The position numbers were made by a program, and so were the translations under genes. This document shows, one piece after another, positions 1 to 64,000 of a stretch of DNA of 64,000 nt. Origin of the DNA: Seonamhaeicola sediminis (GTDB taxonomy: Bacteria > Bacteroidota > Bacteroidia > Flavobacteriales > Flavobacteriaceae); assembly GCF_004358095.2 (NCBI RefSeq), contig NZ_SMZJ02000006.1, positions 124,001 through 188,000 on the forward strand, in the 5' to 3' direction. Position 1 is the stretch's first letter. Every line of letters starts with the position of its first letter. The notes below the pieces were generated by a model. It was not told the origin of the DNA and did no database searches. It saw only the letters and a program-made list of their open reading frames with translations.

Positions 1-899
1 AATCTAAAATGAATACTATTGGTGGTGATGTTTTAGCAGGATTGAATAGAGCCATAGATATAGCAGAAAAAGATTTTGATGGACTTGTAGTGGGTAATCA
101 AAGTGCTAATTTTTCGGTTGGTGCCAATATAGGCATGATTTTCATGATGGCCGTAGAACAAGAATATGACGAATTAAATGGAGCTATTAAGTATTTTCAA
201 GACACCATGATGCGGATGCGTTATTCAGCCATACCTACAATTTCTGCACCTCATGGGTTATCGCTAGGTGGAGCCTGTGAACTCTCTATGCATGCCGATA
301 AAGTTGTAGCCGCTGCCGAAACCTATATAGGCTTGGTTGAGTTTGGAGTTGGCGTTATCCCCGGTGGTGCTGGCTCTAAAGAAATGGCACTTAGAGCCTC
401 CGATTCCTTTAGAAAAGGTGATGTAGAATTAAATGTTTTGCAGGAGTATTTCCTAACCATAGGAATGGCTAAAGTAGCCACCTCAGCTTATGAAGCGTTT
501 GATTTAGGTTTACTTCAAAAAGGTAAAGATATCGTTGTTGTTAACAAAGACCGACAAATAGCAACTGCTAAAGCCCATGCTAGATTAATGGCAGATGCTG
601 GTTATACACAACCCATAAAACGTAAAGATGTAAAAGTACTAGGAAAGCAAGCCTTAGGAATGTTTTTAGTGGGAACAGATTCTATGGAAGCTGCCAATTA
701 TATTAGTGAACACGACCAAAAAATTGCTAATAAATTAGCCTACGTGATGGCAGGTGGCGACTTATCTGAACCCTCATTAGTTACAGAACAATATTTGTTA
801 GACTTAGAAAGAGAGGCATTCTTAAGTTTATGCACAGAGCGTAAAACCTTAGAACGCATTCAGCATATGCTCAAAACTGGAAAACCATTACGTAATTAG
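1..899 (+). CDS. 3-hydroxyacyl-CoA dehydrogenase / enoyl-CoA hydratase, C-terminal part (cut by window edge)
   Basis: The reading frame is open to the left edge, so this is the C-terminal portion of a longer protein. The visible 296 or so residues are the crotonase-like (enoyl-CoA hydratase) half. NFSVGANIGM and the SAPHGLSLGGACELSMHAD segment match the oxyanion-hole region of that fold, followed by GLVEFGVGVIPGGAGSKEM. In Flavobacteria this arrangement belongs to proteins of about 800 residues with an N-terminal NAD-binding 3-hydroxyacyl-CoA dehydrogenase domain (FadJ/FadB-like), which catalyse hydration and oxidation in beta-oxidation. The thiolase and acyl-CoA dehydrogenase genes follow on the same strand, which supports a fatty-acid degradation operon. 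The dehydrogenase half is outside the window and is inferred from family knowledge. Confidence 0.88.
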   Translation, partial: SKMNTIGGDVLAGLNRAIDIAEKDFDGLVVGNQSANFSVGANIGMIFMMAVEQEYDELNGAIKYFQDTMMRMRYSAIPTISAPHGLSLGGACELSMHADKVVAAAETYIGLVEFGVGVIPGGAGSKEMALRASDSFRKGDVELNVLQEYFLTIGMAKVATSAYEAFDLGLLQKGKDIVVVNKDRQIATAKAHARLMADAGYTQPIKRKDVKVLGKQALGMFLVGTDSMEAANYISEHDQKIANKLAYVMAGGDLSEPSLVTEQYLLDLEREAFLSLCTERKTLERIQHMLKTGKPLRN

Positions 900-900
900 A

Positions 901-1027
901 AGCCCCTCCTAGCCTCCCCAAAGGTGGAGGAACTAAAAAGGTGGCTCACAATATAAAATGTAAAAAATAACAAATAAAAAACACCCCGCTACAGTTTTCT
1001 CCCCCTTTGGGGGAGTTAGAGGGGGCA
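901..1027. repeat. MITE-like inverted-repeat element
   Basis: Two roughly 33-base arms at 901-934 and 994-1027 are imperfect reverse complements: the left begins AGCCCCTCCTAGCCTCCCC, and the complement of the right begins GCCCCCTCTAACTCCCCC. Each arm is also a small hairpin in itself (CTCC...GGAG around AAAG or TTTG). The interior of about 60 bases is A-rich and non-coding. The G+C-rich arms stand out from the AT-rich surroundings. The element fills almost the whole gap between the FadJ-like gene and the thiolase and ends 4 bases before the thiolase ATG. From memory, similar CCCTCTAACTCCCCCAAAGG sequences are scattered in Flavobacteria; I could not verify this here. Confidence 0.7.
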
Positions 1028-1031
1028 GCTT

Positions 1032-2222
1032 ATGAAAACCGCATATATAGTAAAAGCATACAGGACAGCCGTTGGAAAAGCACCAAAAGGATTGTTTCGA
1101 TTTAAAAGAACCGATGAGTTGGCAGCTGAGACCATCCAGCATATGATGAAAGAATTACCTCAACTGGATAAAACCAGAATAGATGATGTTATTGTTGGAA
1201 ACGCTATGCCCGAAGGGTCGCAAGGTCTAAACATGGCACGCTTAATTTCTTTGATGGGACTAAACAGTGTAGAAGTTCCAGGAGTTACAGTTAACAGGTT
1301 TTGTTCTTCAGGTATTGAAACCATTGCTATTGCAGTAGCAAAAATTCAATCTGGAATGGCAGAATGTATTATTGCTGGAGGAGCAGAAAGTATGAGTGCT
1401 GTTCCGATGACAGGTTTTAAACCTGAACTTAATTATGATATTGTTAAGGCAGGTCATGAAGATTATTATTGGGGCATGGGTAATACCGCCGAAGCCGTTG
1501 CAAATCAATTTAAAGTTTCTAGAGAAGACCAAGATGCGTTTGCTTATAACTCACACATGAAAGCATTAAAAGCGCAATCTGAAGATAGATTCCAAAATCA
1601 AATTGTTCCTATTCAAATAAATGAAACCTATATAGATTCCAATGGAAAAAAAGCCTCTAAAAGTTATACAGTTACAAAAGATGAAGGCCCAAGAAAAGGT
1701 ACAAGTAAAGAGGCCTTAGCCAAACTAAGACCAGTATTTGCCCAAGGCGGAAGTGTCACTGCAGGTAACTCTTCTCAAATGAGTGATGGCGCTGCCTTTG
1801 TAATGGTTATGAGTGAAGCTATGGTGAAAGAATTAAACTTAGAGCCTATTGCCAGACTAGTAAATTATGCTGCTGCTGGCGTTGAGCCTCGTATTATGGG
1901 GATTGGTCCGGTAAAAGCAATTCCTAAAGCTTTGAAATTGGCTGGTTTAAAACAAGATGACCTAGAACTTATTGAATTAAACGAAGCTTTTGCATCACAA
2001 TCGTTAGCTGTAATTAGAGAATTAAATCTAAATCCAGAAATTATAAATGTAAATGGCGGTGCCATAGCACTAGGGCATCCATTGGGTTGTACTGGAACTA
2101 AATTATCTGTACAATTATTTGATGAAATGCGTAAACGTAATATGAAAGGCAAATATGGTGCAGTAACTATGTGTGTTGGTACTGGTCAAGGGGCTTGCGG
2201 AATATTTGAATTCTTGAATTAA
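1032..2222 (+). CDS. fadA: Acetyl-CoA acyltransferase (thiolase)
   Basis: A thiolase of 396 residues, the usual family length. It catalyses thiolytic cleavage of 3-ketoacyl-CoA, the last step of beta-oxidation. The acyl-accepting cysteine is C91 in VNRFCSSGIET, the histidine is H349 in NGGAIALGHPLGCTG, and the second catalytic cysteine is C381 in CVGTGQGACG. It lies between the FadJ-like gene and an acyl-CoA dehydrogenase, so the operon context favours a degradative FadA role over a biosynthetic acetoacetyl-CoA thiolase. No clear ribosome binding site precedes the ATG, because the inverted-repeat element ends immediately upstream. Confidence 0.93.
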   Translation: MKTAYIVKAYRTAVGKAPKGLFRFKRTDELAAETIQHMMKELPQLDKTRIDDVIVGNAMPEGSQGLNMARLISLMGLNSVEVPGVTVNRFCSSGIETIAIAVAKIQSGMAECIIAGGAESMSAVPMTGFKPELNYDIVKAGHEDYYWGMGNTAEAVANQFKVSREDQDAFAYNSHMKALKAQSEDRFQNQIVPIQINETYIDSNGKKASKSYTVTKDEGPRKGTSKEALAKLRPVFAQGGSVTAGNSSQMSDGAAFVMVMSEAMVKELNLEPIARLVNYAAAGVEPRIMGIGPVKAIPKALKLAGLKQDDLELIELNEAFASQSLAVIRELNLNPEIINVNGGAIALGHPLGCTGTKLSVQLFDEMRKRNMKGKYGAVTMCVGTGQGACGIFEFLN

Positions 2223-2245
2223 ATCAAAAAAAAATCTACTAAACT

Positions 2246-4051
2246 ATGGAAGAAAAAGATATTTTAAGAGGTGGACAATTTCTTGTAAGAGAAAGCAATT
2301 GTGAAGACATTTTTACTCCTGAAGACTTCAACGAAGACCAAGTTATGATGAAAGAAGCGGTTACTGAATTTGTTGACCGTGAAATTTGGGCTAAAAAAGC
2401 GCAATTTGAAAAGAAAGACTATGCGCTTACAGAATCTTGTATGCGTAAAGCTGGAGAATTAGGGTTTTTAAGTGTTGCTGTTCCTACAGAATATGGAGGT
2501 ATGGGAATGGGGTTTGTTGATACCATGTTAGTTTGCGATTACATTTCGGGGGCTACAGGCTCTTTCAGTACTGCTTTTGGAGCGCATACAGGTATAGGCA
2601 CCATGCCAATTACCCTTTATGGAACAGAAGAACAAAAGCAAAAATATGTTCCTAAATTAGCTACAGGTGAATGGTTTGGCTCGTATTGTTTGACCGAGCC
2701 TAGTGCTGGTAGTGATGCCAATTCTGGTAAAACCAAAGCGGTACTTTCAGAAGATGGCACCCATTATAAAATCACTGGGCAAAAAATGTGGATTTCTAAT
2801 GCTGGGTTCTGTAGTCTCATGATTGTTTTTGCTAGAATTGAAGACGACAAATATATCACTGGTTTTATTGTTGAATACGACCCCGAAAACCCAAATGGCA
2901 TCACCATGGGAGAAGAAGAGCATAAACTAGGTATTCGGGCTTCATCAACTCGTCAAGTGTTTTTTAATGACACCGTAGTTCCTGCAAAAAATATGCTATC
3001 TGTTAGAGGAAATGGATTTAAAATAGCTATGAATGCCCTTAACGTTGGCAGAATAAAACTTGCCGTAGCCTGCTTAGACGCCCAACGCCGAACCATAACA
3101 GAATCTATTAAATATGCTAATGAACGTATTCAGTTCAAAACACCAATCTCTAGTTTTGGAGCCATTCGTCAAAAAATTGCTGAAATGGCAACCAATTGTT
3201 GGGTTGGTGAAGCAGGGTGCTACAGGGCTGCAAAAAACATACAAGATAGAATTGAAGTAAGACAAGCTAACGGTAAAGACACCCATCAAGAAGCGGAATT
3301 AAAAGGTGTTGAAGAGTATGCCATTGAATGTTCTATATTAAAAGTAGCGGTTTCAGAATTTGTACAACGCTGTACAGATGAAGGTATTCAAATATTAGGC
3401 GGTATGGGATTCTCTGAAGAAACTCCTATGGAATCTGCATGGAGAGATGCCCGGATTTCAAGAATTTATGAAGGTACTAATGAGATAAATAGAATGCTTA
3501 GTATCGGGATGCTTATTAAAAAAGCTATGAAAGGCCATGTTGATGTTTTAACTCCTGCTATGGCTGTTAAGGAAGAATTAATGGGTATTCCTTCATTTGA
3601 AACACCAGACTTTTCAGAATTGTTTTCAGAAGAGAAAAGCATCATCAAAAATTTAAAAAAATTATTCTTAATGGTAGCTGGGGCTGCTTTAGAAAAATAC
3701 GGAGAAAAAATTGAAGAACAACAACAGTTAATGCTGGCAGCTTCCGATATTTTAATTCAAATTTATTTAGCAGAATCTGCAATTCTACGTGCAGAGAAAA
3801 TGGCTAAGAAAGTAGGTGAAAACAATGCCAAAGAACAAATTGCTATGGCAAAACTAAATCTATTCCATGCTATTGATGTCATAGAAACTGCGGGCAAACA
3901 CTCCATTATTTCATTCTCTAAAGGTGAAGAACAACGCATGATGCTCATGGGCTTAAAACGTTACATTAAATATGTGAACATGCCCAACATTATTGAATTA
4001 AGAAATATTATTGCCAATAAAGTAACACAAGAAAACAAATATTGCTTTTAA
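2246..4051 (+). CDS. Acyl-CoA dehydrogenase
   Basis: A 601-residue FAD-dependent acyl-CoA dehydrogenase, longer than the classic 380-residue enzymes because of a C-terminal helical extension of roughly 170 residues that is common in Bacteroidota. It introduces the trans-2 double bond in acyl-CoA. Visible motifs are CLTEPSAGSDANSG (substrate/FAD region), KMWISNAG, and RISRIYEGTNEINRM, where E409 is the likely catalytic base. The gene starts 23 bases after the thiolase stop and is followed by a strong terminator, so it closes the beta-oxidation operon. The electron acceptor (probably ETF) is not encoded nearby. Confidence 0.92.
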   Translation: MEEKDILRGGQFLVRESNCEDIFTPEDFNEDQVMMKEAVTEFVDREIWAKKAQFEKKDYALTESCMRKAGELGFLSVAVPTEYGGMGMGFVDTMLVCDYISGATGSFSTAFGAHTGIGTMPITLYGTEEQKQKYVPKLATGEWFGSYCLTEPSAGSDANSGKTKAVLSEDGTHYKITGQKMWISNAGFCSLMIVFARIEDDKYITGFIVEYDPENPNGITMGEEEHKLGIRASSTRQVFFNDTVVPAKNMLSVRGNGFKIAMNALNVGRIKLAVACLDAQRRTITESIKYANERIQFKTPISSFGAIRQKIAEMATNCWVGEAGCYRAAKNIQDRIEVRQANGKDTHQEAELKGVEEYAIECSILKVAVSEFVQRCTDEGIQILGGMGFSEETPMESAWRDARISRIYEGTNEINRMLSIGMLIKKAMKGHVDVLTPAMAVKEELMGIPSFETPDFSELFSEEKSIIKNLKKLFLMVAGAALEKYGEKIEEQQQLMLAASDILIQIYLAESAILRAEKMAKKVGENNAKEQIAMAKLNLFHAIDVIETAGKHSIISFSKGEEQRMMLMGLKRYIKYVNMPNIIELRNIIANKVTQENKYCF

Positions 4052-4076
4052 ATAAGTAGTTGACTAATTCAAATCT

Positions 4077-4110
4077 AAAAACGCTTCGATTTAACTTTTG
4101 AGGCGTTTTT
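4077..4110 (+). terminator. Rho-independent terminator of the beta-oxidation operon
   Basis: An 11-bp stem (AAAAACGCTTC paired with GAGGCGTTTTT, one T-G wobble) is followed by a T-rich run, 25 bases after the acyl-CoA dehydrogenase stop. Confidence 0.85.
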
Positions 4111-4141
4111 TATTTTCAGTATTTTAGATAAAATTTTCAAT

Positions 4142-5476
4142 ATGAAATCCTTACTAACCTTCATTTTATTTTTCTCATTTAACCTTTTGTTCTGTCAAAA
4201 CAACACACAACTCTACAATATTATAGATTCTATTTCTGCAAAAAGAATTGAAAAAGACATTCAAACTTTAGTTGATTTTGGAACGAGAAACACCTTTAGC
4301 GATACGCTCTCCAACACACGTGGTATTGGTGCCGCTAGACGATGGATAAAATCTGAATTTGAGTCTATTTCAAAAGCATGCAATAAATGCTTGGAAGTAT
4401 TTTATCAAAAAGTTTTTGTTACAAAAGAAGGCCATAGTAGAGTACCTCATGATGCTTGGGTTATAAATGTAGTGGCTATACAACGTGGTACTAAATACCC
4501 AAACAGATATGTGATTATGAGTGGCGACATAGATTCTAGAGCAAGCAATACTATGAATTTTACAATTGATGCTCCGGGTGCTAATGATAACGCCTCTGGG
4601 ATGGCTGGAACCATAGAAGCCGCACGTGTTTTAAGTAAACACACATTTGAAAGTAGTATTGTATATGTAGGATTATCTGGTGAAGAACAAGGTTTATTTG
4701 GCGGTGCAGGATTGGCCAGTTATGCTAAAGAACACCATTGGGATATCATTGGTGTTTTAAACAATGATATGATAGGCAACATAAAGGGTATTGATGGTGT
4801 TATTGACAATAGAACTTTTAGAATATTCTCAGAGCCAGTTCCTCCTACCGAAACAGATAAACAAAGGCGCCTTAGACGCTTTTATGGTGGTGAGGTTGAT
4901 GGAATTTCACGTCAGTTGGCACGTTACATTCACAAAACTACCAAAAACTATATGCCCGAAATGAATCCTATGATGGTTTACCGGCTTGATAGATTTGGTA
5001 GAGGAGGTCATCATCGCCCATTTAACGATTTAGGGTATGCCGGAATAAGAATTATGGAAGCTCATGAAAATTATAACCAGCAACATCAAGACATTCGGGA
5101 AGAAAATGGGATTAGATATGGTGATGTCATTGAACACGTTAATTTTGAATATGCAAAAAAACTTACGGCAGTAAACGCTATCAACTTAGCAAGTTTAGCA
5201 TGGGCTCCCCCCGCTCCTAAACAAGTGGCTATTGGTGGCATTGTTCAGCCTTCAGCTAAATTTAAATGGAATAAAGTTGATGGTGCTATAGGTTACAAAA
5301 TCTATTGGAGAGATACCACCTCTCCCACTTGGGATTATAGTAAATACGTTGGTGACATTTCAGAGTATATTTTAGATGGCATTGTTATTGACAATTACTT
5401 TTTTGGAATTTCATCGGTTGGAGAAAACGGATACGAAAGTATAGTTACATTTCCCAATTCGGTATTTCAAGATTAA
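4142..5476 (+). CDS. Secreted M28-family zinc aminopeptidase-like protein
   Basis: A 444-residue protein with an N-terminal signal peptide ending near LLFCQ. The M28 (bacterial aminopeptidase Y/Q type) core is visible: APGANDNASG (bridging Asp), LSGEEQGLFG (catalytic Glu and metal Glu), NNDMIGN (metal Asp) and a late GRGGHHRPF with the final histidine. A C-terminal segment of about 85 residues (QVAIGGIVQPSAKFKW...) looks like a fibronectin type III-like domain. The first expected zinc ligand, the His of an HxDS motif, is replaced by Asp (SGDIDSR). It probably hydrolyses peptides in the periplasm or outside the cell. The exact substrate cannot be read from the sequence. Confidence 0.85.
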   Translation: MKSLLTFILFFSFNLLFCQNNTQLYNIIDSISAKRIEKDIQTLVDFGTRNTFSDTLSNTRGIGAARRWIKSEFESISKACNKCLEVFYQKVFVTKEGHSRVPHDAWVINVVAIQRGTKYPNRYVIMSGDIDSRASNTMNFTIDAPGANDNASGMAGTIEAARVLSKHTFESSIVYVGLSGEEQGLFGGAGLASYAKEHHWDIIGVLNNDMIGNIKGIDGVIDNRTFRIFSEPVPPTETDKQRRLRRFYGGEVDGISRQLARYIHKTTKNYMPEMNPMMVYRLDRFGRGGHHRPFNDLGYAGIRIMEAHENYNQQHQDIREENGIRYGDVIEHVNFEYAKKLTAVNAINLASLAWAPPAPKQVAIGGIVQPSAKFKWNKVDGAIGYKIYWRDTTSPTWDYSKYVGDISEYILDGIVIDNYFFGISSVGENGYESIVTFPNSVFQD

Positions 5477-5516
5477 ACATTAAGTAAATATTAACTTTAA
5501 AATTTTAGTTTTTGGC

Positions 5517-5524
5517 TACATTTG
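5517..5524 (+). promoter_or_regulatory. -7 element of the M1 peptidase gene
   Basis: TACATTTG matches the Bacteroidota -7 consensus TANNTTTG and would start transcription about 9 bases before the ATG at 5539. It lies inside the upstream TTG-initiated extension of the frame, which argues for the downstream ATG as start. No good -33 TTG is present. Confidence 0.5.
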
Positions 5525-5538
5525 ATAAAATTCATAGT

Positions 5539-7179
5539 ATGAAGACACTTTACATGGCTTTTCTTTTAACCTTGTTTTCTCTTGGTTTTTCAAATGCTCA
5601 ATTGCTTACAGACAAGCATACTTTTACTAGACAGGACACCTTACGAGGTTCAATAACTCCAGAACGTGCATGGTGGGATTTATCATATTATCATTTAGAT
5701 ATTAAAGTTGAACCCGATAAAAAATTCATTTCGGGTAAAAATACCATTCAATATAAAGTTTTAGAACCACACACGGTGATGCAAATAGATTTGCAACCCC
5801 CTTTAAAACTGACTAAAGCAATTCAAAATGAGGAGGAATTAACAATAAAACATGATGGAAATGCTCACTTTATTACACTTAATCAACCCCAAAATGTTAA
5901 TTCTGTAAATACTATAGATGTTTACTATCAAGGAAACCCTAAAGAAGCTGTTAGAGCCCCATGGGATGGTGGTATTTCTTGGAAAAAAGACAACAACGGA
6001 AATCACTTTATTGCTTCCTCATGTCAAGGTTTAGGAGCTAGCGTATGGTGGCCGTGTAAAGACCATATGTATGATGAAGTAGACAGTATGCTTATAAGCG
6101 TAAATGTGCCAGCTAAATTAACAAACGTTTCTAATGGCAGACTGCGTTTAGTTGAACAAATTGGAGATACAAAAACGTTTCATTGGGTAGTTAAAAACCC
6201 CATTAATAATTATGGTGTTAATATTAATGTAGGTGATTATGTAAACTTTTCTGAGGTGTATGATGGTATGGCAGGAAATCTGGATATGGATTATTATGTA
6301 ATGAGAGATAACCTTGAAAAAGCAAAAGAACATTTTAAGGATGCACCAAAAATGATGGAAGCTTTTGAACATTGGTTTGGTCAGTATCCGTTTTATGCAG
6401 ATAGCTTTAAATTAGTTGAAGTGCCTTATTTAGGCATGGAACATCAAAGTAGTGTTACCTATGGAAATCAGTATAAAAAAGGGTATTTAGGAAACGACTT
6501 GTCTGGAACGGGATGGGGTTTAAAATTCGATTTTATAATCATTCATGAAGCTGGACATGAGTGGTTTGCTAATAACATAACCTACAAGGATGTTGCTGAT
6601 ATGTGGATACATGAAGGCTTTACGGCATATTCTGAAAATTTATTTTTAGACTATCACTATGGTAAAGAAGCTGCCTCAGAATATGTCATTGGTACCAGAA
6701 AACTTATAAAAAATGACAGACCTATAATTGGTCAATATCATGTAAACCATGAAGGCTCTGGTGATATGTATTATAAAGGCTCAAACATATTACATACCCT
6801 TAGACAATTGATTGAAGATGATGAAAAATGGCGAAAAATCATGAGAGGTTTGAACACTACATTTTATCATCAAACCGTTACCACTAAACAAATTGAAGAT
6901 TACATAAGTGAGCAAACTGGATACGATTTAACCGAATTTTTTAATCAATATTTAAGAACCACTATGATTCCAACTTTGGAATACAAAATTGAAGGTAAAA
7001 AATTCAAATATCGTTGGACAAACATTACTGATAATTTTGATATGCCTATTCAAATTAAAGTTAACGAAGTTCAACAATGGTTATTTCCAAAGAGCGACTG
7101 GAAAACGCTTACATCCGAAAATAAAATTAAGACCTTTGAAATAGACCCTGATTTTTATGTAGAGTCAAAAAAGATTTAG
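5539..7179 (+). CDS. Secreted M1-family metallopeptidase (aminopeptidase N-like)
   Basis: A 546-residue gluzincin. The zinc site is HEAGHEWFAN (H336, E337, H340) with the third ligand E359 in MWIHEGFTAYSE, the HExxH-18-E pattern of family M1. LGMEHQSSVTYG corresponds to the GxMEN substrate-binding loop. The N-terminus has a signal peptide (MKTLYMAFLLTLFSLG...SNAQ). The frame also extends upstream to a TTG at 5512, but that segment overlaps a promoter element and would bury the signal peptide, so I start at the ATG at 5539. It is shorter than E. coli PepN and lacks the large C-terminal domain, like other secreted Bacteroidota M1 enzymes. It is probably a periplasmic or cell-surface aminopeptidase. 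Confidence 0.9.
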   Translation: MKTLYMAFLLTLFSLGFSNAQLLTDKHTFTRQDTLRGSITPERAWWDLSYYHLDIKVEPDKKFISGKNTIQYKVLEPHTVMQIDLQPPLKLTKAIQNEEELTIKHDGNAHFITLNQPQNVNSVNTIDVYYQGNPKEAVRAPWDGGISWKKDNNGNHFIASSCQGLGASVWWPCKDHMYDEVDSMLISVNVPAKLTNVSNGRLRLVEQIGDTKTFHWVVKNPINNYGVNINVGDYVNFSEVYDGMAGNLDMDYYVMRDNLEKAKEHFKDAPKMMEAFEHWFGQYPFYADSFKLVEVPYLGMEHQSSVTYGNQYKKGYLGNDLSGTGWGLKFDFIIIHEAGHEWFANNITYKDVADMWIHEGFTAYSENLFLDYHYGKEAASEYVIGTRKLIKNDRPIIGQYHVNHEGSGDMYYKGSNILHTLRQLIEDDEKWRKIMRGLNTTFYHQTVTTKQIEDYISEQTGYDLTEFFNQYLRTTMIPTLEYKIEGKKFKYRWTNITDNFDMPIQIKVNEVQQWLFPKSDWKTLTSENKIKTFEIDPDFYVESKKI

Positions 7180-7182
7180 ATA

Positions 7183-7758
7183 TTGATTGATTTTCCTGAA
7201 CTTTATTTCGAACGTGACACCGATTGGTACGACTGGCTTTTAAAAAACCATATCAAAGAAAAAGGTGTTTATCTTATTTTTTATAAACTTGAAACCAATA
7301 TTCCTACCATGCGATGGGAAGACGCTGTAAAAGTAGCATTATGTTTTGGTTGGATAGATTCTACTGTAAAAAGTTTAGGCAACGGTAAACGAAGACAATA
7401 TTTCTGTAAACGTAACTCAAAAAGCAACTGGAGTGCTATTAATAAACGTTATATAAAAGAATTAGAAAGCTCAAGATTAATCCATGAGTCTGGGTACAAG
7501 TGCATAGAAATTGCTAAGATGAATGGAAGCTGGAATGCCTCTGAAGCCATTGAAAATGAAATCATACCCACCGAATTACAAGCAGCCTTCGATAAAAACC
7601 AAAAAGCTTTTGAAAACTTCCAAAACTTTTCAAAGAGTTACAGAAAAAGTTACCTATCATGGGTTTACAGTGCCAAACGACCTGAAACAAAACAAAAACG
7701 TATTTCAGAGGTAATTAGGTTATGTGTTGCTAATATAAAATCTAGAGACAACTACTAG
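7183..7758 (+). CDS. YdeI/OmpD-associated family protein
   Basis: A 191-residue protein of the YdeI (bacteriocin-protection) family. It is recognised by ELYFERDTDWYDWLLKNH near the N-terminus, then VALCFGWIDSTVKSL and the basic RRQYFCKRNSKSNWSAINK segment, ending with a helical tail (SYLSWVYSAKRPETKQKR). The start is a TTG three bases after the M1 peptidase stop. The next in-frame ATG would remove the conserved N-terminal motif, so the TTG is preferred. The molecular function of the family is poorly defined. The 3' end overlaps the convergent fructokinase gene by 4 bases. Confidence 0.75.
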   Translation: MIDFPELYFERDTDWYDWLLKNHIKEKGVYLIFYKLETNIPTMRWEDAVKVALCFGWIDSTVKSLGNGKRRQYFCKRNSKSNWSAINKRYIKELESSRLIHESGYKCIEIAKMNGSWNASEAIENEIIPTELQAAFDKNQKAFENFQNFSKSYRKSYLSWVYSAKRPETKQKRISEVIRLCVANIKSRDNY

Positions 7759-8639
7759 AGGTTAGCAAATTCTTGTATTTCATCTAAAGTAAATTTAGGG
7801 TTGGCTCCTTTAGATTGAGCAACCATGGCTCCAATGGCACAGGCAAAATCAATAGCTTTTTGAGGATTTTCCCCCCGAAGTAGTTTGCTAATAAGAGAAC
7901 CTAAAAATGAATCTCCTGCACCAACAGTATCTGCAACTTTAATTTGGTAACCGCTGTTATAGTACAATTTATCATTAAACAACAAAACAGCTCCATGCTC
8001 GCCTTTGGTTACACAAATATGTTTGGTTTTCGTTTTTTGAGAAATAAACTTCAAGTTTTGCTCTAACCCTTTAAATTTAGAATTAAAATGATTCGAAACT
8101 TTATATAGTTCTTCATCATTAAACTTTATAAAATCTGCTTTTTCCATAAGCGTTTCAAGCAATTCAACAGAATAATGAGGTGGCCGCAAATTGACATCAA
8201 AAACCTTATAAAGCGCTAAATCAATAAGCTTTAAAAGTGTTTCTCGAGAAACTTGATCTCTGGAAACTAAACTACCAAAAACAAATGCATGAGATGCTTT
8301 AACTTCTTCAATTATAACATTATTGAGTTCTATTTTATCCCAAGCCCTTGGACACATAATATCATATTTGGCTATACCTTTTTTATCCAGTGTTATTTCT
8401 ACTTCACCTGTGGCAAAATCATCCTTTATTTGGATGTTGCTTGTATCCAAACCATTATCTTTTAGATATTCACAAAGTTTAGTACCATTGTCGTCATTAC
8501 CAATAGCACTGACCATTACTACTTGATGCTCAAAAGCATTAAAACGTAAAGCTACATTTAATGGTGCCCCACCAATCTTCGTTTCTCCATTAGGAAATAT
8601 ATCCCATAAAACTTCTCCAAAGCATACTACTTTCGACAT
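7755..8639 (-). CDS. PfkB-family carbohydrate kinase, probable fructokinase
   Basis: A 294-residue ribokinase/PfkB-fold sugar kinase. The N-terminal FGEVLWDIFPNGETKIGGAPLNVA carries the substrate-binding GGA motif, and the C-terminal DTVGAGDSFLGSL carries the catalytic Asp and anion hole. The FGEVLWDxFP start resembles fructokinases. It is the last gene of a minus-strand operon, 12 bases after the glycosyltransferase. In that context it would phosphorylate fructose released by the glycosidase encoded upstream, giving fructose-6-phosphate, the acceptor of the glycosyltransferase. Substrate specificity is inferred from context. Confidence 0.86.
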   Translation of the reverse strand: MSKVVCFGEVLWDIFPNGETKIGGAPLNVALRFNAFEHQVVMVSAIGNDDNGTKLCEYLKDNGLDTSNIQIKDDFATGEVEITLDKKGIAKYDIMCPRAWDKIELNNVIIEEVKASHAFVFGSLVSRDQVSRETLLKLIDLALYKVFDVNLRPPHYSVELLETLMEKADFIKFNDEELYKVSNHFNSKFKGLEQNLKFISQKTKTKHICVTKGEHGAVLLFNDKLYYNSGYQIKVADTVGAGDSFLGSLISKLLRGENPQKAIDFACAIGAMVAQSKGANPKFTLDEIQEFANL

Positions 8640-8651
8640 TAAATATAGATT

Positions 8652-9929
8652 TTAATAAATATTAGACTCCATAGTTTGCTGGTTAATAGAGTTCCTAAAC
8701 ACTTGAAGCATACGTTTAGCTATACCTGTCCATCCAAAATTACGTCGTGCAAAGCGAGCTCCCTCAACTGATAATTCATTGCGCATTTTAGGATATAGTA
8801 AAGGCATTGCCATCATAGCTCCAAATTCTATGGGTCTATGTGGATCTGCAAATAATGCTTGATTACCAAAATCAATCAAATCATACAATCCACCATGAAC
8901 AGTAATAATACTTGGGGTACCGCAGGCCATAGCCTCAATAGCTACCATTCCAAAAGGCTCATATCTTGATGGCATTGCAAAAATGTTTGCAGAACGATAA
9001 ACATTTGCCAAATCTTCATCTGCAATATAACTTTTCCATTGTATTTTGTCCATGACACCAAGCTCACTTGCCATTTTTTTAAGTTTAGCAACCCCTACGT
9101 CATCCCTATTAGAATTATCGCTACCTATGGCGGCAACCAATCTTGCTTCAGGGCAAAGTTCAAAAACAGTTGGCAATGCTTTTATTAAAAGGTCATAACC
9201 TTTATTATGAGCCATTCGTCCTAATGTTAAAATATCAGTAGGATGAATATCATATTTTACGCGAATCTTATCGTTTTCTTTAGAAGGTACAGGAAAAAAA
9301 CGGTTTTCATCGATACCAGGAGGAATCATAGTACAGTTTTTTGGCAACACATCATATTGTTTGGTCAACAAATCTACCTGAGGGATGGTTGTTGCTATAA
9401 TATGGTTGCACATTTGGTAGACAAAATATTCTTTTCTAATACGTTCTTTAAATCGATATTTTTTCTCCATCTCTTTTTCATCCATATCACTACCCATGGT
9501 GTGCTGTTTCCACCAGCCTACCGAATGAGGTGTATGCACATGGGAAACCCCTAATTCCTCTGCAATTTTTTGTCCTGCCCAACCTGCATCCCAATAATGA
9601 GAATATACTACATCATATTTTTTACCTTCTTTTTTAATGGCTGCCAGCGTATTGGTTACAAACTTTTTAAGATGATCATGCATATCTTCTTTTCTGATAA
9701 ACTTTTTGCCACCAAACGGAATTCGCCATACACTGTAATTCTCATCTACATGGTCATATTCTGGCTGGTTTTCAAATTGTCTTGTAACTAAATCAACCTT
9801 CTTACCAAGTCGGCTAAAACGTTCTGCAAGTTCCAAAACATATACAACCTGACCCCCTGTATCTGGTTTTCCTAGTTCTGGGTTTGCTGCTACATATCCA
9901 TGTAAAGAGATCATTAATATAGATTTCAT
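8652..9929 (-). CDS. GT4 glycosyltransferase, sucrose-/mannosylfructose-phosphate synthase type
   Basis: A 425-residue retaining GT4 enzyme. The N-terminal HGYVAANPELGKPDTGGQ and VVYVLELAERF form the signature glycine-rich acceptor loop of sucrose-phosphate synthases. The HGYVAA form resembles, from memory, mannosylfructose-phosphate synthase of Agrobacterium. HYWDAGWAG, HTPHSVGWWK, GRMAHNKGYDLLIKAL and the C-terminal E-x7-E motif (YEPFGMVAIEAMACGTPS) complete the fold. It should transfer a hexose from a nucleotide sugar to fructose-6-phosphate. Whether the product is sucrose-6-phosphate or mannosylfructose-phosphate cannot be settled from sequence alone. It lies 15 bases after the phosphatase/glycosidase fusion and 12 before the fructokinase. 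Confidence 0.85.
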   Translation of the reverse strand: MKSILMISLHGYVAANPELGKPDTGGQVVYVLELAERFSRLGKKVDLVTRQFENQPEYDHVDENYSVWRIPFGGKKFIRKEDMHDHLKKFVTNTLAAIKKEGKKYDVVYSHYWDAGWAGQKIAEELGVSHVHTPHSVGWWKQHTMGSDMDEKEMEKKYRFKERIRKEYFVYQMCNHIIATTIPQVDLLTKQYDVLPKNCTMIPPGIDENRFFPVPSKENDKIRVKYDIHPTDILTLGRMAHNKGYDLLIKALPTVFELCPEARLVAAIGSDNSNRDDVGVAKLKKMASELGVMDKIQWKSYIADEDLANVYRSANIFAMPSRYEPFGMVAIEAMACGTPSIITVHGGLYDLIDFGNQALFADPHRPIEFGAMMAMPLLYPKMRNELSVEGARFARRNFGWTGIAKRMLQVFRNSINQQTMESNIY

Positions 9930-9944
9930 AAGTTTTTATTTAAG

Positions 9945-12035
9945 TTATTTATCAATTATTTTTAAGTCATGACAAGCGGATATATACTGAGCCGCAGACC
10001 ATGCCTGATAAGCTTTACCCATAGGTTTTCCGGTTGTACCATGCGCCCATTCAGTAAACTCCCATTCATTATTTATTCCTTCTTGATTCATTAAGGCGAG
10101 CTTATACAATTCTGCTACGGCCATTTCTTTAAAACCAAGCTTATTTACAAATTTCACCCAAAAGCCTCCAACAAAAGGCCAAATACCTCCATTGTGATAA
10201 TGATTTGGTAAATTCAATAGATTCACTGTATAATAAGGTCTCCAATCTGGATCTCCAGGGCTTACTACAGGATATACATTGGCCACTGGAAATGGATCAT
10301 TAACACCAACACCAAGCATAAACCTAAATGTTTGGCGTGCTTTTTCAGCATCTATTGCACCGTGTAAAAAGGCTAAAACATTACCAAGAACATCACATCT
10401 CCAACTAAAATCAAAAGGTGTTGTTTGAGCAATTAAATAAGAAGTATCACCTAAGGTAAATTGCTTTTCTGCAAAAGATACAGATTGGAATAATTGCTGC
10501 TGGGTTGTTGGCCAAAAGTTTTGCAATATTTCCTTTTTTACTACTTGCGACCATCTAATATATTCACCAGCTTCTTCATACTCTCCCAACATTTCTAACA
10601 TTCTTCCAAAGCAAACATTAGCTCTATACCAGAGAATTTCGTCATAAAGAATATTATAACTTCTACCAAATAAGTCTGTCCAGTCTCCTGCCTCTGGAAT
10701 TTCTAGTAACGCATCATTATTGCTATCATGAGCTCCAAGCCAACGCATGGTTTCCTTAATATCATTAATATAAGTTCTTAAAAACTTTATATCTTTTGTA
10801 ATATTTACATATTCATAGAATGCAATAACAACCCAAATACCACTATCTATAGAACAAATCCCTCCTACTCCAGAATAATCTGGCACATTGTCTTTTATTC
10901 TTACATTAGATGGTATTTGTCCATTTCTAGAAATATGTTCAAATAGCGTTTCCAATGTTTTACGTTGGCATTGGTGTATTTCTTTATCATATACTAAGGG
11001 CAAAGAACCTATAACTGTTATGGCTCCATCTCTGGCCCAAACGCTATAATAGTTTTCATCAGTACCATTAGCCTCATTGTCCTTAATTGAACAGGCCGAA
11101 AAACCAAGCGGTGTAATATTTCTTTTAAGTGCCTCAATAGCTTTTGTGTACCCTTCTTTTATAAGGTTAATTTTCTCATCCTCATTTTGATTATCCAATG
11201 CTATGTGGTCAAGTTCTTGCTTAACAAAAAAATCTTCGCTTTCGTTAATATCTGTAGCATTTAAGGCTTCTTCTGGTAATATAGAGTAATACACCAACCC
11301 TTCAATAACTCCATCGCCACATTCTTTCTCAGAATGATATACTTGTTTGTGCTTGGTATATTTGTAAAGTTCTTCATGGGCATTAGAAACTACAATTCCC
11401 TTTATTTCTTTAAAATTGAACATAGCAGAGTCATTTCCGCTATCTCCAGCTACTAAAGTTTCTTGTGTATTGATATTTAACTGTTTTAACAACCACTGCA
11501 ATGCATTACCCTTATTAGCGTATTTTGGAAGTATATCCAGAAATTTTTCTCCAGAATACACAACACTAACATCCATATTAGCATTGTTGAAATCTTCCTC
11601 AATTCCCATAATGTGGTCTGGACTTGCATTATGAAAGAAATAACTTCGTTTATAAGCATGCTGAAACTTTGTGGGCTGCTCACTAATTGGATGACTCATT
11701 CTGTTTATAATGCTTTCCACAGTAATGAGGTCCCAACCATCATCAAGCACATTATTAAATTCTTTTACAACCTTTTGGTCATTATAATTATAAATATGAG
11801 TACCAACTCCAGATATGATGTAGTCTGGTTCTGGAATAATGTCTCGTTTTATCAAATCTAGAACATCATCAATTAAGCGTCCAGTATTATAAGCTAGTAA
11901 AACATCTTTGGGTTTAAAAGTTTCCCAAACGCTTTTAAAGTTGCTTTTGTAAGTATGAAAATCTATTAATGTATTATCAATATCGAATGACAATAATCTA
12001 ATATTTTCTGAAATATCAACATTGGTTTTACTCAT
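9945..12035 (-). CDS. Fusion protein: HAD-IIB sugar phosphatase + (alpha/alpha)6 glycosidase
   Basis: A 696-residue two-domain protein. Residues about 10-250 form a HAD-IIB (sucrose-phosphate-phosphatase-like) domain with the nucleophile motif DIDNT (D18, D20), NTGR (50-53), K175 and GDSGND (197-202). Residues about 290-690 form an (alpha/alpha)6-barrel glycosidase resembling GH100 neutral invertases and amylo-alpha-1,6-glucosidases: YYSVWARDGAIT (D336), CSIDSGIWVVIAFYEY, IPEAGDWTDLFGRSYN and a late WEFTEWAHGTTGKPMG. The first domain would dephosphorylate the disaccharide phosphate made by the GT4 neighbour, and the second would hydrolyse the resulting sugar. It is the first gene of the operon. 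The glycosidase family assignment is tentative. Confidence 0.82.
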   Translation of the reverse strand: MSKTNVDISENIRLLSFDIDNTLIDFHTYKSNFKSVWETFKPKDVLLAYNTGRLIDDVLDLIKRDIIPEPDYIISGVGTHIYNYNDQKVVKEFNNVLDDGWDLITVESIINRMSHPISEQPTKFQHAYKRSYFFHNASPDHIMGIEEDFNNANMDVSVVYSGEKFLDILPKYANKGNALQWLLKQLNINTQETLVAGDSGNDSAMFNFKEIKGIVVSNAHEELYKYTKHKQVYHSEKECGDGVIEGLVYYSILPEEALNATDINESEDFFVKQELDHIALDNQNEDEKINLIKEGYTKAIEALKRNITPLGFSACSIKDNEANGTDENYYSVWARDGAITVIGSLPLVYDKEIHQCQRKTLETLFEHISRNGQIPSNVRIKDNVPDYSGVGGICSIDSGIWVVIAFYEYVNITKDIKFLRTYINDIKETMRWLGAHDSNNDALLEIPEAGDWTDLFGRSYNILYDEILWYRANVCFGRMLEMLGEYEEAGEYIRWSQVVKKEILQNFWPTTQQQLFQSVSFAEKQFTLGDTSYLIAQTTPFDFSWRCDVLGNVLAFLHGAIDAEKARQTFRFMLGVGVNDPFPVANVYPVVSPGDPDWRPYYTVNLLNLPNHYHNGGIWPFVGGFWVKFVNKLGFKEMAVAELYKLALMNQEGINNEWEFTEWAHGTTGKPMGKAYQAWSAAQYISACHDLKIIDK

Positions 12036-12160
12036 ATAGAATTTTTAAAAATTTGCGTTTTTTTTATTATTTTGGATAAAATAAGGCTTTAATGAGTCAA
12101 AAACAAGCCAAAATAGTCGAATTTCGCCCATTTTTAAAAACTGATAAATAAAGTGCAAAC

Positions 12161-12217
12161 CAATACGAATTCTTAAACTTTCGTATTGCTATTTTAGATA
12201 TTTTACAATACTAAAAT
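12161..12217. promoter_or_regulatory. Two adjacent palindromes upstream of the sugar operon
   Basis: CAATACGAA (12161-12169) and TTCGTATTG (12180-12188) are perfect inverted arms with a 10-base spacer. ATTTTAG (12191-12197) and CTAAAAT (12211-12217) form a second dyad. They lie 126-182 bases upstream of the fusion gene start in otherwise empty sequence. They could be operators for a sugar-responsive regulator. No regulator gene is adjacent and I cannot place the -7 element with confidence. Confidence 0.35.
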
Positions 12218-12237
12218 AAACTTATATAGATAAAAAA

Positions 12238-12269
12238 AAGAGCCAATTTGAATTCTCAAGTTGGCTCTT
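12238..12269 (-). terminator. Terminator of the MoxR/VWA operon
   Basis: Read on the minus strand, AAGAGCCAA pairs with TTGGCTCTT around a 14-base loop and is followed by a run of eight T, 20 bases after the ATPase stop. Confidence 0.85.
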
Positions 12270-12288
12270 AACACATACACTTTTATTT

Positions 12289-13758
12289 TTATATTCCACT
12301 TATATAACTGCCATAAGGGTCGTTAAATTGTAAACCTTCAGAAAACCTTTGCTTGCTCAACAACTTATATTCTACTAATGCCCAAAGAACAAACTCCTTC
12401 ATAAACAGCGTATCTTCAGGTTTTAAGTTTGGTTGATATTTTCCCAACAAATCATTAAGTGGTGTAATATTATTTAATAGACTTTGATATTCCTTATCTC
12501 TTAAATCATCCAACAATTCAAAGCCATCTTTTTGATTGAAAAACCAAGAAACAATATCATCATAAGGGGTGTTCTCATCTTGTCTCTGTAACTTTTCAAT
12601 CTTTGGAAAGTATTCAGTAAACAAATGCTTTATGGCTTCTCCTATTAAATTCATAGCTACAAAAGCAGCTCCTTCTTGTTCGCCTTCATAAACCAGTTCT
12701 ACTTTTCCAGTAATAGATGGAATAACACCTACAAAATCACTCAATCTCAAAATAGTATTATCATCATCACCTGTTGTTAGCATTCTCCTCTCAGCAGTGC
12801 TTAGTAGATTTTCATAAGCAGTAATACTCAAACGGGCACTTACACCAGATTTCACATCAACATATTCACTTGTTCTTGCTTCAAAAACAATTTGTTCTAA
12901 CAAGTCTTTAGCCAATTCAGGAACGTATATATGGTTCTTTTGACTCTCAACTAAATTAGATTCTTGCTGGGTAATTTGTTTAGCCGTTTTAATGTTTTCA
13001 GGGTAATGTGTTAATATTTGGGAACCAATCCTATCTTTTAAAGGTGTAACTATACTACCTCTATTGGTGTAATCTTCTGGATTAGCTGTAAAAACAAACT
13101 GCATATCTAAAGGCAGCCTTAATTTAAAACCTCTAATTTGTATATCGCCTTCCTGTAAAATATTAAATAAAGCCACCTGAATTCTGGCTTGCAAGTCTGG
13201 CAATTCATTGATAACAAAAATGCACCTATTGGCTCTTGGAATCATACCATAATGAATCACACGATCATCTGCATAACTCAATTTTAAATTGGCCGCTTTT
13301 ATGGGGTCAACATCTCCGATAATATCAGCAACAGTAACATCTGGAGTAGCTAATTTTTCAGCAAATCTGTCATTTCTATGAATCCATGAAATGGGCGTAT
13401 TATCACCTTTTTCTTTAATTAATTCAATGGCATATCTAGAAATGGGATTGTAGGGATCATCATTGATTTCAGAACCTTCAACCATAGGAATATACTCATC
13501 TAATAAATTGAGCATCAATCTTGCTAAACGCGTTTTGGCTTGCCCTCTTAACCCAAGGAGGTTAATATTATGCCTAGAAAGGATGGCTCTTTCTAAATCT
13601 GGAATTACAGAGTTTTCATAACCATGTACACCCGAAAAAGTGGTTTCTTTATTTTTTATTTTTTGAACTAGGTTATCTCGTAATTCATCTTTTATAGATT
13701 TGGAGTGATATCCAGCTTTTTTTAATTCTCCTAAAGTCTTAATATTTTCTACTTTCAT
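12289..13758 (-). CDS. MoxR / magnesium-chelatase-I-like AAA+ ATPase
   Basis: A 489-residue AAA+ protein. The Walker A-like loop is GLRGQAKTRLARLML, the Walker B region is CIFVINELPDLQARIQ, and FVFTANPEDYTNRG contains the sensor region. These match the MoxR/ChlI group, which partners with VWA-domain proteins to remodel or insert metal cofactors. The frame is open 15 codons further upstream, but the ATG at 13758 lies two bases after the VWA stop, is preceded by an AGGA-like ribosome binding sequence and avoids a 44-base overlap, so I use it. The VWA gene is directly upstream. No chlorophyll or cobalamin chelatase H subunit is nearby, so the substrate is unknown. Confidence 0.82.
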   Translation of the reverse strand: MKVENIKTLGELKKAGYHSKSIKDELRDNLVQKIKNKETTFSGVHGYENSVIPDLERAILSRHNINLLGLRGQAKTRLARLMLNLLDEYIPMVEGSEINDDPYNPISRYAIELIKEKGDNTPISWIHRNDRFAEKLATPDVTVADIIGDVDPIKAANLKLSYADDRVIHYGMIPRANRCIFVINELPDLQARIQVALFNILQEGDIQIRGFKLRLPLDMQFVFTANPEDYTNRGSIVTPLKDRIGSQILTHYPENIKTAKQITQQESNLVESQKNHIYVPELAKDLLEQIVFEARTSEYVDVKSGVSARLSITAYENLLSTAERRMLTTGDDDNTILRLSDFVGVIPSITGKVELVYEGEQEGAAFVAMNLIGEAIKHLFTEYFPKIEKLQRQDENTPYDDIVSWFFNQKDGFELLDDLRDKEYQSLLNNITPLNDLLGKYQPNLKPEDTLFMKEFVLWALVEYKLLSKQRFSEGLQFNDPYGSYISGI

Positions 13759-13759
13759 A

Positions 13760-14887
13760 CTATCCTCGTATTCTCTTTTTTCTATTAGTTTCGTAATCTT
13801 CAAAAATCATCTCTCCTAGACCTTTGATGCCTGTATAGAATGCCTTTCCTTGATTGGCATATGTAAACTCTCTAACAAACTGCATAAGATATTCGTCTTT
13901 TGCAATCATGAATGTAGTAATTGGAATATGTAATTTTCTTGCTTGTTGTGCCATCATATAGCATTTGTTCACAATATCTGTGTCTAATCCAAAACTATTC
14001 TTATAATATTGTCCGTCTGGTAATCGTAAACAGCTTGGTTTACCATCAGTAATCATAAAAATTTGTTTGTTGGTATTTCGTTTTCTTCTTAAAATATCCA
14101 TTGCTAGTTGTAAACCAGCTACGGTATTGGTATGATAAGGACCAACTTTTAAATATGGCAAATCTTTTATTTCAATTCGCCAAGCATCATTACCGAATAC
14201 CAATATATCTAAGGTGTCTTTTGGGTATCTTGTAGTAATGAGTTCAGCTAAAGCCATGGCTACTTTTTTTGCTGGTGTAATGCGGTCTTCACCGTATAAA
14301 ATCATACTATGGCTTATGTCTATCATAAGTACCGTACTCATCTGTGATTTATGCAGAGTTTCTTCAACTACTAAATCATCTTCAGATAATGTGAAATCAG
14401 AAATTCCATTATTAATTTGAGCATTTTTTAAACTTTCGGTCATAGATACCTTATCAAGGGTATCTCCAAATTGATACCCTCTAAAATCTCCCGTATGCTC
14501 ATCTCCCAAACCTTGGGCTTTGCTTCTATGATTTCCTTTGCCGCTTTTCCTAATCTTTCCAAAAATTTGATCTAAAGCTTGTTGCCTTATAGCTCTTTCG
14601 GTCTTTGCTGTAATAGTAAGAGAAGGCTCTCCGTTGGGATTTATTTCTTCTTTTAGGTAACCTTTCGTTTTTAGGTCTTCTACAAAATCATCAATGGTAT
14701 ATTTGGGAGTAGTAAGTTTATACTCCTTATCTAATTCACGTAACCAATTTATGGCTTCATCAAAATCTCCTGATGTATGCGTTATTAACTCTTTAAATAT
14801 GTCAAAGAGTTTATCAAAAGGAGAGAGATATGGCGCTTCATATTTTTTAAATAAAAAGCCTTTCCGTAAGTTTTTATAAGTATTCAT
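13760..14887 (-). CDS. VWA-domain protein, partner of the MoxR-like ATPase
   Basis: A 375-residue cytoplasmic protein without signal peptide. The MIDAS motif DISHS lies in TVLMIDISHSMILYG and the later FMITDGKPSCLR supplies the conserved MIDAS Asp, typical of a von Willebrand factor A domain in roughly the C-terminal half. The N-terminal half is helical and charged. The frame begins with a GTG at 14893, but the ATG two codons later is taken as start. It is translationally linked to the ATPase gene (two-base gap), the usual MoxR-VWA arrangement. Probable role: substrate or adaptor subunit for the ATPase. Confidence 0.8.
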   Translation of the reverse strand: MNTYKNLRKGFLFKKYEAPYLSPFDKLFDIFKELITHTSGDFDEAINWLRELDKEYKLTTPKYTIDDFVEDLKTKGYLKEEINPNGEPSLTITAKTERAIRQQALDQIFGKIRKSGKGNHRSKAQGLGDEHTGDFRGYQFGDTLDKVSMTESLKNAQINNGISDFTLSEDDLVVEETLHKSQMSTVLMIDISHSMILYGEDRITPAKKVAMALAELITTRYPKDTLDILVFGNDAWRIEIKDLPYLKVGPYHTNTVAGLQLAMDILRRKRNTNKQIFMITDGKPSCLRLPDGQYYKNSFGLDTDIVNKCYMMAQQARKLHIPITTFMIAKDEYLMQFVREFTYANQGKAFYTGIKGLGEMIFEDYETNRKKRIRG

Positions 14888-14974
14888 AGCCACATAAAAA
14901 TACTATTTTTTCATGTAACATATTATTATACTTATTGGATTTATCTATAATTTAACAGGAATATCTAATAGGAA

Positions 14975-15652
14975 TTATTCTACCCGCTTTAGGTCTTCGA
15001 TGTTTTCAATTTTAATACGTTTCCCCGTAGTAGAAATCAATCCTTCTTTTTTAAATTGAGATAACACCCTAATTGCAGATTCTGTAGCAGTTCCAACTAT
15101 ATTAGCAAAATCTTCTCTAGATAGTAAAACACTTAAGGTGCCATCAGGGTTTACACCAAAACTTTCATGAATGTAAATTATGGTTTCTGCTAAACGCTGC
15201 CTTACAGATTTTTGTGCCATATTTACAATAACATCATCAGCCTCCTTTAAATCGTTAGCCATATCTTTAAGTACGTTAAACGTAAAATCTGGATTTTTTT
15301 GCAAGTCTGCTAAAATCTCACTCTTTGGAATAAAGCAAACTTCCATATCGTTCAAGGCAGTAGCTTGTAAATTAGATCTTTCTTCAGTAACAATAGAGCG
15401 CTGTCCTAACAAATCGCCTTTAACAACCATTTTTACAATTTGATCCTTTCCGTTAGCACTCAACTTTGTCAGCTTACAAATACCATCTTTCACACAATAA
15501 ACGCCATTTAGTACTTCACCCTCCTCAAAAATAACCTCACCTTTTTTTATAATTTTAGATGTCTTACAAGATGAAATTCTCACTAACTCTTCTTTAGTCA
15601 ATGCTTTAAGAGAATTAAACTGTTTTATAATACATTGTTCACACTTACCCAT
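14975..15652 (-). CDS. Crp/Fnr-family transcriptional regulator (probable oxygen-responsive)
   Basis: A 225-residue cyclic-nucleotide-binding-fold regulator with a C-terminal winged helix-turn-helix (about residues 145-220). The recognition helix contains TATESAIRVLSQF, in which E191 and R195 occupy the positions that read a TGA half-site in Crp/Fnr proteins. Cysteines C4, C7, C29, C53 and C59 are compatible with an Fnr-type iron-sulphur cluster, but the pattern is not that of E. coli FNR. The frame extends 17 codons upstream, but MGKCEQC at 15652 is the natural start. The gene is divergent from the cbb3 cluster and an Fnr-like dyad lies in the shared region. It probably activates cco and hemN under low oxygen. 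Confidence 0.85.
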   Translation of the reverse strand: MGKCEQCIIKQFNSLKALTKEELVRISSCKTSKIIKKGEVIFEEGEVLNGVYCVKDGICKLTKLSANGKDQIVKMVVKGDLLGQRSIVTEERSNLQATALNDMEVCFIPKSEILADLQKNPDFTFNVLKDMANDLKEADDVIVNMAQKSVRQRLAETIIYIHESFGVNPDGTLSVLLSREDFANIVGTATESAIRVLSQFKKEGLISTTGKRIKIENIEDLKRVE

Positions 15653-15689
15653 ACCTATATTTTTCTGGACGTGTAAAAATAAGTAAATC

Positions 15690-15733
15690 ATGATAAATAT
15701 CATATTTAATTTTTCACTAACTTTTCACCTTTG
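15690..15733 (+). promoter_or_regulatory. Fnr-type site and promoter of the copper ATPase gene
   Basis: ATGATAAATATCAT (15690-15703) is a dyad of the TGATNNNNATCA type. CACCTTTG (15726-15733) resembles the TANNTTTG -7 element, and its first base is 29.5 bp from the dyad centre, exactly as at the ccoS and hemN promoters. Transcription would start near 15738, about 20 bases before the ATG. The dyad would then be centred near -41.5, the class II activator position. Confidence 0.7.
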
Positions 15734-15758
15734 CAACGGGTAAAAATGAGCATATATT

Positions 15759-18158
15759 ATGGAGCATACATTATGTTTCCACTGTGGACTGGATGCAACA
15801 TCTGCAAACATAACTTTTGATAACAAACCTTTTTGTTGTAATGGCTGTAAAACGGTCTACGAGATTTTCTCTGTAAACGATTTAACTTGTTATTATGATT
15901 TGCAAGAAGCTCCTGGAGCTACACCAAAGGAAGTGGCTGGCAAATATAATTTCTTGGAAAACACTAAAATTGTTGAACAACTTTTAGAGTTCAATAGCGA
16001 CGATACGCAAATTGTGAATCTCTACATTCCACACATCCACTGCAGTTCCTGTATTTGGATTTTAGAAAACCTCAATAAACTACATACTGCTGTAAGTGGT
16101 TCTATTGTAAATTTTGGCAAGAAAACCGTTAGGATTACCTACAACACTCAAAAAACTACCTTAAAAGAACTGGTTATACTTTTAAGTAGTATTGGCTATG
16201 AACCTTATATAAGTTTAGAAGATTATAGCGTTGGCAAAAAGAAAACAGACCGTTCACTAATTTACAAACTGGGTGTTGCTGGTTTTGCTTTTGGAAATGT
16301 TATGTTCTTATCGTTTCCAGAATATTTTGAAGTTGGTGAATTTTGGTTGGAAAAATATAAGCACCTATTTAGATGGTTAATGTTTGCTTACAGCTTACCA
16401 GTAGTTTTTTTCTCAGCGCAAGATTATTTTATTTCTGCATATAAAGGTCTTCGTTCTAAAATTTTAAATATTGATGTTCCCATTGCTTTAGGTACAGCCG
16501 TTCTTTTTATTAGAAGTAGTATTGAAATTATGCTAGATACAGGTTCTGGTTTTTTTGATAGTTTAACCGGACTTATTTTCTTCCTACTAGTTGGTAAATT
16601 TTTCCAACAAAAAACCTATTCGTTTTTATCTTTTGAACGTGACTATAAATCATATTTCCCTATTGGAATTACAAAATTATCTGCAGAAGGAAACGAGGAG
16701 TCTATCCAAGTTTATGATATAAAAAAAGGAGACAGACTACTTATTAGAAATGAAGAGCTTATCCCTGTTGATTGTATTTTAATTAAAGGAAAAGCACGCA
16801 TAGATTATAGTTTTGTTACTGGAGAATCAAAAGCAGTATCTAAACAATCTGGAGATAAGTTATTTGCTGGTGGTAAACAGATGGATGGTAATATTGAAGT
16901 AGATGTTTTAAAATCTGTTGAACAAAGTTACCTTACCCAACTTTGGAGTAATGATGTTTTTCAAAAAGACAAAGAATCATCATTCACAACACTTACCAAC
17001 CGTATTAGTAAAAATTTCACCATAACCATTTTATTGATTGCTTTGATAGCCACAGGATATTGGCTTTTAAATGATTCGTCTAAAGCCATCAATGTATTTA
17101 CAGCCGTATTAATTATTGCATGCCCCTGTGCTATAGCATTATCGGCTCCTTTTACTTTTGGAAATATTTTACGTATTTTGGGGAGGAATAAATTCTATTT
17201 AAAAAATGCCAGCGTTATAGAACAACTAGCTAAAATAAACACCATAATTTTTGATAAAACAGGCACTATCACATCTAATAAAGGCGCCTCAATAAGTTAT
17301 GATGGAGAGGTTCTTTCATCTTCTGAAGAAGCTTTATTAAGAAGTACTTTAAGAGGTTCTAACCATCCTTTGAGTAGATCATTGTATGAACTTTTAAACG
17401 ATAATGATATTTTAACTTTAGATAGGTATCAAGAATATATTGGTAAAGGTATTGAGGCTCAATTTAACAATGAACATATAAGAATTGGATCAGCTCCTTT
17501 TGTAGGGTATGAATTAGAAACAGGCACTTTAAACACAACAGTTCATGTGAGCACTAATAATAGGTACAAGGGTAAATTCACCTTTTACAACGCCTACCGA
17601 AAGGGATTATCACAGTTATTTAATATACTTAAAAAGGATTACGACCTAGTGATTCTATCTGGTGATAATGAAGGAGAAAGGGAAAACTTAACCAAGTTAC
17701 TACCACCTAAAACAAAATTATTATTCAACCAAAAACCAGAGGATAAACTAGAGTATATTGAATATCACCAAAGCGAAGGTGCTAATGTGCTCATGATTGG
17801 CGATGGGTTAAATGATGCGGGAGCTCTTGCTCAAAGCAATGTTGGTATTGCTATTTCAGAAAATGTAAACGTATTCTCTCCAGCTTGTGATGCCATTCTT
17901 GATGCTTCTAAATTTAATGAATTAGCAAGCTATTTAAAAATATCAAAATCAGCTATAAAGATTATTAAATGGAGTTTTGTACTCTCTTTTATCTATAACA
18001 TTATTGGGTTATATTTTGCCGTTACAGGACAGCTAGCGCCTGTAGTTGCAGCTATTTTAATGCCTTTGAGTTCTATAAGTATTGTAGTGTTTACCACAAT
18101 TTGCACCAACATTATAGGCAGAAGATTGAAACATAATAAGAGTGATTTTGGCAGATAA
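15759..18158 (+). CDS. ccoI: Heavy-metal P1B-type ATPase, CcoI/FixI-like copper exporter for cbb3 assembly
   Basis: A 799-residue P1B ATPase. The N-terminus has a cysteine-rich metal-binding segment (CFHCGLDATS, then CCNGC) followed by an HMA-like domain with HIHCSSCIW. The transport motif CPC is in ACPCAIALSAP. The catalytic core shows VTGESK, DKTGTIT (phosphorylated Asp) and GDGLNDAGAL. It is the first gene of the oxidase cluster, and in other bacteria CcoI supplies copper to the CcoN active site. It is separated from ccoS by about 180 bases that contain a dispersed repeat and a second promoter. It probably has its own Fnr-type promoter. Confidence 0.9.
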   Translation: MEHTLCFHCGLDATSANITFDNKPFCCNGCKTVYEIFSVNDLTCYYDLQEAPGATPKEVAGKYNFLENTKIVEQLLEFNSDDTQIVNLYIPHIHCSSCIWILENLNKLHTAVSGSIVNFGKKTVRITYNTQKTTLKELVILLSSIGYEPYISLEDYSVGKKKTDRSLIYKLGVAGFAFGNVMFLSFPEYFEVGEFWLEKYKHLFRWLMFAYSLPVVFFSAQDYFISAYKGLRSKILNIDVPIALGTAVLFIRSSIEIMLDTGSGFFDSLTGLIFFLLVGKFFQQKTYSFLSFERDYKSYFPIGITKLSAEGNEESIQVYDIKKGDRLLIRNEELIPVDCILIKGKARIDYSFVTGESKAVSKQSGDKLFAGGKQMDGNIEVDVLKSVEQSYLTQLWSNDVFQKDKESSFTTLTNRISKNFTITILLIALIATGYWLLNDSSKAINVFTAVLIIACPCAIALSAPFTFGNILRILGRNKFYLKNASVIEQLAKINTIIFDKTGTITSNKGASISYDGEVLSSSEEALLRSTLRGSNHPLSRSLYELLNDNDILTLDRYQEYIGKGIEAQFNNEHIRIGSAPFVGYELETGTLNTTVHVSTNNRYKGKFTFYNAYRKGLSQLFNILKKDYDLVILSGDNEGERENLTKLLPPKTKLLFNQKPEDKLEYIEYHQSEGANVLMIGDGLNDAGALAQSNVGIAISENVNVFSPACDAILDASKFNELASYLKISKSAIKIIKWSFVLSFIYNIIGLYFAVTGQLAPVVAAILMPLSSISIVVFTTICTNIIGRRLKHNKSDFGR

Positions 18159-18160
18159 AT

Positions 18161-18249
18161 GCGTTAGGGATTGTAGTGAAAAGCCCATAGTGAGGCACGA
18201 ACGAGGACTTGGAGCAGAAAGCCCGACCACGCAGAAAGCGTGGTAACGC
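18161..18249. repeat. Dispersed GC-rich repeat with hairpin
   Basis: An 89-base segment much richer in G+C than its neighbours begins 2 bases after the ATPase stop. It is closed by GCGTTA (18161-18166) and TAACGC (18244-18249), and contains a perfect 7-bp hairpin ACCACGC/GCGTGGT (18226-18244) and two AAAGCCC blocks. From memory, sequences beginning GCGTTAGGGATTG and ending GGTAACGCCC are common intergenic repeats in marine Flavobacteria, usually just after stop codons. It may act as a 3'-UTR element; its origin is unknown. Confidence 0.6.
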
Positions 18250-18273
18250 CCAAACTAATATTAATAATCAAAT

Positions 18274-18317
18274 ATGACTTTTGTCATGTTTTGTAAAAGT
18301 TTATGAAAGTATTTTTG
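18274..18317 (+). promoter_or_regulatory. Fnr-type site and promoter of the ccoS-ccoNO operon
   Basis: ATGACTTTTGTCAT (18274-18287) is a perfect TGACNNNNGTCA dyad. A consensus -7 element TATTTTTG follows at 18310-18317, its first base 29.5 bp from the dyad centre. The predicted start near 18322 places the dyad at about -41.5 and leaves a leader of about 16 bases before ccoS. Confidence 0.75.
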
Positions 18318-18337
18318 AACCGTAACTTCAATTAGGT

Positions 18338-18523
18338 ATGAGTGTTATATATATTTTGCTAGCTATAAGCATTATTGTAGCTGTAGGTTTCTTTATAGCC
18401 TTTATTTTAGCCGTTAAAAGTGGACAATTTGATGATAGCTACACACCGTCTGTACGCATGCTTTTTGAAGACGAAATTATAAAAGAAAAATCCAATAAAT
18501 CAATACTAACCAAAAAAGATTAA
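18338..18523 (+). CDS. ccoS: cbb3-type oxidase assembly protein CcoS
   Basis: A 61-residue protein with one N-terminal membrane helix (MSVIYILLAISIIVAVGFFI...) followed by SGQFDDSYTPSVRMLFED, the conserved CcoS segment. CcoS is needed for cofactor insertion into the cbb3 oxidase in other bacteria. It lies 9 bases before ccoNO, in the usual gene order. Confidence 0.9.
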   Translation: MSVIYILLAISIIVAVGFFIAFILAVKSGQFDDSYTPSVRMLFEDEIIKEKSNKSILTKKD

Positions 18524-18532
18524 CAACTAACT

Positions 18533-20725
18533 ATGGAGATGCAACAATTTCATTACGATAATAAAATCGTTACAAAGTTCATTTATGCCACAATAATTTT
18601 TGGGGTTGTAGGTATGCTAGTAGGATTACTATTGGCATTTATGTTTTTATTTCCTAATCTTACCGATGGTATTTCATGGCTAAGTTTTGGTAGATTAAGA
18701 CCATTACATACCAACGCAGTTATTTTTGCTTTTGTGGGTAACGCTATGTTTGCAGGGGTTTATTATTCGCTTCAGCGTTTACTTAAAACCCGTATGGCGA
18801 GTGACCTTTTAAGTAATATTAACTTCTGGGGGTGGCAGCTCATTATTGTAGCAGCAGCTATTACGCTTCCGTTGGGTATTACAACCTCTAAAGAATACGC
18901 CGAATTAGAATGGCCTATAGATATTGCCATTGCACTTGTGTGGGTGGTGTTTGGCGTGAACATGATTTGGACTATTTTAAAACGCCGTCAACGTCACTTA
19001 TACGTTGCTGTTTGGTTCTACATAGCTACTTTTGTTACCGTTGCTGTACTTCATATTTTTAATAGTTTAGAATTACCTGTAAGTGCTTTAAAAAGTTATT
19101 CGGTTTACGCTGGTGTTCAAGATGCCTTGGTACAATGGTGGTATGGTCATAATGCGGTTGCGTTCTTCTTAACCACACCATTCTTAGGTTTGATGTACTA
19201 CTTTATTCCTAAAGCAGCCAACAGACCGGTTTACTCTTATAGATTATCTATTGTACACTTTTGGTCGCTAATATTTATTTACATATGGGCTGGACCTCAC
19301 CACTTATTATATACTGCTTTACCTGAATGGGCTCAAAACTTAGGAGTTACATTCTCAGTGATGTTATTAATGCCTTCTTGGGGTGGTATGATAAACGGAT
19401 TATTAACCTTACGTGGTGCTTGGGATAAAGTTAGAACAGACCCTGTTTTAAAATTTATGGTAGTAGCTATTACAGGTTATGGTATGGCAACCTTTGAAGG
19501 GCCTACACTATCTCTAAAAAACGTTAATGCTATCGCTCACTTTACTGATTGGATTATTGCACACGTACACGTAGGGGCCTTAGCCTGGAACGGTTTCATG
19601 GCTTTTGGTATGATTTATTATTTGGTACCAAGACTATTTAAAACCAAATTACACTCGTTACCATTGGCCAACCTGCATTTCTGGTTAGGTACATTAGGAA
19701 TCATAATATATGCATTACCAATGTATGTTGCTGGTTTTACACAAGCTAGTATGTGGAAACAGTTTAACCCAGACGGCACTTTAGTGTATGGTAATTTTTT
19801 AGAAACAGTTACTGAAATTATACCAATGTACTGGATGCGTGCTATTGGAGGTTCCATGTATGTTATTGGCTTGTTAATATTAGTGTACAACGTTTGGGTA
19901 ACTATCAAACAAGGTAGTAAAGTTGAAGATGAATTAGCGGAAGCACCTGCCTTAGAACGTGTAACTAAAAGACGTACTGCTAATGAAGGTTGGCATACTT
20001 GGTTGGAAAGAAGACCAGTACAATTAACGTTATTAGCTACTGTAGCCATTTTAATTGGTGGTATTATTCAGATTGTACCAACCATTATGGTGAAATCCAA
20101 CATACCAACCATTGCTAGCGTACAACCATATACGCCTTTAGAGTTAGAAGGTAGAGATATATACATACGAGAAGGTTGTGTTAGTTGTCACTCACAAATG
20201 ATTAGACCATTTAGGAGTGAGGTAGAACGCTACGGTGAATATTCTAAAGCTGGGGAGTTTGTTTATGACCATCCGTTTCTTTGGGGTAGTAAACGTACAG
20301 GACCAGACTTACACAGAATTGGTGGTAAATACAATGACAACTGGCACTTTAATCATATGTACGATCCACAAAGTACCTCATCTGGTTCTATCATGCCACG
20401 TTACCCTTGGTTAATTACTGGTTCGTCAAGCACCCTAGATAAATCGCAAACCGAAGCTAAAATGCGTACCATGGTATCATTGGGAGTTCCATATTCTGAT
20501 GAAGACATTGCTAATGCTCAACAAAACATGTTAGATCAAGGCACTCAAATTGAAGAGAACCTGAAATCAGACCCAGACTTTGCTAAAAACTATGAAGCAG
20601 ATAAAAAATATGCTACTGATAATGGTGAAGCATTTGTAGAGATGAAGAACAGAGAGATTGTAGCGCTTATTGCTTATTTACAGCGCTTAGGAACAGATAT
20701 CAATGTGGAAACAGCACAGAACTAA
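18533..20725 (+). CDS. ccoN: cbb3-type cytochrome c oxidase, fused CcoN-CcoO subunit
   Basis: A 730-residue fusion. Residues about 1-475 are the twelve-helix CcoN catalytic subunit with haem and copper ligands in histidine-containing helices (HTNAVIFAF, YGHNAVAFFLTTPF, IYIWAGPHHLLY, HVHVGALAWNGF). Residues about 500-730 are CcoO: one membrane helix, then a cytochrome c domain with CVSCH at 549-553 and downstream methionines as possible axial ligand. The fused CcoNO is characteristic of Bacteroidota. It reduces oxygen with high affinity using electrons from CcoP and pumps protons. It is followed by ccoQ 18 bases later. Confidence 0.95.
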   Translation: MEMQQFHYDNKIVTKFIYATIIFGVVGMLVGLLLAFMFLFPNLTDGISWLSFGRLRPLHTNAVIFAFVGNAMFAGVYYSLQRLLKTRMASDLLSNINFWGWQLIIVAAAITLPLGITTSKEYAELEWPIDIAIALVWVVFGVNMIWTILKRRQRHLYVAVWFYIATFVTVAVLHIFNSLELPVSALKSYSVYAGVQDALVQWWYGHNAVAFFLTTPFLGLMYYFIPKAANRPVYSYRLSIVHFWSLIFIYIWAGPHHLLYTALPEWAQNLGVTFSVMLLMPSWGGMINGLLTLRGAWDKVRTDPVLKFMVVAITGYGMATFEGPTLSLKNVNAIAHFTDWIIAHVHVGALAWNGFMAFGMIYYLVPRLFKTKLHSLPLANLHFWLGTLGIIIYALPMYVAGFTQASMWKQFNPDGTLVYGNFLETVTEIIPMYWMRAIGGSMYVIGLLILVYNVWVTIKQGSKVEDELAEAPALERVTKRRTANEGWHTWLERRPVQLTLLATVAILIGGIIQIVPTIMVKSNIPTIASVQPYTPLELEGRDIYIREGCVSCHSQMIRPFRSEVERYGEYSKAGEFVYDHPFLWGSKRTGPDLHRIGGKYNDNWHFNHMYDPQSTSSGSIMPRYPWLITGSSSTLDKSQTEAKMRTMVSLGVPYSDEDIANAQQNMLDQGTQIEENLKSDPDFAKNYEADKKYATDNGEAFVEMKNREIVALIAYLQRLGTDINVETAQN

Positions 20726-20743
20726 CCATAAAAATTTGAAACA

Positions 20744-20929
20744 ATGTTAAAATTTGTAAAAAATCATATGGAGAGCATGACAGGTATAGAAATATACCCA
20801 ATCATCTCCTTACTTATCTTTTTTATCTTTTTTGTAGTACTGTTTTGGTGGGTGGTATCAGCAAAAAAAGACTATATAAACACCGTTAGCAATATTCCAT
20901 TAGACAACCAAAACGACGACACATTATGA
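20744..20929 (+). CDS. ccoQ: CcoQ-like small membrane subunit
   Basis: A 61-residue protein with one central membrane helix (YPIISLLIFFIFFVVLFWWV) followed by a short acidic tail. Its position between ccoNO and ccoP and its size identify it as CcoQ, which stabilises the cbb3 complex. The stop overlaps the ccoP start by 4 bases (ATGA), implying translational coupling. Confidence 0.85.
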   Translation: MLKFVKNHMESMTGIEIYPIISLLIFFIFFVVLFWWVVSAKKDYINTVSNIPLDNQNDDTL

Positions 20930-21828
20930 GAAAATTAGTTCCATCTTGGGTAAGAGTACCCGTAGTATTCTTCATTATCTTCGGAGTTGTTGAATTCTTT
21001 ATAGACTCAGGCGAAAAACCAGCCTTTATAGAATACCCTGTAGTATTACTATTTCTCTTTTTAGTACTTCTTATTTTAATTGCTATTGAAGCCATTATAG
21101 GAGCTCTTGAAAATGTGATGCTTCATAAGTTAGACGAGGAAGCTAAAGCTAAGTTTTTAGCTGATAAAGGAAAAACATATCAATTCACTTGGTTAAATAA
21201 GATCTACACAAAACTTCTTGGTCAAAAACCAATTGAAGAGGAAGGTGAAATTATTTTAGACCATAATTATGATGGTATTAAAGAACTTGACAACAACTTA
21301 CCACCATGGTGGTTGTACGGCTTCTATATTACCATTGTGTTTGCTGCAGTTTATCTAGTAAGATTTCACATTTTTGATGGACCTGGTCAATTTGATGAAT
21401 TAGAGACTGAATTAGCTGATGCTAAAGCAGCTATTGAAGAATATAAGAAAACTGCTAAAGATTTAGTAGATATTAACACGGTGACATTATTGACAGATGC
21501 CGGAGATTTAAATGCTGGTAAAACCATTTTTAACACCAACTGTGTAGCTTGTCATATGGCTGATGGCGGTGGTGGTATTGGACCAAATCTTACCGATGAG
21601 CATTGGATTTTAGGTGGTGGTATTAAAAACGTATTTAAAACAGTTTCTGAAGGCGGACGGTCTGGTAAAGGTATGATTGCTTGGAAAACACAGTTGAAAC
21701 CCTCTCAGATAGCTCAAGTTTCTAGCTATGTGCTAAGTTTACAAGGCACTACGCCGGCCAATCCAAAAGCACCAGAGGGTGATGTTTGGGTTGATAAAAA
21801 TGCTGGCAATGAACAAACTCAAGAATAA
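20926..21828 (+). CDS. ccoP: cbb3 oxidase cytochrome c subunit CcoP (single visible haem site)
   Basis: A 300-residue membrane-anchored cytochrome c. Two N-terminal membrane helices and a third near PPWWLYGFYITIVFAAVYLV precede a soluble C-terminal c domain with CVACH at 206-210, GPNLTD, and a later methionine (KGMIAWK) as probable axial ligand. Proteobacterial CcoP carries two CxxCH sites; only one is present here. It passes electrons to the CcoNO core. An N-terminal extension carries two extra helices and a DUF-like cytoplasmic loop (about residues 60-125). Confidence 0.9.
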   Translation: MRKLVPSWVRVPVVFFIIFGVVEFFIDSGEKPAFIEYPVVLLFLFLVLLILIAIEAIIGALENVMLHKLDEEAKAKFLADKGKTYQFTWLNKIYTKLLGQKPIEEEGEIILDHNYDGIKELDNNLPPWWLYGFYITIVFAAVYLVRFHIFDGPGQFDELETELADAKAAIEEYKKTAKDLVDINTVTLLTDAGDLNAGKTIFNTNCVACHMADGGGGIGPNLTDEHWILGGGIKNVFKTVSEGGRSGKGMIAWKTQLKPSQIAQVSSYVLSLQGTTPANPKAPEGDVWVDKNAGNEQTQE

Positions 21829-21859
21829 AGAAAACAGTGACTAACTCACATTTCTAACA

Positions 21860-21893
21860 GATTCCCTTTACACATTGATAAGTAAAGGGAATC
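21860..21893 (+). promoter_or_regulatory. Hairpin just upstream of ccoG start
   Basis: GATTCCCTTTAC (21860-21871) pairs perfectly over 12 bp with GTAAAGGGAATC (21882-21893), ending 4 bases before the ccoG ATG at 21898. The only purine-rich ribosome-binding-like sequence (AAAGGGA) is inside the stem. It lacks a T-run, so it is not a standard terminator. It may attenuate ccoG translation or protect the upstream message. Confidence 0.6.
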
Positions 21894-21897
21894 TTAA

Positions 21898-23334
21898 ATG
21901 CCAAACCAATTGGAAACCCCAGAAAACGAAATATTTAGAGATTCAATAAGCACCATCACTGAAGAAGGGAAACGTGCATGGGTGTATCCTAAAAAACCAA
22001 GTGGGAGGTACTACGATAAAAGGAAGCTTGTTAGCTACGGTTTATTGGCATTTTTATTGGCTTCGCCATTTCTAAAAATTGGTGGTAATCAATTTTTGAT
22101 GTTTAACGTTCTTGAACGGCGATTTAACATTTTCGGATTTCCGTTTTGGCCGCAGGATTTTCACTTGTTCGTTATCTCAATGATTATTGGGGTGGTTTTT
22201 ATTACACTCTTTACAGTGGCGTTTGGGCGTATATTTTGTGGTTGGATTTGTCCACAAACCATTTTCATGGAAATGGTTTTTAGACGTATTGAGTATTGGA
22301 TTGAAGGTGACCGAAACAAACAACGCAAATTAGCAAGACAAAAATGGGATGCAGAAAAAATTAGAAAAAAAGGATTAAAACTTTTAATTTTTCTAATCAT
22401 TTCTTTTTTGATAGCTAATGTGTTTTTAGCCTATTTAATTGGTGGAGATAGATTGCTAGAATATATTGCCGAAGGCCCATTTAGTCATATGGGTACGCTC
22501 ATACCTTTAGTGATTTTTACAGCGGTTTTCTACTTTGTGTTTGCCTGGTTTAGAGAACAAGTTTGCGTTATAGCATGTCCTTACGGAAGGTTACAAGGCG
22601 TGCTTTTAGATACTAAATCTGTAGTAGTTGCTTACGATTACAAGCGAGGTGAAGGAACAAACGGTAGAAAAAAGTTTAGAAAAAATGAAGACAGACAAGC
22701 ACTTGGTCATGGTGATTGTATAGATTGTTTACAGTGTGTTCATGTTTGTCCTACAGGTATTGATATTAGAAATGGTACGCAGTTAGAATGTGTAAACTGT
22801 ACCGCTTGTATTGATGAATGTGATCATATTATGGAAAACATCAATCTACCTAAAGGATTGATACGTTATGCAAGCGAGGAAAATATTAAAAACAATGTAA
22901 AGTTTAGGCTTACAGCTAGAATGAAAGGCTACATTGCTGTACTAACTATTTTAATTGGTATTTTAACTGGGATGCTTTTTTTAAGAAATGAAGTTGAAGC
23001 TAATGTTTTAAGATTACCGGGGCAGTTGTATGAACATAAAGAAGATAATATTATTAGTAATGTTTTTACCTATAAATTGGTAAATAAAACAACCGGAGAC
23101 ATTGAGGATGTAACACTAAAACTAATGTCCCATAAAGGAACTTTAAAATTAGTTGCTACTAGTAATGATTTTACTGTTCCAAAACAAGGCATTGCAGAAG
23201 GCACCTTGTTCATTGAAATAAACAATTCAGCACTTACTGGTGATCGAAATAAAATTAAGATTGGTGTTTTTGCTGGCGATAAACTTATAGAAACTTGTAC
23301 GGCTAATTTTTTAGGGCCTAGAAGTTATAAATAA
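21898..23334 (+). CDS. ccoG: Cytochrome c oxidase accessory protein CcoG
   Basis: A 478-residue polyferredoxin-like membrane protein with several N-terminal membrane helices and FCGWICPQT. It contains VCVIACPYGR and two further cysteine clusters (CIDCLQCVHVCPTG and CVNCTACIDECDH) that would ligate 4Fe-4S clusters. The C-terminus is a periplasmic Ig-like domain. In other bacteria CcoG (RdxA/RdxB/FixG) reduces copper for insertion into cbb3 oxidase. It sits 69 bases after ccoP, the gap holding a strong hairpin. Confidence 0.92.
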   Translation: MPNQLETPENEIFRDSISTITEEGKRAWVYPKKPSGRYYDKRKLVSYGLLAFLLASPFLKIGGNQFLMFNVLERRFNIFGFPFWPQDFHLFVISMIIGVVFITLFTVAFGRIFCGWICPQTIFMEMVFRRIEYWIEGDRNKQRKLARQKWDAEKIRKKGLKLLIFLIISFLIANVFLAYLIGGDRLLEYIAEGPFSHMGTLIPLVIFTAVFYFVFAWFREQVCVIACPYGRLQGVLLDTKSVVVAYDYKRGEGTNGRKKFRKNEDRQALGHGDCIDCLQCVHVCPTGIDIRNGTQLECVNCTACIDECDHIMENINLPKGLIRYASEENIKNNVKFRLTARMKGYIAVLTILIGILTGMLFLRNEVEANVLRLPGQLYEHKEDNIISNVFTYKLVNKTTGDIEDVTLKLMSHKGTLKLVATSNDFTVPKQGIAEGTLFIEINNSALTGDRNKIKIGVFAGDKLIETCTANFLGPRSYK

Positions 23335-23346
23335 ATTTTGGTTGGT

Positions 23347-23406
23347 GGCTGTAATGTTATTGATTGAGTGGGATTACAATAGTTTCAATCAATAACTGTT
23401 ACAGCC
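23347..23406. repeat. Long inverted repeat between ccoG and ccoH
   Basis: GGCTGTAATGTTATTGATTGA (23347-23367, written here as one arm) is almost perfectly complementary to the arm at 23385-23406, with one bulged position, around a 17-base loop. The stem of about 21 bp is far longer than a typical terminator and is followed by A, not T, on the plus strand. It may be a short palindromic repeat or an mRNA-stabilising structure inside the operon. Confidence 0.6.
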
Positions 23407-23459
23407 AAAAAAAGTATTAAATAAAAATAATATTTCCATCTTAAAAGGAAATTAACATT

Positions 23460-23906
23460 ATGAAACTAAATTGGGGAACAAGCATTGTACTAGCTTTTGT
23501 AGGTTTTATTGCCTTTATCATGTTCTTTTTAATTAAAATGAATGTGGAAGACAAATATGACCATGATTTAGTAACTGAAGATTATTACGCTGAAGAGCTG
23601 GCTTACCAGAAAGATATTGACAAATTAAAAAACGCCAAAAATTTAAGCGAAAATATAACATACAAAAAAACTCAAGAGGGTCTAATCATTGTATTCCCTA
23701 GTAATTTAGATCATAAAAAAATTTCAGGAAAATTGTTCCTATATAGGCCATCTAACAAACAACTAGATTTTGAAACTACCATTTCATTATCTAATACACA
23801 TTTGCTCATACCTGACTCCCGTTTGGTAGATGGCCGTTGGAACATTAAAATTGATTGGCAATATAATGGAATTTCTTATTTATTTAAAGAATCTTTAGAT
23901 TATTAA
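23460..23906 (+). CDS. ccoH: FixH/CcoH family protein
   Basis: A 148-residue protein with one N-terminal membrane helix (GTSIVLAFVGFIAFIMFFLI) and a periplasmic domain with EDKYDHDLVTEDYYAEELAYQ..., the recognisable FixH segment. CcoH/FixH is a structural assembly factor of cbb3 oxidase. It starts 125 bases after ccoG, the gap being filled by a long inverted repeat, and ends 2 bases before the next gene. Confidence 0.88.
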   Translation: MKLNWGTSIVLAFVGFIAFIMFFLIKMNVEDKYDHDLVTEDYYAEELAYQKDIDKLKNAKNLSENITYKKTQEGLIIVFPSNLDHKKISGKLFLYRPSNKQLDFETTISLSNTHLLIPDSRLVDGRWNIKIDWQYNGISYLFKESLDY

Positions 23907-23908
23907 CT

Positions 23909-24610
23909 ATGTTAATTTCTGCATTTGTTTTAGGGGTATTGGGTAGTTTTCACTGTATTGGTATGTGTGGCCCCATTGCTTTTATGCTACCTGTTGATAG
24001 AACAAATTCAATAAGAAAAATTACTCAAATTACAGTTTATCATATTGGTAGATTACTTGCATACAGCTTAATTGGATTAGTTTTTGGCCTAATAGGAAGA
24101 AGTCTTTTTATTTTCGGTTTTCAACAACAATTATCCATAATAATAGGTGTTTTGATGATAGGTTTTATTTTAATTCCTCAACATAAATTAAACCAATATA
24201 GCATCTCTAAACCTATATACAAATTAATCTCAAAAATTAAGTCTGCTTTAGGTTCTGCACTAAAAAGAAAATCTCCAGACACGTTTTTAACCATTGGTTT
24301 CCTTAATGGGTTTTTACCATGCGGATTGGTATATATGGCTATTTTTGGAGCTATTAGCGAAGGCAATGCTTTATATGGAAGTTTGTATATGACCCTGTTT
24401 GGTTTAGGAACCATACCCTTAATGACCACTGCTATTTATGCCAGTCATTTTTTAAAAGGTGCTGCTAGACAGAAAATACAAAATGCTATTCCTGTTTTTG
24501 TTGTTATTATAGGCATTTTATTTATTCTTCGTGGTTTAGGCTTGGGTATCCCTTATGTTTCACCTACACCTGTGCAAGAATTAGTCACTAATGGTATCAA
24601 TTGCCATTAA
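23909..24610 (+). CDS. Sulfite exporter TauE/SafE-family membrane protein of the cbb3 cluster
   Basis: A 233-residue polytopic membrane protein. The N-terminus has SFHCIGMCGPIAFML, a cysteine-containing motif typical of the DsbD/CcdA-like SafE homologues (often called CcoS-linked or HMP domain proteins) in cbb3 clusters, and a second repeat contains GFLNGFLPCGLVYMAI. The pair of cysteine/proline-containing repeats suggests metal or thiol transport, probably copper handling for the oxidase. The assigned Pfam name does not establish sulfite transport. Last gene of the cluster. Confidence 0.8.
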   Translation: MLISAFVLGVLGSFHCIGMCGPIAFMLPVDRTNSIRKITQITVYHIGRLLAYSLIGLVFGLIGRSLFIFGFQQQLSIIIGVLMIGFILIPQHKLNQYSISKPIYKLISKIKSALGSALKRKSPDTFLTIGFLNGFLPCGLVYMAIFGAISEGNALYGSLYMTLFGLGTIPLMTTAIYASHFLKGAARQKIQNAIPVFVVIIGILFILRGLGLGIPYVSPTPVQELVTNGINCH

Positions 24611-24709
24611 TGCTATAGTTTTTTCTAGAAAGCAGCTACTCCTCTTTGTTGTGTAAATTATTGGTTTTTAATTACTTAAATCCATAAACATTTTTAACAT
24701 AAGAAAAAT

Positions 24710-24775
24710 CTATTAGTAATATTAACAATATTAATAGTTAAATTCGTTTTTATAATAGTAATGCTATTATATTTG
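24710..24775 (+). promoter_or_regulatory. Promoter and putative operators of the TetR-led export operon
   Basis: TATATTTG (24768-24775) is a consensus -7 element, starting transcription about 13 bases before the TetR ATG at 24794. ATAATAG-N5-CTATTAT (24752-24770) is a perfect dyad overlapping the -7 element, well placed for autorepression. A second near-palindrome, from CTATTA to TTAATAG around AAC, lies at 24710-24737. The rest of the 183-base gap shows nothing else. Confidence 0.5.
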
Positions 24776-24793
24776 CAATTAAAATTATTATAT

Positions 24794-25465
24794 ATGGACT
24801 CGTTACTTTCAAACTTAAAGATTGCTGTTCCTGAAAAAATATATGTAAAAGATCCAGAATCTTCAGATTTAGGTAAGCGTATAGTGGAGCATAGCATCAT
24901 ATTAATAGATGATATTGGTTTTGATAGTTTTACCTTTAAAAAACTAGGAACATGCATTGGTTCTAACGAGAGTTCTATATATCGTTATTTTGAAAGCAAA
25001 CATAAATTGCTGTTGTATTTATCATCTTGGTACTGGGCCTGGATTGAATATCAATTGGTTTTTGAAACGCATGCTCTTGATCCAAAAAACAAATTAGAAA
25101 AAGCTATAGAAGTAGTAACAAGAGTTATTAAGGAAGATTCTAATTTTTCGCATATCAATGAAATAGCACTTAACAGAATTATGGTTAATGAAAACTCTAA
25201 ATCATTTTTAACTAAAGAAGTAGATCAAGAAAATAAAGATGGGTATTTTGTTGTATACAAACGCATAGTTTACAGACTTAGAGATATGGTTAAAGCTATG
25301 AAGCCTAATTACAAATTTGCTTCAAGTTTAGCAAGTACAATCTTGGAGGCTAGTTTACATCAGCATTTTTTAAAAGTACATTTCACATCTATTACAGATT
25401 GTAATAACGAAACAACCCCAACAGATTTTTTAAAAAACTTAGTGCTTAATACCTTGAAAAATTAA
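24794..25465 (+). CDS. TetR-family transcriptional regulator
   Basis: A 223-residue regulator. The N-terminal helix-turn-helix runs through GKRIVEHSIILIDDIG, FDSFTFKKLGTCIGSNESSIY and RYFESKHKLLLYL, the typical TetR pattern. The ligand domain is helical. The frame is open upstream to an ATG at 24761, but that would start before the -7 element and add an unconserved leader, so the ATG at 24794 is chosen. The gene is 2 bases before the ABC gene and is the first of a four-gene operon. A dyad over its promoter suggests autoregulation. Confidence 0.82.
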   Translation: MDSLLSNLKIAVPEKIYVKDPESSDLGKRIVEHSIILIDDIGFDSFTFKKLGTCIGSNESSIYRYFESKHKLLLYLSSWYWAWIEYQLVFETHALDPKNKLEKAIEVVTRVIKEDSNFSHINEIALNRIMVNENSKSFLTKEVDQENKDGYFVVYKRIVYRLRDMVKAMKPNYKFASSLASTILEASLHQHFLKVHFTSITDCNNETTPTDFLKNLVLNTLKN

Positions 25466-25467
25466 TT

Positions 25468-27126
25468 ATGGAACAAACTAAAATGACACCATGGCGCAGA
25501 CTTGTGGGACTGCTACAATTGGAAAAAAGAGATATTCTACAAGTATTTTACTATGCTATTTTTGCAGGTGTGGTTGCTTTATCATTACCCCTTGGTATAC
25601 AAGCTATCATAAACCTAATTCAAGGAGCTCAAATTTCAACATCATGGATTATACTTGTTATTATAGTTACATTAGGTGTAGCTTTTCAAGGTGCTTTACA
25701 ACTCATGCAGTTGCGGATAATTGAAACTATTCAACAACGTATCTTTATGCGGTCTTCTTTTGAATTAGCTTACAGGTTTCCAAAAATAAAAATGGCAGAG
25801 TTACGCCAGTACTATCCGCCAGAGTTAGCCAATCGTTTTTTTGATACACTAACTATACAAAAGAGTCTATCAAAAATATTAATTGATGTGCCAACAGCAG
25901 TATTACAAATAGTATTTGCTTTAGTTTTACTGTCTTTTTATCATCCATTCTTTATCATTTTTGGACTATTATTATTGATACTTGTATTTGTAGTATTCAA
26001 ATTTACAGCAATAAAAGGTCTAGAAACTAGCCTAAAAGAATCTAAAAACAAATACAAAGTTGCTCATTGGATTCAAGAAATTGCACGTTCTGTAATAAGT
26101 TTTAAATTATCTGGAAGTACAAATTTAGGCATTAACAAAAATGACTATTTAGTTGATGGCTACTTAAAAGCAAGAGAAAGTCATTTTAGAGTTTTAATGC
26201 TGCAATTCATTCAAATGATTAGTTTTAAAGTTATTGTAACGGCAAGTTTACTTTTAATTGGAGGCGCTTTGGTTCTTAATCAAGAAATGAATATTGGCCA
26301 ATTTGTTGCTGCCGAAATCATAATTATACTAGTTATAGCCTCTGTTGAAAAACTTATACTTGGGTTAGAATCGTTTTACGACACATTAACATCTTTAGAA
26401 AAAATAGGACAAATAGTTGATAAAACTTTAGAAAGTCAATCTGGAGAAGAACTACAAATAACTAAAGGTTTAAAGATAGAATTAGAGAATGCATCTTATG
26501 AAGTAGATAATAGAGACAAGCATATTCTAAGAGGTATTTCGCTTGAAGTAAATTCTAAAAGTAGAATACTAATTAAAGGAGAAAGTGGTGCTGGAAAATC
26601 TACCCTATTGCGTTTGCTATCAGGTGTTATTGAGGCCACTGGAGGAAATGTTTATGTTAATGACATGTCTATTAACAGTTTGCACTTAAACTTTTTCAGA
26701 TCTCAATTAGGTCTTTCATTGTCTGATGAAAGCCCTTTTGAAGGTACGCTAAGAGAAAATCTCACTTTTTCTAACCCCAATATTACAGATGATAAAATTC
26801 ATGAAATACTCAACATAGTAGGTTTAAGAGAATTTCTCAAAGAACAACCTGATGGCCTCAACACCATTTTATATCCTGATGGAAAGCGACTTTCTTACAC
26901 CATTTCTAAAAAGTTGGTTTTGGCACGAGCCATTTTAAAGGAACCAAAAATTTTGATTTTGGAAGATGCTCTAGATAGGTTTAATGAAAATGAAACAACC
27001 GCTATTATCGATTATTTAACAGATAAAAAGCAACCTTGGGGACTTGTAGTAGTAAGTAGTAGTAGTGTTTGGATAAACAAATGCACTGAGATAATTACAT
27101 TAGAAAAAGGTTCAATAAAAAAATAA
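25468..27126 (+). CDS. ABC transporter half-molecule (permease + ATPase) with degenerate catalytic motifs
   Basis: A 552-residue protein with an N-terminal exporter-type membrane domain (about residues 1-320, four to six helices) and a C-terminal nucleotide-binding domain. Walker A is intact (GESGAGKS, 371-378). Other motifs have diverged: the Q-loop glutamine position is S419 (LSLSDESPF), the LSGGQ signature reads LSYTI (475-479), Walker B reads ILILED with E499-D500 in place of Asp-Glu, and the switch-histidine region reads VVVSSSS (527-533). No second ABC gene is present, so a homodimer would have two altered sites. It lies in an operon with a HlyD adaptor and a TolC-like channel. Substrate unknown. 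Confidence 0.85.
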   Translation: MEQTKMTPWRRLVGLLQLEKRDILQVFYYAIFAGVVALSLPLGIQAIINLIQGAQISTSWIILVIIVTLGVAFQGALQLMQLRIIETIQQRIFMRSSFELAYRFPKIKMAELRQYYPPELANRFFDTLTIQKSLSKILIDVPTAVLQIVFALVLLSFYHPFFIIFGLLLLILVFVVFKFTAIKGLETSLKESKNKYKVAHWIQEIARSVISFKLSGSTNLGINKNDYLVDGYLKARESHFRVLMLQFIQMISFKVIVTASLLLIGGALVLNQEMNIGQFVAAEIIIILVIASVEKLILGLESFYDTLTSLEKIGQIVDKTLESQSGEELQITKGLKIELENASYEVDNRDKHILRGISLEVNSKSRILIKGESGAGKSTLLRLLSGVIEATGGNVYVNDMSINSLHLNFFRSQLGLSLSDESPFEGTLRENLTFSNPNITDDKIHEILNIVGLREFLKEQPDGLNTILYPDGKRLSYTISKKLVLARAILKEPKILILEDALDRFNENETTAIIDYLTDKKQPWGLVVVSSSSVWINKCTEIITLEKGSIKK

Positions 27127-27138
27127 AAATACTTAGTT

Positions 27139-28497
27139 ATGCTTAACATCACTCATAACCAGTTGAACAAAAAAATAGACTTATCAGAGTACAAGTCTGG
27201 TAAGGATATTATGAATAAAAAATACTACAAATATTTTAATAGGTTCCTGTTAGGAGCAGCCTTGTTAATATTAATTGTTCTGTTTTTACCATGGACACAA
27301 AATATTACTGGAGATGGTTTGGTAACCACATTAAAACCAAATCAAAGACCACAAACTATACAATCGCAAATTCCAGGTCGGATAGAAGAGTGGTTTGTAC
27401 AAGAGGGTGATTTTGTACAAGCTGGCGATACCATTTTACGAATCTCTGAAATTAAAAGTGATTATTTTGATGATAGATTGGTAGAACGTACAAATGAACA
27501 AATACAAGCAAAATCCTCTTCTGTTAATGCCTATGGTGGTAAAGTAGAGGCTTTAAAAAGACAAGTTTCAGCTTTAGAAAAAGAACGTGGTTTAAAACTA
27601 GAGCAAACCCAAAATAAATTGCTTCAAGCCAAACTTAAAGTACAAAGTGATAGTATTGATCTAGAAGCGGCCACAACAAACCTCAAGATTGCTGAAACCC
27701 AATTTAATCGTGAAAAAACATTACAAGACGAAGGTTTAAAAGCGGTTAAAGATGTAGAGGAAAAACGATTAAAACTTCAAGAAACACAGGCTAAATTTAT
27801 TTCACAACAAAACAAATATTTAGCAAGTAAGAACGAAGTAATCAATGCTGAAATTGAACTCTCAAGAACACAAGCAGAGTACGCTGATAAAATATCTAAA
27901 GCTCAAAGTGATATGTTTACTGCGCAATCAAGTCAATTAGATACGCAAGCACAAGTTACCAAACTAGAAAATACATACACTAATTATAAAAAAAGAAGCA
28001 GCCTATTGTATGTTACAGCTCCTCAAAGTGGATTTATTAATAAAGCCATTGTTGGTGGTGTTGGCGTTACCTTTAAAGAAGGTCAAGAACTGGTGGGTAT
28101 TATGCCTGGGCAGTATGATTTAGCCGTAGAAACTTTTGTAAGACCCATAGATTTACCCTTAATACACATTGGCGAAAAAGTAAGAGTACAATTTGACGGT
28201 TGGCCTGTTATTGTATTTAGCGGATGGCCAAATGTGTCTTATGGTACCTATGGTGCCAAGGTAGTAGCTATAGAAAGATTTATTAGTGACAACGGAAAAT
28301 ATAGAATTTTGTTAGCTCCTGATGAGGAAGATCACGAGTGGCCAGATGCTATTAGAGTAGGTTCTGGTGCTAAAACTATTGCTTTACTAGATGATGTACC
28401 CATTTGGTTTGAGTTATGGCGTCAAATTAACAGTTTCCCACCAAACTATTATGAGCCACAAAATGGTAAAGCAGATTCTAAAAAAGATAAAAAATGA
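27139..28497 (+). CDS. HlyD-family membrane fusion (periplasmic adaptor) protein
   Basis: A 452-residue protein with a cytoplasmic N-terminus of about 35 residues, one membrane helix (FLLGAALLILIVLFLPW), a biotinyl-lipoyl-like half (IPGRIEEWFVQEGDFVQAGDTIL) and a long coiled coil (about residues 110-285, rich in Q, E, K, with EKRLKLQETQAKF). The second lipoyl half is around TAPQSGFINKAIVGGVG, followed by a beta-barrel domain. It would bridge the ABC protein and the outer-membrane channel. Its stop overlaps the next start by 4 bases. Confidence 0.88.
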   Translation: MLNITHNQLNKKIDLSEYKSGKDIMNKKYYKYFNRFLLGAALLILIVLFLPWTQNITGDGLVTTLKPNQRPQTIQSQIPGRIEEWFVQEGDFVQAGDTILRISEIKSDYFDDRLVERTNEQIQAKSSSVNAYGGKVEALKRQVSALEKERGLKLEQTQNKLLQAKLKVQSDSIDLEAATTNLKIAETQFNREKTLQDEGLKAVKDVEEKRLKLQETQAKFISQQNKYLASKNEVINAEIELSRTQAEYADKISKAQSDMFTAQSSQLDTQAQVTKLENTYTNYKKRSSLLYVTAPQSGFINKAIVGGVGVTFKEGQELVGIMPGQYDLAVETFVRPIDLPLIHIGEKVRVQFDGWPVIVFSGWPNVSYGTYGAKVVAIERFISDNGKYRILLAPDEEDHEWPDAIRVGSGAKTIALLDDVPIWFELWRQINSFPPNYYEPQNGKADSKKDKK

Positions 28498-29897
28498 GAT
28501 TAGCCCTATTCATTTTCATAATATGCTTGAGTAGTATTCTTTCAGCACAAGAGAATACATCAATAATGTCGCTTTCAGAATACCTAGGTTATGTAAAATC
28601 CTATCACCCAATAGTAAAACAAGCTAACTTGGTAATAAATGAAAGTGAAGCAAAACTCATGAAAGCTAGAGGTGCTTTTGACCCCAAGCTAGAAGTTGAT
28701 TATGATCGTAAAAAATTTAAAAACACAGAGTACTATGATCGTTTAAATGCCACTTTTAAAATTCCTACTTGGTTTGGTATTGAGTTTAAAGGAAACTTTG
28801 AAGAAAACACAGGTGACTTTTTAGATCCCCAAGCCATTGTTCCAGAAGATGGACTTTATAGTGCAGGTGTATCCATTCCTGTAGCTCGAGGTTTTTTAAC
28901 AAATGAGCGGATGGCCATGTTAAGGCAATCAAGGTTGTTTATAAAACAAGCTCAAGCCGATAGACAATTACTTGTAAACAATATTTTATACGAAGCCACG
29001 GTAAGCTATTTTAATTGGTTGAGGCTTTATAACGAAAAAAGAGTTTATGAAGAATTCTTGACAAACGTTAAAATTCGTTTTGACGGTATAAAGAAAAGTT
29101 ACGAAGTAGGCGACAAACCTGCTATAGATACATTAGAAGCCAGAATTGCCTTAAACAATAGACGATTAAACTTAGAAAAAGCTAGAATTAAGTTTGTAAA
29201 ATCGAGTTTAGAGTTGTCAAATTTTTTATGGCTGAATGATAATACACCTATTGAGATTGGGGATAATATAATTCCTGATATTTCAACTTTTGATAATATT
29301 GACACTACCTTAAATACATTTGGATTAGAAGTTGAAAGTTTTGATATTGAAAGCCATCCAAAGTTACAATCATTAGACTTTAAAATTCAAAGTTTAACAA
29401 TTGAGAAACGCTTAAAACAAAATAATTTATTACCTCAAATAGATCTTGAATACAATTTCCTGTCTGAAACTCCAGATGTGGTAAGGTCTTTTAGTTCTGC
29501 AGCTTATAAAAGTGGTGTTAATGTTAGTTTTCCATTGTTTTTGAGAAAAGAACGCGGCGACTTAAAGCTTGCTACAATTAAATTAAAAGACACAGAATTT
29601 GAAGTTCAAAATACTAGAATAAGCCTAATCAATAAAATTGACGCCATTAATCAAGAATTAGATTCTTATGTAACTCAAAATAATTTTACCAGTGTCATTG
29701 TTGATGATTACACTAAAATGTTAACTGCAGAAGAACGCAAATTTTTCTTAGGTGAAAGTTCCTTATTCTTGGTAAACTCTCGAGAATCTAAACTAATTGA
29801 CGCAAAACTAAAAGCCATTGAAATTGAAAATGATTTCTTAAAAACTAAAGCAAACCTATTTAATGTGTTAGCACTAGCAGATGTTGATACGGAATAG
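28494..29897 (+). CDS. TolC-family outer membrane efflux protein
   Basis: A 467-residue protein with a signal peptide (MRLALFIFIICLSSILSAQ). It has the repeated helical hairpins of the OEP/TolC fold, with conserved segments near YHPIVKQANLVINESEAKL and DTLEARIALNNRRLNL. It forms the outer-membrane channel of the tripartite exporter. ATGA overlap with the adaptor gene indicates coupling, and a terminator follows directly, closing the operon. Confidence 0.88.
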   Translation: MRLALFIFIICLSSILSAQENTSIMSLSEYLGYVKSYHPIVKQANLVINESEAKLMKARGAFDPKLEVDYDRKKFKNTEYYDRLNATFKIPTWFGIEFKGNFEENTGDFLDPQAIVPEDGLYSAGVSIPVARGFLTNERMAMLRQSRLFIKQAQADRQLLVNNILYEATVSYFNWLRLYNEKRVYEEFLTNVKIRFDGIKKSYEVGDKPAIDTLEARIALNNRRLNLEKARIKFVKSSLELSNFLWLNDNTPIEIGDNIIPDISTFDNIDTTLNTFGLEVESFDIESHPKLQSLDFKIQSLTIEKRLKQNNLLPQIDLEYNFLSETPDVVRSFSSAAYKSGVNVSFPLFLRKERGDLKLATIKLKDTEFEVQNTRISLINKIDAINQELDSYVTQNNFTSVIVDDYTKMLTAEERKFFLGESSLFLVNSRESKLIDAKLKAIEIENDFLKTKANLFNVLALADVDTE

Positions 29898-29908
29898 ACC
29901 TAAAAAAC

Positions 29909-29943
29909 AAAAGCGTTGAAAATCAATAATTCTCAACGCTTTT
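29909..29943. terminator. Bidirectional terminator between the export operon and the usp gene
   Basis: AAAAGCGTTGA (29909-29919) pairs with TCAACGCTTTT (29933-29943), with a T-run on the plus side and A-tracts giving T on the minus side. Confidence 0.8.
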
Positions 29944-29978
29944 CTGTAAAATTAATTAACCAAAAAATTTAAATTATT

Positions 29979-30809
29979 CTATATTTTAAAAGTCATAACT
30001 GGTAATGTAGCATGATTTGCAACATCTTCACCTACACTACCTTGAAAGAAATGCGCTAATCCTTTTCTTCCATGTGTAGGCACTACAATTAAATCGGCCC
30101 CCAGTTTGTTTGCCGCATTTAAAATACCATCTTCAACAGTATAGTCTGATATATAATGAACATCAGTAATTTTATCTAAATTCCCCTCAGCCTTAGTAAA
30201 GAAATTCACGGCATCGCGTTCTATTTCATCAGAACTTTGGAATCTATCGTTTGGTAGGTTTACATGCACTAAATACATTTTAGCATTCATTCTATTAAAT
30301 ACACTTGAAGCTTTGAGATAAGCTTCAATAGAATCTTCACCAAACCCACAAGCAAATACTACAATATCAAAATTAATTTTAGCAATGTCATTCTTTACCA
30401 CAAGCACAGGGATTTCAGCATTTCTTACAACGCGTTCTGTGTTGGAACCTACAAAAAACTCTTTTGCCCCACTAGCACCATGAGACCCCATAACTATTAA
30501 ATCTGCCTCATATTTTTTGGCTATCTCATTAACTTCACTAAACACCTTAAAATGTTTAACAATGGGTGTAATGGTTAAGCCTTCTAAATAGTCTTTCTTT
30601 AAAAAGTCTTCAAAACGTTGTTCTGCTAATTTTAAAAAATAAATCACTTTTTGTGGTTGCTCTCCGGCTCCAGTTAACATGACATCAGACATTTCTAACA
30701 TATGTAAGGCCAACAATTCTGCGTTGCTTTTTTTTGCTAGTTTAGCGGCTGCTTTCAAAGCGTACTCTGAATACTCTGAAAAATCTACAGGTACAATAAT
30801 CTTTTTCAT
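29979..30809 (-). CDS. Tandem universal stress protein (UspA family)
   Basis: A 276-residue protein of two UspA domains. Domain 1 begins KKIIVPVDFSEYSEYALKAA and contains VMGSHGASGAKEFFVGSNTERV, the ATP-binding GxxG...S/T motif. Domain 2 contains IVVPTHGRKGLAHFFQGSVGE. It lies 16 bases downstream of hemN and would be cotranscribed from its Fnr-type promoter, consistent with a role under low oxygen or energy stress. Confidence 0.88.
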   Translation of the reverse strand: MKKIIVPVDFSEYSEYALKAAAKLAKKSNAELLALHMLEMSDVMLTGAGEQPQKVIYFLKLAEQRFEDFLKKDYLEGLTITPIVKHFKVFSEVNEIAKKYEADLIVMGSHGASGAKEFFVGSNTERVVRNAEIPVLVVKNDIAKINFDIVVFACGFGEDSIEAYLKASSVFNRMNAKMYLVHVNLPNDRFQSSDEIERDAVNFFTKAEGNLDKITDVHYISDYTVEDGILNAANKLGADLIVVPTHGRKGLAHFFQGSVGEDVANHATLPVMTFKI

Positions 30810-30825
30810 AATTTATAAATTTAGT

Positions 30826-32196
30826 TTAGACGGTCATTGAAAACAACTGTGTATCGGGCTGTCTTCGTTGCAATAATAAATCGAAAGCCATACAAACATT
30901 TCTAACAAATGGCTGACCCTTTTTTGTTACCTCAATACTGTTTGAATTAATATTGAGTAATCCATCTGCCTCCATTTCTTTTAGCCTCATTAGGGTTTCT
31001 GGAATTTCATCAAAATAAAGATAATCTTGATCTTGACTCCATTCGGTTTTAAAACCGCACATCAAATTAAGAATATGATTTCTAATAATCAAATCTTCTT
31101 CATTTAAAATATGACCTCTATAAACCGGAATTACATCTTGGTTCAGTAATTTGTAATAATCTTCAATTTGTTTAACATTTTGAGAAAAACCATACCAACT
31201 ATCACTAATTGATGACACGCCCAACCCTATCATAGCCTGGGTTTTTGAAGCGGTATAACCCATAAAATTTCTATGCAAACTTCCATTTTCCATAGACTTG
31301 TATAGAGAATCTGTTTTTAGTGCAAAATGATCCATTCCTATTTCATGGTAACCAACTTCTGCCAATAATTCTTTTCCTAATTCATATTGAGAACGCTTTA
31401 ACTCTGCCGAAGGTAAATCAGAGTCGCTAAATCCACGCTGACCGTTACCCTTTATCCATGGCACGTGTGCATAACTGTAAAATGCCAATCTGTTTGGAAG
31501 CAATTCCTTCGTTTTGAGAATGGTCTCCTTTACATGGTCTAAATTTTGAAAAGGTAACCCAAAAATAATATCGTGTCCAACAGAAGTGTAACCAATTTCC
31601 CTAGCTAATTCAGTAGCACGTTTTACATTCTCAAAAGGTTGCACTCTATGAATGGCTCTTTGAACCGTTTCGTTATAATCCTGAACACCATAACTAACAC
31701 GCTTAAAACCTAAGTTATATAAAGTTTGTAGATGTTCTCTTGTAGTATTATTGGGGTGCCCCTCAAAACTGAACTCATGATTTTCAGCAAGCACAGCATC
31801 ATCCAGAATCCCGTTTATTAACAAATTCAAATTTTCAGGACTGAAAAAAGTAGGCGTACCACCACCTAAGTGCAATTCTTTAATAATTGGTTTTTCATCA
31901 AACCATTCTAAATATAAATACCATTCTTTTAAAATCGCTTTTAAATAAGGAGACTCTACACTGTGTTGCTTTGTAATACGTTTGTTACACCCACAAAATG
32001 TGCATAAACTTTCACAAAAAGGCAAATGGATATAAAGGCTAATGCCTTCTTTTGAGTTACTTTCATGAAATGATTTTATTAAGGAATCCTTCCAATTCTC
32101 CAAAGAAAAGGTTTCTTGATTCCAATAAGGAACCGTTGGATAACTCGTATAGCGAGGACCCGCGATATTATATTTATTAATTAACGCTCTAGACAT
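30826..32196 (-). CDS. hemN: Oxygen-independent coproporphyrinogen III oxidase
   Basis: A 456-residue radical SAM enzyme. CESLCTFCGC (C61, C65, C68, C70) gives the CX3CX2C cluster site plus the extra cysteine typical of HemN. LHLGGGTPTFF and the following HemN segments are present, as is the C-terminal HemN domain (GLGVSSISD, RNFMGYTASKT). It decarboxylates coproporphyrinogen III in haem synthesis without oxygen. The frame extends to a GTG at 32214, but that codon lies in the promoter's -7 element, so the start is taken as the ATG of MSRALINKYN at 32196. The usp gene follows. Confidence 0.92.
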   Translation of the reverse strand: MSRALINKYNIAGPRYTSYPTVPYWNQETFSLENWKDSLIKSFHESNSKEGISLYIHLPFCESLCTFCGCNKRITKQHSVESPYLKAILKEWYLYLEWFDEKPIIKELHLGGGTPTFFSPENLNLLINGILDDAVLAENHEFSFEGHPNNTTREHLQTLYNLGFKRVSYGVQDYNETVQRAIHRVQPFENVKRATELAREIGYTSVGHDIIFGLPFQNLDHVKETILKTKELLPNRLAFYSYAHVPWIKGNGQRGFSDSDLPSAELKRSQYELGKELLAEVGYHEIGMDHFALKTDSLYKSMENGSLHRNFMGYTASKTQAMIGLGVSSISDSWYGFSQNVKQIEDYYKLLNQDVIPVYRGHILNEEDLIIRNHILNLMCGFKTEWSQDQDYLYFDEIPETLMRLKEMEADGLLNINSNSIEVTKKGQPFVRNVCMAFDLLLQRRQPDTQLFSMTV

Positions 32197-32213
32197 ACCT
32201 GACATTTGTAACA

Positions 32214-32257
32214 CAAAATTAAAACCATTACTAATTAAAAAACATGATATATGTCAT
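32214..32257 (-). promoter_or_regulatory. Fnr-type site and promoter of the hemN-usp operon
   Basis: On the minus strand the dyad ATGATATATGTCAT (32257-32244, written on the plus strand) is centred 29.5 bp from the first base of TAATTTTG (32221-32214), a consensus -7 element. This repeats the geometry of the ccoI and ccoS promoters. The predicted start near 32209 leaves a leader of about 13 bases to the ATG at 32196. Confidence 0.75.
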
Positions 32258-32264
32258 ACCTTTA

Positions 32265-32296
32265 TTTGTATTTAGAGTAATATTGATTACCTTTAA
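32265..32296 (+). promoter_or_regulatory. Promoter of the YceI-like lipoprotein gene
   Basis: TTTG (32265-32268) and TACCTTTA (32289-32296) are separated by 20 bases, close to the Bacteroidota promoter consensus. The Fnr-type dyad at 32244-32257 is 8 bases upstream of the -33 element and could also influence this divergent promoter. Confidence 0.55.
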
Positions 32297-32317
32297 ACTT
32301 GTTTAAAAAAAAGAAAA

Positions 32318-32944
32318 ATGAAAAAAACTAGTGTTTTAATATTGGCTTTATCACTAAGTATTATTGCTTGTAAAAAAGAAAAAAAGGAAACTAAACCTAT
32401 TGAAAAAGAGACTGTTGCCACTGAAAAATTTGTAGTAAAACCCGAAGCAACCTCTATAAAATGGACAGCCTATAAAACAACCGACAAAGTAGGTGTTGGT
32501 GGGGAATTTACTACTTCAAAATTTGAAATTAAATCTGGTTCTTCACCTCAAGAAGCTTTAAATAACTTGAACTTCTCCATTCCAATCAGTAGCCTATTTA
32601 CCAACGATGCTACCAATACACGAGACGCCAAGATAAAAGCCTCTTTTTTTGGAGCCATGTTAGATACCGAGTTTTTAAAAGGCACTCTTAATTACGTTGA
32701 TGATTCTTGTTCTGCATCACTCACCATGAATGGTGTTACTCATAATATACCGCTTGAAGTAAAAATTGAAGAAGAAAGACGCGTTACTTTAACTGGTGTT
32801 ATGAATCTTAAAGATTGGAATGCATTAGATGCATTAGCTTCATTAAATAAAGTGTGTTTTGATTTACACAAAGGACCCGATGGTGTTAGCAAAACATGGG
32901 AAGATGTAGTTATAGAAGTTAATACTTACCTAAGAAAGAATTAG
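32318..32944 (+). CDS. YceI-family lipoprotein
   Basis: A 208-residue protein with a lipoprotein signal (LALSLSIIAC, lipidated Cys about residue 18), a Lys/Glu-rich linker, then a YceI beta-barrel domain (TSIKWTAYKTTDKVGVGGEFT..., NFSIPISSLFTNDATNTRDAK, SASLTMNGVTHNIPLEV). YceI proteins bind isoprenoid or lipid-like ligands in a lipocalin-like barrel. It is outward from hemN with its own promoter and 16-25 bases before the ArgE-like gene. Confidence 0.85.
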   Translation: MKKTSVLILALSLSIIACKKEKKETKPIEKETVATEKFVVKPEATSIKWTAYKTTDKVGVGGEFTTSKFEIKSGSSPQEALNNLNFSIPISSLFTNDATNTRDAKIKASFFGAMLDTEFLKGTLNYVDDSCSASLTMNGVTHNIPLEVKIEEERRVTLTGVMNLKDWNALDALASLNKVCFDLHKGPDGVSKTWEDVVIEVNTYLRKN

Positions 32945-32969
32945 CTTTTCTTAAAAATATTTGCCCAAC

Positions 32970-34130
32970 ATGACCGCCCAAGAGATACTTGCAAAACTGG
33001 TTTCATTTTCTGTTTTGGGTGGTGAAAGTAATTTAAAAATTATAAATTGGTTAAAAGACTACATTGAAAGCTTTGGTGTTGAAATCTATTTAGTTCCTAA
33101 CAAAACCAATACTAAGGCCTCTCTGCATTGCAGAATTGGACCCGCTGTAGACGGCGGAGTCATCCTTTCTGGTCATACCGATGTGGTACCCGTTAAAGAA
33201 CAGCCTTGGAATACCAATCCGTTTGAACTTGTGGAAAAACCAGACGGCAATTTATATGCCCGTGGTAGTTGTGACATGAAAGGTTTTTTAGCCTGTTGTT
33301 TAGCGGTATTGCCTAAAATGGTTAAAACTAAACTTAAAAAACCTATTTATTTCGCTTTTACTTATGATGAAGAAGTAGGTTGTTTAGGAGCTCCGTCACT
33401 TATAAATCATATAAAGAAAACGTATTCTGAAAAGCCCAAATATGCCATAATCGGTGAAGCTTCAATGCTACAACCTATTATAGGACAAAAAAGTATTCAT
33501 ATTATTGATATCACAGTGAATGGCTCTCAGGGCCATAGTAGTAGAATAAAACAAGAGGTAAGTGCAGTACATGAAGCTGCTAGAATTGTTATGTGGGCTG
33601 AAGAAAAAATGAATAGTTTGATAAATTCTGGTAGTATCGACTCTCGCTTTGAACCTCCTCATTCATCACTTCATACCGGAATTATTAATGGTGGTATTGC
33701 ACCTAATATTATTGCAAACAAGGCATTTCTATCATTAGATATTAGATGTCTACCTCAAGATGATGCCAACCAAATGTACCAAGACTTAAAAAACTATTGC
33801 AAATCTAGAGAGAAAGCTCTAAATCCTATTTTCTCCAGCTTTAGAATTGATGTAGTTGAAAACCACCCCATTGTCCCCTCTCTAAACACTAATGAAAATT
33901 CTGACGTTATTAACCTTATTGGTAAAATAACAGGAAATTATAATTGGACTACCGTATCTTATGCTTCTGAGGCAGGTCATTTTGCTAATGCTGGTTTTGA
34001 AAGTATTATTTGTGGTCCTGGTTCTATTGCCCAGGCGCATAGAGCCAACGAATACATTTCAAAGAACCAATTAAAAAAAGGTGTAGAAATGATTAAAAAT
34101 TTGGTTAAACATTTAAAGACATCAATTTAA
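32970..34130 (+). CDS. M20 peptidase, acetylornithine-deacetylase-like
   Basis: A 386-residue M20 metallohydrolase. Visible ligands and catalytic residues: SGHTDVVPV (His and catalytic Asp), ARGSCDMKGFLACC (bridging Asp), FTYDEEVGCLGA (catalytic Glu, metal Glu) and a late AQAHRANEYISK (His). The pattern fits ArgE (N-acetylornithine deacetylase) better than DapE. The frame opens at a TTG three codons earlier, but the ATG at 32970 gives the natural MTAQEILAKL start. Arginine biosynthesis genes are not adjacent, so a broader deacylase role is possible. Confidence 0.83.
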   Translation: MTAQEILAKLVSFSVLGGESNLKIINWLKDYIESFGVEIYLVPNKTNTKASLHCRIGPAVDGGVILSGHTDVVPVKEQPWNTNPFELVEKPDGNLYARGSCDMKGFLACCLAVLPKMVKTKLKKPIYFAFTYDEEVGCLGAPSLINHIKKTYSEKPKYAIIGEASMLQPIIGQKSIHIIDITVNGSQGHSSRIKQEVSAVHEAARIVMWAEEKMNSLINSGSIDSRFEPPHSSLHTGIINGGIAPNIIANKAFLSLDIRCLPQDDANQMYQDLKNYCKSREKALNPIFSSFRIDVVENHPIVPSLNTNENSDVINLIGKITGNYNWTTVSYASEAGHFANAGFESIICGPGSIAQAHRANEYISKNQLKKGVEMIKNLVKHLKTSI

Positions 34131-34188
34131 TACAAGTTCTTTTTTGTATTTACAAATAAGATGTATTTTTATAACAAACAATGCTTTT

Positions 34189-35361
34189 ATGAACCCTTCT
34201 GCCCAAGGTTGGATTAAAAAATTGCTTAAGGATGTTTCTGAAAACAATGCTTTTTTAAATTTCAGTGAAGCAGATTTTTACGATGCCCTTAGAGGATGTG
34301 GCTTCATTTATGGCAGTAATTTAGATGTTGTTTTAGCCATTTTACCAAAAAATGACCTTACAGAAGAAGAACTTTCAAAAACCAATTTACTTTTAGCACT
34401 TTTTTATACACATCATCAGTCTAACACCAATCTTCCCTTTGTTGAAAATGTCATTAATTTTTATACAGAAATAAATGAGTTAAAAACCTCTTTTTTTCAA
34501 GAGCTTTTAGGTGGAAAAAAATCAAGTGAGCAATTAGAAAAAATCATTCACAAACGTATTCAGATTGATGCTAATGTTCTTACTAAAAATTTTAAATATT
34601 TTATTATTAACGCGCTTCTTTATATTGATGTTCTTGCTTATTCAGAGTTTATAAAAAAACAATCTGTTTCAATTGGTTATCTAAAAAATTTAGAAGCCTC
34701 TATTGAAGCTATCATTATGGACGTATTAAACTCAAAGCTAACTAAAAACCAATACGATGAAAGTTTAATAAAACTATTTGAATCGTCTTTGCGTTATCAT
34801 AACAATACGCCCTTAGAATACCAAAACGCTATCAATACAATAAAGACTAAACAGGAGAAAAACTACATTTTAGACTTAGCCTGTATGGCCACATGGACTG
34901 ATAAAAAAATTGACAAAAACGAACAACGTTTTCTAATAAAATTAGGTACCGATCTAACAATATCCAAAAATAGGGTCAAAGAATCGATAGCCTCCGTAAA
35001 CCTATTTTACTCGGTAAATAAAACTAACATAGCACTTTTAAGTTCTAAAAATATAGTACAGAGTTTTTATAATAACTCTAGCAAGATGGTTACTAAACTC
35101 ATTTCCAGAAACAGAAAACGCTTACATCAGGAGTTAAAAGACAGTAAAGAACTTATGGTGCTACTATCTCAATCTACCAAACGCAACTTAAGTGATGAGG
35201 AACATAAAAAAGTACAGGAACAACTATTGGATATTTTCAAATCCATTCCAAGCTTAGCTATTTTTATGTTGCCAGGAGGGGCTTTATTATTGCCTTTGGT
35301 AATTAAATTTATTCCAAAACTATTACCTTCTGCTTTTGATGAAAATAGGGTTGAAGATTGA
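34189..35361 (+). CDS. LETM1-related protein with TerB-like middle region
   Basis: A 390-residue protein. The C-terminus contains LLDIFKSIPSLAIFMLPGG and ALLLPLVIKFIPKLLPSAF, the LETM1-like membrane-proximal motif. The middle (LDLACMATWTDKKIDKNEQRF) resembles a TerB-like helical domain. Flavobacterial homologues are called LETM1-related biofilm-associated proteins. The frame opens at a TTG at 34144, but TTG-N17-TATTTTTA (34144-34171) looks like a promoter, so the ATG at 34189 is used. Role unknown; possibly ion or membrane homeostasis. Confidence 0.75.
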   Translation: MNPSAQGWIKKLLKDVSENNAFLNFSEADFYDALRGCGFIYGSNLDVVLAILPKNDLTEEELSKTNLLLALFYTHHQSNTNLPFVENVINFYTEINELKTSFFQELLGGKKSSEQLEKIIHKRIQIDANVLTKNFKYFIINALLYIDVLAYSEFIKKQSVSIGYLKNLEASIEAIIMDVLNSKLTKNQYDESLIKLFESSLRYHNNTPLEYQNAINTIKTKQEKNYILDLACMATWTDKKIDKNEQRFLIKLGTDLTISKNRVKESIASVNLFYSVNKTNIALLSSKNIVQSFYNNSSKMVTKLISRNRKRLHQELKDSKELMVLLSQSTKRNLSDEEHKKVQEQLLDIFKSIPSLAIFMLPGGALLLPLVIKFIPKLLPSAFDENRVED

Positions 35362-35448
35362 TTTACACTAAAATTTATTCCTTGCTATAATGAACAATCT
35401 TTTAATATAAACTTCAACTAAACGCAAAAGAAACATATATTCAAAGAA

Positions 35449-35472
35449 AAGGACATTTAAATAAATGTCCTT
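35449..35472 (-). terminator. Terminator downstream of tRNA-Pro
   Basis: AAGGACATTT and AAATGTCCTT form a 10-bp stem with a 4-base loop. On the minus strand it is followed by TTTTCTTT, 29 bases after the tRNA 3' end. Confidence 0.75.
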
Positions 35473-35501
35473 ATACATAAAATTAGTAATATGCTATTTG
35501 T

Positions 35502-35575
35502 CGGGATGACAGGATTTGAACCTGCGACCACACGGCCCCCAGCCGTGTACGCTAACCGGACTGCGCCACATCCCG
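35502..35575 (-). tRNA. tRNA-Pro (anticodon GGG)
   Basis: A 74-base cloverleaf on the minus strand. Acceptor stem CGGGATG/CATCCCG, anticodon stem CACGG/CCGTG around loop CTGGGGG (anticodon GGG), T-arm GCAGG-TTCGAAT-CCTGT. No CCA is encoded. Confidence 0.95.
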
Positions 35576-35692
35576 AATTAAACAAATATTAATAAGCCCA
35601 AACAGTGACTTAGTGGTTTTTTTACTAAACTCGAATTTAACTGTGGTGCAGTTTATCCTGAGCGAAGTTGAAGGGCCACATCCCGATTTAAA
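35565..35692. repeat. Partial duplication of the tRNA-Pro 5' end flanking a 92-base segment
   Basis: GCCACATCCCGAATTAAA at 35565-35582 (tRNA nucleotides 1-11 plus upstream bases, in complement) is repeated with one mismatch at 35675-35692. The segment between contains TCCTGAGCGAAGTTGAAGGG (35656-35675), a motif that, from memory, is a common dispersed repeat in Bacteroidota genomes. The rest of the 415-base gap between the LETM1-like gene and trxB holds only the tRNA and two terminators. Confidence 0.65.
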
Positions 35693-35730
35693 ATAGTTTT
35701 CAAAGAAAACATATTTTTATATAAAACAAA

Positions 35731-35756
35731 AGCCAAAGCTATTAAAAACTTTGGCT
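35731..35756 (-). terminator. Terminator of trxB
   Basis: AGCCAAAG (35731-35738) and CTTTGGCT (35749-35756) pair. On the minus strand TTTTGTTTT follows. Confidence 0.8.
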
Positions 35757-35776
35757 ATTTAAGGCTTATATTTATT

Positions 35777-36757
35777 TTAATTATAAGTTGAAGTAGATAC
35801 TTCAAACGAAGCATCTTTAGACGCTAGATACCGTTCAGCATCCAATGCTGCCATACAACCTGTGCCAGCTGCTGTAACAGCTTGTCTATAAACATGGTCT
35901 GCTGCATCACCTGACACAAAAACACCTTCTACATTGGTTTTTGAAGAACCTGGTACGTTAATTATATACCCTGTTTGATCTAAATCTAAAAAGTCTTTAA
36001 AAATATCAGTATTTGGCTTGTGCCCAATAGCCACAAAAAAACCAGTAGCAGGAATTTCATGCTTTTCACCTGTTTTATTGTTGAAAACACGAACTCCGGT
36101 AACTACTTGTCCATCTCCCAAAACCTCATCGGTTTCAGTGTTATGTAATATTTCAATATTTTCTGTGTTTCTAACTCTAGCTTCCATGATTTTGGAAGCT
36201 CTAAATTCATCTCGTCTAACAATCATAGTTACCTTCTTACACAATTTAGACAAATAGTGGGCTTCTTCACAGGCAGAATCTCCAGCACCTACAATCACCA
36301 CTTCTTGGTTTCTATAGAAAAAACCATCACAAACCGCACAAGCTGAGACACCACCCCCTAATTTTAAATATTTCTGTTCTGACTCTAAACCTAAATATTT
36401 AGCCGAGGCTCCTGTTGAGATTATTACTGTATCAGCATGAATCTCTTTTGTGTCATTTACCCATACCTTATGAACATCACCAGAAAAATCAACCTTTGTT
36501 ACCCAACCATCACGTACATCGGTATCAAAACGTTGTGCTTGAGCTTGCAATTGCATCATCATTTCTGGTCCCGTAACACCATCTGGGTATCCAGGAAAAT
36601 TTTCCACTTCATTAGTAGTTGTTAATTGACCACCTGGTTGTGTTCCTTGATATAAAACTGGTTTCATATTGGCTCTTGCTGCGTAAATAGCAGCGGTATA
36701 TCCTGCAGGTCCAGAACCTATAATTAAACACTTAACTCTTTCTATTGTATCAGACAT
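35777..36757 (-). CDS. trxB: Thioredoxin-disulfide reductase
   Basis: A 326-residue flavoprotein. The FAD-binding GSGPAGYTAAIYAARA is at the N-terminus, the redox-active CAVC at C140-C143 (SACAVCDGFFYRN), the NADPH-binding GAGDSACEEAHYLSKL in the middle, and GVFVSGDAADHVYRQAVTAAGTG at the C-terminus. It reduces thioredoxin with NADPH. It is a single gene with its own promoter and terminator. Confidence 0.96.
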   Translation of the reverse strand: MSDTIERVKCLIIGSGPAGYTAAIYAARANMKPVLYQGTQPGGQLTTTNEVENFPGYPDGVTGPEMMMQLQAQAQRFDTDVRDGWVTKVDFSGDVHKVWVNDTKEIHADTVIISTGASAKYLGLESEQKYLKLGGGVSACAVCDGFFYRNQEVVIVGAGDSACEEAHYLSKLCKKVTMIVRRDEFRASKIMEARVRNTENIEILHNTETDEVLGDGQVVTGVRVFNNKTGEKHEIPATGFFVAIGHKPNTDIFKDFLDLDQTGYIINVPGSSKTNVEGVFVSGDAADHVYRQAVTAAGTGCMAALDAERYLASKDASFEVSTSTYN

Positions 36758-36783
36758 AATTCTTACTCTTAAATTTAGTGAAA

Positions 36784-36791
36784 CAAAAGTA
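36784..36791 (-). promoter_or_regulatory. -7 element of trxB
   Basis: TACTTTTG on the minus strand matches TANNTTTG and lies 27 bases upstream of the trxB ATG. No clear -33 TTG is present. Confidence 0.5.
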
Positions 36792-36918
36792 GAGTTTTTA
36801 ACAGAAAACTTACACAGAAGTTATTAACACTTTACTATTAAGACATATTTAAAATCTATACTATTAATCTACTAAACTATTTTTTTGTAACTTTAAATGA
36901 CTAACTAAATACAAAATC

Positions 36919-37386
36919 ATGAAAAAATATCTTTACCTTACGTTGATACTAATAATCGTATTTACCAGTTGCAACACTAACAACAAAACAACCAACTCTC
37001 CAGTAGAAATAGAAAAAACCGAAGAATATCCTTTACAGGGTGTTTGGGAAATACATAGCTATGTAAATTATAGAGGTGACACTACAGATACCATTTGGCC
37101 ATCTAACGAACGTAAACAAAGGAAAATGTTTTCGAAATCTAAGGTTATGTGGAGCAAATTGCGCACTTTTGATTCTCTTGATTGGTTCGGCGTTGGAGAC
37201 TACACTTTAAAAGACGGAATTTTTACCGAAGAACTGGATTATGGCTCTAAACCCGTAAATAAAATAATTGAAACGAGTAACAAATGGACTTTTAACGCTG
37301 TGGTGACCGAAAATAGTTTCTCACAAATTACTGTTGACAGCTCTGGCAATTACATTTATTCAGAGAACTACATTAGAGTGGATTAA
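36919..37386 (+). CDS. Lipocalin-like lipoprotein of unknown function
   Basis: A 155-residue protein with a lipoprotein signal (LILIIVFTSC, Cys about residue 19). The mature part begins with PLQGVWEIHSY, and the spacing of GxW and alternating hydrophobic strands suggests a small beta-barrel (lipocalin-like) domain; I cannot assign a ligand. Its stop overlaps the convergent asparaginase gene by 4 bases. A TAACTTTA at about 36888 could be a weak -7 element. Confidence 0.7.
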   Translation: MKKYLYLTLILIIVFTSCNTNNKTTNSPVEIEKTEEYPLQGVWEIHSYVNYRGDTTDTIWPSNERKQRKMFSKSKVMWSKLRTFDSLDWFGVGDYTLKDGIFTEELDYGSKPVNKIIETSNKWTFNAVVTENSFSQITVDSSGNYIYSENYIRVD

Positions 37387-38435
37387 TTAATTTGTTTAAA
37401 CATTTCAATGACATTTTCTCCAGAGGATTTTTTATACCCTCTAAACATGCCTTTGGTGTTAAAGTCCCAAAAAATGTTTCCGGTTTTATCTAATAAAATC
37501 ATGCCTCCTTTTCCGCCTAAAGTTTCAATTTGATTGTTAAGTACTTCATGCAAGGCCTCATGGGGACTTAACTTTTTGTATTGAATTAAATTAGACACTT
37601 CATGAGCTGCAACGGTTCTTATAAAAAACTCTCCCGTACCAGTTGCAGAAATTCCACAAGTTAAGTTGTTGGCATATGTTCCTGCTCCAATAATAGGTGA
37701 GTCTCCAATTCTACCATATTTTTTATCACTTATGCCTCCTGTTGAAGTTCCTGCTGCAATATTCCCTTCTTTATCGATAGCGACAGCTCCAACCGTTCCA
37801 TATTTTTCACCACCCAAAAAGGTGTTATTTAGTATAGAATATTTTTTGATATTTCTTTCAGCAATGACTTTACTTTGATTTAAGAGATTACTCATATTTT
37901 GAACAAAGAAATAAGTACTATCAACCATTTCCAATCCAAATTGTGCCATTGCTTGTTCAGCACCTTTACCAGAAAGCATAATATGTTTTGTACTATCCAT
38001 TACAGTTCTTGCTGCCAAAATTGGATTTTTAACATGGTTAATTCCAGCTACGGCGCCACTATTTAACGTTTTTCCATCCATAATAGAGGCATCCATTTCT
38101 TGATTACCTTCACTATTATAAACCGCTCCTTTTCCTGCATTGAATAATGGTGAATTCTCTAAAACCACAATAGCTGCTTGTACAGCATCTAATGAACCAC
38201 CTCCTTTTTCAAGGATTCTATATCCAGAATCTAAGGCTTCTTGAAGTTTTTCTGTGTATAGCCTTTGCCTATGCTTATCAAAATTATCTCTTATCAATCC
38301 ATCACCTGCGCCTCCATGAATTACAATTGCAAAAGATTTAGATTGTCGCTGTGTCGTTTCTATTTTTTTATTTAATTCATTGTTACATGATATTGTAAAA
38401 ATAAACAGTAAAATTAACAGCAGTATATGTCTCAT
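37383..38435 (-). CDS. Isoaspartyl peptidase / L-asparaginase (Ntn-hydrolase), exported
   Basis: A 350-residue type III asparaginase. It has an N-terminal lipoprotein-like signal (LLLILLFIFTISC). FAIVIHGGAG opens the catalytic domain. The autocleavage threonine is in YGTVGAVAIDKEG (Thr preceded by Gly, the new N-terminus of the beta chain), followed by AAGTSTGGISDKKYGRIGDSP. It hydrolyses isoaspartyl dipeptides or asparagine. It lies 12 bases downstream of a dicarboxylate/amino-acid symporter, so released aspartate could be taken up by its partner. Confidence 0.88.
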   Translation of the reverse strand: MRHILLLILLFIFTISCNNELNKKIETTQRQSKSFAIVIHGGAGDGLIRDNFDKHRQRLYTEKLQEALDSGYRILEKGGGSLDAVQAAIVVLENSPLFNAGKGAVYNSEGNQEMDASIMDGKTLNSGAVAGINHVKNPILAARTVMDSTKHIMLSGKGAEQAMAQFGLEMVDSTYFFVQNMSNLLNQSKVIAERNIKKYSILNNTFLGGEKYGTVGAVAIDKEGNIAAGTSTGGISDKKYGRIGDSPIIGAGTYANNLTCGISATGTGEFFIRTVAAHEVSNLIQYKKLSPHEALHEVLNNQIETLGGKGGMILLDKTGNIFWDFNTKGMFRGYKKSSGENVIEMFKQIN

Positions 38436-38447
38436 GATTATGAATAT

Positions 38448-39770
38448 TTATTTAACTGGATAATTGTCATCCCAATTCTTAACATGAGGTTCTCCCAACT
38501 TACCCAAAGATTTGGCAATTATTGTTGAAACCGTTGCATCACCTGTTACATTTACCGTAGTTCTACACATATCTAGAGGTCTATCTACTGCAAAAATTAA
38601 GGCTAAGGCTATTGGCAACAAATCCGATGGAAATCCTATAGCTTCTAAAACTATGACCAACATTACCATACCTGCACCAGGAACTGCTGCACTACCAATT
38701 GATGCCAATAATGCGGTTAAAATAATCATTAGCTGGTTGCTAAACACCAAACCTTCTGGCCACAAAACCTGCATAATAAAAACAGCTGCAACACCTTGAT
38801 ACAAGCTTGTTCCATCCATATTAATAGTAGCACCAACAGGCAAAACAAAACTTGTTACTTCCTTATCTACTCCTACATGCTCTTCAACACGCTCCATTGT
38901 TACTGGTAAAGCTGCGGCACTACTACTTGTAGAAAATGCTAATAATTGTGCCGGACTTATCTTATTTATAAACCAAAAAGGCGATTTTTTAGCATAAACG
39001 GATACTAAAATCATATAGAAGCAAATCATTAAAAACAAACCTAGAACAACAACTCCTGCATATTTTAGTAATGCCAAAAGAATATCTGGATCATCAGCAG
39101 AAACAACAACACTAGCTAATAACGCAAAAACTGCATAAGGTGCAAAAAGCATAATTATATCCACCATTTTTAAAACAACTTCATTTAAAGAATCAAAAAA
39201 GTCTTTTAATGGTTTAGCTTTTTCTTCAGGCACCAATAACAAGCATAAACCCAGTAAAATTGCAAATACAATAACCTGTAACATAAATTTATTGTTGCCC
39301 ATGGCATAAACTGCATTATCTGGAACCATATCTACCAAAAACTGAAGTGGACCTGCTTCTTTTTGCTGTTTCGCATTAATAAGTATGGTTTGTGCTTGAT
39401 TACTAGTTGAATACTTATCTTTAAGCATGTTAACCGTAGCCTCAGTAATACCGTTACCTGGTTTTAAAGTATTTACTAACCCTAATCCAATAGTTATTGC
39501 TATAATTGTTGTAATAATATACACGACTATAGTGCGCAACCCCATATTCTTGAATTTAGATATATCTTTTAAATCAGAAATGCCTTTAATCAAAGAAGCT
39601 AGAATGAGAGGTACTGCAATAAGTTTTAGAAGTTTAACAAATATTTTCCCAAACGGGTCTATCCATTTAATTACAAAATCTTGTCCATTAAATGATGCCG
39701 CTATAAAACCAAAAACGATACCTAGCAACATCCCTATTAATATCTGCCAATGCAGTGCTAGTTTCTTCAT
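38448..39770 (-). CDS. Dicarboxylate/amino acid:cation symporter (DAACS family)
   Basis: A 440-residue SDF-family transporter. The re-entrant hairpin motif STSSSAAALPVTMERV and NMDGTSLYQGVAAVFIMQ (NMDGT substrate/sodium site) are diagnostic, and several membrane helices flank them. It imports aspartate, glutamate or C4-dicarboxylates with Na+ or H+. It is the first gene of a two-gene operon with the asparaginase. Confidence 0.9.
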   Translation of the reverse strand: MKKLALHWQILIGMLLGIVFGFIAASFNGQDFVIKWIDPFGKIFVKLLKLIAVPLILASLIKGISDLKDISKFKNMGLRTIVVYIITTIIAITIGLGLVNTLKPGNGITEATVNMLKDKYSTSNQAQTILINAKQQKEAGPLQFLVDMVPDNAVYAMGNNKFMLQVIVFAILLGLCLLLVPEEKAKPLKDFFDSLNEVVLKMVDIIMLFAPYAVFALLASVVVSADDPDILLALLKYAGVVVLGLFLMICFYMILVSVYAKKSPFWFINKISPAQLLAFSTSSSAAALPVTMERVEEHVGVDKEVTSFVLPVGATINMDGTSLYQGVAAVFIMQVLWPEGLVFSNQLMIILTALLASIGSAAVPGAGMVMLVIVLEAIGFPSDLLPIALALIFAVDRPLDMCRTTVNVTGDATVSTIIAKSLGKLGEPHVKNWDDNYPVK

Positions 39771-39868
39771 AAGAAATAAAATTAATTTGTTATAAACTTA
39801 CGGAATTTGTAACAACTATTTTTAATCAAAAATTAAGACCACAGCAACAAAGAATTTAAACCATAAAA

Positions 39869-39894
39869 AAAGCCTTTCATTTCTGAAAGGCTTT
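39869..39894 (-). terminator. Terminator of rpsT
   Basis: AAAGCCTTTCA and TGAAAGGCTTT form an 11-bp stem with a 4-base loop. On the minus strand a T-run follows. Confidence 0.88.
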
Positions 39895-39917
39895 TGAAAA
39901 ATTTTTTTTGGCTAATT

Positions 39918-40169
39918 TTAAAGAGCAGCAACATGTTTTGCTAAGCCAGATTTAAGGTTAGCAGCTTTATTAGCGTGAATTATATTTTTCTTAGCTAGTT
40001 TATCTAACATAGAAACTACTTGAGGAAATAAAGCTTCAGCTTCTTTCTTATCAGTAAGCTCTCGTAACTTCTTAATAGCATTACGTGTAGTTTTGTGTTG
40101 ATATCTATTTATTACACGTTTAGCTTCGTTACTTCTAATTCTTTTTAATGCTGACTTATGATTTGCCAT
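39918..40169 (-). CDS. rpsT: 30S ribosomal protein S20
   Basis: An 83-residue basic protein beginning [19 protein letters not shown], the classic S20 start. It ends in a helical tail ([16 protein letters not shown]). It binds 16S rRNA in the small subunit. tRNA-Glu lies just upstream on the same strand (26 bases), so the two may be cotranscribed. Confidence 0.97.
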
Positions 40170-40194
40170 TTTGTTTTTTTCTTATTAAAAATTG

Positions 40195-40266
40195 TAGCCC
40201 GTAGGGGAATCGAACCCCTCTTACCAGGATGAAAACCTGGCGTCCTAGCCGATAGACGAACGGGCC
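40195..40266 (-). tRNA. tRNA-Glu (anticodon TTC)
   Basis: A 72-base cloverleaf on the minus strand: acceptor GGCCCGT/ACGGGCT, anticodon stem CCAGG/CCTGG around TTTTCAT (anticodon TTC), T-arm GAGGGG-TTCGATT-CCCCT, discriminator A. Confidence 0.95.
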
Positions 40267-40379
40267 ATTTTGGTTACTTCATTATTTAATGAGCATGCAA
40301 TTCTTGATTGCGGATGCAAAAATACAACTATTTTTAAATGATGCAATACTTATCTAATTTTTTTTAAAAAAAATTTAGA

Positions 40380-41858
40380 CTAGTATGCTTTTGCAAATAA
40401 TACTCTTACTTTTGAAGGCTTTCCAGAGTAAACACAAGCCCCTTTCTCTTCCTTAGAATCTAGAGGAATACATCTTATTGTAGCCTTGGTTAACTCTTTT
40501 ATTTTTTCTTCAGTTTCATTGGTACCGTCCCAATGCGCTGAAATAAAACCACCTTTAGTTTCTAATACTTCCTTGAACTCATCAAAGGTTTCAACATTGG
40601 TAATGTGCTCGTTTCTGAAATCTAATGCTCTATTAAAAAGATTCTCTTGAATTTCCTCCAACAAATCTTCTATAACAATAGTTATTCTGTCTAAAATAAC
40701 TGTTTGCTTACTAAGTGTGTCTCTTCTAGCTAGCTCAACAGTTTCATTTTCTAAATCTTTCGGACCAATAGCAATACGTAATGGCACTCCCTGTAATTCA
40801 TGCTGAGCAAATTTAGCTCCTGGGCGTAATGTATCACGTTTGTCAAATTTAACCGAAATTTCCCTATCATTTAAATCACTAATAATTTCTTCAGCAACTT
40901 TACTTATGGCTTCAAACTGTTCTTCATTCTTATAAATAGGGACTATTACCACTTGATAAGGTGCTAAGTTTGGTGGTAATACCAGTCCATTATCATCACT
41001 ATGCGTCATAATTAGAGCTCCCATCAATCTGGTAGATACACCCCAAGATGTTGCCCAAACATAGTCTTGCTTTCCTTCTTTTGTAGCATACTTTACATCA
41101 AATGCCTTAGCGAAATTTTGACCTAAAAAATGAGAAGTTCCGGCTTGTAATGCTTTTCCATCTTGCATTAAAGCTTCAATACAATAGGTGTCTTCTGCTC
41201 CAGCAAAACGTTCGCTTTCAGTTTTAACACCTTGAATGACAGGTATAGCCATAAAGTTCTCAACAAATTTAGCATAAACCCCATTCATCAATTTAGTTTC
41301 TTCAATGGCTTCAGCTTTGGTAGCATGAGCTGTATGTCCTTCTTGCCATAAAAATTCTGCGGTACGTAAAAACAATCTAGTACGCATTTCCCAACGCACT
41401 ACGTTAGCCCATTGATTTATTAAAATTGGTAAATCCCTGTAAGATTGAATCCAATTTCTATAGGTGTTCCAAATAATGGCCTCACTAGTTGGTCTTACTA
41501 CCAACTCTTCCTCTAATCTTGCTTCGGGGTCAACTCTTAACTTACCAGGTTTATCAGGGTCATTTTGTAGTCTGTAATGTGTTACAACAGCACACTCTTT
41601 TGCAAATCCTTCGGCGTTTTTCTCCTCAGCTTCAAACAAACTTTTAGGTACAAAAAGTGGAAAATAAGCATTTTGATGACCTGTTTCCTTAAACATTTTA
41701 TCTAATTCTGCTTGCATTTTTTCCCAAATTGCAAAACCATATGGCTTGATTACCATACATCCTCTAACAGCCGAATTCTCCGCTAGGTCTGCCTTAACAA
41801 CTAATTCGTTATACCATTTGGAATAATCTTCTGCTCTGCTAGTAAGTTTTTTACTCAT
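40380..41858 (-). CDS. proS: Prolyl-tRNA synthetase (archaeal/eukaryal type)
   Basis: A 492-residue class II synthetase of the short ProS type 3, lacking the editing INS domain of the usual bacterial enzyme. Class II motifs are visible in [22 protein letters not shown] (motif 2) and the C-terminal region; [24 protein letters not shown] and [15 protein letters not shown] mark the ProRS core and anticodon-binding domain. The frame extends six codons further, but [16 protein letters not shown] is the natural start at 41858. It is a single gene, close to rpsT and the tRNA-Glu. Confidence 0.94.
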
Positions 41859-41920
41859 ATCAATCTTTTGGCACAAATATTGTGAATATTTAAAATAGAA
41901 AATAGTTTAGCAAAACTAAC

Positions 41921-41928
41921 TATTTTTG
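41921..41928 (+). promoter_or_regulatory. -7 element of the Trp/Asn/Gly-repeat lipoprotein gene
   Basis: TATTTTTG matches TANNTTTG, 28 bases before the ATG at 41957. The -33 region is weak. Confidence 0.5.
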
Positions 41929-41956
41929 TTATGTTCAACAATAAAATTCTAGAGAT

Positions 41957-43198
41957 ATGCGCTTTAATAACTACTCCAAAAGAAAAGTATCATTCATTGC
42001 CATGATTGGACTAATGTTTGGCCTATTGTCATGTGGCTCTTATCAGTATGTAGGTGTTGACGATGATGGTATATATAGTGACTCACAAATAACAGTAGTT
42101 AATACGCCTACAGAAACTGTTGTTAACGTGCCTAACGAATCCAACAGCAACTACTACAAAAATTACTTTAGAAGCAAGTCTTTAGAATCTGAATTAGCTT
42201 TAGAAAACGATGACATCTTTACAGATATTGATTCTTATCAATCTGATAATTATACTGTAAATGATACTATTTATAATGACTATCAAGGTCATGCTGGTTG
42301 GGGACAACAAAGCAACAATGTTACTATAAACTATATTGATAATGGATGGAACAACTGGGGCTGGAATGCTGGATTTGGTTGGGGCTGGAATAACTGGGGC
42401 TGGAATAACTGGGGTTGGAATGGCTGGGGTTGGAACTCTTGGAATAGATGGAACCGATGGGGTTGGAATGATTGGGCATGGAATGGCTGGGGCTGGAATA
42501 ACTGGGGCTGGAATAACTGGGGTTGGAACGCTGGATTTGGTTGGGGCTGGAATAACTGGAGCTGGAATCAATGGAGATATGGTAATAGATTTTACAACCC
42601 AAGGAATTTAGCTTACAGTTCCAGTAGAAGAGGAAGTTATTATTCTGGTAGCTCAAGAAACAACTTAAGTAGTAGAAACAACATTTCTAGAAGAAGTAGT
42701 GTTTCTAATGTAAATAGAAATACCACCTCAAAATATAATACGGCCCGCAGAAGTAGTGTAAACAGCACTACCAGCAGAGCAACTACCTATACTAGAAGAG
42801 GAACAACTGTTTCTAACAATAGCCAAACTACATCCCGCATTAGTAGCGTGAACAGAAATCCTTCTAACTACAACGGTGTTAGACGTTCTTCTGGAACAGG
42901 TACGGTTAGTAGATATACAAATTCTCAAGGAAGAACAACTACTATATCTCGAACGCCTTCTTCTAACTCAACTAGTAGGTCGTCGTCAACAACAAGAAGG
43001 AGTTCTAGCACCTACAAACAACCTAGTAGTAGCTATAGTGGCTCTTCTAGAAGATCTTATTCGAATTATTCTTCACCATCTTCTTCTAGAAGTTCGTATG
43101 GTTCTTCAAGCAGTAGAAGCTCAAGCTCTGGTTCTATGTCTAGATCTTCAAGTGGAAGTAGCAGAAGTTCATCATCAGGAGGTGGAAGACGCCGATAA
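41957..43198 (+). CDS. Lipoprotein with Trp/Asn/Gly tandem repeats and Ser/Arg-rich tail
   Basis: A 413-residue protein with a lipobox (MFGLLSCGSYQY). After an acidic segment, residues about 130-206 are a tandem array of GWNNW-type pentapeptide units (aromatic every 2-3 residues). Residues about 215-413 are a low-complexity Ser/Arg/Tyr/Thr tail. The array gives no hydrophobic core, suggesting an extended surface polymer-like structure. Flavobacterial relatives are sometimes annotated vitellogenin-like without functional support. It lies directly before the OmpP1/FadL gene, an arrangement I recall as recurrent. Function unknown. Confidence 0.8.
   Translation: MRFNNYSKRKVSFIAMIGLMFGLLSCGSYQYVGVDDDGIYSDSQITVVNTPTETVVNVPNESNSNYYKNYFRSKSLESELALENDDIFTDIDSYQSDNYTVNDTIYNDYQGHAGWGQQSNNVTINYIDNGWNNWGWNAGFGWGWNNWGWNNWGWNGWGWNSWNRWNRWGWNDWAWNGWGWNNWGWNNWGWNAGFGWGWNNWSWNQWRYGNRFYNPRNLAYSSSRRGSYYSGSSRNNLSSRNNISRRSSVSNVNRNTTSKYNTARRSSVNSTTSRATTYTRRGTTVSNNSQTTSRISSVNRNPSNYNGVRRSSGTGTVSRYTNSQGRTTTISRTPSSNSTSRSSSTTRRSSSTYKQPSSSYSGSSRRSYSNYSSPSSSRSSYGSSSSRSSSSGSMSRSSSGSSRSSSSGGGRRR
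42344..42575 (+). repeat. Tandem 15-bp repeat coding for GWNNW units
   Basis: Roughly fifteen imperfect copies of GGCTGGAATAACTGG, with interruptions encoding GFGWGW and RWNRW. The two halves (about 42354-42410 and 42487-42555) are near-identical blocks, so an internal duplication is likely. It produces open frames on other strands, which are artefacts. Confidence 0.85.
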
Positions 43199-43322
43199 TC
43201 TTTATAAAAAAATAAGCCCATGAAACCGACATATTTAAAATTATTATTGAGTATTCACAGAAGCAGTAATTTTGAATATTAAAGGTTACTTTGACCATTA
43301 AAAAACGATAAACAAAAACCGC

Positions 43323-44855
43323 ATGAAAAAGTTAAGTTTACTATGCATAGGTTTACTATCTATGCCCTTTATCTACGCTCAGGATCTAACTGATGCTTTA
43401 AGATATTCTCAAGACAACATACAAGGAACTGCCCGTTTTAGAGCCTTAAGTGGTGCTTTTGGAGCCTTAGGAGGAGACATGAGTGCTGTAAGTTTAAACC
43501 CAGCAAGTTCTGCAGTTTTTACAAGAAGTCATGCGTCATTATCAGGTTCAAATATGGATATTGAAAACACCTCTAATTATTTTGGAGGACTTGGCTCAAC
43601 AAACGAATCGAACTTTGATTTAAATCAAGCAGGAGCTGCTTTTGTTTTCGCAGCCAACAACAATTCGCCTTGGAGAAAGTTCTCACTAGCAGTTGCTTAC
43701 GAAAGAACCAATAATTTTGATGATAGCTGGTTTGCCGCTGGCACCAATACCACTAATGACCCTGATTTCAGTAATTCTATTGCTAGTTATTTTTATGATT
43801 TTGCAGATGGCAAAAGGCTTGATGAAATTTCCAGTCTACCAGGTGAGTCTCTAGCAGATGCTTATCAAGACATCGGTAGTGTTTATGGCTTTTCACACCA
43901 ACAGGCGTTTTTAGGTTTTGAGTCTTTTATTTTAGAGCCAGATGATATTAATAATGATGCTAATACAACTTATACTTCTAACATTGCACCAGGAAGCTTT
44001 ATGCATGATTACACCTATGCAGCAACGGGTTACAATGGTAAAGTATCTTTCAACCTAGCAACTCAATACGAAGACAACCTTTACTTAGGCCTTAACCTAA
44101 ATACTCATTTCATAGATTACCAACGTTCAACCTTATTATTTGAAGACAATAACAACAACGGATCCACCGTTAATTTTGTAGAATTTCAAAACAGTTTAAC
44201 CACCAGAGGAAATGGATTTTCATTTCAAATTGGTGGTATCATGAAATTAAGCCAAGAATTTAGAGTTGGAGTAACTTATGATTCCCCTACTTGGTATACT
44301 ATTGAAGAGGAAACCTCTCAATACTTAGGAACAGATGGTGCTAATGGGTTTACAGAAATTTTTCCTCAAGTTATTAATGTATACCCAAGTTATAGACTTC
44401 AAACACCAGCCAGATTTACAGGGAGTTTGGCTTATGTTTTTGGAACCCAAGGTTTAATTAGTTTTGATTACTCTAGAAAAGATTATGGTAGCACTAAGTT
44501 TAAACCAGAAAATGATAGTTACTACCAAGATTTAAACGCCAATATTAGTGACTTATTTACTCAAGCTTCAACCTACAGACTTGGTGGAGAGTATAAACAC
44601 AAACAATTTAGCTTTAGAGGTGGTTATCGCTTTGAAGAAAGTCCATATGCTGATGGTGTTACTGTAGGAGATTTAAATGGGTACTCATTAGGTTTGGGTT
44701 ACAACTTTGGAAATACCAAACTAGACGTAACCTATGACAGAGCAGAAAGATCATTTAACAATAATCTTTACAATTTAGATTTTGGCACAGCCCCTCAAGC
44801 TATGGTAGACAGGACAAACTCTAACATAACAATATCGTTAAGCTTTAATATATAA
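43323..44855 (+). CDS. OmpP1/FadL/TodX-family outer membrane protein
   Basis: A 510-residue outer membrane beta-barrel with signal peptide (MKKLSLLCIGLLSMPFIYAQ). The N-terminal region contains RFRALSGAFGALGGDMSAVSLNPASSAVF, the hallmark of OmpP1/FadL proteins in this phylum. The remainder has alternating beta-strands and ends in an aromatic-type C-terminus (NITISLSFNI). Family members transport hydrophobic substrates such as long-chain fatty acids, so a link with the beta-oxidation operon is possible but not shown. Confidence 0.85.
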   Translation: MKKLSLLCIGLLSMPFIYAQDLTDALRYSQDNIQGTARFRALSGAFGALGGDMSAVSLNPASSAVFTRSHASLSGSNMDIENTSNYFGGLGSTNESNFDLNQAGAAFVFAANNNSPWRKFSLAVAYERTNNFDDSWFAAGTNTTNDPDFSNSIASYFYDFADGKRLDEISSLPGESLADAYQDIGSVYGFSHQQAFLGFESFILEPDDINNDANTTYTSNIAPGSFMHDYTYAATGYNGKVSFNLATQYEDNLYLGLNLNTHFIDYQRSTLLFEDNNNNGSTVNFVEFQNSLTTRGNGFSFQIGGIMKLSQEFRVGVTYDSPTWYTIEEETSQYLGTDGANGFTEIFPQVINVYPSYRLQTPARFTGSLAYVFGTQGLISFDYSRKDYGSTKFKPENDSYYQDLNANISDLFTQASTYRLGGEYKHKQFSFRGGYRFEESPYADGVTVGDLNGYSLGLGYNFGNTKLDVTYDRAERSFNNNLYNLDFGTAPQAMVDRTNSNITISLSFNI

Positions 44856-44876
44856 GGATAAAGCACTTACAATACA

Positions 44877-44906
44877 AAAGCTTGAATATTTATTATTCAA
44901 GCTTTT
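44877..44906 (+). terminator. Terminator of the outer membrane protein gene
   Basis: AAAAGCTTGAATA and TATTCAAGCTTTT form a stem of at least 12 bp followed by ATTTTTTG. Confidence 0.85.
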
Positions 44907-44995
44907 ATTTTTTGTGTAATTATTATTTACAACTACAGACTAATATCAAAGTATTAATTATTTACTAAGATCAAGTATTACAAAAGTATAATGCT

Positions 44996-45003
44996 TATCT
45001 TTG
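44996..45003 (+). promoter_or_regulatory. -7 element of folE
   Basis: TATCTTTG matches TANNTTTG and lies 27 bases before the folE ATG. No -33 TTG at the right spacing is seen. Confidence 0.5.
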
Positions 45004-45029
45004 CAAACTAAATTTTCACATAATTACCG

Positions 45030-45707
45030 ATGAAATTTGATAAAGATTTTGAAGATTTTGACGCATTAGGAAATGAGCATATTGGCACATCTCAGGATAC
45101 CCCAATGCGCAGTGACGCCTTTAAATTAAGTAATGATGAAAAGATTGACATCATTAAAGATGATGTTCGTCATATCATGGAAACCCTTGGTTTAGACTTA
45201 AGTGACGACAGTTTGAAGGGCACGCCTAACCGGGTAGCCAAAATGTTTGTAAAAGAAATTTTTGGAGGCTTAGATCCTGAAAAAAAGCCTAGTGCTTCTA
45301 CGTTTCAAAACAAATACAAATACGGTGAAATGCTAGTTGAAAAAAACATTACAGTATATTCAACCTGCGAACACCATCTACTACCAATAGTTGGAAAAGC
45401 CCATATTGCCTATATTTCTAATGGCACAGTGGTTGGTTTATCTAAAATGAACCGTATTGTAGATTATTATGCCAAACGCCCTCAAGTTCAAGAACGTCTA
45501 ACCATTCAAATTGTTAAAGAACTTCAAGAAGTTTTAGACACAAAGGACGTTGCCTGTGTTATTGACGCTAAGCATTTATGTGTAAACTCAAGAGGTATTA
45601 GAGATATTGAAAGTAGTACTGTAACCTCTGAATTTGGAGGAAGGTTTAAAGATAAAGCAACACGTCGAGAATTTTTAGATTACATTAAATTAGATACCAA
45701 ATTTTAA
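45030..45707 (+). CDS. folE: GTP cyclohydrolase I
   Basis: A 225-residue enzyme. Zinc ligands are C113 in STCEHHLLPI (with H116) and C184 in KHLCVNSRG. The core segments GTPNRVAKMF, VVGLSKMNRIVDYYAKRPQ and SEFGGRF are all present. It converts GTP to dihydroneopterin triphosphate, the first step of folate synthesis. The N-terminal 30 residues are acidic and variable. Followed by cysS after 39 bases. Confidence 0.95.
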   Translation: MKFDKDFEDFDALGNEHIGTSQDTPMRSDAFKLSNDEKIDIIKDDVRHIMETLGLDLSDDSLKGTPNRVAKMFVKEIFGGLDPEKKPSASTFQNKYKYGEMLVEKNITVYSTCEHHLLPIVGKAHIAYISNGTVVGLSKMNRIVDYYAKRPQVQERLTIQIVKELQEVLDTKDVACVIDAKHLCVNSRGIRDIESSTVTSEFGGRFKDKATRREFLDYIKLDTKF

Positions 45708-45746
45708 ACAAAAAGTAATTCCCAATTTTATTCTAACTAACCCAAC

Positions 45747-47228
45747 ATGCAACTTTATAAAAGTCAGGAATTAAAAATATACAATTCACTTACCGGAGAA
45801 AAAGAAGTTTTTAAACCTATAAATGAAGGCCATGTAGGTATGTATGTTTGCGGTCCTACGGTTTATAGTAATGTACATTTAGGTAATGTGAGAACCTTTA
45901 TGTCCTTTGATGTTATATTCAGATACCTGAAGCACTTAGGGTACAAAGTACGTTATGTTAGAAATATTACGGATGCAGGACATTTAGAAAATGATGCTGA
46001 CGTAGGCGAAGATAAAATCACAAAAAAAGCTCGTTTAGAACAAATTGAACCAATGGAAGTGGTTCAACGCTACACCGTAGATTTTCATAACATTTTAAAT
46101 ACGCTAAACTTTTTACCACCTAGTATTGAGCCAACCGCAACAGGCCATATCATTGAACAAATTAAACTCATAAATACCATTATTGAAAACGGATTTGCTT
46201 ATGAAGTAAATGGTTCGGTATATTTTGATGTTCATAAATTTAATGAAACCAATGACTACGGAAAGTTAAGTAAACGTAAGTTAGACGATTTAATTCATAA
46301 CACTAGAGAATTAGATGGTCAGAGTGATAAAAAAAATCCACAAGATTTTGCCCTTTGGAAAAAAGCAGAACCACAACACATTATGCGCTGGCCTTCACCA
46401 TGGGGCGATGGTTTTCCCGGTTGGCATCTAGAGTGCACCGCCATGAGTACCAAATATTTAGGTGAAACTTTTGATATTCATGGGGGTGGTATGGATTTAA
46501 AATTTCCGCATCACGAATGTGAAATTGCCCAAAACGAAGCCGCACTAGGCAAATCACCTGTCAACTATTGGATGCATGCTAATATGCTAGAAATGAATGG
46601 GCAACGTATGTCTAAATCTACGGGAAATATTATAAATCCAAACCAATTGTTATCCGGTAATAATGACAAGATGAGTAAAGCTTATTCACCTAGCGTTATT
46701 CGTTTCTTTATGGCACAATCCTCATACAGAAGTGTATTAGATTTAACCGACGCAGGTTTACTGGCTAGCGAAAAGGGCTATAACCGATTAATGGAAGCTA
46801 TATCAATAATTCCTAAACTAAAAGCGTCTAGCACCTCATCTATTAATATTGGGGAGTGGCAACAAAAGTGTTATGACGCCATGAACGACGATTTTAATAC
46901 CCCTATTTTGATAGCCAACTTATTTGAAGGCGCTAAATATATCAACCAAGTAAAAGAAGGTACTGAAACGCTCACCAATGATGATTTATCATTATTACAA
47001 AGTAGCTTAAATACGTTTATGTTTGATATTTTAGGCCTACTGAAAGATGTTGAAATTAAATCTGGAGGTGATAAATTAACAGGTGCTGTAGATGTTCTAA
47101 TAAAACTTAGACATGAAGCCAGAGCCAATAAAGATTTTGCTCTATCCGATAAGATTAGAGATGAACTTGCAGAGGTGGGCATTGTTCTAAAAGACGGTAA
47201 AGACGGTACCACGTTTACTGTAAACTAG
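45747..47228 (+). CDS. cysS: Cysteinyl-tRNA synthetase
   Basis: A 493-residue class I synthetase. The HIGH-type motif is VHLGN (about residues 43-47) after CGPTVY, whose Cys contributes to the zinc site. Further zinc ligands are in [10 protein letters not shown] and [12 protein letters not shown]. The KMSKS-type loop is [10 protein letters not shown] near residue 288. Charges tRNA-Cys. Full family length. Confidence 0.96.
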
Positions 47229-47302
47229 TTTCTGGTTTATCTGTTTAGTTGTTTATTCGTTTCCAACTTAACAGCTAAAAAAAATCCACAAATAAGCATT
47301 TT

Positions 47303-47521
47303 ATGAAATTCCTTATTTCTCCGTTTTTGTTTTTAATAAAAGTTTACCAAATACTAATTTCACCAATTATGCCTGCCACTTGTAGATACCAACCCACTTG
47401 CTCTCATTACAGTAAAGAAGCCCTAATAAAACATGGACTTTTTAAAGGCGGTTGGCTTGCATTAAAACGTATTTTTTCATGCCATCCTTGGGGTGGTTCA
47501 GGGTATGACCCAGTGCCTTAA
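47303..47521 (+). CDS. yidD: Membrane protein insertion efficiency factor YidD
   Basis: A 72-residue protein with the conserved core [20 protein letters not shown] (three conserved cysteines including later C) and [13 protein letters not shown]. YidD is an amphipathic membrane-associated protein that assists YidC-dependent insertion. It is not adjacent to rnpA or yidC here, as is usual in Bacteroidota. It is 74 bases after cysS. Confidence 0.92.
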
Positions 47522-47614
47522 CAAATTCTTCATATTAAAAATTTCAGCTATCTTAGTCTGAGACCATATCACTAATAACACAAAATCTATTTTTAACATT
47601 AACAAGCATTAGTA

Positions 47615-48118
47615 ATGAAACAACTGTTTTTTTTAATAATGGTTATGCTCTTAGGAACTGTAAAAAACACCATCGCACAAGATTTAACTCCCGACCAGAA
47701 AATTATAAACGATAAACTAGACGATTTTCATGACGCTGCAAAAAACGCAGACAAGAAAAGATACCTAAGCCATTTTACTAAAGATGCTGTTTATATGGGA
47801 ACCGACGAATGGGAACGCTGGCCATTAATTCCTGATTTCTCAAACTATGTAAGTCAAAGATTCGCTGATGGAGGTTGGTCTTACCACTCTACTAATCGAA
47901 ATATTTATGTCTCTAAAAACGGTAAAATTGCCTGGTTTGATGAAGTCATGGTTTCAAACAATAGCGGTAATCGCTTTCGTGGATCTGGGGTTCTTCGTAA
48001 GGAAAATGGTATATGGAAATTCACCCAATATATCCAAAGTTTCATGATTTATAATGAAATTTGGAATGAGGTAAATAAACTTATGAAACAAGAAAAAATT
48101 AAAAAAGAGAAAAATTAG
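47615..48118 (+). CDS. Exported NTF2-like (SnoaL-fold) protein
   Basis: A 167-residue protein with a signal peptide (LIMVMLLGTVKNTIAQ). The core KIINDKLDDFHDAAKNADKK then YLSHFTKDAVYMGTDEWERW, YVSKNGKIAWFDEVMV and GSGVLRKENGIWKFTQY matches the NTF2-like/DUF4440 fold. Such proteins may bind small molecules or act as mild enzymes; no catalytic residue can be named. It is independent of neighbours. Confidence 0.78.
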   Translation: MKQLFFLIMVMLLGTVKNTIAQDLTPDQKIINDKLDDFHDAAKNADKKRYLSHFTKDAVYMGTDEWERWPLIPDFSNYVSQRFADGGWSYHSTNRNIYVSKNGKIAWFDEVMVSNNSGNRFRGSGVLRKENGIWKFTQYIQSFMIYNEIWNEVNKLMKQEKIKKEKN

Positions 48119-48124
48119 TAATCA

Positions 48125-49585
48125 TTATTCTTCAGGAATATGTTTCAATATCTCCAACACAAACTTCCAATACTTTTGCACTGAAGAAATTTGAGCACGC
48201 TCATCTGGGGAGTGTGCTCCTTTTATATTAGGGCCAAAACTAATCATATCCATATCTGGATAATTAGTTCCTAAAATACCACACTCTAAACCAGCATGAC
48301 AAGCAGCCACATGAGGTTTTTCTCCGTTTAAATCTTCATAAAGTTTTTCCATAACTTTTAAAATAGGAGAATCCATATTGGGTGTCCATCCTGGATAATC
48401 GCCAGAGAATTCAACTTCGCAACCTGTAAGCTCAAAGGTAGCCCGTAAAGTATTCGCTAAATCCATTTTGGCACTTCCTACTGAAGACCTTGTTAAACAA
48501 GCAATTTTAATATTGCGATTTTTTATTAATACACGTGCCAAATTATTTGATGTTTCAACCAAATCTGGAATATCAGCACTCATTCTATACACCCCATTTT
48601 GCGTAGCATATAACGCTCTAGTAACCCCTTCCTGAACGCCTAAATCCATAATGCTTTTGGGAGTTTCACGTTTAGTAACCACTACCTCTAAATCTGGTTC
48701 GGTTGTTTTTAATTCCTTTTTTATAGTACTAGAAATCAAAGTCATTTCTGACAAAAATGTAGCCTCATGTATAGCATCAATGGCAACAATAGCTTTACTC
48801 TCTCTAGGAATAGCATTACGAAGCCCTCCACCATCAATTTCTGAAATTCGTAAACCATAATTCTCAAATCCATCAAATAATAAACGATTCATTATTTTAT
48901 TAGCATTACCTAACCCCTCATGAATTTGCATCCCAGAATGTCCACCTTGTAAACCTTTAACTTCAATAGTAAAGCCAATTTTAAATTCTGGTGTATCTTC
49001 TTCTACATATGTTCTTGTAGCGGTAATATCAATACCACCAGCACACCCAACACCTATTTCATCGTCTTCTTCTGTATCTAAATTGAGTAAAATACCACCG
49101 TTCAACAATCCACCTTTTAACCCCATGGCACCCGTCATACCTGTTTCTTCATCAATGGTAAACAATGCTTCAATTGCAGGATGTGGTATATCAGTACTTT
49201 CTAGAATTGCCATAATGGTAGCAACTCCTAAACCATTATCTGCTCCAAGTGTTGTGCCTTTAGCTTTCACCCAATCACCATCAATATACATATCAATACC
49301 TTGGGAATCAAAATCAAACACGGTATCATTATTTTTTTGATGCACCATATCTAAATGTGATTGCATTACCACTGTCGTTCTAGTTTCCATCCCTTTGGAA
49401 GCAGGCTTTTTAATAATCACATTTCCTACCTCATCTACTATTGTTTGTAAACCTAAATTTTCACCAAAAGCCTTCATAAAAGCGATAACGCGTTCTTCTT
49501 TTTTTGATGCCCTAGGTACTGCGTTTAAATCTGCAAAATTATTCCACAATTGTTTAGGTTCTAGTTGTCTAATTTCTTTACTCAT
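48125..49585 (-). CDS. pepD: Aminoacyl-histidine dipeptidase (M20C)
   Basis: A 486-residue M20C dipeptidase. Metal site segments: MQSHLDMVHQKN (His, Asp), GTTLGADNGLGVATIM (Asp), LFTIDEETGMTGA (catalytic Glu, Glu), LNLDTEEDDEIGVG and a late HAGLECGILG and KGAHSPDERAQIS (His). It hydrolyses carnosine-like and other dipeptides. The frame extends to a TTG three codons earlier, but MSKEIRQLEPKQLWNN is the natural start at 49585. TATCTTTG on the minus strand at 49615-49608 is a good -7 element. It ends 6 bases from the convergent NTF2-like gene. Confidence 0.92.
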   Translation of the reverse strand: MSKEIRQLEPKQLWNNFADLNAVPRASKKEERVIAFMKAFGENLGLQTIVDEVGNVIIKKPASKGMETRTTVVMQSHLDMVHQKNNDTVFDFDSQGIDMYIDGDWVKAKGTTLGADNGLGVATIMAILESTDIPHPAIEALFTIDEETGMTGAMGLKGGLLNGGILLNLDTEEDDEIGVGCAGGIDITATRTYVEEDTPEFKIGFTIEVKGLQGGHSGMQIHEGLGNANKIMNRLLFDGFENYGLRISEIDGGGLRNAIPRESKAIVAIDAIHEATFLSEMTLISSTIKKELKTTEPDLEVVVTKRETPKSIMDLGVQEGVTRALYATQNGVYRMSADIPDLVETSNNLARVLIKNRNIKIACLTRSSVGSAKMDLANTLRATFELTGCEVEFSGDYPGWTPNMDSPILKVMEKLYEDLNGEKPHVAACHAGLECGILGTNYPDMDMISFGPNIKGAHSPDERAQISSVQKYWKFVLEILKHIPEE

Positions 49586-49659
49586 TGCTTTCAAAATTCA
49601 AATTATACAAAGATACGTTTTACTACAAAGCATTGATAACATTTGTGTATTTTTGATTT

Positions 49660-50727
49660 ATGCTGAAAAACAAAAAACGCATTCTGGCACTTAGTATAAT
49701 TCCCCAGTATTTACTTGTAGTGTTGTTGTCAAGACAACCCGAGTTTGTCGAGTCTTTTTACAGCAATGGTGTGTACATATATATATCAAAATTATTTAGG
49801 TTTGTTTTAGGCTGGTTACCATTTTCTTTTGGTGATTTGGTTTACGCATTCGGAATTATTTATATTTTAAGATGGCTATTTAAGAATAGAAAACGCATTA
49901 TTAAAGATAGTAAAAATTGGTTGATAGATGTTGCGTCAGCAGTTGCCATTATATACTTTGCTTTTCATTTATTTTGGGGTTTAAACTATTACCGCTTACC
50001 GCTGCATAAAAACCTTAATTTGAAGCATGATTATACTACCGACCAATTAATTACGGTTACCAAAAAACTTATTAAAAAATCTAATAGTTTACATTTTGAA
50101 ATCACCAAGAATGATACTTTAAAGGTTGTTTTACCGTATTCAAAAGGAGAAATCTTTAAAAATACTACTAATGGATATCACAATTTGAAAACCGATTTTC
50201 CGCATTTAGAATATCACCCAAAAAGTATAAAAAAGTCTTTGTTTAGCTACCCATTAACATACATGGGATTTAGCGGATATTTGAATCCGTTAACGAACGA
50301 GGCACAAGTGGATGGGATCATGCCAATTATTAAACTTCCAACAACATCGGCGCATGAAATAGCACATCAATTGGGGTATGCAGCCGAAAATGAGGCTAAT
50401 TTTATTGGCTTTTTAGCTTCCATTCATAATAATGATGTATATTTTAAATACTGTGGATATACATTTGGCTTACGGTACTGCTTAAACGAAATTTACAGAC
50501 GAGACGAAGCGATTTTTGATGACATTGTAGAAACCATAAATAAGGGTATTTTAAAAAATTATGAAGAAGTACGCTTGTTTTGGGAAGCACATGAAAACCC
50601 TATGGAGCCTCTTTTTAAAACATTTTATAGCGGATACTTAAGAGCGAACAATCAAAGCAAAGGGATGGAAAGCTATAATTATGTGGTGGCACTTTTGGTT
50701 AATTATTTTAAGGTAAATGGGGCTTAA
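49660..50727 (+). CDS. DUF3810 membrane protein with gluzincin-like motif
   Basis: A 355-residue protein with three N-terminal membrane helices (SIIPQYLLVVLL, LFRFVLGWLPFSFGDLVYAFGI, SAVAIIYFAFHLFWGL), then a soluble domain with TSAHEIAHQLGYAAENEANF. HEIAH is an HExxH motif with E in the trailing EAN segment, suggesting a zinc peptidase. Family DUF3810. TATTTTTG at 49648-49655 is only 4 bases before the ATG, so transcription would begin at or next to the start codon. Substrate unknown. Confidence 0.8.
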   Translation: MLKNKKRILALSIIPQYLLVVLLSRQPEFVESFYSNGVYIYISKLFRFVLGWLPFSFGDLVYAFGIIYILRWLFKNRKRIIKDSKNWLIDVASAVAIIYFAFHLFWGLNYYRLPLHKNLNLKHDYTTDQLITVTKKLIKKSNSLHFEITKNDTLKVVLPYSKGEIFKNTTNGYHNLKTDFPHLEYHPKSIKKSLFSYPLTYMGFSGYLNPLTNEAQVDGIMPIIKLPTTSAHEIAHQLGYAAENEANFIGFLASIHNNDVYFKYCGYTFGLRYCLNEIYRRDEAIFDDIVETINKGILKNYEEVRLFWEAHENPMEPLFKTFYSGYLRANNQSKGMESYNYVVALLVNYFKVNGA

Positions 50728-50832
50728 AGAATATGAATCGTTATGGTTTTATAACAAATGGTTGCCTATTCACAGACTCATAACAATTTCACAAAGGCTA
50801 AGTGTAGAGGTTTAAAACTTCTAAAAAACTAA

Positions 50833-51621
50833 TTATTCTACAACCACTGCCTTATCGGGAATCTCAAATAATGTTGGGTTAGGTTTTTCTTTAGATAGTT
50901 TTACATCAATAAATTCAGTAACACTATGCTCAGTGGTGGGCAAATTGTCTTCATAGTTATACCTAACACTTGTTTTTGGCAATAACAGACCGTTTACATT
51001 TTGCCAATCACTATATTTTCTAAAATGAAGTTCATTGGCTTTTTCTTTAGTAAAATATGTTACAGTATAGCCCAACCATTCCATTTTGTAATTGTCTGGG
51101 TTATAATACAAAATATACTCATCTTCTGGTGATTCTCCAATACCTGCTTCATACGAAATTTTGATTCCAGGAAAAGATCTTCCTTCAAACTCCAATGGCT
51201 TAGTATCTTCATATATAATACCGTCATCTGCCAGAATGAATGGCATCGCATAAAAATAAAACATCAAGTTATAATAAAATTTGGGAACACCTTTATAAGC
51301 TAAAGTATCTTTAGAATGTAACCAAACCTGTTCCCCATTAAAACCAATGGTATGATTTGGCATTTCAATTAAAGATTTTCTATTTTTTAAATCCGTTGTG
51401 CTTATTTCTAAACCATTTTGTTTTTGCATGGTAAATACCAAACTTTTCATTTCATTCCATTTGTCCAAACCCCCATGAGCCTCAAATACTTTAGTGATAT
51501 TTTCTGGGTAACTGCTGGTGGTAACGTTTAATGTCTCTTTGGAATACTCTATAGTGTCTTTTTTGGTGTTTTTACAGGATGTAAAAAAAACAACAGTAAC
51601 TAAAAAAAATACCTTCTTCAT
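50833..51621 (-). CDS. Lipoprotein of the DUF6503-like type
   Basis: A 262-residue protein with lipobox (LVTVVFFTSC). The mature region contains KVFEAHGGLDKWNEMKSLVF and later YYNPDNYKMEWLGYTVTYF, WQNVNGLLLPKTSVRYNY. The pattern resembles LolA/LppX-type outer-membrane carrier folds and is annotated DUF6503 in Flavobacteria, as far as I recall. Function unknown. It has a 105-base gap from the DUF3810 gene with no recognisable feature. Confidence 0.7.
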   Translation of the reverse strand: MKKVFFLVTVVFFTSCKNTKKDTIEYSKETLNVTTSSYPENITKVFEAHGGLDKWNEMKSLVFTMQKQNGLEISTTDLKNRKSLIEMPNHTIGFNGEQVWLHSKDTLAYKGVPKFYYNLMFYFYAMPFILADDGIIYEDTKPLEFEGRSFPGIKISYEAGIGESPEDEYILYYNPDNYKMEWLGYTVTYFTKEKANELHFRKYSDWQNVNGLLLPKTSVRYNYEDNLPTTEHSVTEFIDVKLSKEKPNPTLFEIPDKAVVVE

Positions 51622-51702
51622 ATTTTGGTTTTAATAAGTTGACTCTTTGGACGAAGTTAAGAGGAAAGTATTACAAAAAACAGCTACTTTTGTACAATTG
51701 TT

Positions 51703-52500
51703 ATGAAAGAGATAACCAGTACACAAAACACGCTTGTAAAGCAACTCATTCAACTTAAAGATAAATCTCGCGAACGCAAAAAAAGGGGTTTGTTTTTAGT
51801 TGAGGGTAAACGCGAAATTTCTTTAGCAATAAAAGGCGGCTATAACTTAGAAACCGTTTTGTTTTATCCTGATTTGTATTCAAAAGAACAACTAAACGAT
51901 TTAACAAATCAACGAATAAACTCTATTGAGATTTCAAAAGAAGTATACCAAAAACTAGCATATCGTGATACAACCGAAGGCGTTTTGGCAGTGGCAAAAA
52001 CTAAAAATCACTCAATACATAGGTTAGTTCTTAACACTAAAAACCCATTAATACTAGTTGCTGAAGCTCCAGAAAAACCAGGAAATATTGGTGCTCTTCT
52101 AAGAACCGCCGACGCTGCAAAAGCAGATGCTGTAATTATAGCCAACCCTAAAACCGATTTGTACAACCCCAATATCATTCGTTCTAGTGTGGGGTGTGTA
52201 TTTACCAATCAAATAGCTACAGGGTCTACATCTGAAATAGTTTCATTTTTAAAATCTGAGAATATTAATATTTATTGTGCTGCTCTTCAAGCATCGGTTG
52301 AATATCATACTCAAGATTTCACTAAAGGAACAGCTATTGTTGTTGGTACAGAATCTACAGGACTTAGCGAAGAATGGCGAATAAATTCTACTCAAAATAT
52401 GATTATACCTATGCAAGGAGAAATAGACTCTATGAACGTGTCTGTTGCCGCAGGAATTCTTATTTTTGAGGCCGTTCGTCAAAGACGAATCAATAATTAA
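51703..52500 (+). CDS. SpoU-family RNA 2'-O-methyltransferase (TrmH-like)
   Basis: A 265-residue SPOUT methyltransferase. The N-terminal substrate-binding domain has SRERKKRGLFLVEGKREI. The trefoil-knot region has APEKPGNIGALLRTADAAKADAVI (motif 1), VGTESTGLSEEW (motif 2) and IPMQGEIDSMNVSVAAGI (motif 3). It methylates a ribose in rRNA or tRNA; the target is not fixed by sequence. TACTTTTG (51685-51692) is a -7 element 10 bases before the ATG. The next gene begins 13 bases downstream. Confidence 0.9.
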   Translation: MKEITSTQNTLVKQLIQLKDKSRERKKRGLFLVEGKREISLAIKGGYNLETVLFYPDLYSKEQLNDLTNQRINSIEISKEVYQKLAYRDTTEGVLAVAKTKNHSIHRLVLNTKNPLILVAEAPEKPGNIGALLRTADAAKADAVIIANPKTDLYNPNIIRSSVGCVFTNQIATGSTSEIVSFLKSENINIYCAALQASVEYHTQDFTKGTAIVVGTESTGLSEEWRINSTQNMIIPMQGEIDSMNVSVAAGILIFEAVRQRRINN

Positions 52501-52513
52501 TTATTAATTTTTC

Positions 52514-53746
52514 ATGACCGCAACATCACTTTTTTACATCATCATAGCAATTATCATTTTAAATTTTATCATCGACAAAATTTTAGACGCTTTAAACGCC
52601 AAACATTTTAAAGATGAATTACCCAATGAGCTACAAGATATTTATGATGAAAAAGAATATGAAAAGTCTCAAAATTATAAAACTACTAAATATAAGTTTA
52701 GCGTTTTAACCTCTACCTTTTCTACACTTTTAACACTTGGATTTTTAATTTTTGATGGCTTTGAGTTTGTAGATAACATTGCTAGAAGTTATAGTTCTAA
52801 CCCTATTGTTATTGCCCTTATTTTCTTTGGAATTATTACGTTGGCTAGTGACATTATAACCACCCCCCTTTCATATTACAGTACGTTTGTAATTGAAGAA
52901 AAATTTGGGTTCAATAAAACTAATAAAAAAACCTTTGTTTTAGATAAAATTAAAGGCTGGTTAATGATGGCTGTAATTGGAGGTGGTATTTTGGCTTTAA
53001 TCATTTGGTTTTATCAGGCTACAGGCAAATACTTTTGGATTTTTGCTTGGGCTTTAGTTACGGTTTTTACGGTATTCATGAATATGTTTTATTCAAAACT
53101 AATTGTACCTTTATTTAATAAACAAACACCTTTAGAATCAGGAGATTTAAAAGATAAAATTTCGGCCTACGCGAAAACTGTTGGTTTTAAATTGAATAAA
53201 ATTTTTATAATTGATGGCTCCAAACGAAGCACCAAGGCCAACGCCTATTTCTCTGGGTTTGGGAGTGAAAAACGCGTTACACTATATGATACCTTAATTA
53301 ACGATTTGGATGATGAGGAAATTGTGGCGGTGTTAGCTCATGAAGTTGGACACTACAAGAAAAAGCATATTATTTTTAATTTATTAGCTTCTATTTTATT
53401 AACGGGTTTAACATTTTATATTCTATCGTTGTTTATTTCAAACCCACTACTCTCTTATGCTTTGGGTGTTGAAACAGCAAGTTTTCATGTAGGTCTTATC
53501 GCATTTATGTTATTGTACGCACCCATCTCTGAAATCACTGGTTTAATTATGAATATTTTCTCCAGAAAATTTGAATATCAAGCCGATGATTATGCTAAAA
53601 ACACATACAAAGGAGAACCACTTGTTACAAGTTTGAAAAAACTATCTAAAAATAGTTTGAGTAATTTAACCCCACATCCAGCATATGTATTTATGCATTA
53701 CTCACACCCTACACTTTTACAACGAATAAAAAATTTGAGGAAGTAA
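52514..53746 (+). CDS. M48 metallopeptidase, CAAX prenyl protease (Ste24)-like
   Basis: A 410-residue polytopic protease. The zinc site is VLAHEVGHYKKKH (HExxH) with the third ligand in SRKFEYQADDYAKN. Seven membrane helices surround it. In bacteria Ste24-like enzymes degrade or process membrane proteins since CAAX prenylation is absent. It forms a probable operon with the SpoU gene. The family length (about 410) is normal. Confidence 0.9.
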   Translation: MTATSLFYIIIAIIILNFIIDKILDALNAKHFKDELPNELQDIYDEKEYEKSQNYKTTKYKFSVLTSTFSTLLTLGFLIFDGFEFVDNIARSYSSNPIVIALIFFGIITLASDIITTPLSYYSTFVIEEKFGFNKTNKKTFVLDKIKGWLMMAVIGGGILALIIWFYQATGKYFWIFAWALVTVFTVFMNMFYSKLIVPLFNKQTPLESGDLKDKISAYAKTVGFKLNKIFIIDGSKRSTKANAYFSGFGSEKRVTLYDTLINDLDDEEIVAVLAHEVGHYKKKHIIFNLLASILLTGLTFYILSLFISNPLLSYALGVETASFHVGLIAFMLLYAPISEITGLIMNIFSRKFEYQADDYAKNTYKGEPLVTSLKKLSKNSLSNLTPHPAYVFMHYSHPTLLQRIKNLRK

Positions 53747-53838
53747 TACTAAGTTAATATTGACTTTGTAAAAATTTTTGGCTAACTTCTTTTACCATTG
53801 GATATGAGTCAAGTGCAATGAACATGTTTCATTATTAA

Positions 53839-54032
53839 AACGAAGTATATGACTTCATTGCTGAAAGTCCTCACAAACTTGTATATTGAGTTAACTACGG
53901 AAAATCCTAGCAGATTTTCATTCAACCAAACCTTACACAAACCGTTAGTTAACTTCTAAAAAAAGCTTTCACAATTTAGAACAAATAAATAGCAATCATG
54001 CAAGTTAATGATTGATGTTCTTTGACTTCGTT
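53839..54032 (+). ncRNA. Candidate structured RNA A (unrecognised; related to the element at 58278-58785)
   Basis: In the 464-base gap before the helicase gene. Outer stem AACGAAGT (53839-53846) with ACTTCGTT (54025-54032); 11-bp stem AGTTAACTACGG (53889-53900) with CCGTTAGTTAACT (53942-53954, one bulge) enclosing AAAATC/GATTTT (53901-53918); hairpin TTCTAAA/TTTAGAA (53954-53981). It carries the motif ATGACTTCATTGCTG then AAAGTCCT (53849-53871) and AATAAATAGCAATCATG (53984-54000), both shared with the second element. No open frame of note. It matches no RNA family I can name; it lacks RNase P, tmRNA and 6S hallmarks. Confidence 0.5.
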
Positions 54033-54094
54033 AGGTATAAACTTCATTCTTTTTTAAATCATAAATTGTTAATCGTTAATCTCAAATAATAGTG

Positions 54095-54182
54095 TATCTT
54101 TGCCGCTTAAATTCCTCAGGGTGAGGATGTGTTACGGGAAGTTTTAGGTTTAAGTATGTCGATTCGCTTCTTTATGTAACAC
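54095..54182 (+). promoter_or_regulatory. Promoter and structured leader of the DEAD-box helicase gene
   Basis: TATCTTTG (54095-54102) is a consensus -7 element. The predicted message has a leader of about 105 bases, long for this phylum. It contains CCTCA/TGAGG (54114-54126) and GTGTTAC-GAAG (54129-54141) paired with CTTC-GTAACAC (54167-54182). Long structured leaders are known for cold-shock helicases in other bacteria. Confidence 0.5.
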
Positions 54183-54210
54183 TACATAACAAATCGCATA
54201 CATATACCGA

Positions 54211-55941
54211 ATGAACACATTCCAAGACTTAGGTTTGCAAGATAACCTATTACAAGCTATTAACGATCTAGGGTTTACTAAACCAAGTGAAGTTCAAGAC
54301 AAAGCTATTCCTATTTTATTACAAGAAGAGACCGATTTGGTTGCTCTAGCACAAACTGGAACAGGAAAAACTGCTGCTTTTGGTTTTCCAATGCTTCAAA
54401 AAATTAACGTTAATAGTAGAACAACCCAAGGGTTAATTTTATCGCCAACGCGCGAACTCTGTTTACAAATAACTAATGAATTAAAACTATACGGAAAATA
54501 CTGTAAAGGTTTAAATGTGGTTGCTATTTATGGAGGTGCTAGCATTACCGAACAAGCTAAAGATGTCAAAAGAGGTGCACAAATTATCGTAGCTACACCA
54601 GGTAGAATGAAAGATATGATAAGCAGACGTTTGGTTGATATTTCTAAAATTGAATATAGTGTTTTAGACGAAGCCGATGAAATGCTAAATATGGGTTTTT
54701 ATGAAGATATTACCAGCATTTTATCTCACACTCCAGAAGATAAAAGTACATGGTTGTTCTCTGCTACAATGCCAAAAGAAGTAGCAACCATTGCTAAAAA
54801 CTTTATGTATAAACCCCAGGAAATTACTGTGGGTCGTAAAAATGAAAGTACTAGCCAAGTCTCACACGAGTATTATTTGGTTAATGCTAGAGACCGCTAT
54901 CAAGCCTTAAAACGTTTAGCAGATGCAAATCCAGATATTTTTTCAGTTATTTTCTGTAGAACCAAGCGAGATACTCAAAAAGTAGCTGAGCGCCTAATTG
55001 AAGATGGATATAGCGCTGGAGCCTTACATGGCGATTTGAGTCAAAATCAGCGCGATTTGGTAATGAAATCCTTTAGAAACAATCAAATACAAATGTTGGT
55101 AGCTACCGATGTGGCTGCCCGTGGTATTGATGTAGATAATATTACACATGTTATCAACTACCAATTGCCAGATGAGATTGAAACCTATACGCATCGTTCT
55201 GGACGTACAGGACGTGCAGGAAAAACAGGGGTTTCTATGGTGATTGTATCTAAAAGTGAAGTGCGTAAAATTAAGAGCATTGAACGCATCATTAAGAAAC
55301 AGTTTGAAAAGAAAGATATTCCAAGTGGTATGGAAATCTGTGAAGTACAATTAATATCACTTGCAAATAAAGTACATAACACCGAAGTTAACCACGATAT
55401 AGATGCTTATTTAGGTGATATTAATAAGCTGTTTAAAGACACAAGCAAAGATGAATTGATTAAAAAATTCTTCTCTGTAGAATTTTCTCGTTTTTATAAT
55501 TACTATCAAAAAGCATTAGATTTAAACATTTCTGTTTCTAATGACGAACATAAGGATTCTGGCAATTCTGTCCGTTACTTTATTAATGTTGGAAAAAAAG
55601 ATGGTTTTGATTGGATGAGTTTAAAAGATTTTTTGAAGGAAGTTTTAGAACTTGGTCAAGATGATGTGTTTAAAGTTGAAGCAAAAGACACATTTTCATT
55701 TTTTAATACCGAAAAGGAACTTCAAGAGAAAGTCCTTGGCTTTTTTACCGACTTTAAATACAACGGACGTTTTGTAAATGTAGAAATTTCAGAGAATAGA
55801 GGTAGAAAACGCGAAAGGAAACGCAGTGGTAAGAGAAATGATTCTAATAATAGAAATGATAGAAAACGTTTTGACAAAAAAGTAAAACATTCTAAATCTG
55901 GAAACTTTGGAACTTCAAGACCTAGGCGCTCCAGACGTTAA
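54211..55941 (+). CDS. DEAD-box RNA helicase
   Basis: A 576-residue helicase. N-terminal Q motif (GFTKPSEVQ), Walker A AQTGTGKT (47-54), PTRELCLQ, TPGR, DEAD (153-156), SAT, then in domain 2 GDLSQNQRD, ATDVAARGID and HRSGRTGR. A DbpA-type RNA-binding domain (about residues 455-530) is followed by an Arg/Lys-rich tail. It is closest to the DeaD/CsdA/DbpA group. It probably unwinds structured rRNA or mRNA, especially in the cold. It has its own promoter and a long leader. Confidence 0.92.
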   Translation: MNTFQDLGLQDNLLQAINDLGFTKPSEVQDKAIPILLQEETDLVALAQTGTGKTAAFGFPMLQKINVNSRTTQGLILSPTRELCLQITNELKLYGKYCKGLNVVAIYGGASITEQAKDVKRGAQIIVATPGRMKDMISRRLVDISKIEYSVLDEADEMLNMGFYEDITSILSHTPEDKSTWLFSATMPKEVATIAKNFMYKPQEITVGRKNESTSQVSHEYYLVNARDRYQALKRLADANPDIFSVIFCRTKRDTQKVAERLIEDGYSAGALHGDLSQNQRDLVMKSFRNNQIQMLVATDVAARGIDVDNITHVINYQLPDEIETYTHRSGRTGRAGKTGVSMVIVSKSEVRKIKSIERIIKKQFEKKDIPSGMEICEVQLISLANKVHNTEVNHDIDAYLGDINKLFKDTSKDELIKKFFSVEFSRFYNYYQKALDLNISVSNDEHKDSGNSVRYFINVGKKDGFDWMSLKDFLKEVLELGQDDVFKVEAKDTFSFFNTEKELQEKVLGFFTDFKYNGRFVNVEISENRGRKRERKRSGKRNDSNNRNDRKRFDKKVKHSKSGNFGTSRPRRSRR

Positions 55942-56043
55942 TTAAACAGTTGTGTTAATTTTTAGTCAAAATATCGAACAAAAACAACCGTTACTAATTA
56001 GTTTAGTATTTTTATAGCATATAATTAGAGTTATATTCAATTT

Positions 56044-56817
56044 ATGAAACGCTACCTCTTATTAATTTGTATTATTTTTTCATCTGTATCCTTAATGGCC
56101 CAAGATGAAAATGCAGCAATAGGGGTAGTTGTTAATGCTTCAAATAAAAAACCCTTAGAGAGTGTAAACATTGTTAATTTAAATTCTGTTAAAGGGACCA
56201 CTACAAATAATAAAGGTGAATTTAAAATTGCTGCCAAAGTAAATGATACCCTTCATTTTTCATATCTAGGATTTAAATCTATCAAAGTTAGGGTTACTAA
56301 CGACTGGTTAAAATTTGGAAGTGCAGAAATTACCCTTACAGTTTTACACGAGGCTCTAGAAGAAGTTGTTGTTAACCAGCTTAGGCTTACGGGGTACCTT
56401 GAAGTAGATATTGAACAAGTACCGCTGCCAAATGATAATTACCGTTATAGTATATCTGGACTATCACAAGGTTATGAGGCCTCAAAACCTTCAGGAATAA
56501 ATAAAATAATTGGCTCTATATTTAATCCAGCAGATTTTTTACATAGAATGTTTGGCAAGAAACCCAATGAACTACGGAAGCTAAAGCAAATGAAAGAAGA
56601 TGATGAAATTAGAAATCTATTAGCTTCTAGATTTGATAGGGAAATGCTCACGGCTTTACTTAAAGTTGAACGTGTTGATTTAGATGAAATTGTTAGTCAG
56701 TGTAACTATTCTAAAGGCTTTATTCAATCTGCTAACGACTTACAAATTCTTGATGCTATTAGCGAGTGTTATGAAGAATATAAGCTACTTAGTAGAGGTA
56801 GAAATGATAGACTTTAA
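56044..56817 (+). CDS. Exported protein with carboxypeptidase-regulatory-like (CarboxypepD_reg) domain
   Basis: A 257-residue protein with signal peptide (LLICIIFSSVSLMAQ). Residues about 22-105 form a CarboxypepD_reg-like domain (IGVVVNASNKKPLESVNIV, TTTNNKGEFKIAA, LHFSYLGFKSIKV), like the N-terminal extension of TonB receptors, but no plug or barrel follows. The C-terminal part is unassigned and helical. It may be a periplasmic accessory or adhesion protein. Confidence 0.75.
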   Translation: MKRYLLLICIIFSSVSLMAQDENAAIGVVVNASNKKPLESVNIVNLNSVKGTTTNNKGEFKIAAKVNDTLHFSYLGFKSIKVRVTNDWLKFGSAEITLTVLHEALEEVVVNQLRLTGYLEVDIEQVPLPNDNYRYSISGLSQGYEASKPSGINKIIGSIFNPADFLHRMFGKKPNELRKLKQMKEDDEIRNLLASRFDREMLTALLKVERVDLDEIVSQCNYSKGFIQSANDLQILDAISECYEEYKLLSRGRNDRL

Positions 56818-56937
56818 TAATACTTTTATTCTCGGTTGCCTTCACAGTCTATTAAAGTACCCAAATATTTGTGCTTTGGGCTGATGTATATTTCCTCATG
56901 CTAATTCCACTAATCTAATTCATTTTATGAAACATCA

Positions 56938-57588
56938 TTAGGAGTTAAATCTAGCTACAATTTCGTCATAACTTTTAATGGTTTTAGATATCCAATCTAG
57001 TTTTTTTTCATGTATTTCTGTTTCTGTAAGCTGCCAATTTAAATTACTTTGCCTCAACTTTGTTGTAACATGTTGTAATATTATAGCAGCAGAAACAGAA
57101 ATATTTAAACTCTCTGTGAAGCCAACCATAGGAATTTTTAAAAAGCTATCTGCATTTTTCAAAACCTCATCAGATAGTCCCTCAGTTTCTCTACCAAAGA
57201 AAAAGCAAGATTTTTTGGTAATGTCAAAATTATGCAATTCACAGTCATGAATATGTGGCGTAGTAGCTACAATTTGGTATCCCTTTTGTTTTAAATCTAA
57301 AATGCAATCTTTAACTGAGTTGTATCTATTTAAATCTACCCATTTTTGAGCTCCCATGGCTATTTCTCTGTCAATACGCTTGGTATTAGTTTCTTCAATA
57401 ATATTTATTTCTTGAATTCCAAATACATCACAACTTCTAATTACTGCACTAGTGTTGTGCAACTGATAAACATCTTCGGCAGCAACCGTAAAATGTTTGG
57501 TGCGTTGTAGCAATACCTCATTGAAACGCTGCTTTCGATTTTCGGTTAGATAGGTTTCTAAGTGCTCGAGTAAATTTAAATCAGTCAT
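56938..57588 (-). CDS. trmH: tRNA (Gm18)-type 2'-O-methyltransferase
   Basis: A 216-residue SPOUT methyltransferase. VLLQRTKHFTVAAEDVYQLHNTSAVIRSCDVFG opens the knot domain, then FFGRETEGLSDEV (motif 2) and IPMVGFTESLNISVSAAII (motif 3), with a C-terminal helix. The length and motif order match TrmH, which methylates G18 of tRNAs. Second SpoU enzyme of the window. Confidence 0.85.
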   Translation of the reverse strand: MTDLNLLEHLETYLTENRKQRFNEVLLQRTKHFTVAAEDVYQLHNTSAVIRSCDVFGIQEINIIEETNTKRIDREIAMGAQKWVDLNRYNSVKDCILDLKQKGYQIVATTPHIHDCELHNFDITKKSCFFFGRETEGLSDEVLKNADSFLKIPMVGFTESLNISVSAAIILQHVTTKLRQSNLNWQLTETEIHEKKLDWISKTIKSYDEIVARFNS

Positions 57589-57677
57589 ATTAATTTTAAT
57601 AAAATAATTTTATTGCAACAATAAGTAGTATCATTTTAAAACAAATAAAGTTACACCTTAAAATTTAACATTATTAA

Positions 57678-57763
57678 TTGTCAATTATCAATTATTAATT
57701 ATATTTGCAGCCAATTTCGGGTTAACCTCTGGCGAGAATCGTGAATGTTGTTTCGAATTAACC
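57678..57763 (+). promoter_or_regulatory. Promoter and leader of rplS
   Basis: TTG (57678-57680) and TATATTTG (57700-57707) are separated by 19 bases, a consensus promoter. The leader of about 70 bases contains GGTTAA (57720-57725) and TTAACC (57758-57763) that can close a hairpin, a possible site for ribosomal-protein feedback. Confidence 0.6.
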
Positions 57764-57782
57764 ATTTATAAAAATTAAAAAG

Positions 57783-58133
57783 ATGGAATCTTTAGTAAAA
57801 TTTGTTCAAGACGAATTTGTAACAAGAAAAGACCTACCAGAATTTGGAGCTGGTGATACTATTACAGTTTATTACGAGATTAAAGAAGGAAACAAAACCA
57901 GAACTCAGTTTTTTAGAGGTGTTGTGATACAACGTAGAGGATCTGGAACTTCTGAAACTTTCACCATTAGAAAAATGTCTGGATCTATTGGTGTGGAGCG
58001 TATATTCCCAGTAAACTTACCTGCTTTACAAAAAATAGAAGTTAACAAACGAGGTAAGGTACGTAGAGCACGTATTTATTACTTTAGAGGTCTTACTGGT
58101 AAAAAAGCTAGAATTAAAGAACGTAGAAGATAG
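57783..58133 (+). CDS. rplS: 50S ribosomal protein L19
   Basis: A 116-residue L19 protein. [33 protein letters not shown] and [27 protein letters not shown] are the conserved core, and the tail [22 protein letters not shown] is typical (read here as [19 protein letters not shown]). It lies at the 30S/50S interface. It is transcribed alone and terminated immediately. Confidence 0.97.
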
Positions 58134-58152
58134 TCAAACTAAAACAATAGAG

Positions 58153-58180
58153 AAAAGCCCTGATTTAAATCAGGGCTTTT
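58153..58180 (+). terminator. Terminator of rplS
   Basis: AAAAGCCCTGATTT and AAATCAGGGCTTTT form a perfect 14-base palindrome followed by TTTATT, 20 bases after the stop. Confidence 0.92.
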
Positions 58181-58277
58181 TTTATTAACAAAAGTTAATA
58201 ACTACGGTTTATAAATAGTTGATATCTAATATCTTAAAAAATTTGTTTTTTTAATTCTCAATTCTATATTAGCAAAA

Positions 58278-58785
58278 GGAATTACAACAAGTCTTTCAAG
58301 AATTGTTTTCATTTTAAAAAGTGAATTTGTGTTATTCCAACAATAAGGTAACGTTCTTTATTTATTGATTGTTTTTTGAGGTTTTAGAGTGCCACGTGTA
58401 TGCGTGGAAAACAAAAAAACCATGACATTGTAGAAAGTCCTGCATACGCAAGTAGGCAGCAACTAGTACAATTAAAAGCTTGAAAATACAGCTAGAACGA
58501 AAGTAAAAGTTGTAAATAAAGCAATGCTTTAAGTAAGCCTAACGTGAAAACGAAAGGTAAGTTTACAGCATCAAGAAAAACAATTAAACTGAAACATTTT
58601 AGTAATAAGTCAATACATTTTGAAAATTACAGGAAATGTTTCACTTGAAATTGCAGTACTGACATTGAAAAGATTTGATGAAAATTTAAATCGATTTAGT
58701 ATTTCATACTAAATAAGTAGCAGTCATGTGATTTCAAAAAAAGCCATATCAAAGGAGATTAAGTTCTGCAGTGATATGGCTTTTG
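58278..58785 (+). ncRNA. Candidate structured RNA B (unrecognised; related to RNA A)
   Basis: Most of the 859-base gap between rplS and icd. A promoter-like TTTG-N19-TATATTAG lies at 58242-58272 and a terminator at 58741-58785. Between: hairpin CCACG/CGTGG (58392-58407) whose loop GTATG can pair with CATAC (58443-58447); the motif ATGACATTGTAG then AAAGTCCT (58422-58441); long stem TGAAACATTT/AAATGTTTCA (58590-58643) with inner GTAAT/ATTAC; hairpin TTTAGTAT/ATACTAAA (58695-58713) directly before AATAAGTAGCAGTCATG (58712-58728). No long open frame. Its family is unknown to me. Confidence 0.5.
58741..58785 (+). terminator. Terminator-like hairpin ending RNA B
   Basis: AAGCCATATCA (58741-58751) pairs with TGATATGGCTT (58772-58782) around a 20-base loop and is followed by TTGTTTTT. 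No protein gene precedes it, so it probably ends a non-coding transcript. Confidence 0.7.
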
Positions 58786-58884
58786 TTTTTATAACTTCAA
58801 GGGTTCATTTTTATTAATTTCTTATTGATATATCACTTTTTTGTAATTGTAATAAATTTAACGATTTCGTTGGCTTTCGATTAA

Positions 58885-61182
<2,298 letters not shown>

Positions 61183-61203
61183 ATAAAAACTTAACAACTT
61201 GTT

Positions 61204-61230
61204 AAAAGCTCCTTTATGGGAGCTTTTTTT
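61204..61230 (+). terminator. Terminator of icd
   Basis: AAAAGCTCC (61204-61212) and GGAGCTTTT (61219-61227) pair and a T-run follows. Confidence 0.88.
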
Positions 61231-61256
61231 TATACATTTATAAAAAATTGTTTTAG

Positions 61257-63629
61257 ATGAAATACCATCTTTTGTGGTTTCTTTTTTTATCTTTTTTTGT
61301 TTGTAAAAGTATAGCACAGGAAAAATTTACCTTGAGCGGTATCATTACTGAAGAAACAAGTAATGAAACCCTTATTGGTGTTAATATTATTTTTCCAGAA
61401 ATACAATCTGGAACTACCACCAATGAATATGGCTTTTATTCCATCACTTTACCAAAAGGCATTTATACTCTTACCATTAGTTATTTAGGATACTCAACAA
61501 TTTCAGAAACCATTAATCTAAATAAAGATTTTACCAAAAACTTTAGTTTAGAAAATAGTCTAGAAAATTTAGATGCCGTTGTTATAACCGAGGATATTGA
61601 AAAACTCAGTATAAAAAAACCTCAAATGAGTGTTAACAAACTTACCTCTGCTACTATCAAAGAAATTCCGGTGGTACTTGGTGAATCTGATATTGTTAAA
61701 GCCATTACGCTTTTACCAGGAGTTACTACTGTTGGTGAAGGTGCCTCAGGATTTAATGTAAGAGGGGGTGCTGCAGACCAGAATTTAATCCTTTTAGACG
61801 AAGCTATCATTTACAATTCGTCTCATTTGTTTGGTTTTTTCTCGGTTTTCAATCCCGATGCAATAAAAGACTTAAGACTATACAAAGGCGGTATTCCCGC
61901 TCGTTATGGCGGACGTGTTTCTTCTGTTTTAGATATTTATCAAAAAGAAGGTAATAGTAAACAATTCCATATGAATGGAGGTATTGGGGCGGTATCAAGT
62001 AGGTTGTTAGCAGAGGGACCTTTAAAAAAAGACAAAGGCGCTTTTCTACTTGGTGGAAGATCTAGTTATGCACATTTGTTTTTACCACTTTTTGATATTG
62101 AGAATATTGCCTATTTCTATGACCTAAATACCAAGTTGAGTTACAAGATAAACGACAGGAATAATATTTATTTGTCAGGATATTTTGGAAGAGATGTTTT
62201 TAGTATTGAAGATAGTTTTGAAAACATATATGGAAACTCCGTATTAAACTTTAGGTGGAATCATCTGTATTCAGATAAATTATTCTCTAATCTATCATTG
62301 ATTTATTCTGATTATTATTACGATTTAAAATTAAGTTTTGTTGGATTTGAATGGGTTTCCGGTATCAGAAACTTTAATTTTAAATATGACTTTAAACATT
62401 ATCTTTCCAATAAATTAAAGCTTCAATACGGCTTAAATAGCATCTACTATAAGTTTAACCCAGGAGATATAAAACCTACATCAGAAACATCTGGTATAAA
62501 TCCTTTTAAGCTTATTGATAAATATGCTTTTGAAAATGCTTTATACATTGATGCAGAACATAAACTTTCAGACAGACTTTCAGTATCATATGGTTTGAGA
62601 CTTAGCTCCTTTTTAAGACTTGGTCAAGATGAACTCAATATTTATGATAATGATCAGGCCTTAGTATTCAACGAAGATCTTCAAATCTATGAAGCTGCAG
62701 AACCCATAGATACAGAAACGTTTGAAAGAAGTGATGTTATTAAAAATTTCCTCAATTTTGAACCAAGATTTTCAATGGCTTTACAGTTAGACACTAATAG
62801 TTCTTTAAAGGCTAGTTATAATAAAATGTATCAATACCTACATTTATTATCAAATACTAACGCACCTACTCCATTAGATATTTGGACACCTAGCGGTAAG
62901 TACATTAAACCGCAATCGTTACATCAATATGCCGTGGGATACTTCAAAAATTTTAAAAACAATCTATACTCTCTAGAAATAGAAAGTTTTTATAAAACCA
63001 TTGATAATAGAATTGACTATATAGATGGGGCTGACTTAATTGCTAACAATGCCATAGAACAGGTTATACTAAACGGACAAGCTAGAGCTTATGGATTAGA
63101 ACTTTTGCTAAGAAAAAACGAAGGAAAATTTAAAGGTTGGTTGGCCTATACCCTATCAAAATCTGAACAGCAGACCAAAGGACCTACAACTACTGAGACT
63201 GGAATTAATAATGGGGAATGGTACAGAACACCGTTTGATAAAACTCATGACATTTCATTAACAACAAGTTACAATTGGAACGACAGGATAAAATTGAATG
63301 CAAACTTTTTACTGCAAACAGGGCAACCGGTAACTTTTCCAAATAGCCAATACGAGTATAACGGTATTAATATTCCAAATTTTGGTTTAAGAAATGAAAA
63401 CAGACTACCCTCTTACAACAGGTTAGATGTTTCAGTTACTTATGAACCTAAACAGAAAAAGAAAAAGAACTGGAAAAGTCATTGGGTGTTAAGTATTTAC
63501 AATGTATACAACCGTAAAAATGCAGCATCTATAACATTTGGTCAAAACTTTGATACTGGTTTAAATGAAGCCACAAGACTAGCCCTTTTTGGTATTGTTC
63601 CATCAATATCTTATAACTTTAAGCTATAA
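61257..63629 (+). CDS. TonB-dependent receptor with carboxypeptidase-like N-terminal domain
   Basis: A 790-residue outer-membrane receptor. Signal peptide ends near CKSIAQ. Residues about 22-105 form a CarboxypepD_reg-like domain (FTLSGIITEETSNETLIGVN, TTTNEYGFYSITLP). The plug follows (KSPQMSVNKL region, PVVLGESDIVKAITLLPGV, GFNVRGGAADQNLILLDEA), then a beta-barrel (about residues 215-790) ending in an aromatic strand. No SusD homologue follows; a DUF4249 lipoprotein does. This receptor-DUF4249 pair recurs in Bacteroidota. Substrate unknown. Confidence 0.9.
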   Translation: MKYHLLWFLFLSFFVCKSIAQEKFTLSGIITEETSNETLIGVNIIFPEIQSGTTTNEYGFYSITLPKGIYTLTISYLGYSTISETINLNKDFTKNFSLENSLENLDAVVITEDIEKLSIKKPQMSVNKLTSATIKEIPVVLGESDIVKAITLLPGVTTVGEGASGFNVRGGAADQNLILLDEAIIYNSSHLFGFFSVFNPDAIKDLRLYKGGIPARYGGRVSSVLDIYQKEGNSKQFHMNGGIGAVSSRLLAEGPLKKDKGAFLLGGRSSYAHLFLPLFDIENIAYFYDLNTKLSYKINDRNNIYLSGYFGRDVFSIEDSFENIYGNSVLNFRWNHLYSDKLFSNLSLIYSDYYYDLKLSFVGFEWVSGIRNFNFKYDFKHYLSNKLKLQYGLNSIYYKFNPGDIKPTSETSGINPFKLIDKYAFENALYIDAEHKLSDRLSVSYGLRLSSFLRLGQDELNIYDNDQALVFNEDLQIYEAAEPIDTETFERSDVIKNFLNFEPRFSMALQLDTNSSLKASYNKMYQYLHLLSNTNAPTPLDIWTPSGKYIKPQSLHQYAVGYFKNFKNNLYSLEIESFYKTIDNRIDYIDGADLIANNAIEQVILNGQARAYGLELLLRKNEGKFKGWLAYTLSKSEQQTKGPTTTETGINNGEWYRTPFDKTHDISLTTSYNWNDRIKLNANFLLQTGQPVTFPNSQYEYNGINIPNFGLRNENRLPSYNRLDVSVTYEPKQKKKKNWKSHWVLSIYNVYNRKNAASITFGQNFDTGLNEATRLALFGIVPSISYNFKL

Positions 63630-63630
63630 A

Positions 63631-64000
63631 ATGAATAGATTAATTTACATAATTGCTCTTAGCTTACTAATAATTTCATGTGAAGATGTTATTGATGTAG
63701 ATTTAAAAACTGCTGAAACCAGATTGGTAATTGATGCTTCATTAAGCTGGGAAAAGGGTACCCTAGGTAACAATCAGGAAATAAAACTATCACTTACAGC
63801 ACCTTATTTTAGTAACACAATTCCTGCTGCAACAGGAGCAACGGTTGTGGTGACTGACTCTAACAATAATACGTTTAACTTTATAGAACAAGGTAATTCA
63901 GGAGTTTACCAAAACAACACCTTTATTCCTGAAATTAATGGCGTTTACACACTTACAGTCAATTATAATAACGAAATTTATACAGCTACAGAATCATTAA
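63631..64000 (+). CDS. DUF4249-type lipoprotein, N-terminal part (cut by window edge)
   Basis: The frame starts at an ATG one base after the TonB receptor stop and is open to the window end. It begins with a lipoprotein signal (MNRLIYIIALSLLIISCED, Cys 17), then DVIDVDLKTAETRLVIDASL and beta-rich sequence, the usual start of DUF4249 proteins. These are surface or periplasmic lipoproteins paired with TonB receptors. The one-base spacing implies an operon. The C-terminus is outside the window. Confidence 0.85.
   Translation, partial: MNRLIYIIALSLLIISCEDVIDVDLKTAETRLVIDASLSWEKGTLGNNQEIKLSLTAPYFSNTIPAATGATVVVTDSNNNTFNFIEQGNSGVYQNNTFIPEINGVYTLTVNYNNEIYTATESL

Follow-up and report, generated by a model that had tools for sequence, protein, structure and literature searches.

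An ABC-type tripartite exporter without the residues of ATP hydrolysis, and relatives without a nucleotide-binding domain, suggest another source of energy

Background

Among known systems, the ABC proteins of type I secretion and the PCATs (HlyB, PrtD, LssB, PCAT1) share with the family described here both the gene trio with HlyD and TolC and the exporter fold, whereas the present family lacks the catalytic motifs, and five of its members with N-terminal extensions show no Pfam C39 domain (E ≤ 0.1). Heterodimeric ABC exporters (TM287/288, TmrAB, TAP, BmrCD) provide a parallel for the catalytic residues, with Asp in place of the catalytic Glu at the degenerate site, but they keep one good site by way of a partner encoded in an adjacent gene, and the operon analysed here encodes no such partner.

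An exporter transmembrane domain (TMD) can couple to protons on its own. LmrA-MD, which lacks the nucleotide-binding domain (NBD), performs proton symport that requires Glu314 of TM6 (PMC2704374, PMC6155054), and the likewise NBD-less MsbA-MD performs proton-coupled efflux (PMC4979069). Glu283 of the protein studied here is a putative counterpart of Glu314. Both LmrA-MD and MsbA-MD are laboratory truncations of active ATPases, whereas the loss of the NBD in the present family is natural and old. In the SbmA/BacA (SLiPT) proteins, as described in PMC13316013, an ABC exporter-type TMD functions, or is believed to function, with no NBD; a full-length ABC transporter has been proposed as the ancestor, acidic residues of the membrane part are conserved, and SbmA is a relative of the ABC TMDs that is driven by protons through a glutamate ladder. 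SbmA differs in that it imports peptides, belongs to the YddA lineage, carries an extra TM0 and has lost the coupling helices, whereas the present family has an HlyD-TolC export operon, a TMD of the PF00664 family, retained intracellular loops and living intermediates with eroded NBDs.

A literature search, with subscription papers and preprints outside its scope and thus weak as evidence of absence, returned no publication that deals with this family or with HlyD-TolC systems lacking an NBD. The ATP dependence and ion drive of ABC exporters have so far been argued from the engineered truncations of LmrA and MsbA and from the distant SbmA. Here we describe a widespread export pump of bacteria that looks ATP-driven, lacks the chemistry for burning ATP and has relatives devoid of the ATP-handling part, a combination that suggests another source of energy.

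The operon and its ABC protein

The window, that is, the whole stretch of 64,000 nucleotides of Seonamhaeicola sediminis DNA that was analysed, contains a tetR-ABC-hlyD-tolC operon with cbb3 oxidase genes on one side and usp-hemN on the other strand. All features listed below lie on the + strand. The first gene of the operon encodes a TetR-type regulator (24761..25465) and the second, identified from its open reading frame, Pfam matches and alignment, an ABC half-exporter of 552 residues with a degenerate NBD (25468..27126; hereafter P0001); they are followed by the genes for an HlyD-type periplasmic adaptor (27139..28497) and a TolC-type outer-membrane efflux protein (28494..29897). An inner-membrane pump, an HlyD adaptor and a TolC channel are encoded together, and the open reading frames and Pfam matches bear out the initial annotation, which had described a complete tripartite operon with a single ABC gene: no second ABC gene is found in the operon, and none of the other ABC exporters present in the genome adjoins it. 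Given that the operon supplies no partner, both ATP sites of a P0001 homodimer would be degenerate.

The TMD of P0001 spans residues 6-325 (25483..26442) and is the part retained alone in the NBD-less clade described below; the NBD, delimited by Pfam and the predicted structure, spans residues 335-550 (26470..27117). Pfam recognizes ABC_membrane (PF00664) at residues 28-291 and ABC_tran (PF00005) at residues 354-501, the latter over positions 1-135 of the 137 in the profile, and the top NCBIfam scores are those of type I secretion permease/ATPases, all below their cut-offs. The structure model (pLDDT 74.7, pTM 0.46) has its best Foldseek matches in TM287/288, TmrAB and PCAT1, with HlyB also matched (by Foldseek and VIA), and its NBD superposes on that of TAP1 (2ixf_C) over 225 residues with an rmsd of 2.0. 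The predicted fold is that of a normal type IV ABC exporter, in which the exporter TMD continues into an NBD of ABC fold; SbmA is absent among the fold matches listed for the model, which has no bearing on the fold. P0001 is 98% identical to the protein of locus L038, and the genome of the window is close to Seonamhaeicola aphaedonensis.

Catalytic motifs

The controls for the motifs of the NBD were three full-length exporters encoded in the same genome (L002-L004); all three are canonical at Gln419, Asp499 and His531, and two of the three at Glu500 (P0001 numbering). At the equivalent alignment columns, P0001 has Ser419 in place of the Q-loop Gln (26722..26724), LSYTI at residues 475-479 in place of LSGGQ (26890..26904), Glu499-Asp500 in place of the Walker B Asp and the catalytic Glu (26962..26967), and Ser531 in place of the switch His (27058..27060). 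The Asp of the D-loop is replaced as well, by Asn at position 506. The Walker A motif GESGAGKS is intact (residues 371-378; 26578..26601), and the A-loop Tyr344 and the signature Ser476 are also retained.

The possibility that canonical motifs reside at shifted positions was considered and rejected. Neither the alignment nor a motif scan reveals a displaced copy, SGGQ, SGG, GGQ and GEQ do not occur anywhere in P0001, and the only His residues after residue 331 are those at 352, 406 and 445. The earlier statement that nearly all catalytic motifs except Walker A have diverged is confirmed, with every substitution that it named found at an equivalent column. Among the features of an ATP-hydrolysing exporter, P0001 possesses the Walker A Lys and Ser/Thr and is devoid of the Walker B Asp and catalytic Glu, LSGGQ, the Q-loop Gln and the switch His.

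Conservation in the Flavobacteriaceae

Within the family to which the window belongs, 177 of 299 genomes contain a single match at E ≤ 1e-80. The gene context is conserved: among 74 loci, hlyD is present in all 74, tetR in 72 and tolC in 67, some of the flanks being too short to include tolC. The altered residues are conserved too. In the 86 distinct sequences, the Walker A Lys and the Ser/Thr at 378 are each invariant and the A-loop position is aromatic in 84, whereas Asp499, Glu500, His531, Gly477, Gly478 and Gln/Glu479 are absent from every one; Ser476 is kept in 70 and the Q-loop Gln419 in seven, and the exact Glu499-Asp500 swap is found in 75. The counts given here and below leave out two rows at contig ends (L247, L248), the broken gene of L249, the split gene of L250, L082, and the duplicates L151, L155, L171 and L198; L246, which repeats L200, was removed from the distinct counts.

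Both domains are under purifying selection, with dN/dS values of 0.018-0.110 for the NBD and 0.013-0.052 for the TMD in the 8 of 11 pairs with computable dS, ratios that are rough because the other three pairs are saturated and many dS values exceed 1. The NBD evolves faster than the TMD in 7 of the 8 pairs.

The conserved altered residues and the low dN/dS of the NBD argue against decay in the lineage of the window, and decay is rejected there. As a rival account, a gene that is losing its function while canonical relatives persist elsewhere could invoke the further residue changes in other lineages, including the loss of Walker A residues in one full-length protein and in part of the genomes of family f10; against it stand the open frames throughout the Flavobacteriaceae, the retained neighbours, the strong purifying selection, and an NBD-less clade that is both widespread and clean, so that this account is scarcely credible. 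The initial annotation had left the choice between a distinct subfamily and a decaying gene to a survey of homologues, and this survey points to a conserved subfamily, in which homologues with the same tetR-hlyD-tolC context carry the same altered residues instead of canonical motifs.

The invariant Walker A motif and the purifying selection imply that the NBD still has some role in the lineage of the window. That role might be a slow or altered ATPase activity, with the Glu-Asp swap as a rearranged Walker B that sustains slow hydrolysis, and the near-uniform retention of Walker A, of the A-loop aromatic residue and of the swap itself, under such low dN/dS, is what this proposal would predict. 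Yet the signature Gly and Gln, nearly all the Q-loop Gln residues and the switch His are gone as well, and the same hlyD-tolC system occurs elsewhere without an NBD, or with one from which the P-loop Lys is missing. We consider persistent slow hydrolysis unlikely.

A graded series of NBD erosion

Across the phylum, 76 of 296 genomes have a match to the family at E ≤ 1e-40. The 15 basal members, which belong to other classes, all retain the Walker A Lys and the Walker B Asp-Glu pair, and 13 of them the switch His, but none has the Q-loop Gln and the full signature is rare. In most members of the Bacteroidia type, the Walker B Asp-Glu and the switch His are gone. Among 54 other NBD-bearing Bacteroidota, the Walker A Lys is kept in 52, Asp499 in 12, Glu500 in nine, both acidic residues in one, and His531 in two. 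Asp499 and Glu500 thus occur together in 15/15 basal members, 0/86 Flavobacteriaceae and 1/54 other NBD-bearing Bacteroidota, against 0/13 in the Sphingomonadales discussed below, and the Walker A Lys in 15/15, 86/86, 52/54 and 0/13, respectively. Several long members of family f10 also lack the Walker A Ser/Thr, and in a full-length protein from another genome (L129, G341:C4) Walker A has disappeared, with YEHPLFVR at that place and a Pfam ABC_tran score of 22.2, below the cut-off of 25. By sequence comparison, P0001 occupies one stage of a series that grades from a near-canonical NBD to none. That the series runs from canonical towards eroded is deduced from the ancestral activity of ABC NBDs, the trees being midpoint-rooted only.

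A further form of erosion is found in Sphingomonadales, where 15 plasmid records (Novosphingobium, Sphingobium, Croceicoccus, Sphingomonas) carry a relative. The 13 that were examined are full-length frames of 558-584 residues in which the Walker A Lys, Asp499 and His531 are each absent from all 13 and Glu500 is kept in one; in the two proteins tested with Pfam (L252 and L253), ABC_tran does not score above its cut-off. All five annotated loci with long flanks have an adaptor gene (HlyD-type or biotin/lipoyl-binding) and tolC downstream. The Sphingomonadales branch of the tree is very long and its letter make-up odd, so that no more than broad homology is secure. For genes of the present family the label "ABC transporter ATP-binding protein" is incorrect or questionable, as it is for these P-loop-less ones, which carry it.

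A fourteenth Sphingomonadales relative, on a plasmid of Sphingopyxis sp. 113P3 (L254), matches over only 74% of the query and was excluded from the motif counts; an IS3-family transposase gene is annotated some 300 bases downstream of the region that matches.

Relatives without an NBD

Four of the 76 phylum matches consist of a TMD alone (333-339 residues), in every case with hlyD and tolC downstream. In three families surveyed at E ≤ 1e-25, NBD-less members, recognized by open-frame length, are present in 23 of 151 genomes (65 with a match), 33 of 101 (96 with a match) and 23 of 100 (85 with a match), 79 of 352 in total; six genomes with cut, unchecked or broken genes (G620, G720, G725, G797, G803, G828) were left out of these counts. 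Sequence inspection covered 65 distinct members of the 80 NBD-less genes. In 66 of 67 short loci, of which one is a repeat, leaving 65 distinct, and most of which include only about 1.5 kb of flank, hlyD starts between -25 and +107 nucleotides from the TMD stop, and no remnant of an NBD lies between the two.

The 67th short locus (L250; G803:C99:46000-50500) does not reflect a loss of the NBD but a gene that is split or frameshifted: the frame for an N-terminal extension and the TMD comes to an end, and the 743-nucleotide gap before hlyD contains an NBD with 53% identity to the one in L211. In a tree of 70 representatives built from the TMD columns only, the NBD-less proteins form a single clade (bootstrap 100, SH-aLRT 100) nested within a clade of 54 rows (100/100) in which NBDs are eroded, the exact sister group being weakly resolved. 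The tree indicates a single loss of the NBD, from among proteins whose NBD was already eroded. Two independent losses, as seen in a quick first tree that counted L250 as NBD-less, were rejected; with L250 a split gene, one loss remains.

The existence of these relatives implies that the system can do without ATP hydrolysis by a subunit of its own. Hydrolysis could instead be supplied by an unlinked ABC protein or a stand-alone NBD that pairs with the TMD. Exporters are known that form heterodimers in which one of the sites is degenerate; the genome of the window encodes three full-length exporters whose motifs are canonical or nearly so; NBD matches number 16-23 in each of four NBD-less genomes; and the NBD-less members retain their intracellular loops, with a first coupling helix that stays conserved. 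The opposing evidence is that the operon has a single ABC gene, that 77 of the 79 NBD-less genomes contain no NBD-bearing member of the family at E ≤ 1e-25 (G757 and G789 have one), that no obvious family-like NBD was seen in the four genomes, where the best matches are other exporters at 28-35% identity, and that the second coupling helix shows more relative variation where the NBD is missing. The search for a partner beyond the operon, which the initial annotation had proposed, yielded only canonical, unlinked exporters in the genome of the window, which speaks neither for nor against a partner in trans; on balance, an engine of this kind is improbable.

No conserved fourth gene accompanies the NBD-less operons in a comparison of ten loci, six of which include only 1.2-2 kb upstream and one of which (L246) repeats another (L200); the open reading frames common to at least two NBD-less loci are the TMD, hlyD, tolC or frames antisense over the operon. 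An ABC fragment with LSGGEKTRL upstream of L170 was rejected as a component of the system, since it looks like an unrelated protein, presumably of the ABC-F type. Two NBD-less relatives match PF00664 above its cut-off and have no match to the SbmA/BacA family at E ≤ 1.

Conserved charges in the membrane domain

The codon for Glu283 in TM6, placed by alignment of family members, lies at 26314..26316. Position 283 is acidic in 232 of 233 distinct members of the family, including all 65 NBD-less ones, and the sole exception (L139, Gln) belongs among the members with the best-kept NBD. The canonical controls are few, comprising three exporters of the same genome, which have Ile at this position, together with ComA (Asn) and ABCB10 (Leu), both weakly aligned. 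Further charges, namely Glu86, Lys136, Asp140, His159, Lys195 and Lys295, are kept in most groups, some of them being replaced in Sphingomonadales.

The invariance of the TMD, the adaptor and the outer-membrane channel, coupled with a tolerated loss of the ATPase, would also fit a passive conduit, opened by the substrate or by the binding of ATP without energy input. The retention of Glu86, Lys136, Asp140, His159, Glu283 and Lys295, however, would seem to exceed the needs of a passive pore, and we regard such a conduit as rather improbable.

The NBD-less proteins retain full-length intracellular loops. From basal through intermediate to NBD-less members, the second coupling helix becomes relatively more variable (0.82, 1.00, 1.23) and the first relatively less so (1.25, 1.22, 1.00), with the helix ranges assigned from general exporter topology. 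As read from the alignments, the rise in the second helix fits the absence of a docking NBD, whereas the fall in the first points the opposite way, and the result is mixed.

Energy source and evolution

We propose, with a probability of about one half, that these ABC-type TMDs with their HlyD and TolC partners constitute a tripartite exporter family that no longer depends on ATP hydrolysis and in which the TMD is driven by an ion gradient, by analogy with the truncated exporters and SbmA. Transport through the TMD dimer would be powered by the gradient, most simply of protons, by way of Glu283 and other conserved charges, and the dimer, joined to HlyD and TolC, would export the substrate. In the lineage of the window, the NBD probably serves a structural or regulatory purpose and binds ATP without hydrolysing it. 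One guess is that the absence of the signature, the Q-loop and the catalytic residues keeps the protein from being locked in a closed ATP sandwich. The initial annotation had considered that the protein might hydrolyse ATP slowly, serve as a gated channel or operate in some new way; the NBD-less relatives favour the last of these and disfavour slow hydrolysis.

Observations on the model exporters count against the ion-driven reading. MsbA transport is blocked by a dead NBD (deletion of Lys382) or by AMP-PNP (PMC4979069), and LmrA without the Walker A Lys388 loses ion transport (PMC2704374), so that an NBD which does not hydrolyse ATP could be inhibitory.

If the exporter is ion-driven, an ATP-driven tripartite exporter may have become so separately from SbmA, with the TM6 glutamate as the coupling site, a history that we put forward tentatively and at somewhat less than even odds. 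The Q-loop and signature would have eroded first and the Walker B and switch His next; later, one lineage would have discarded the whole NBD while, separately, the Sphingomonadales proteins lost the P-loop inside a full-length frame. HlyD and TolC would have been retained throughout, and the TM6 glutamate would have taken over as the coupling site. This would be a conversion from a primary to a secondary transporter with its intermediates still alive. The family presents, in nature and with the same periplasmic adaptor and outer-membrane partners, every stage from a near-canonical NBD to none in many genomes. With all these stages alive in cultured organisms, Novosphingobium aromaticivorans DSM 12444 among those that carry a member, the question of ATP versus ion drive is directly testable.

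Other observations

N-terminal extensions of about 130-260 residues are present in many of the proteins L132-L142, L149, L150, L211-L213, L215 and L216, L136 being without one, and genome G345 has two full-length copies of the family (L123 and L131) with extensions of about 155 residues. A C39 peptidase origin of the extensions was considered and rejected on the Pfam result for five proteins given above. Plasmids of Riemerella anatipestifer carry relatives (H4-H7) that are 37% identical and annotated as ABC transporter ATP-binding protein. Upstream of the operon, at 18533-20725 of the window, lies a frame of 730 amino acids that we take, from its resemblance, to be a fused CcoN-CcoO subunit of cytochrome cbb3, and a cbb3 cluster precedes the exporter in many loci of the Flavobacteriaceae.
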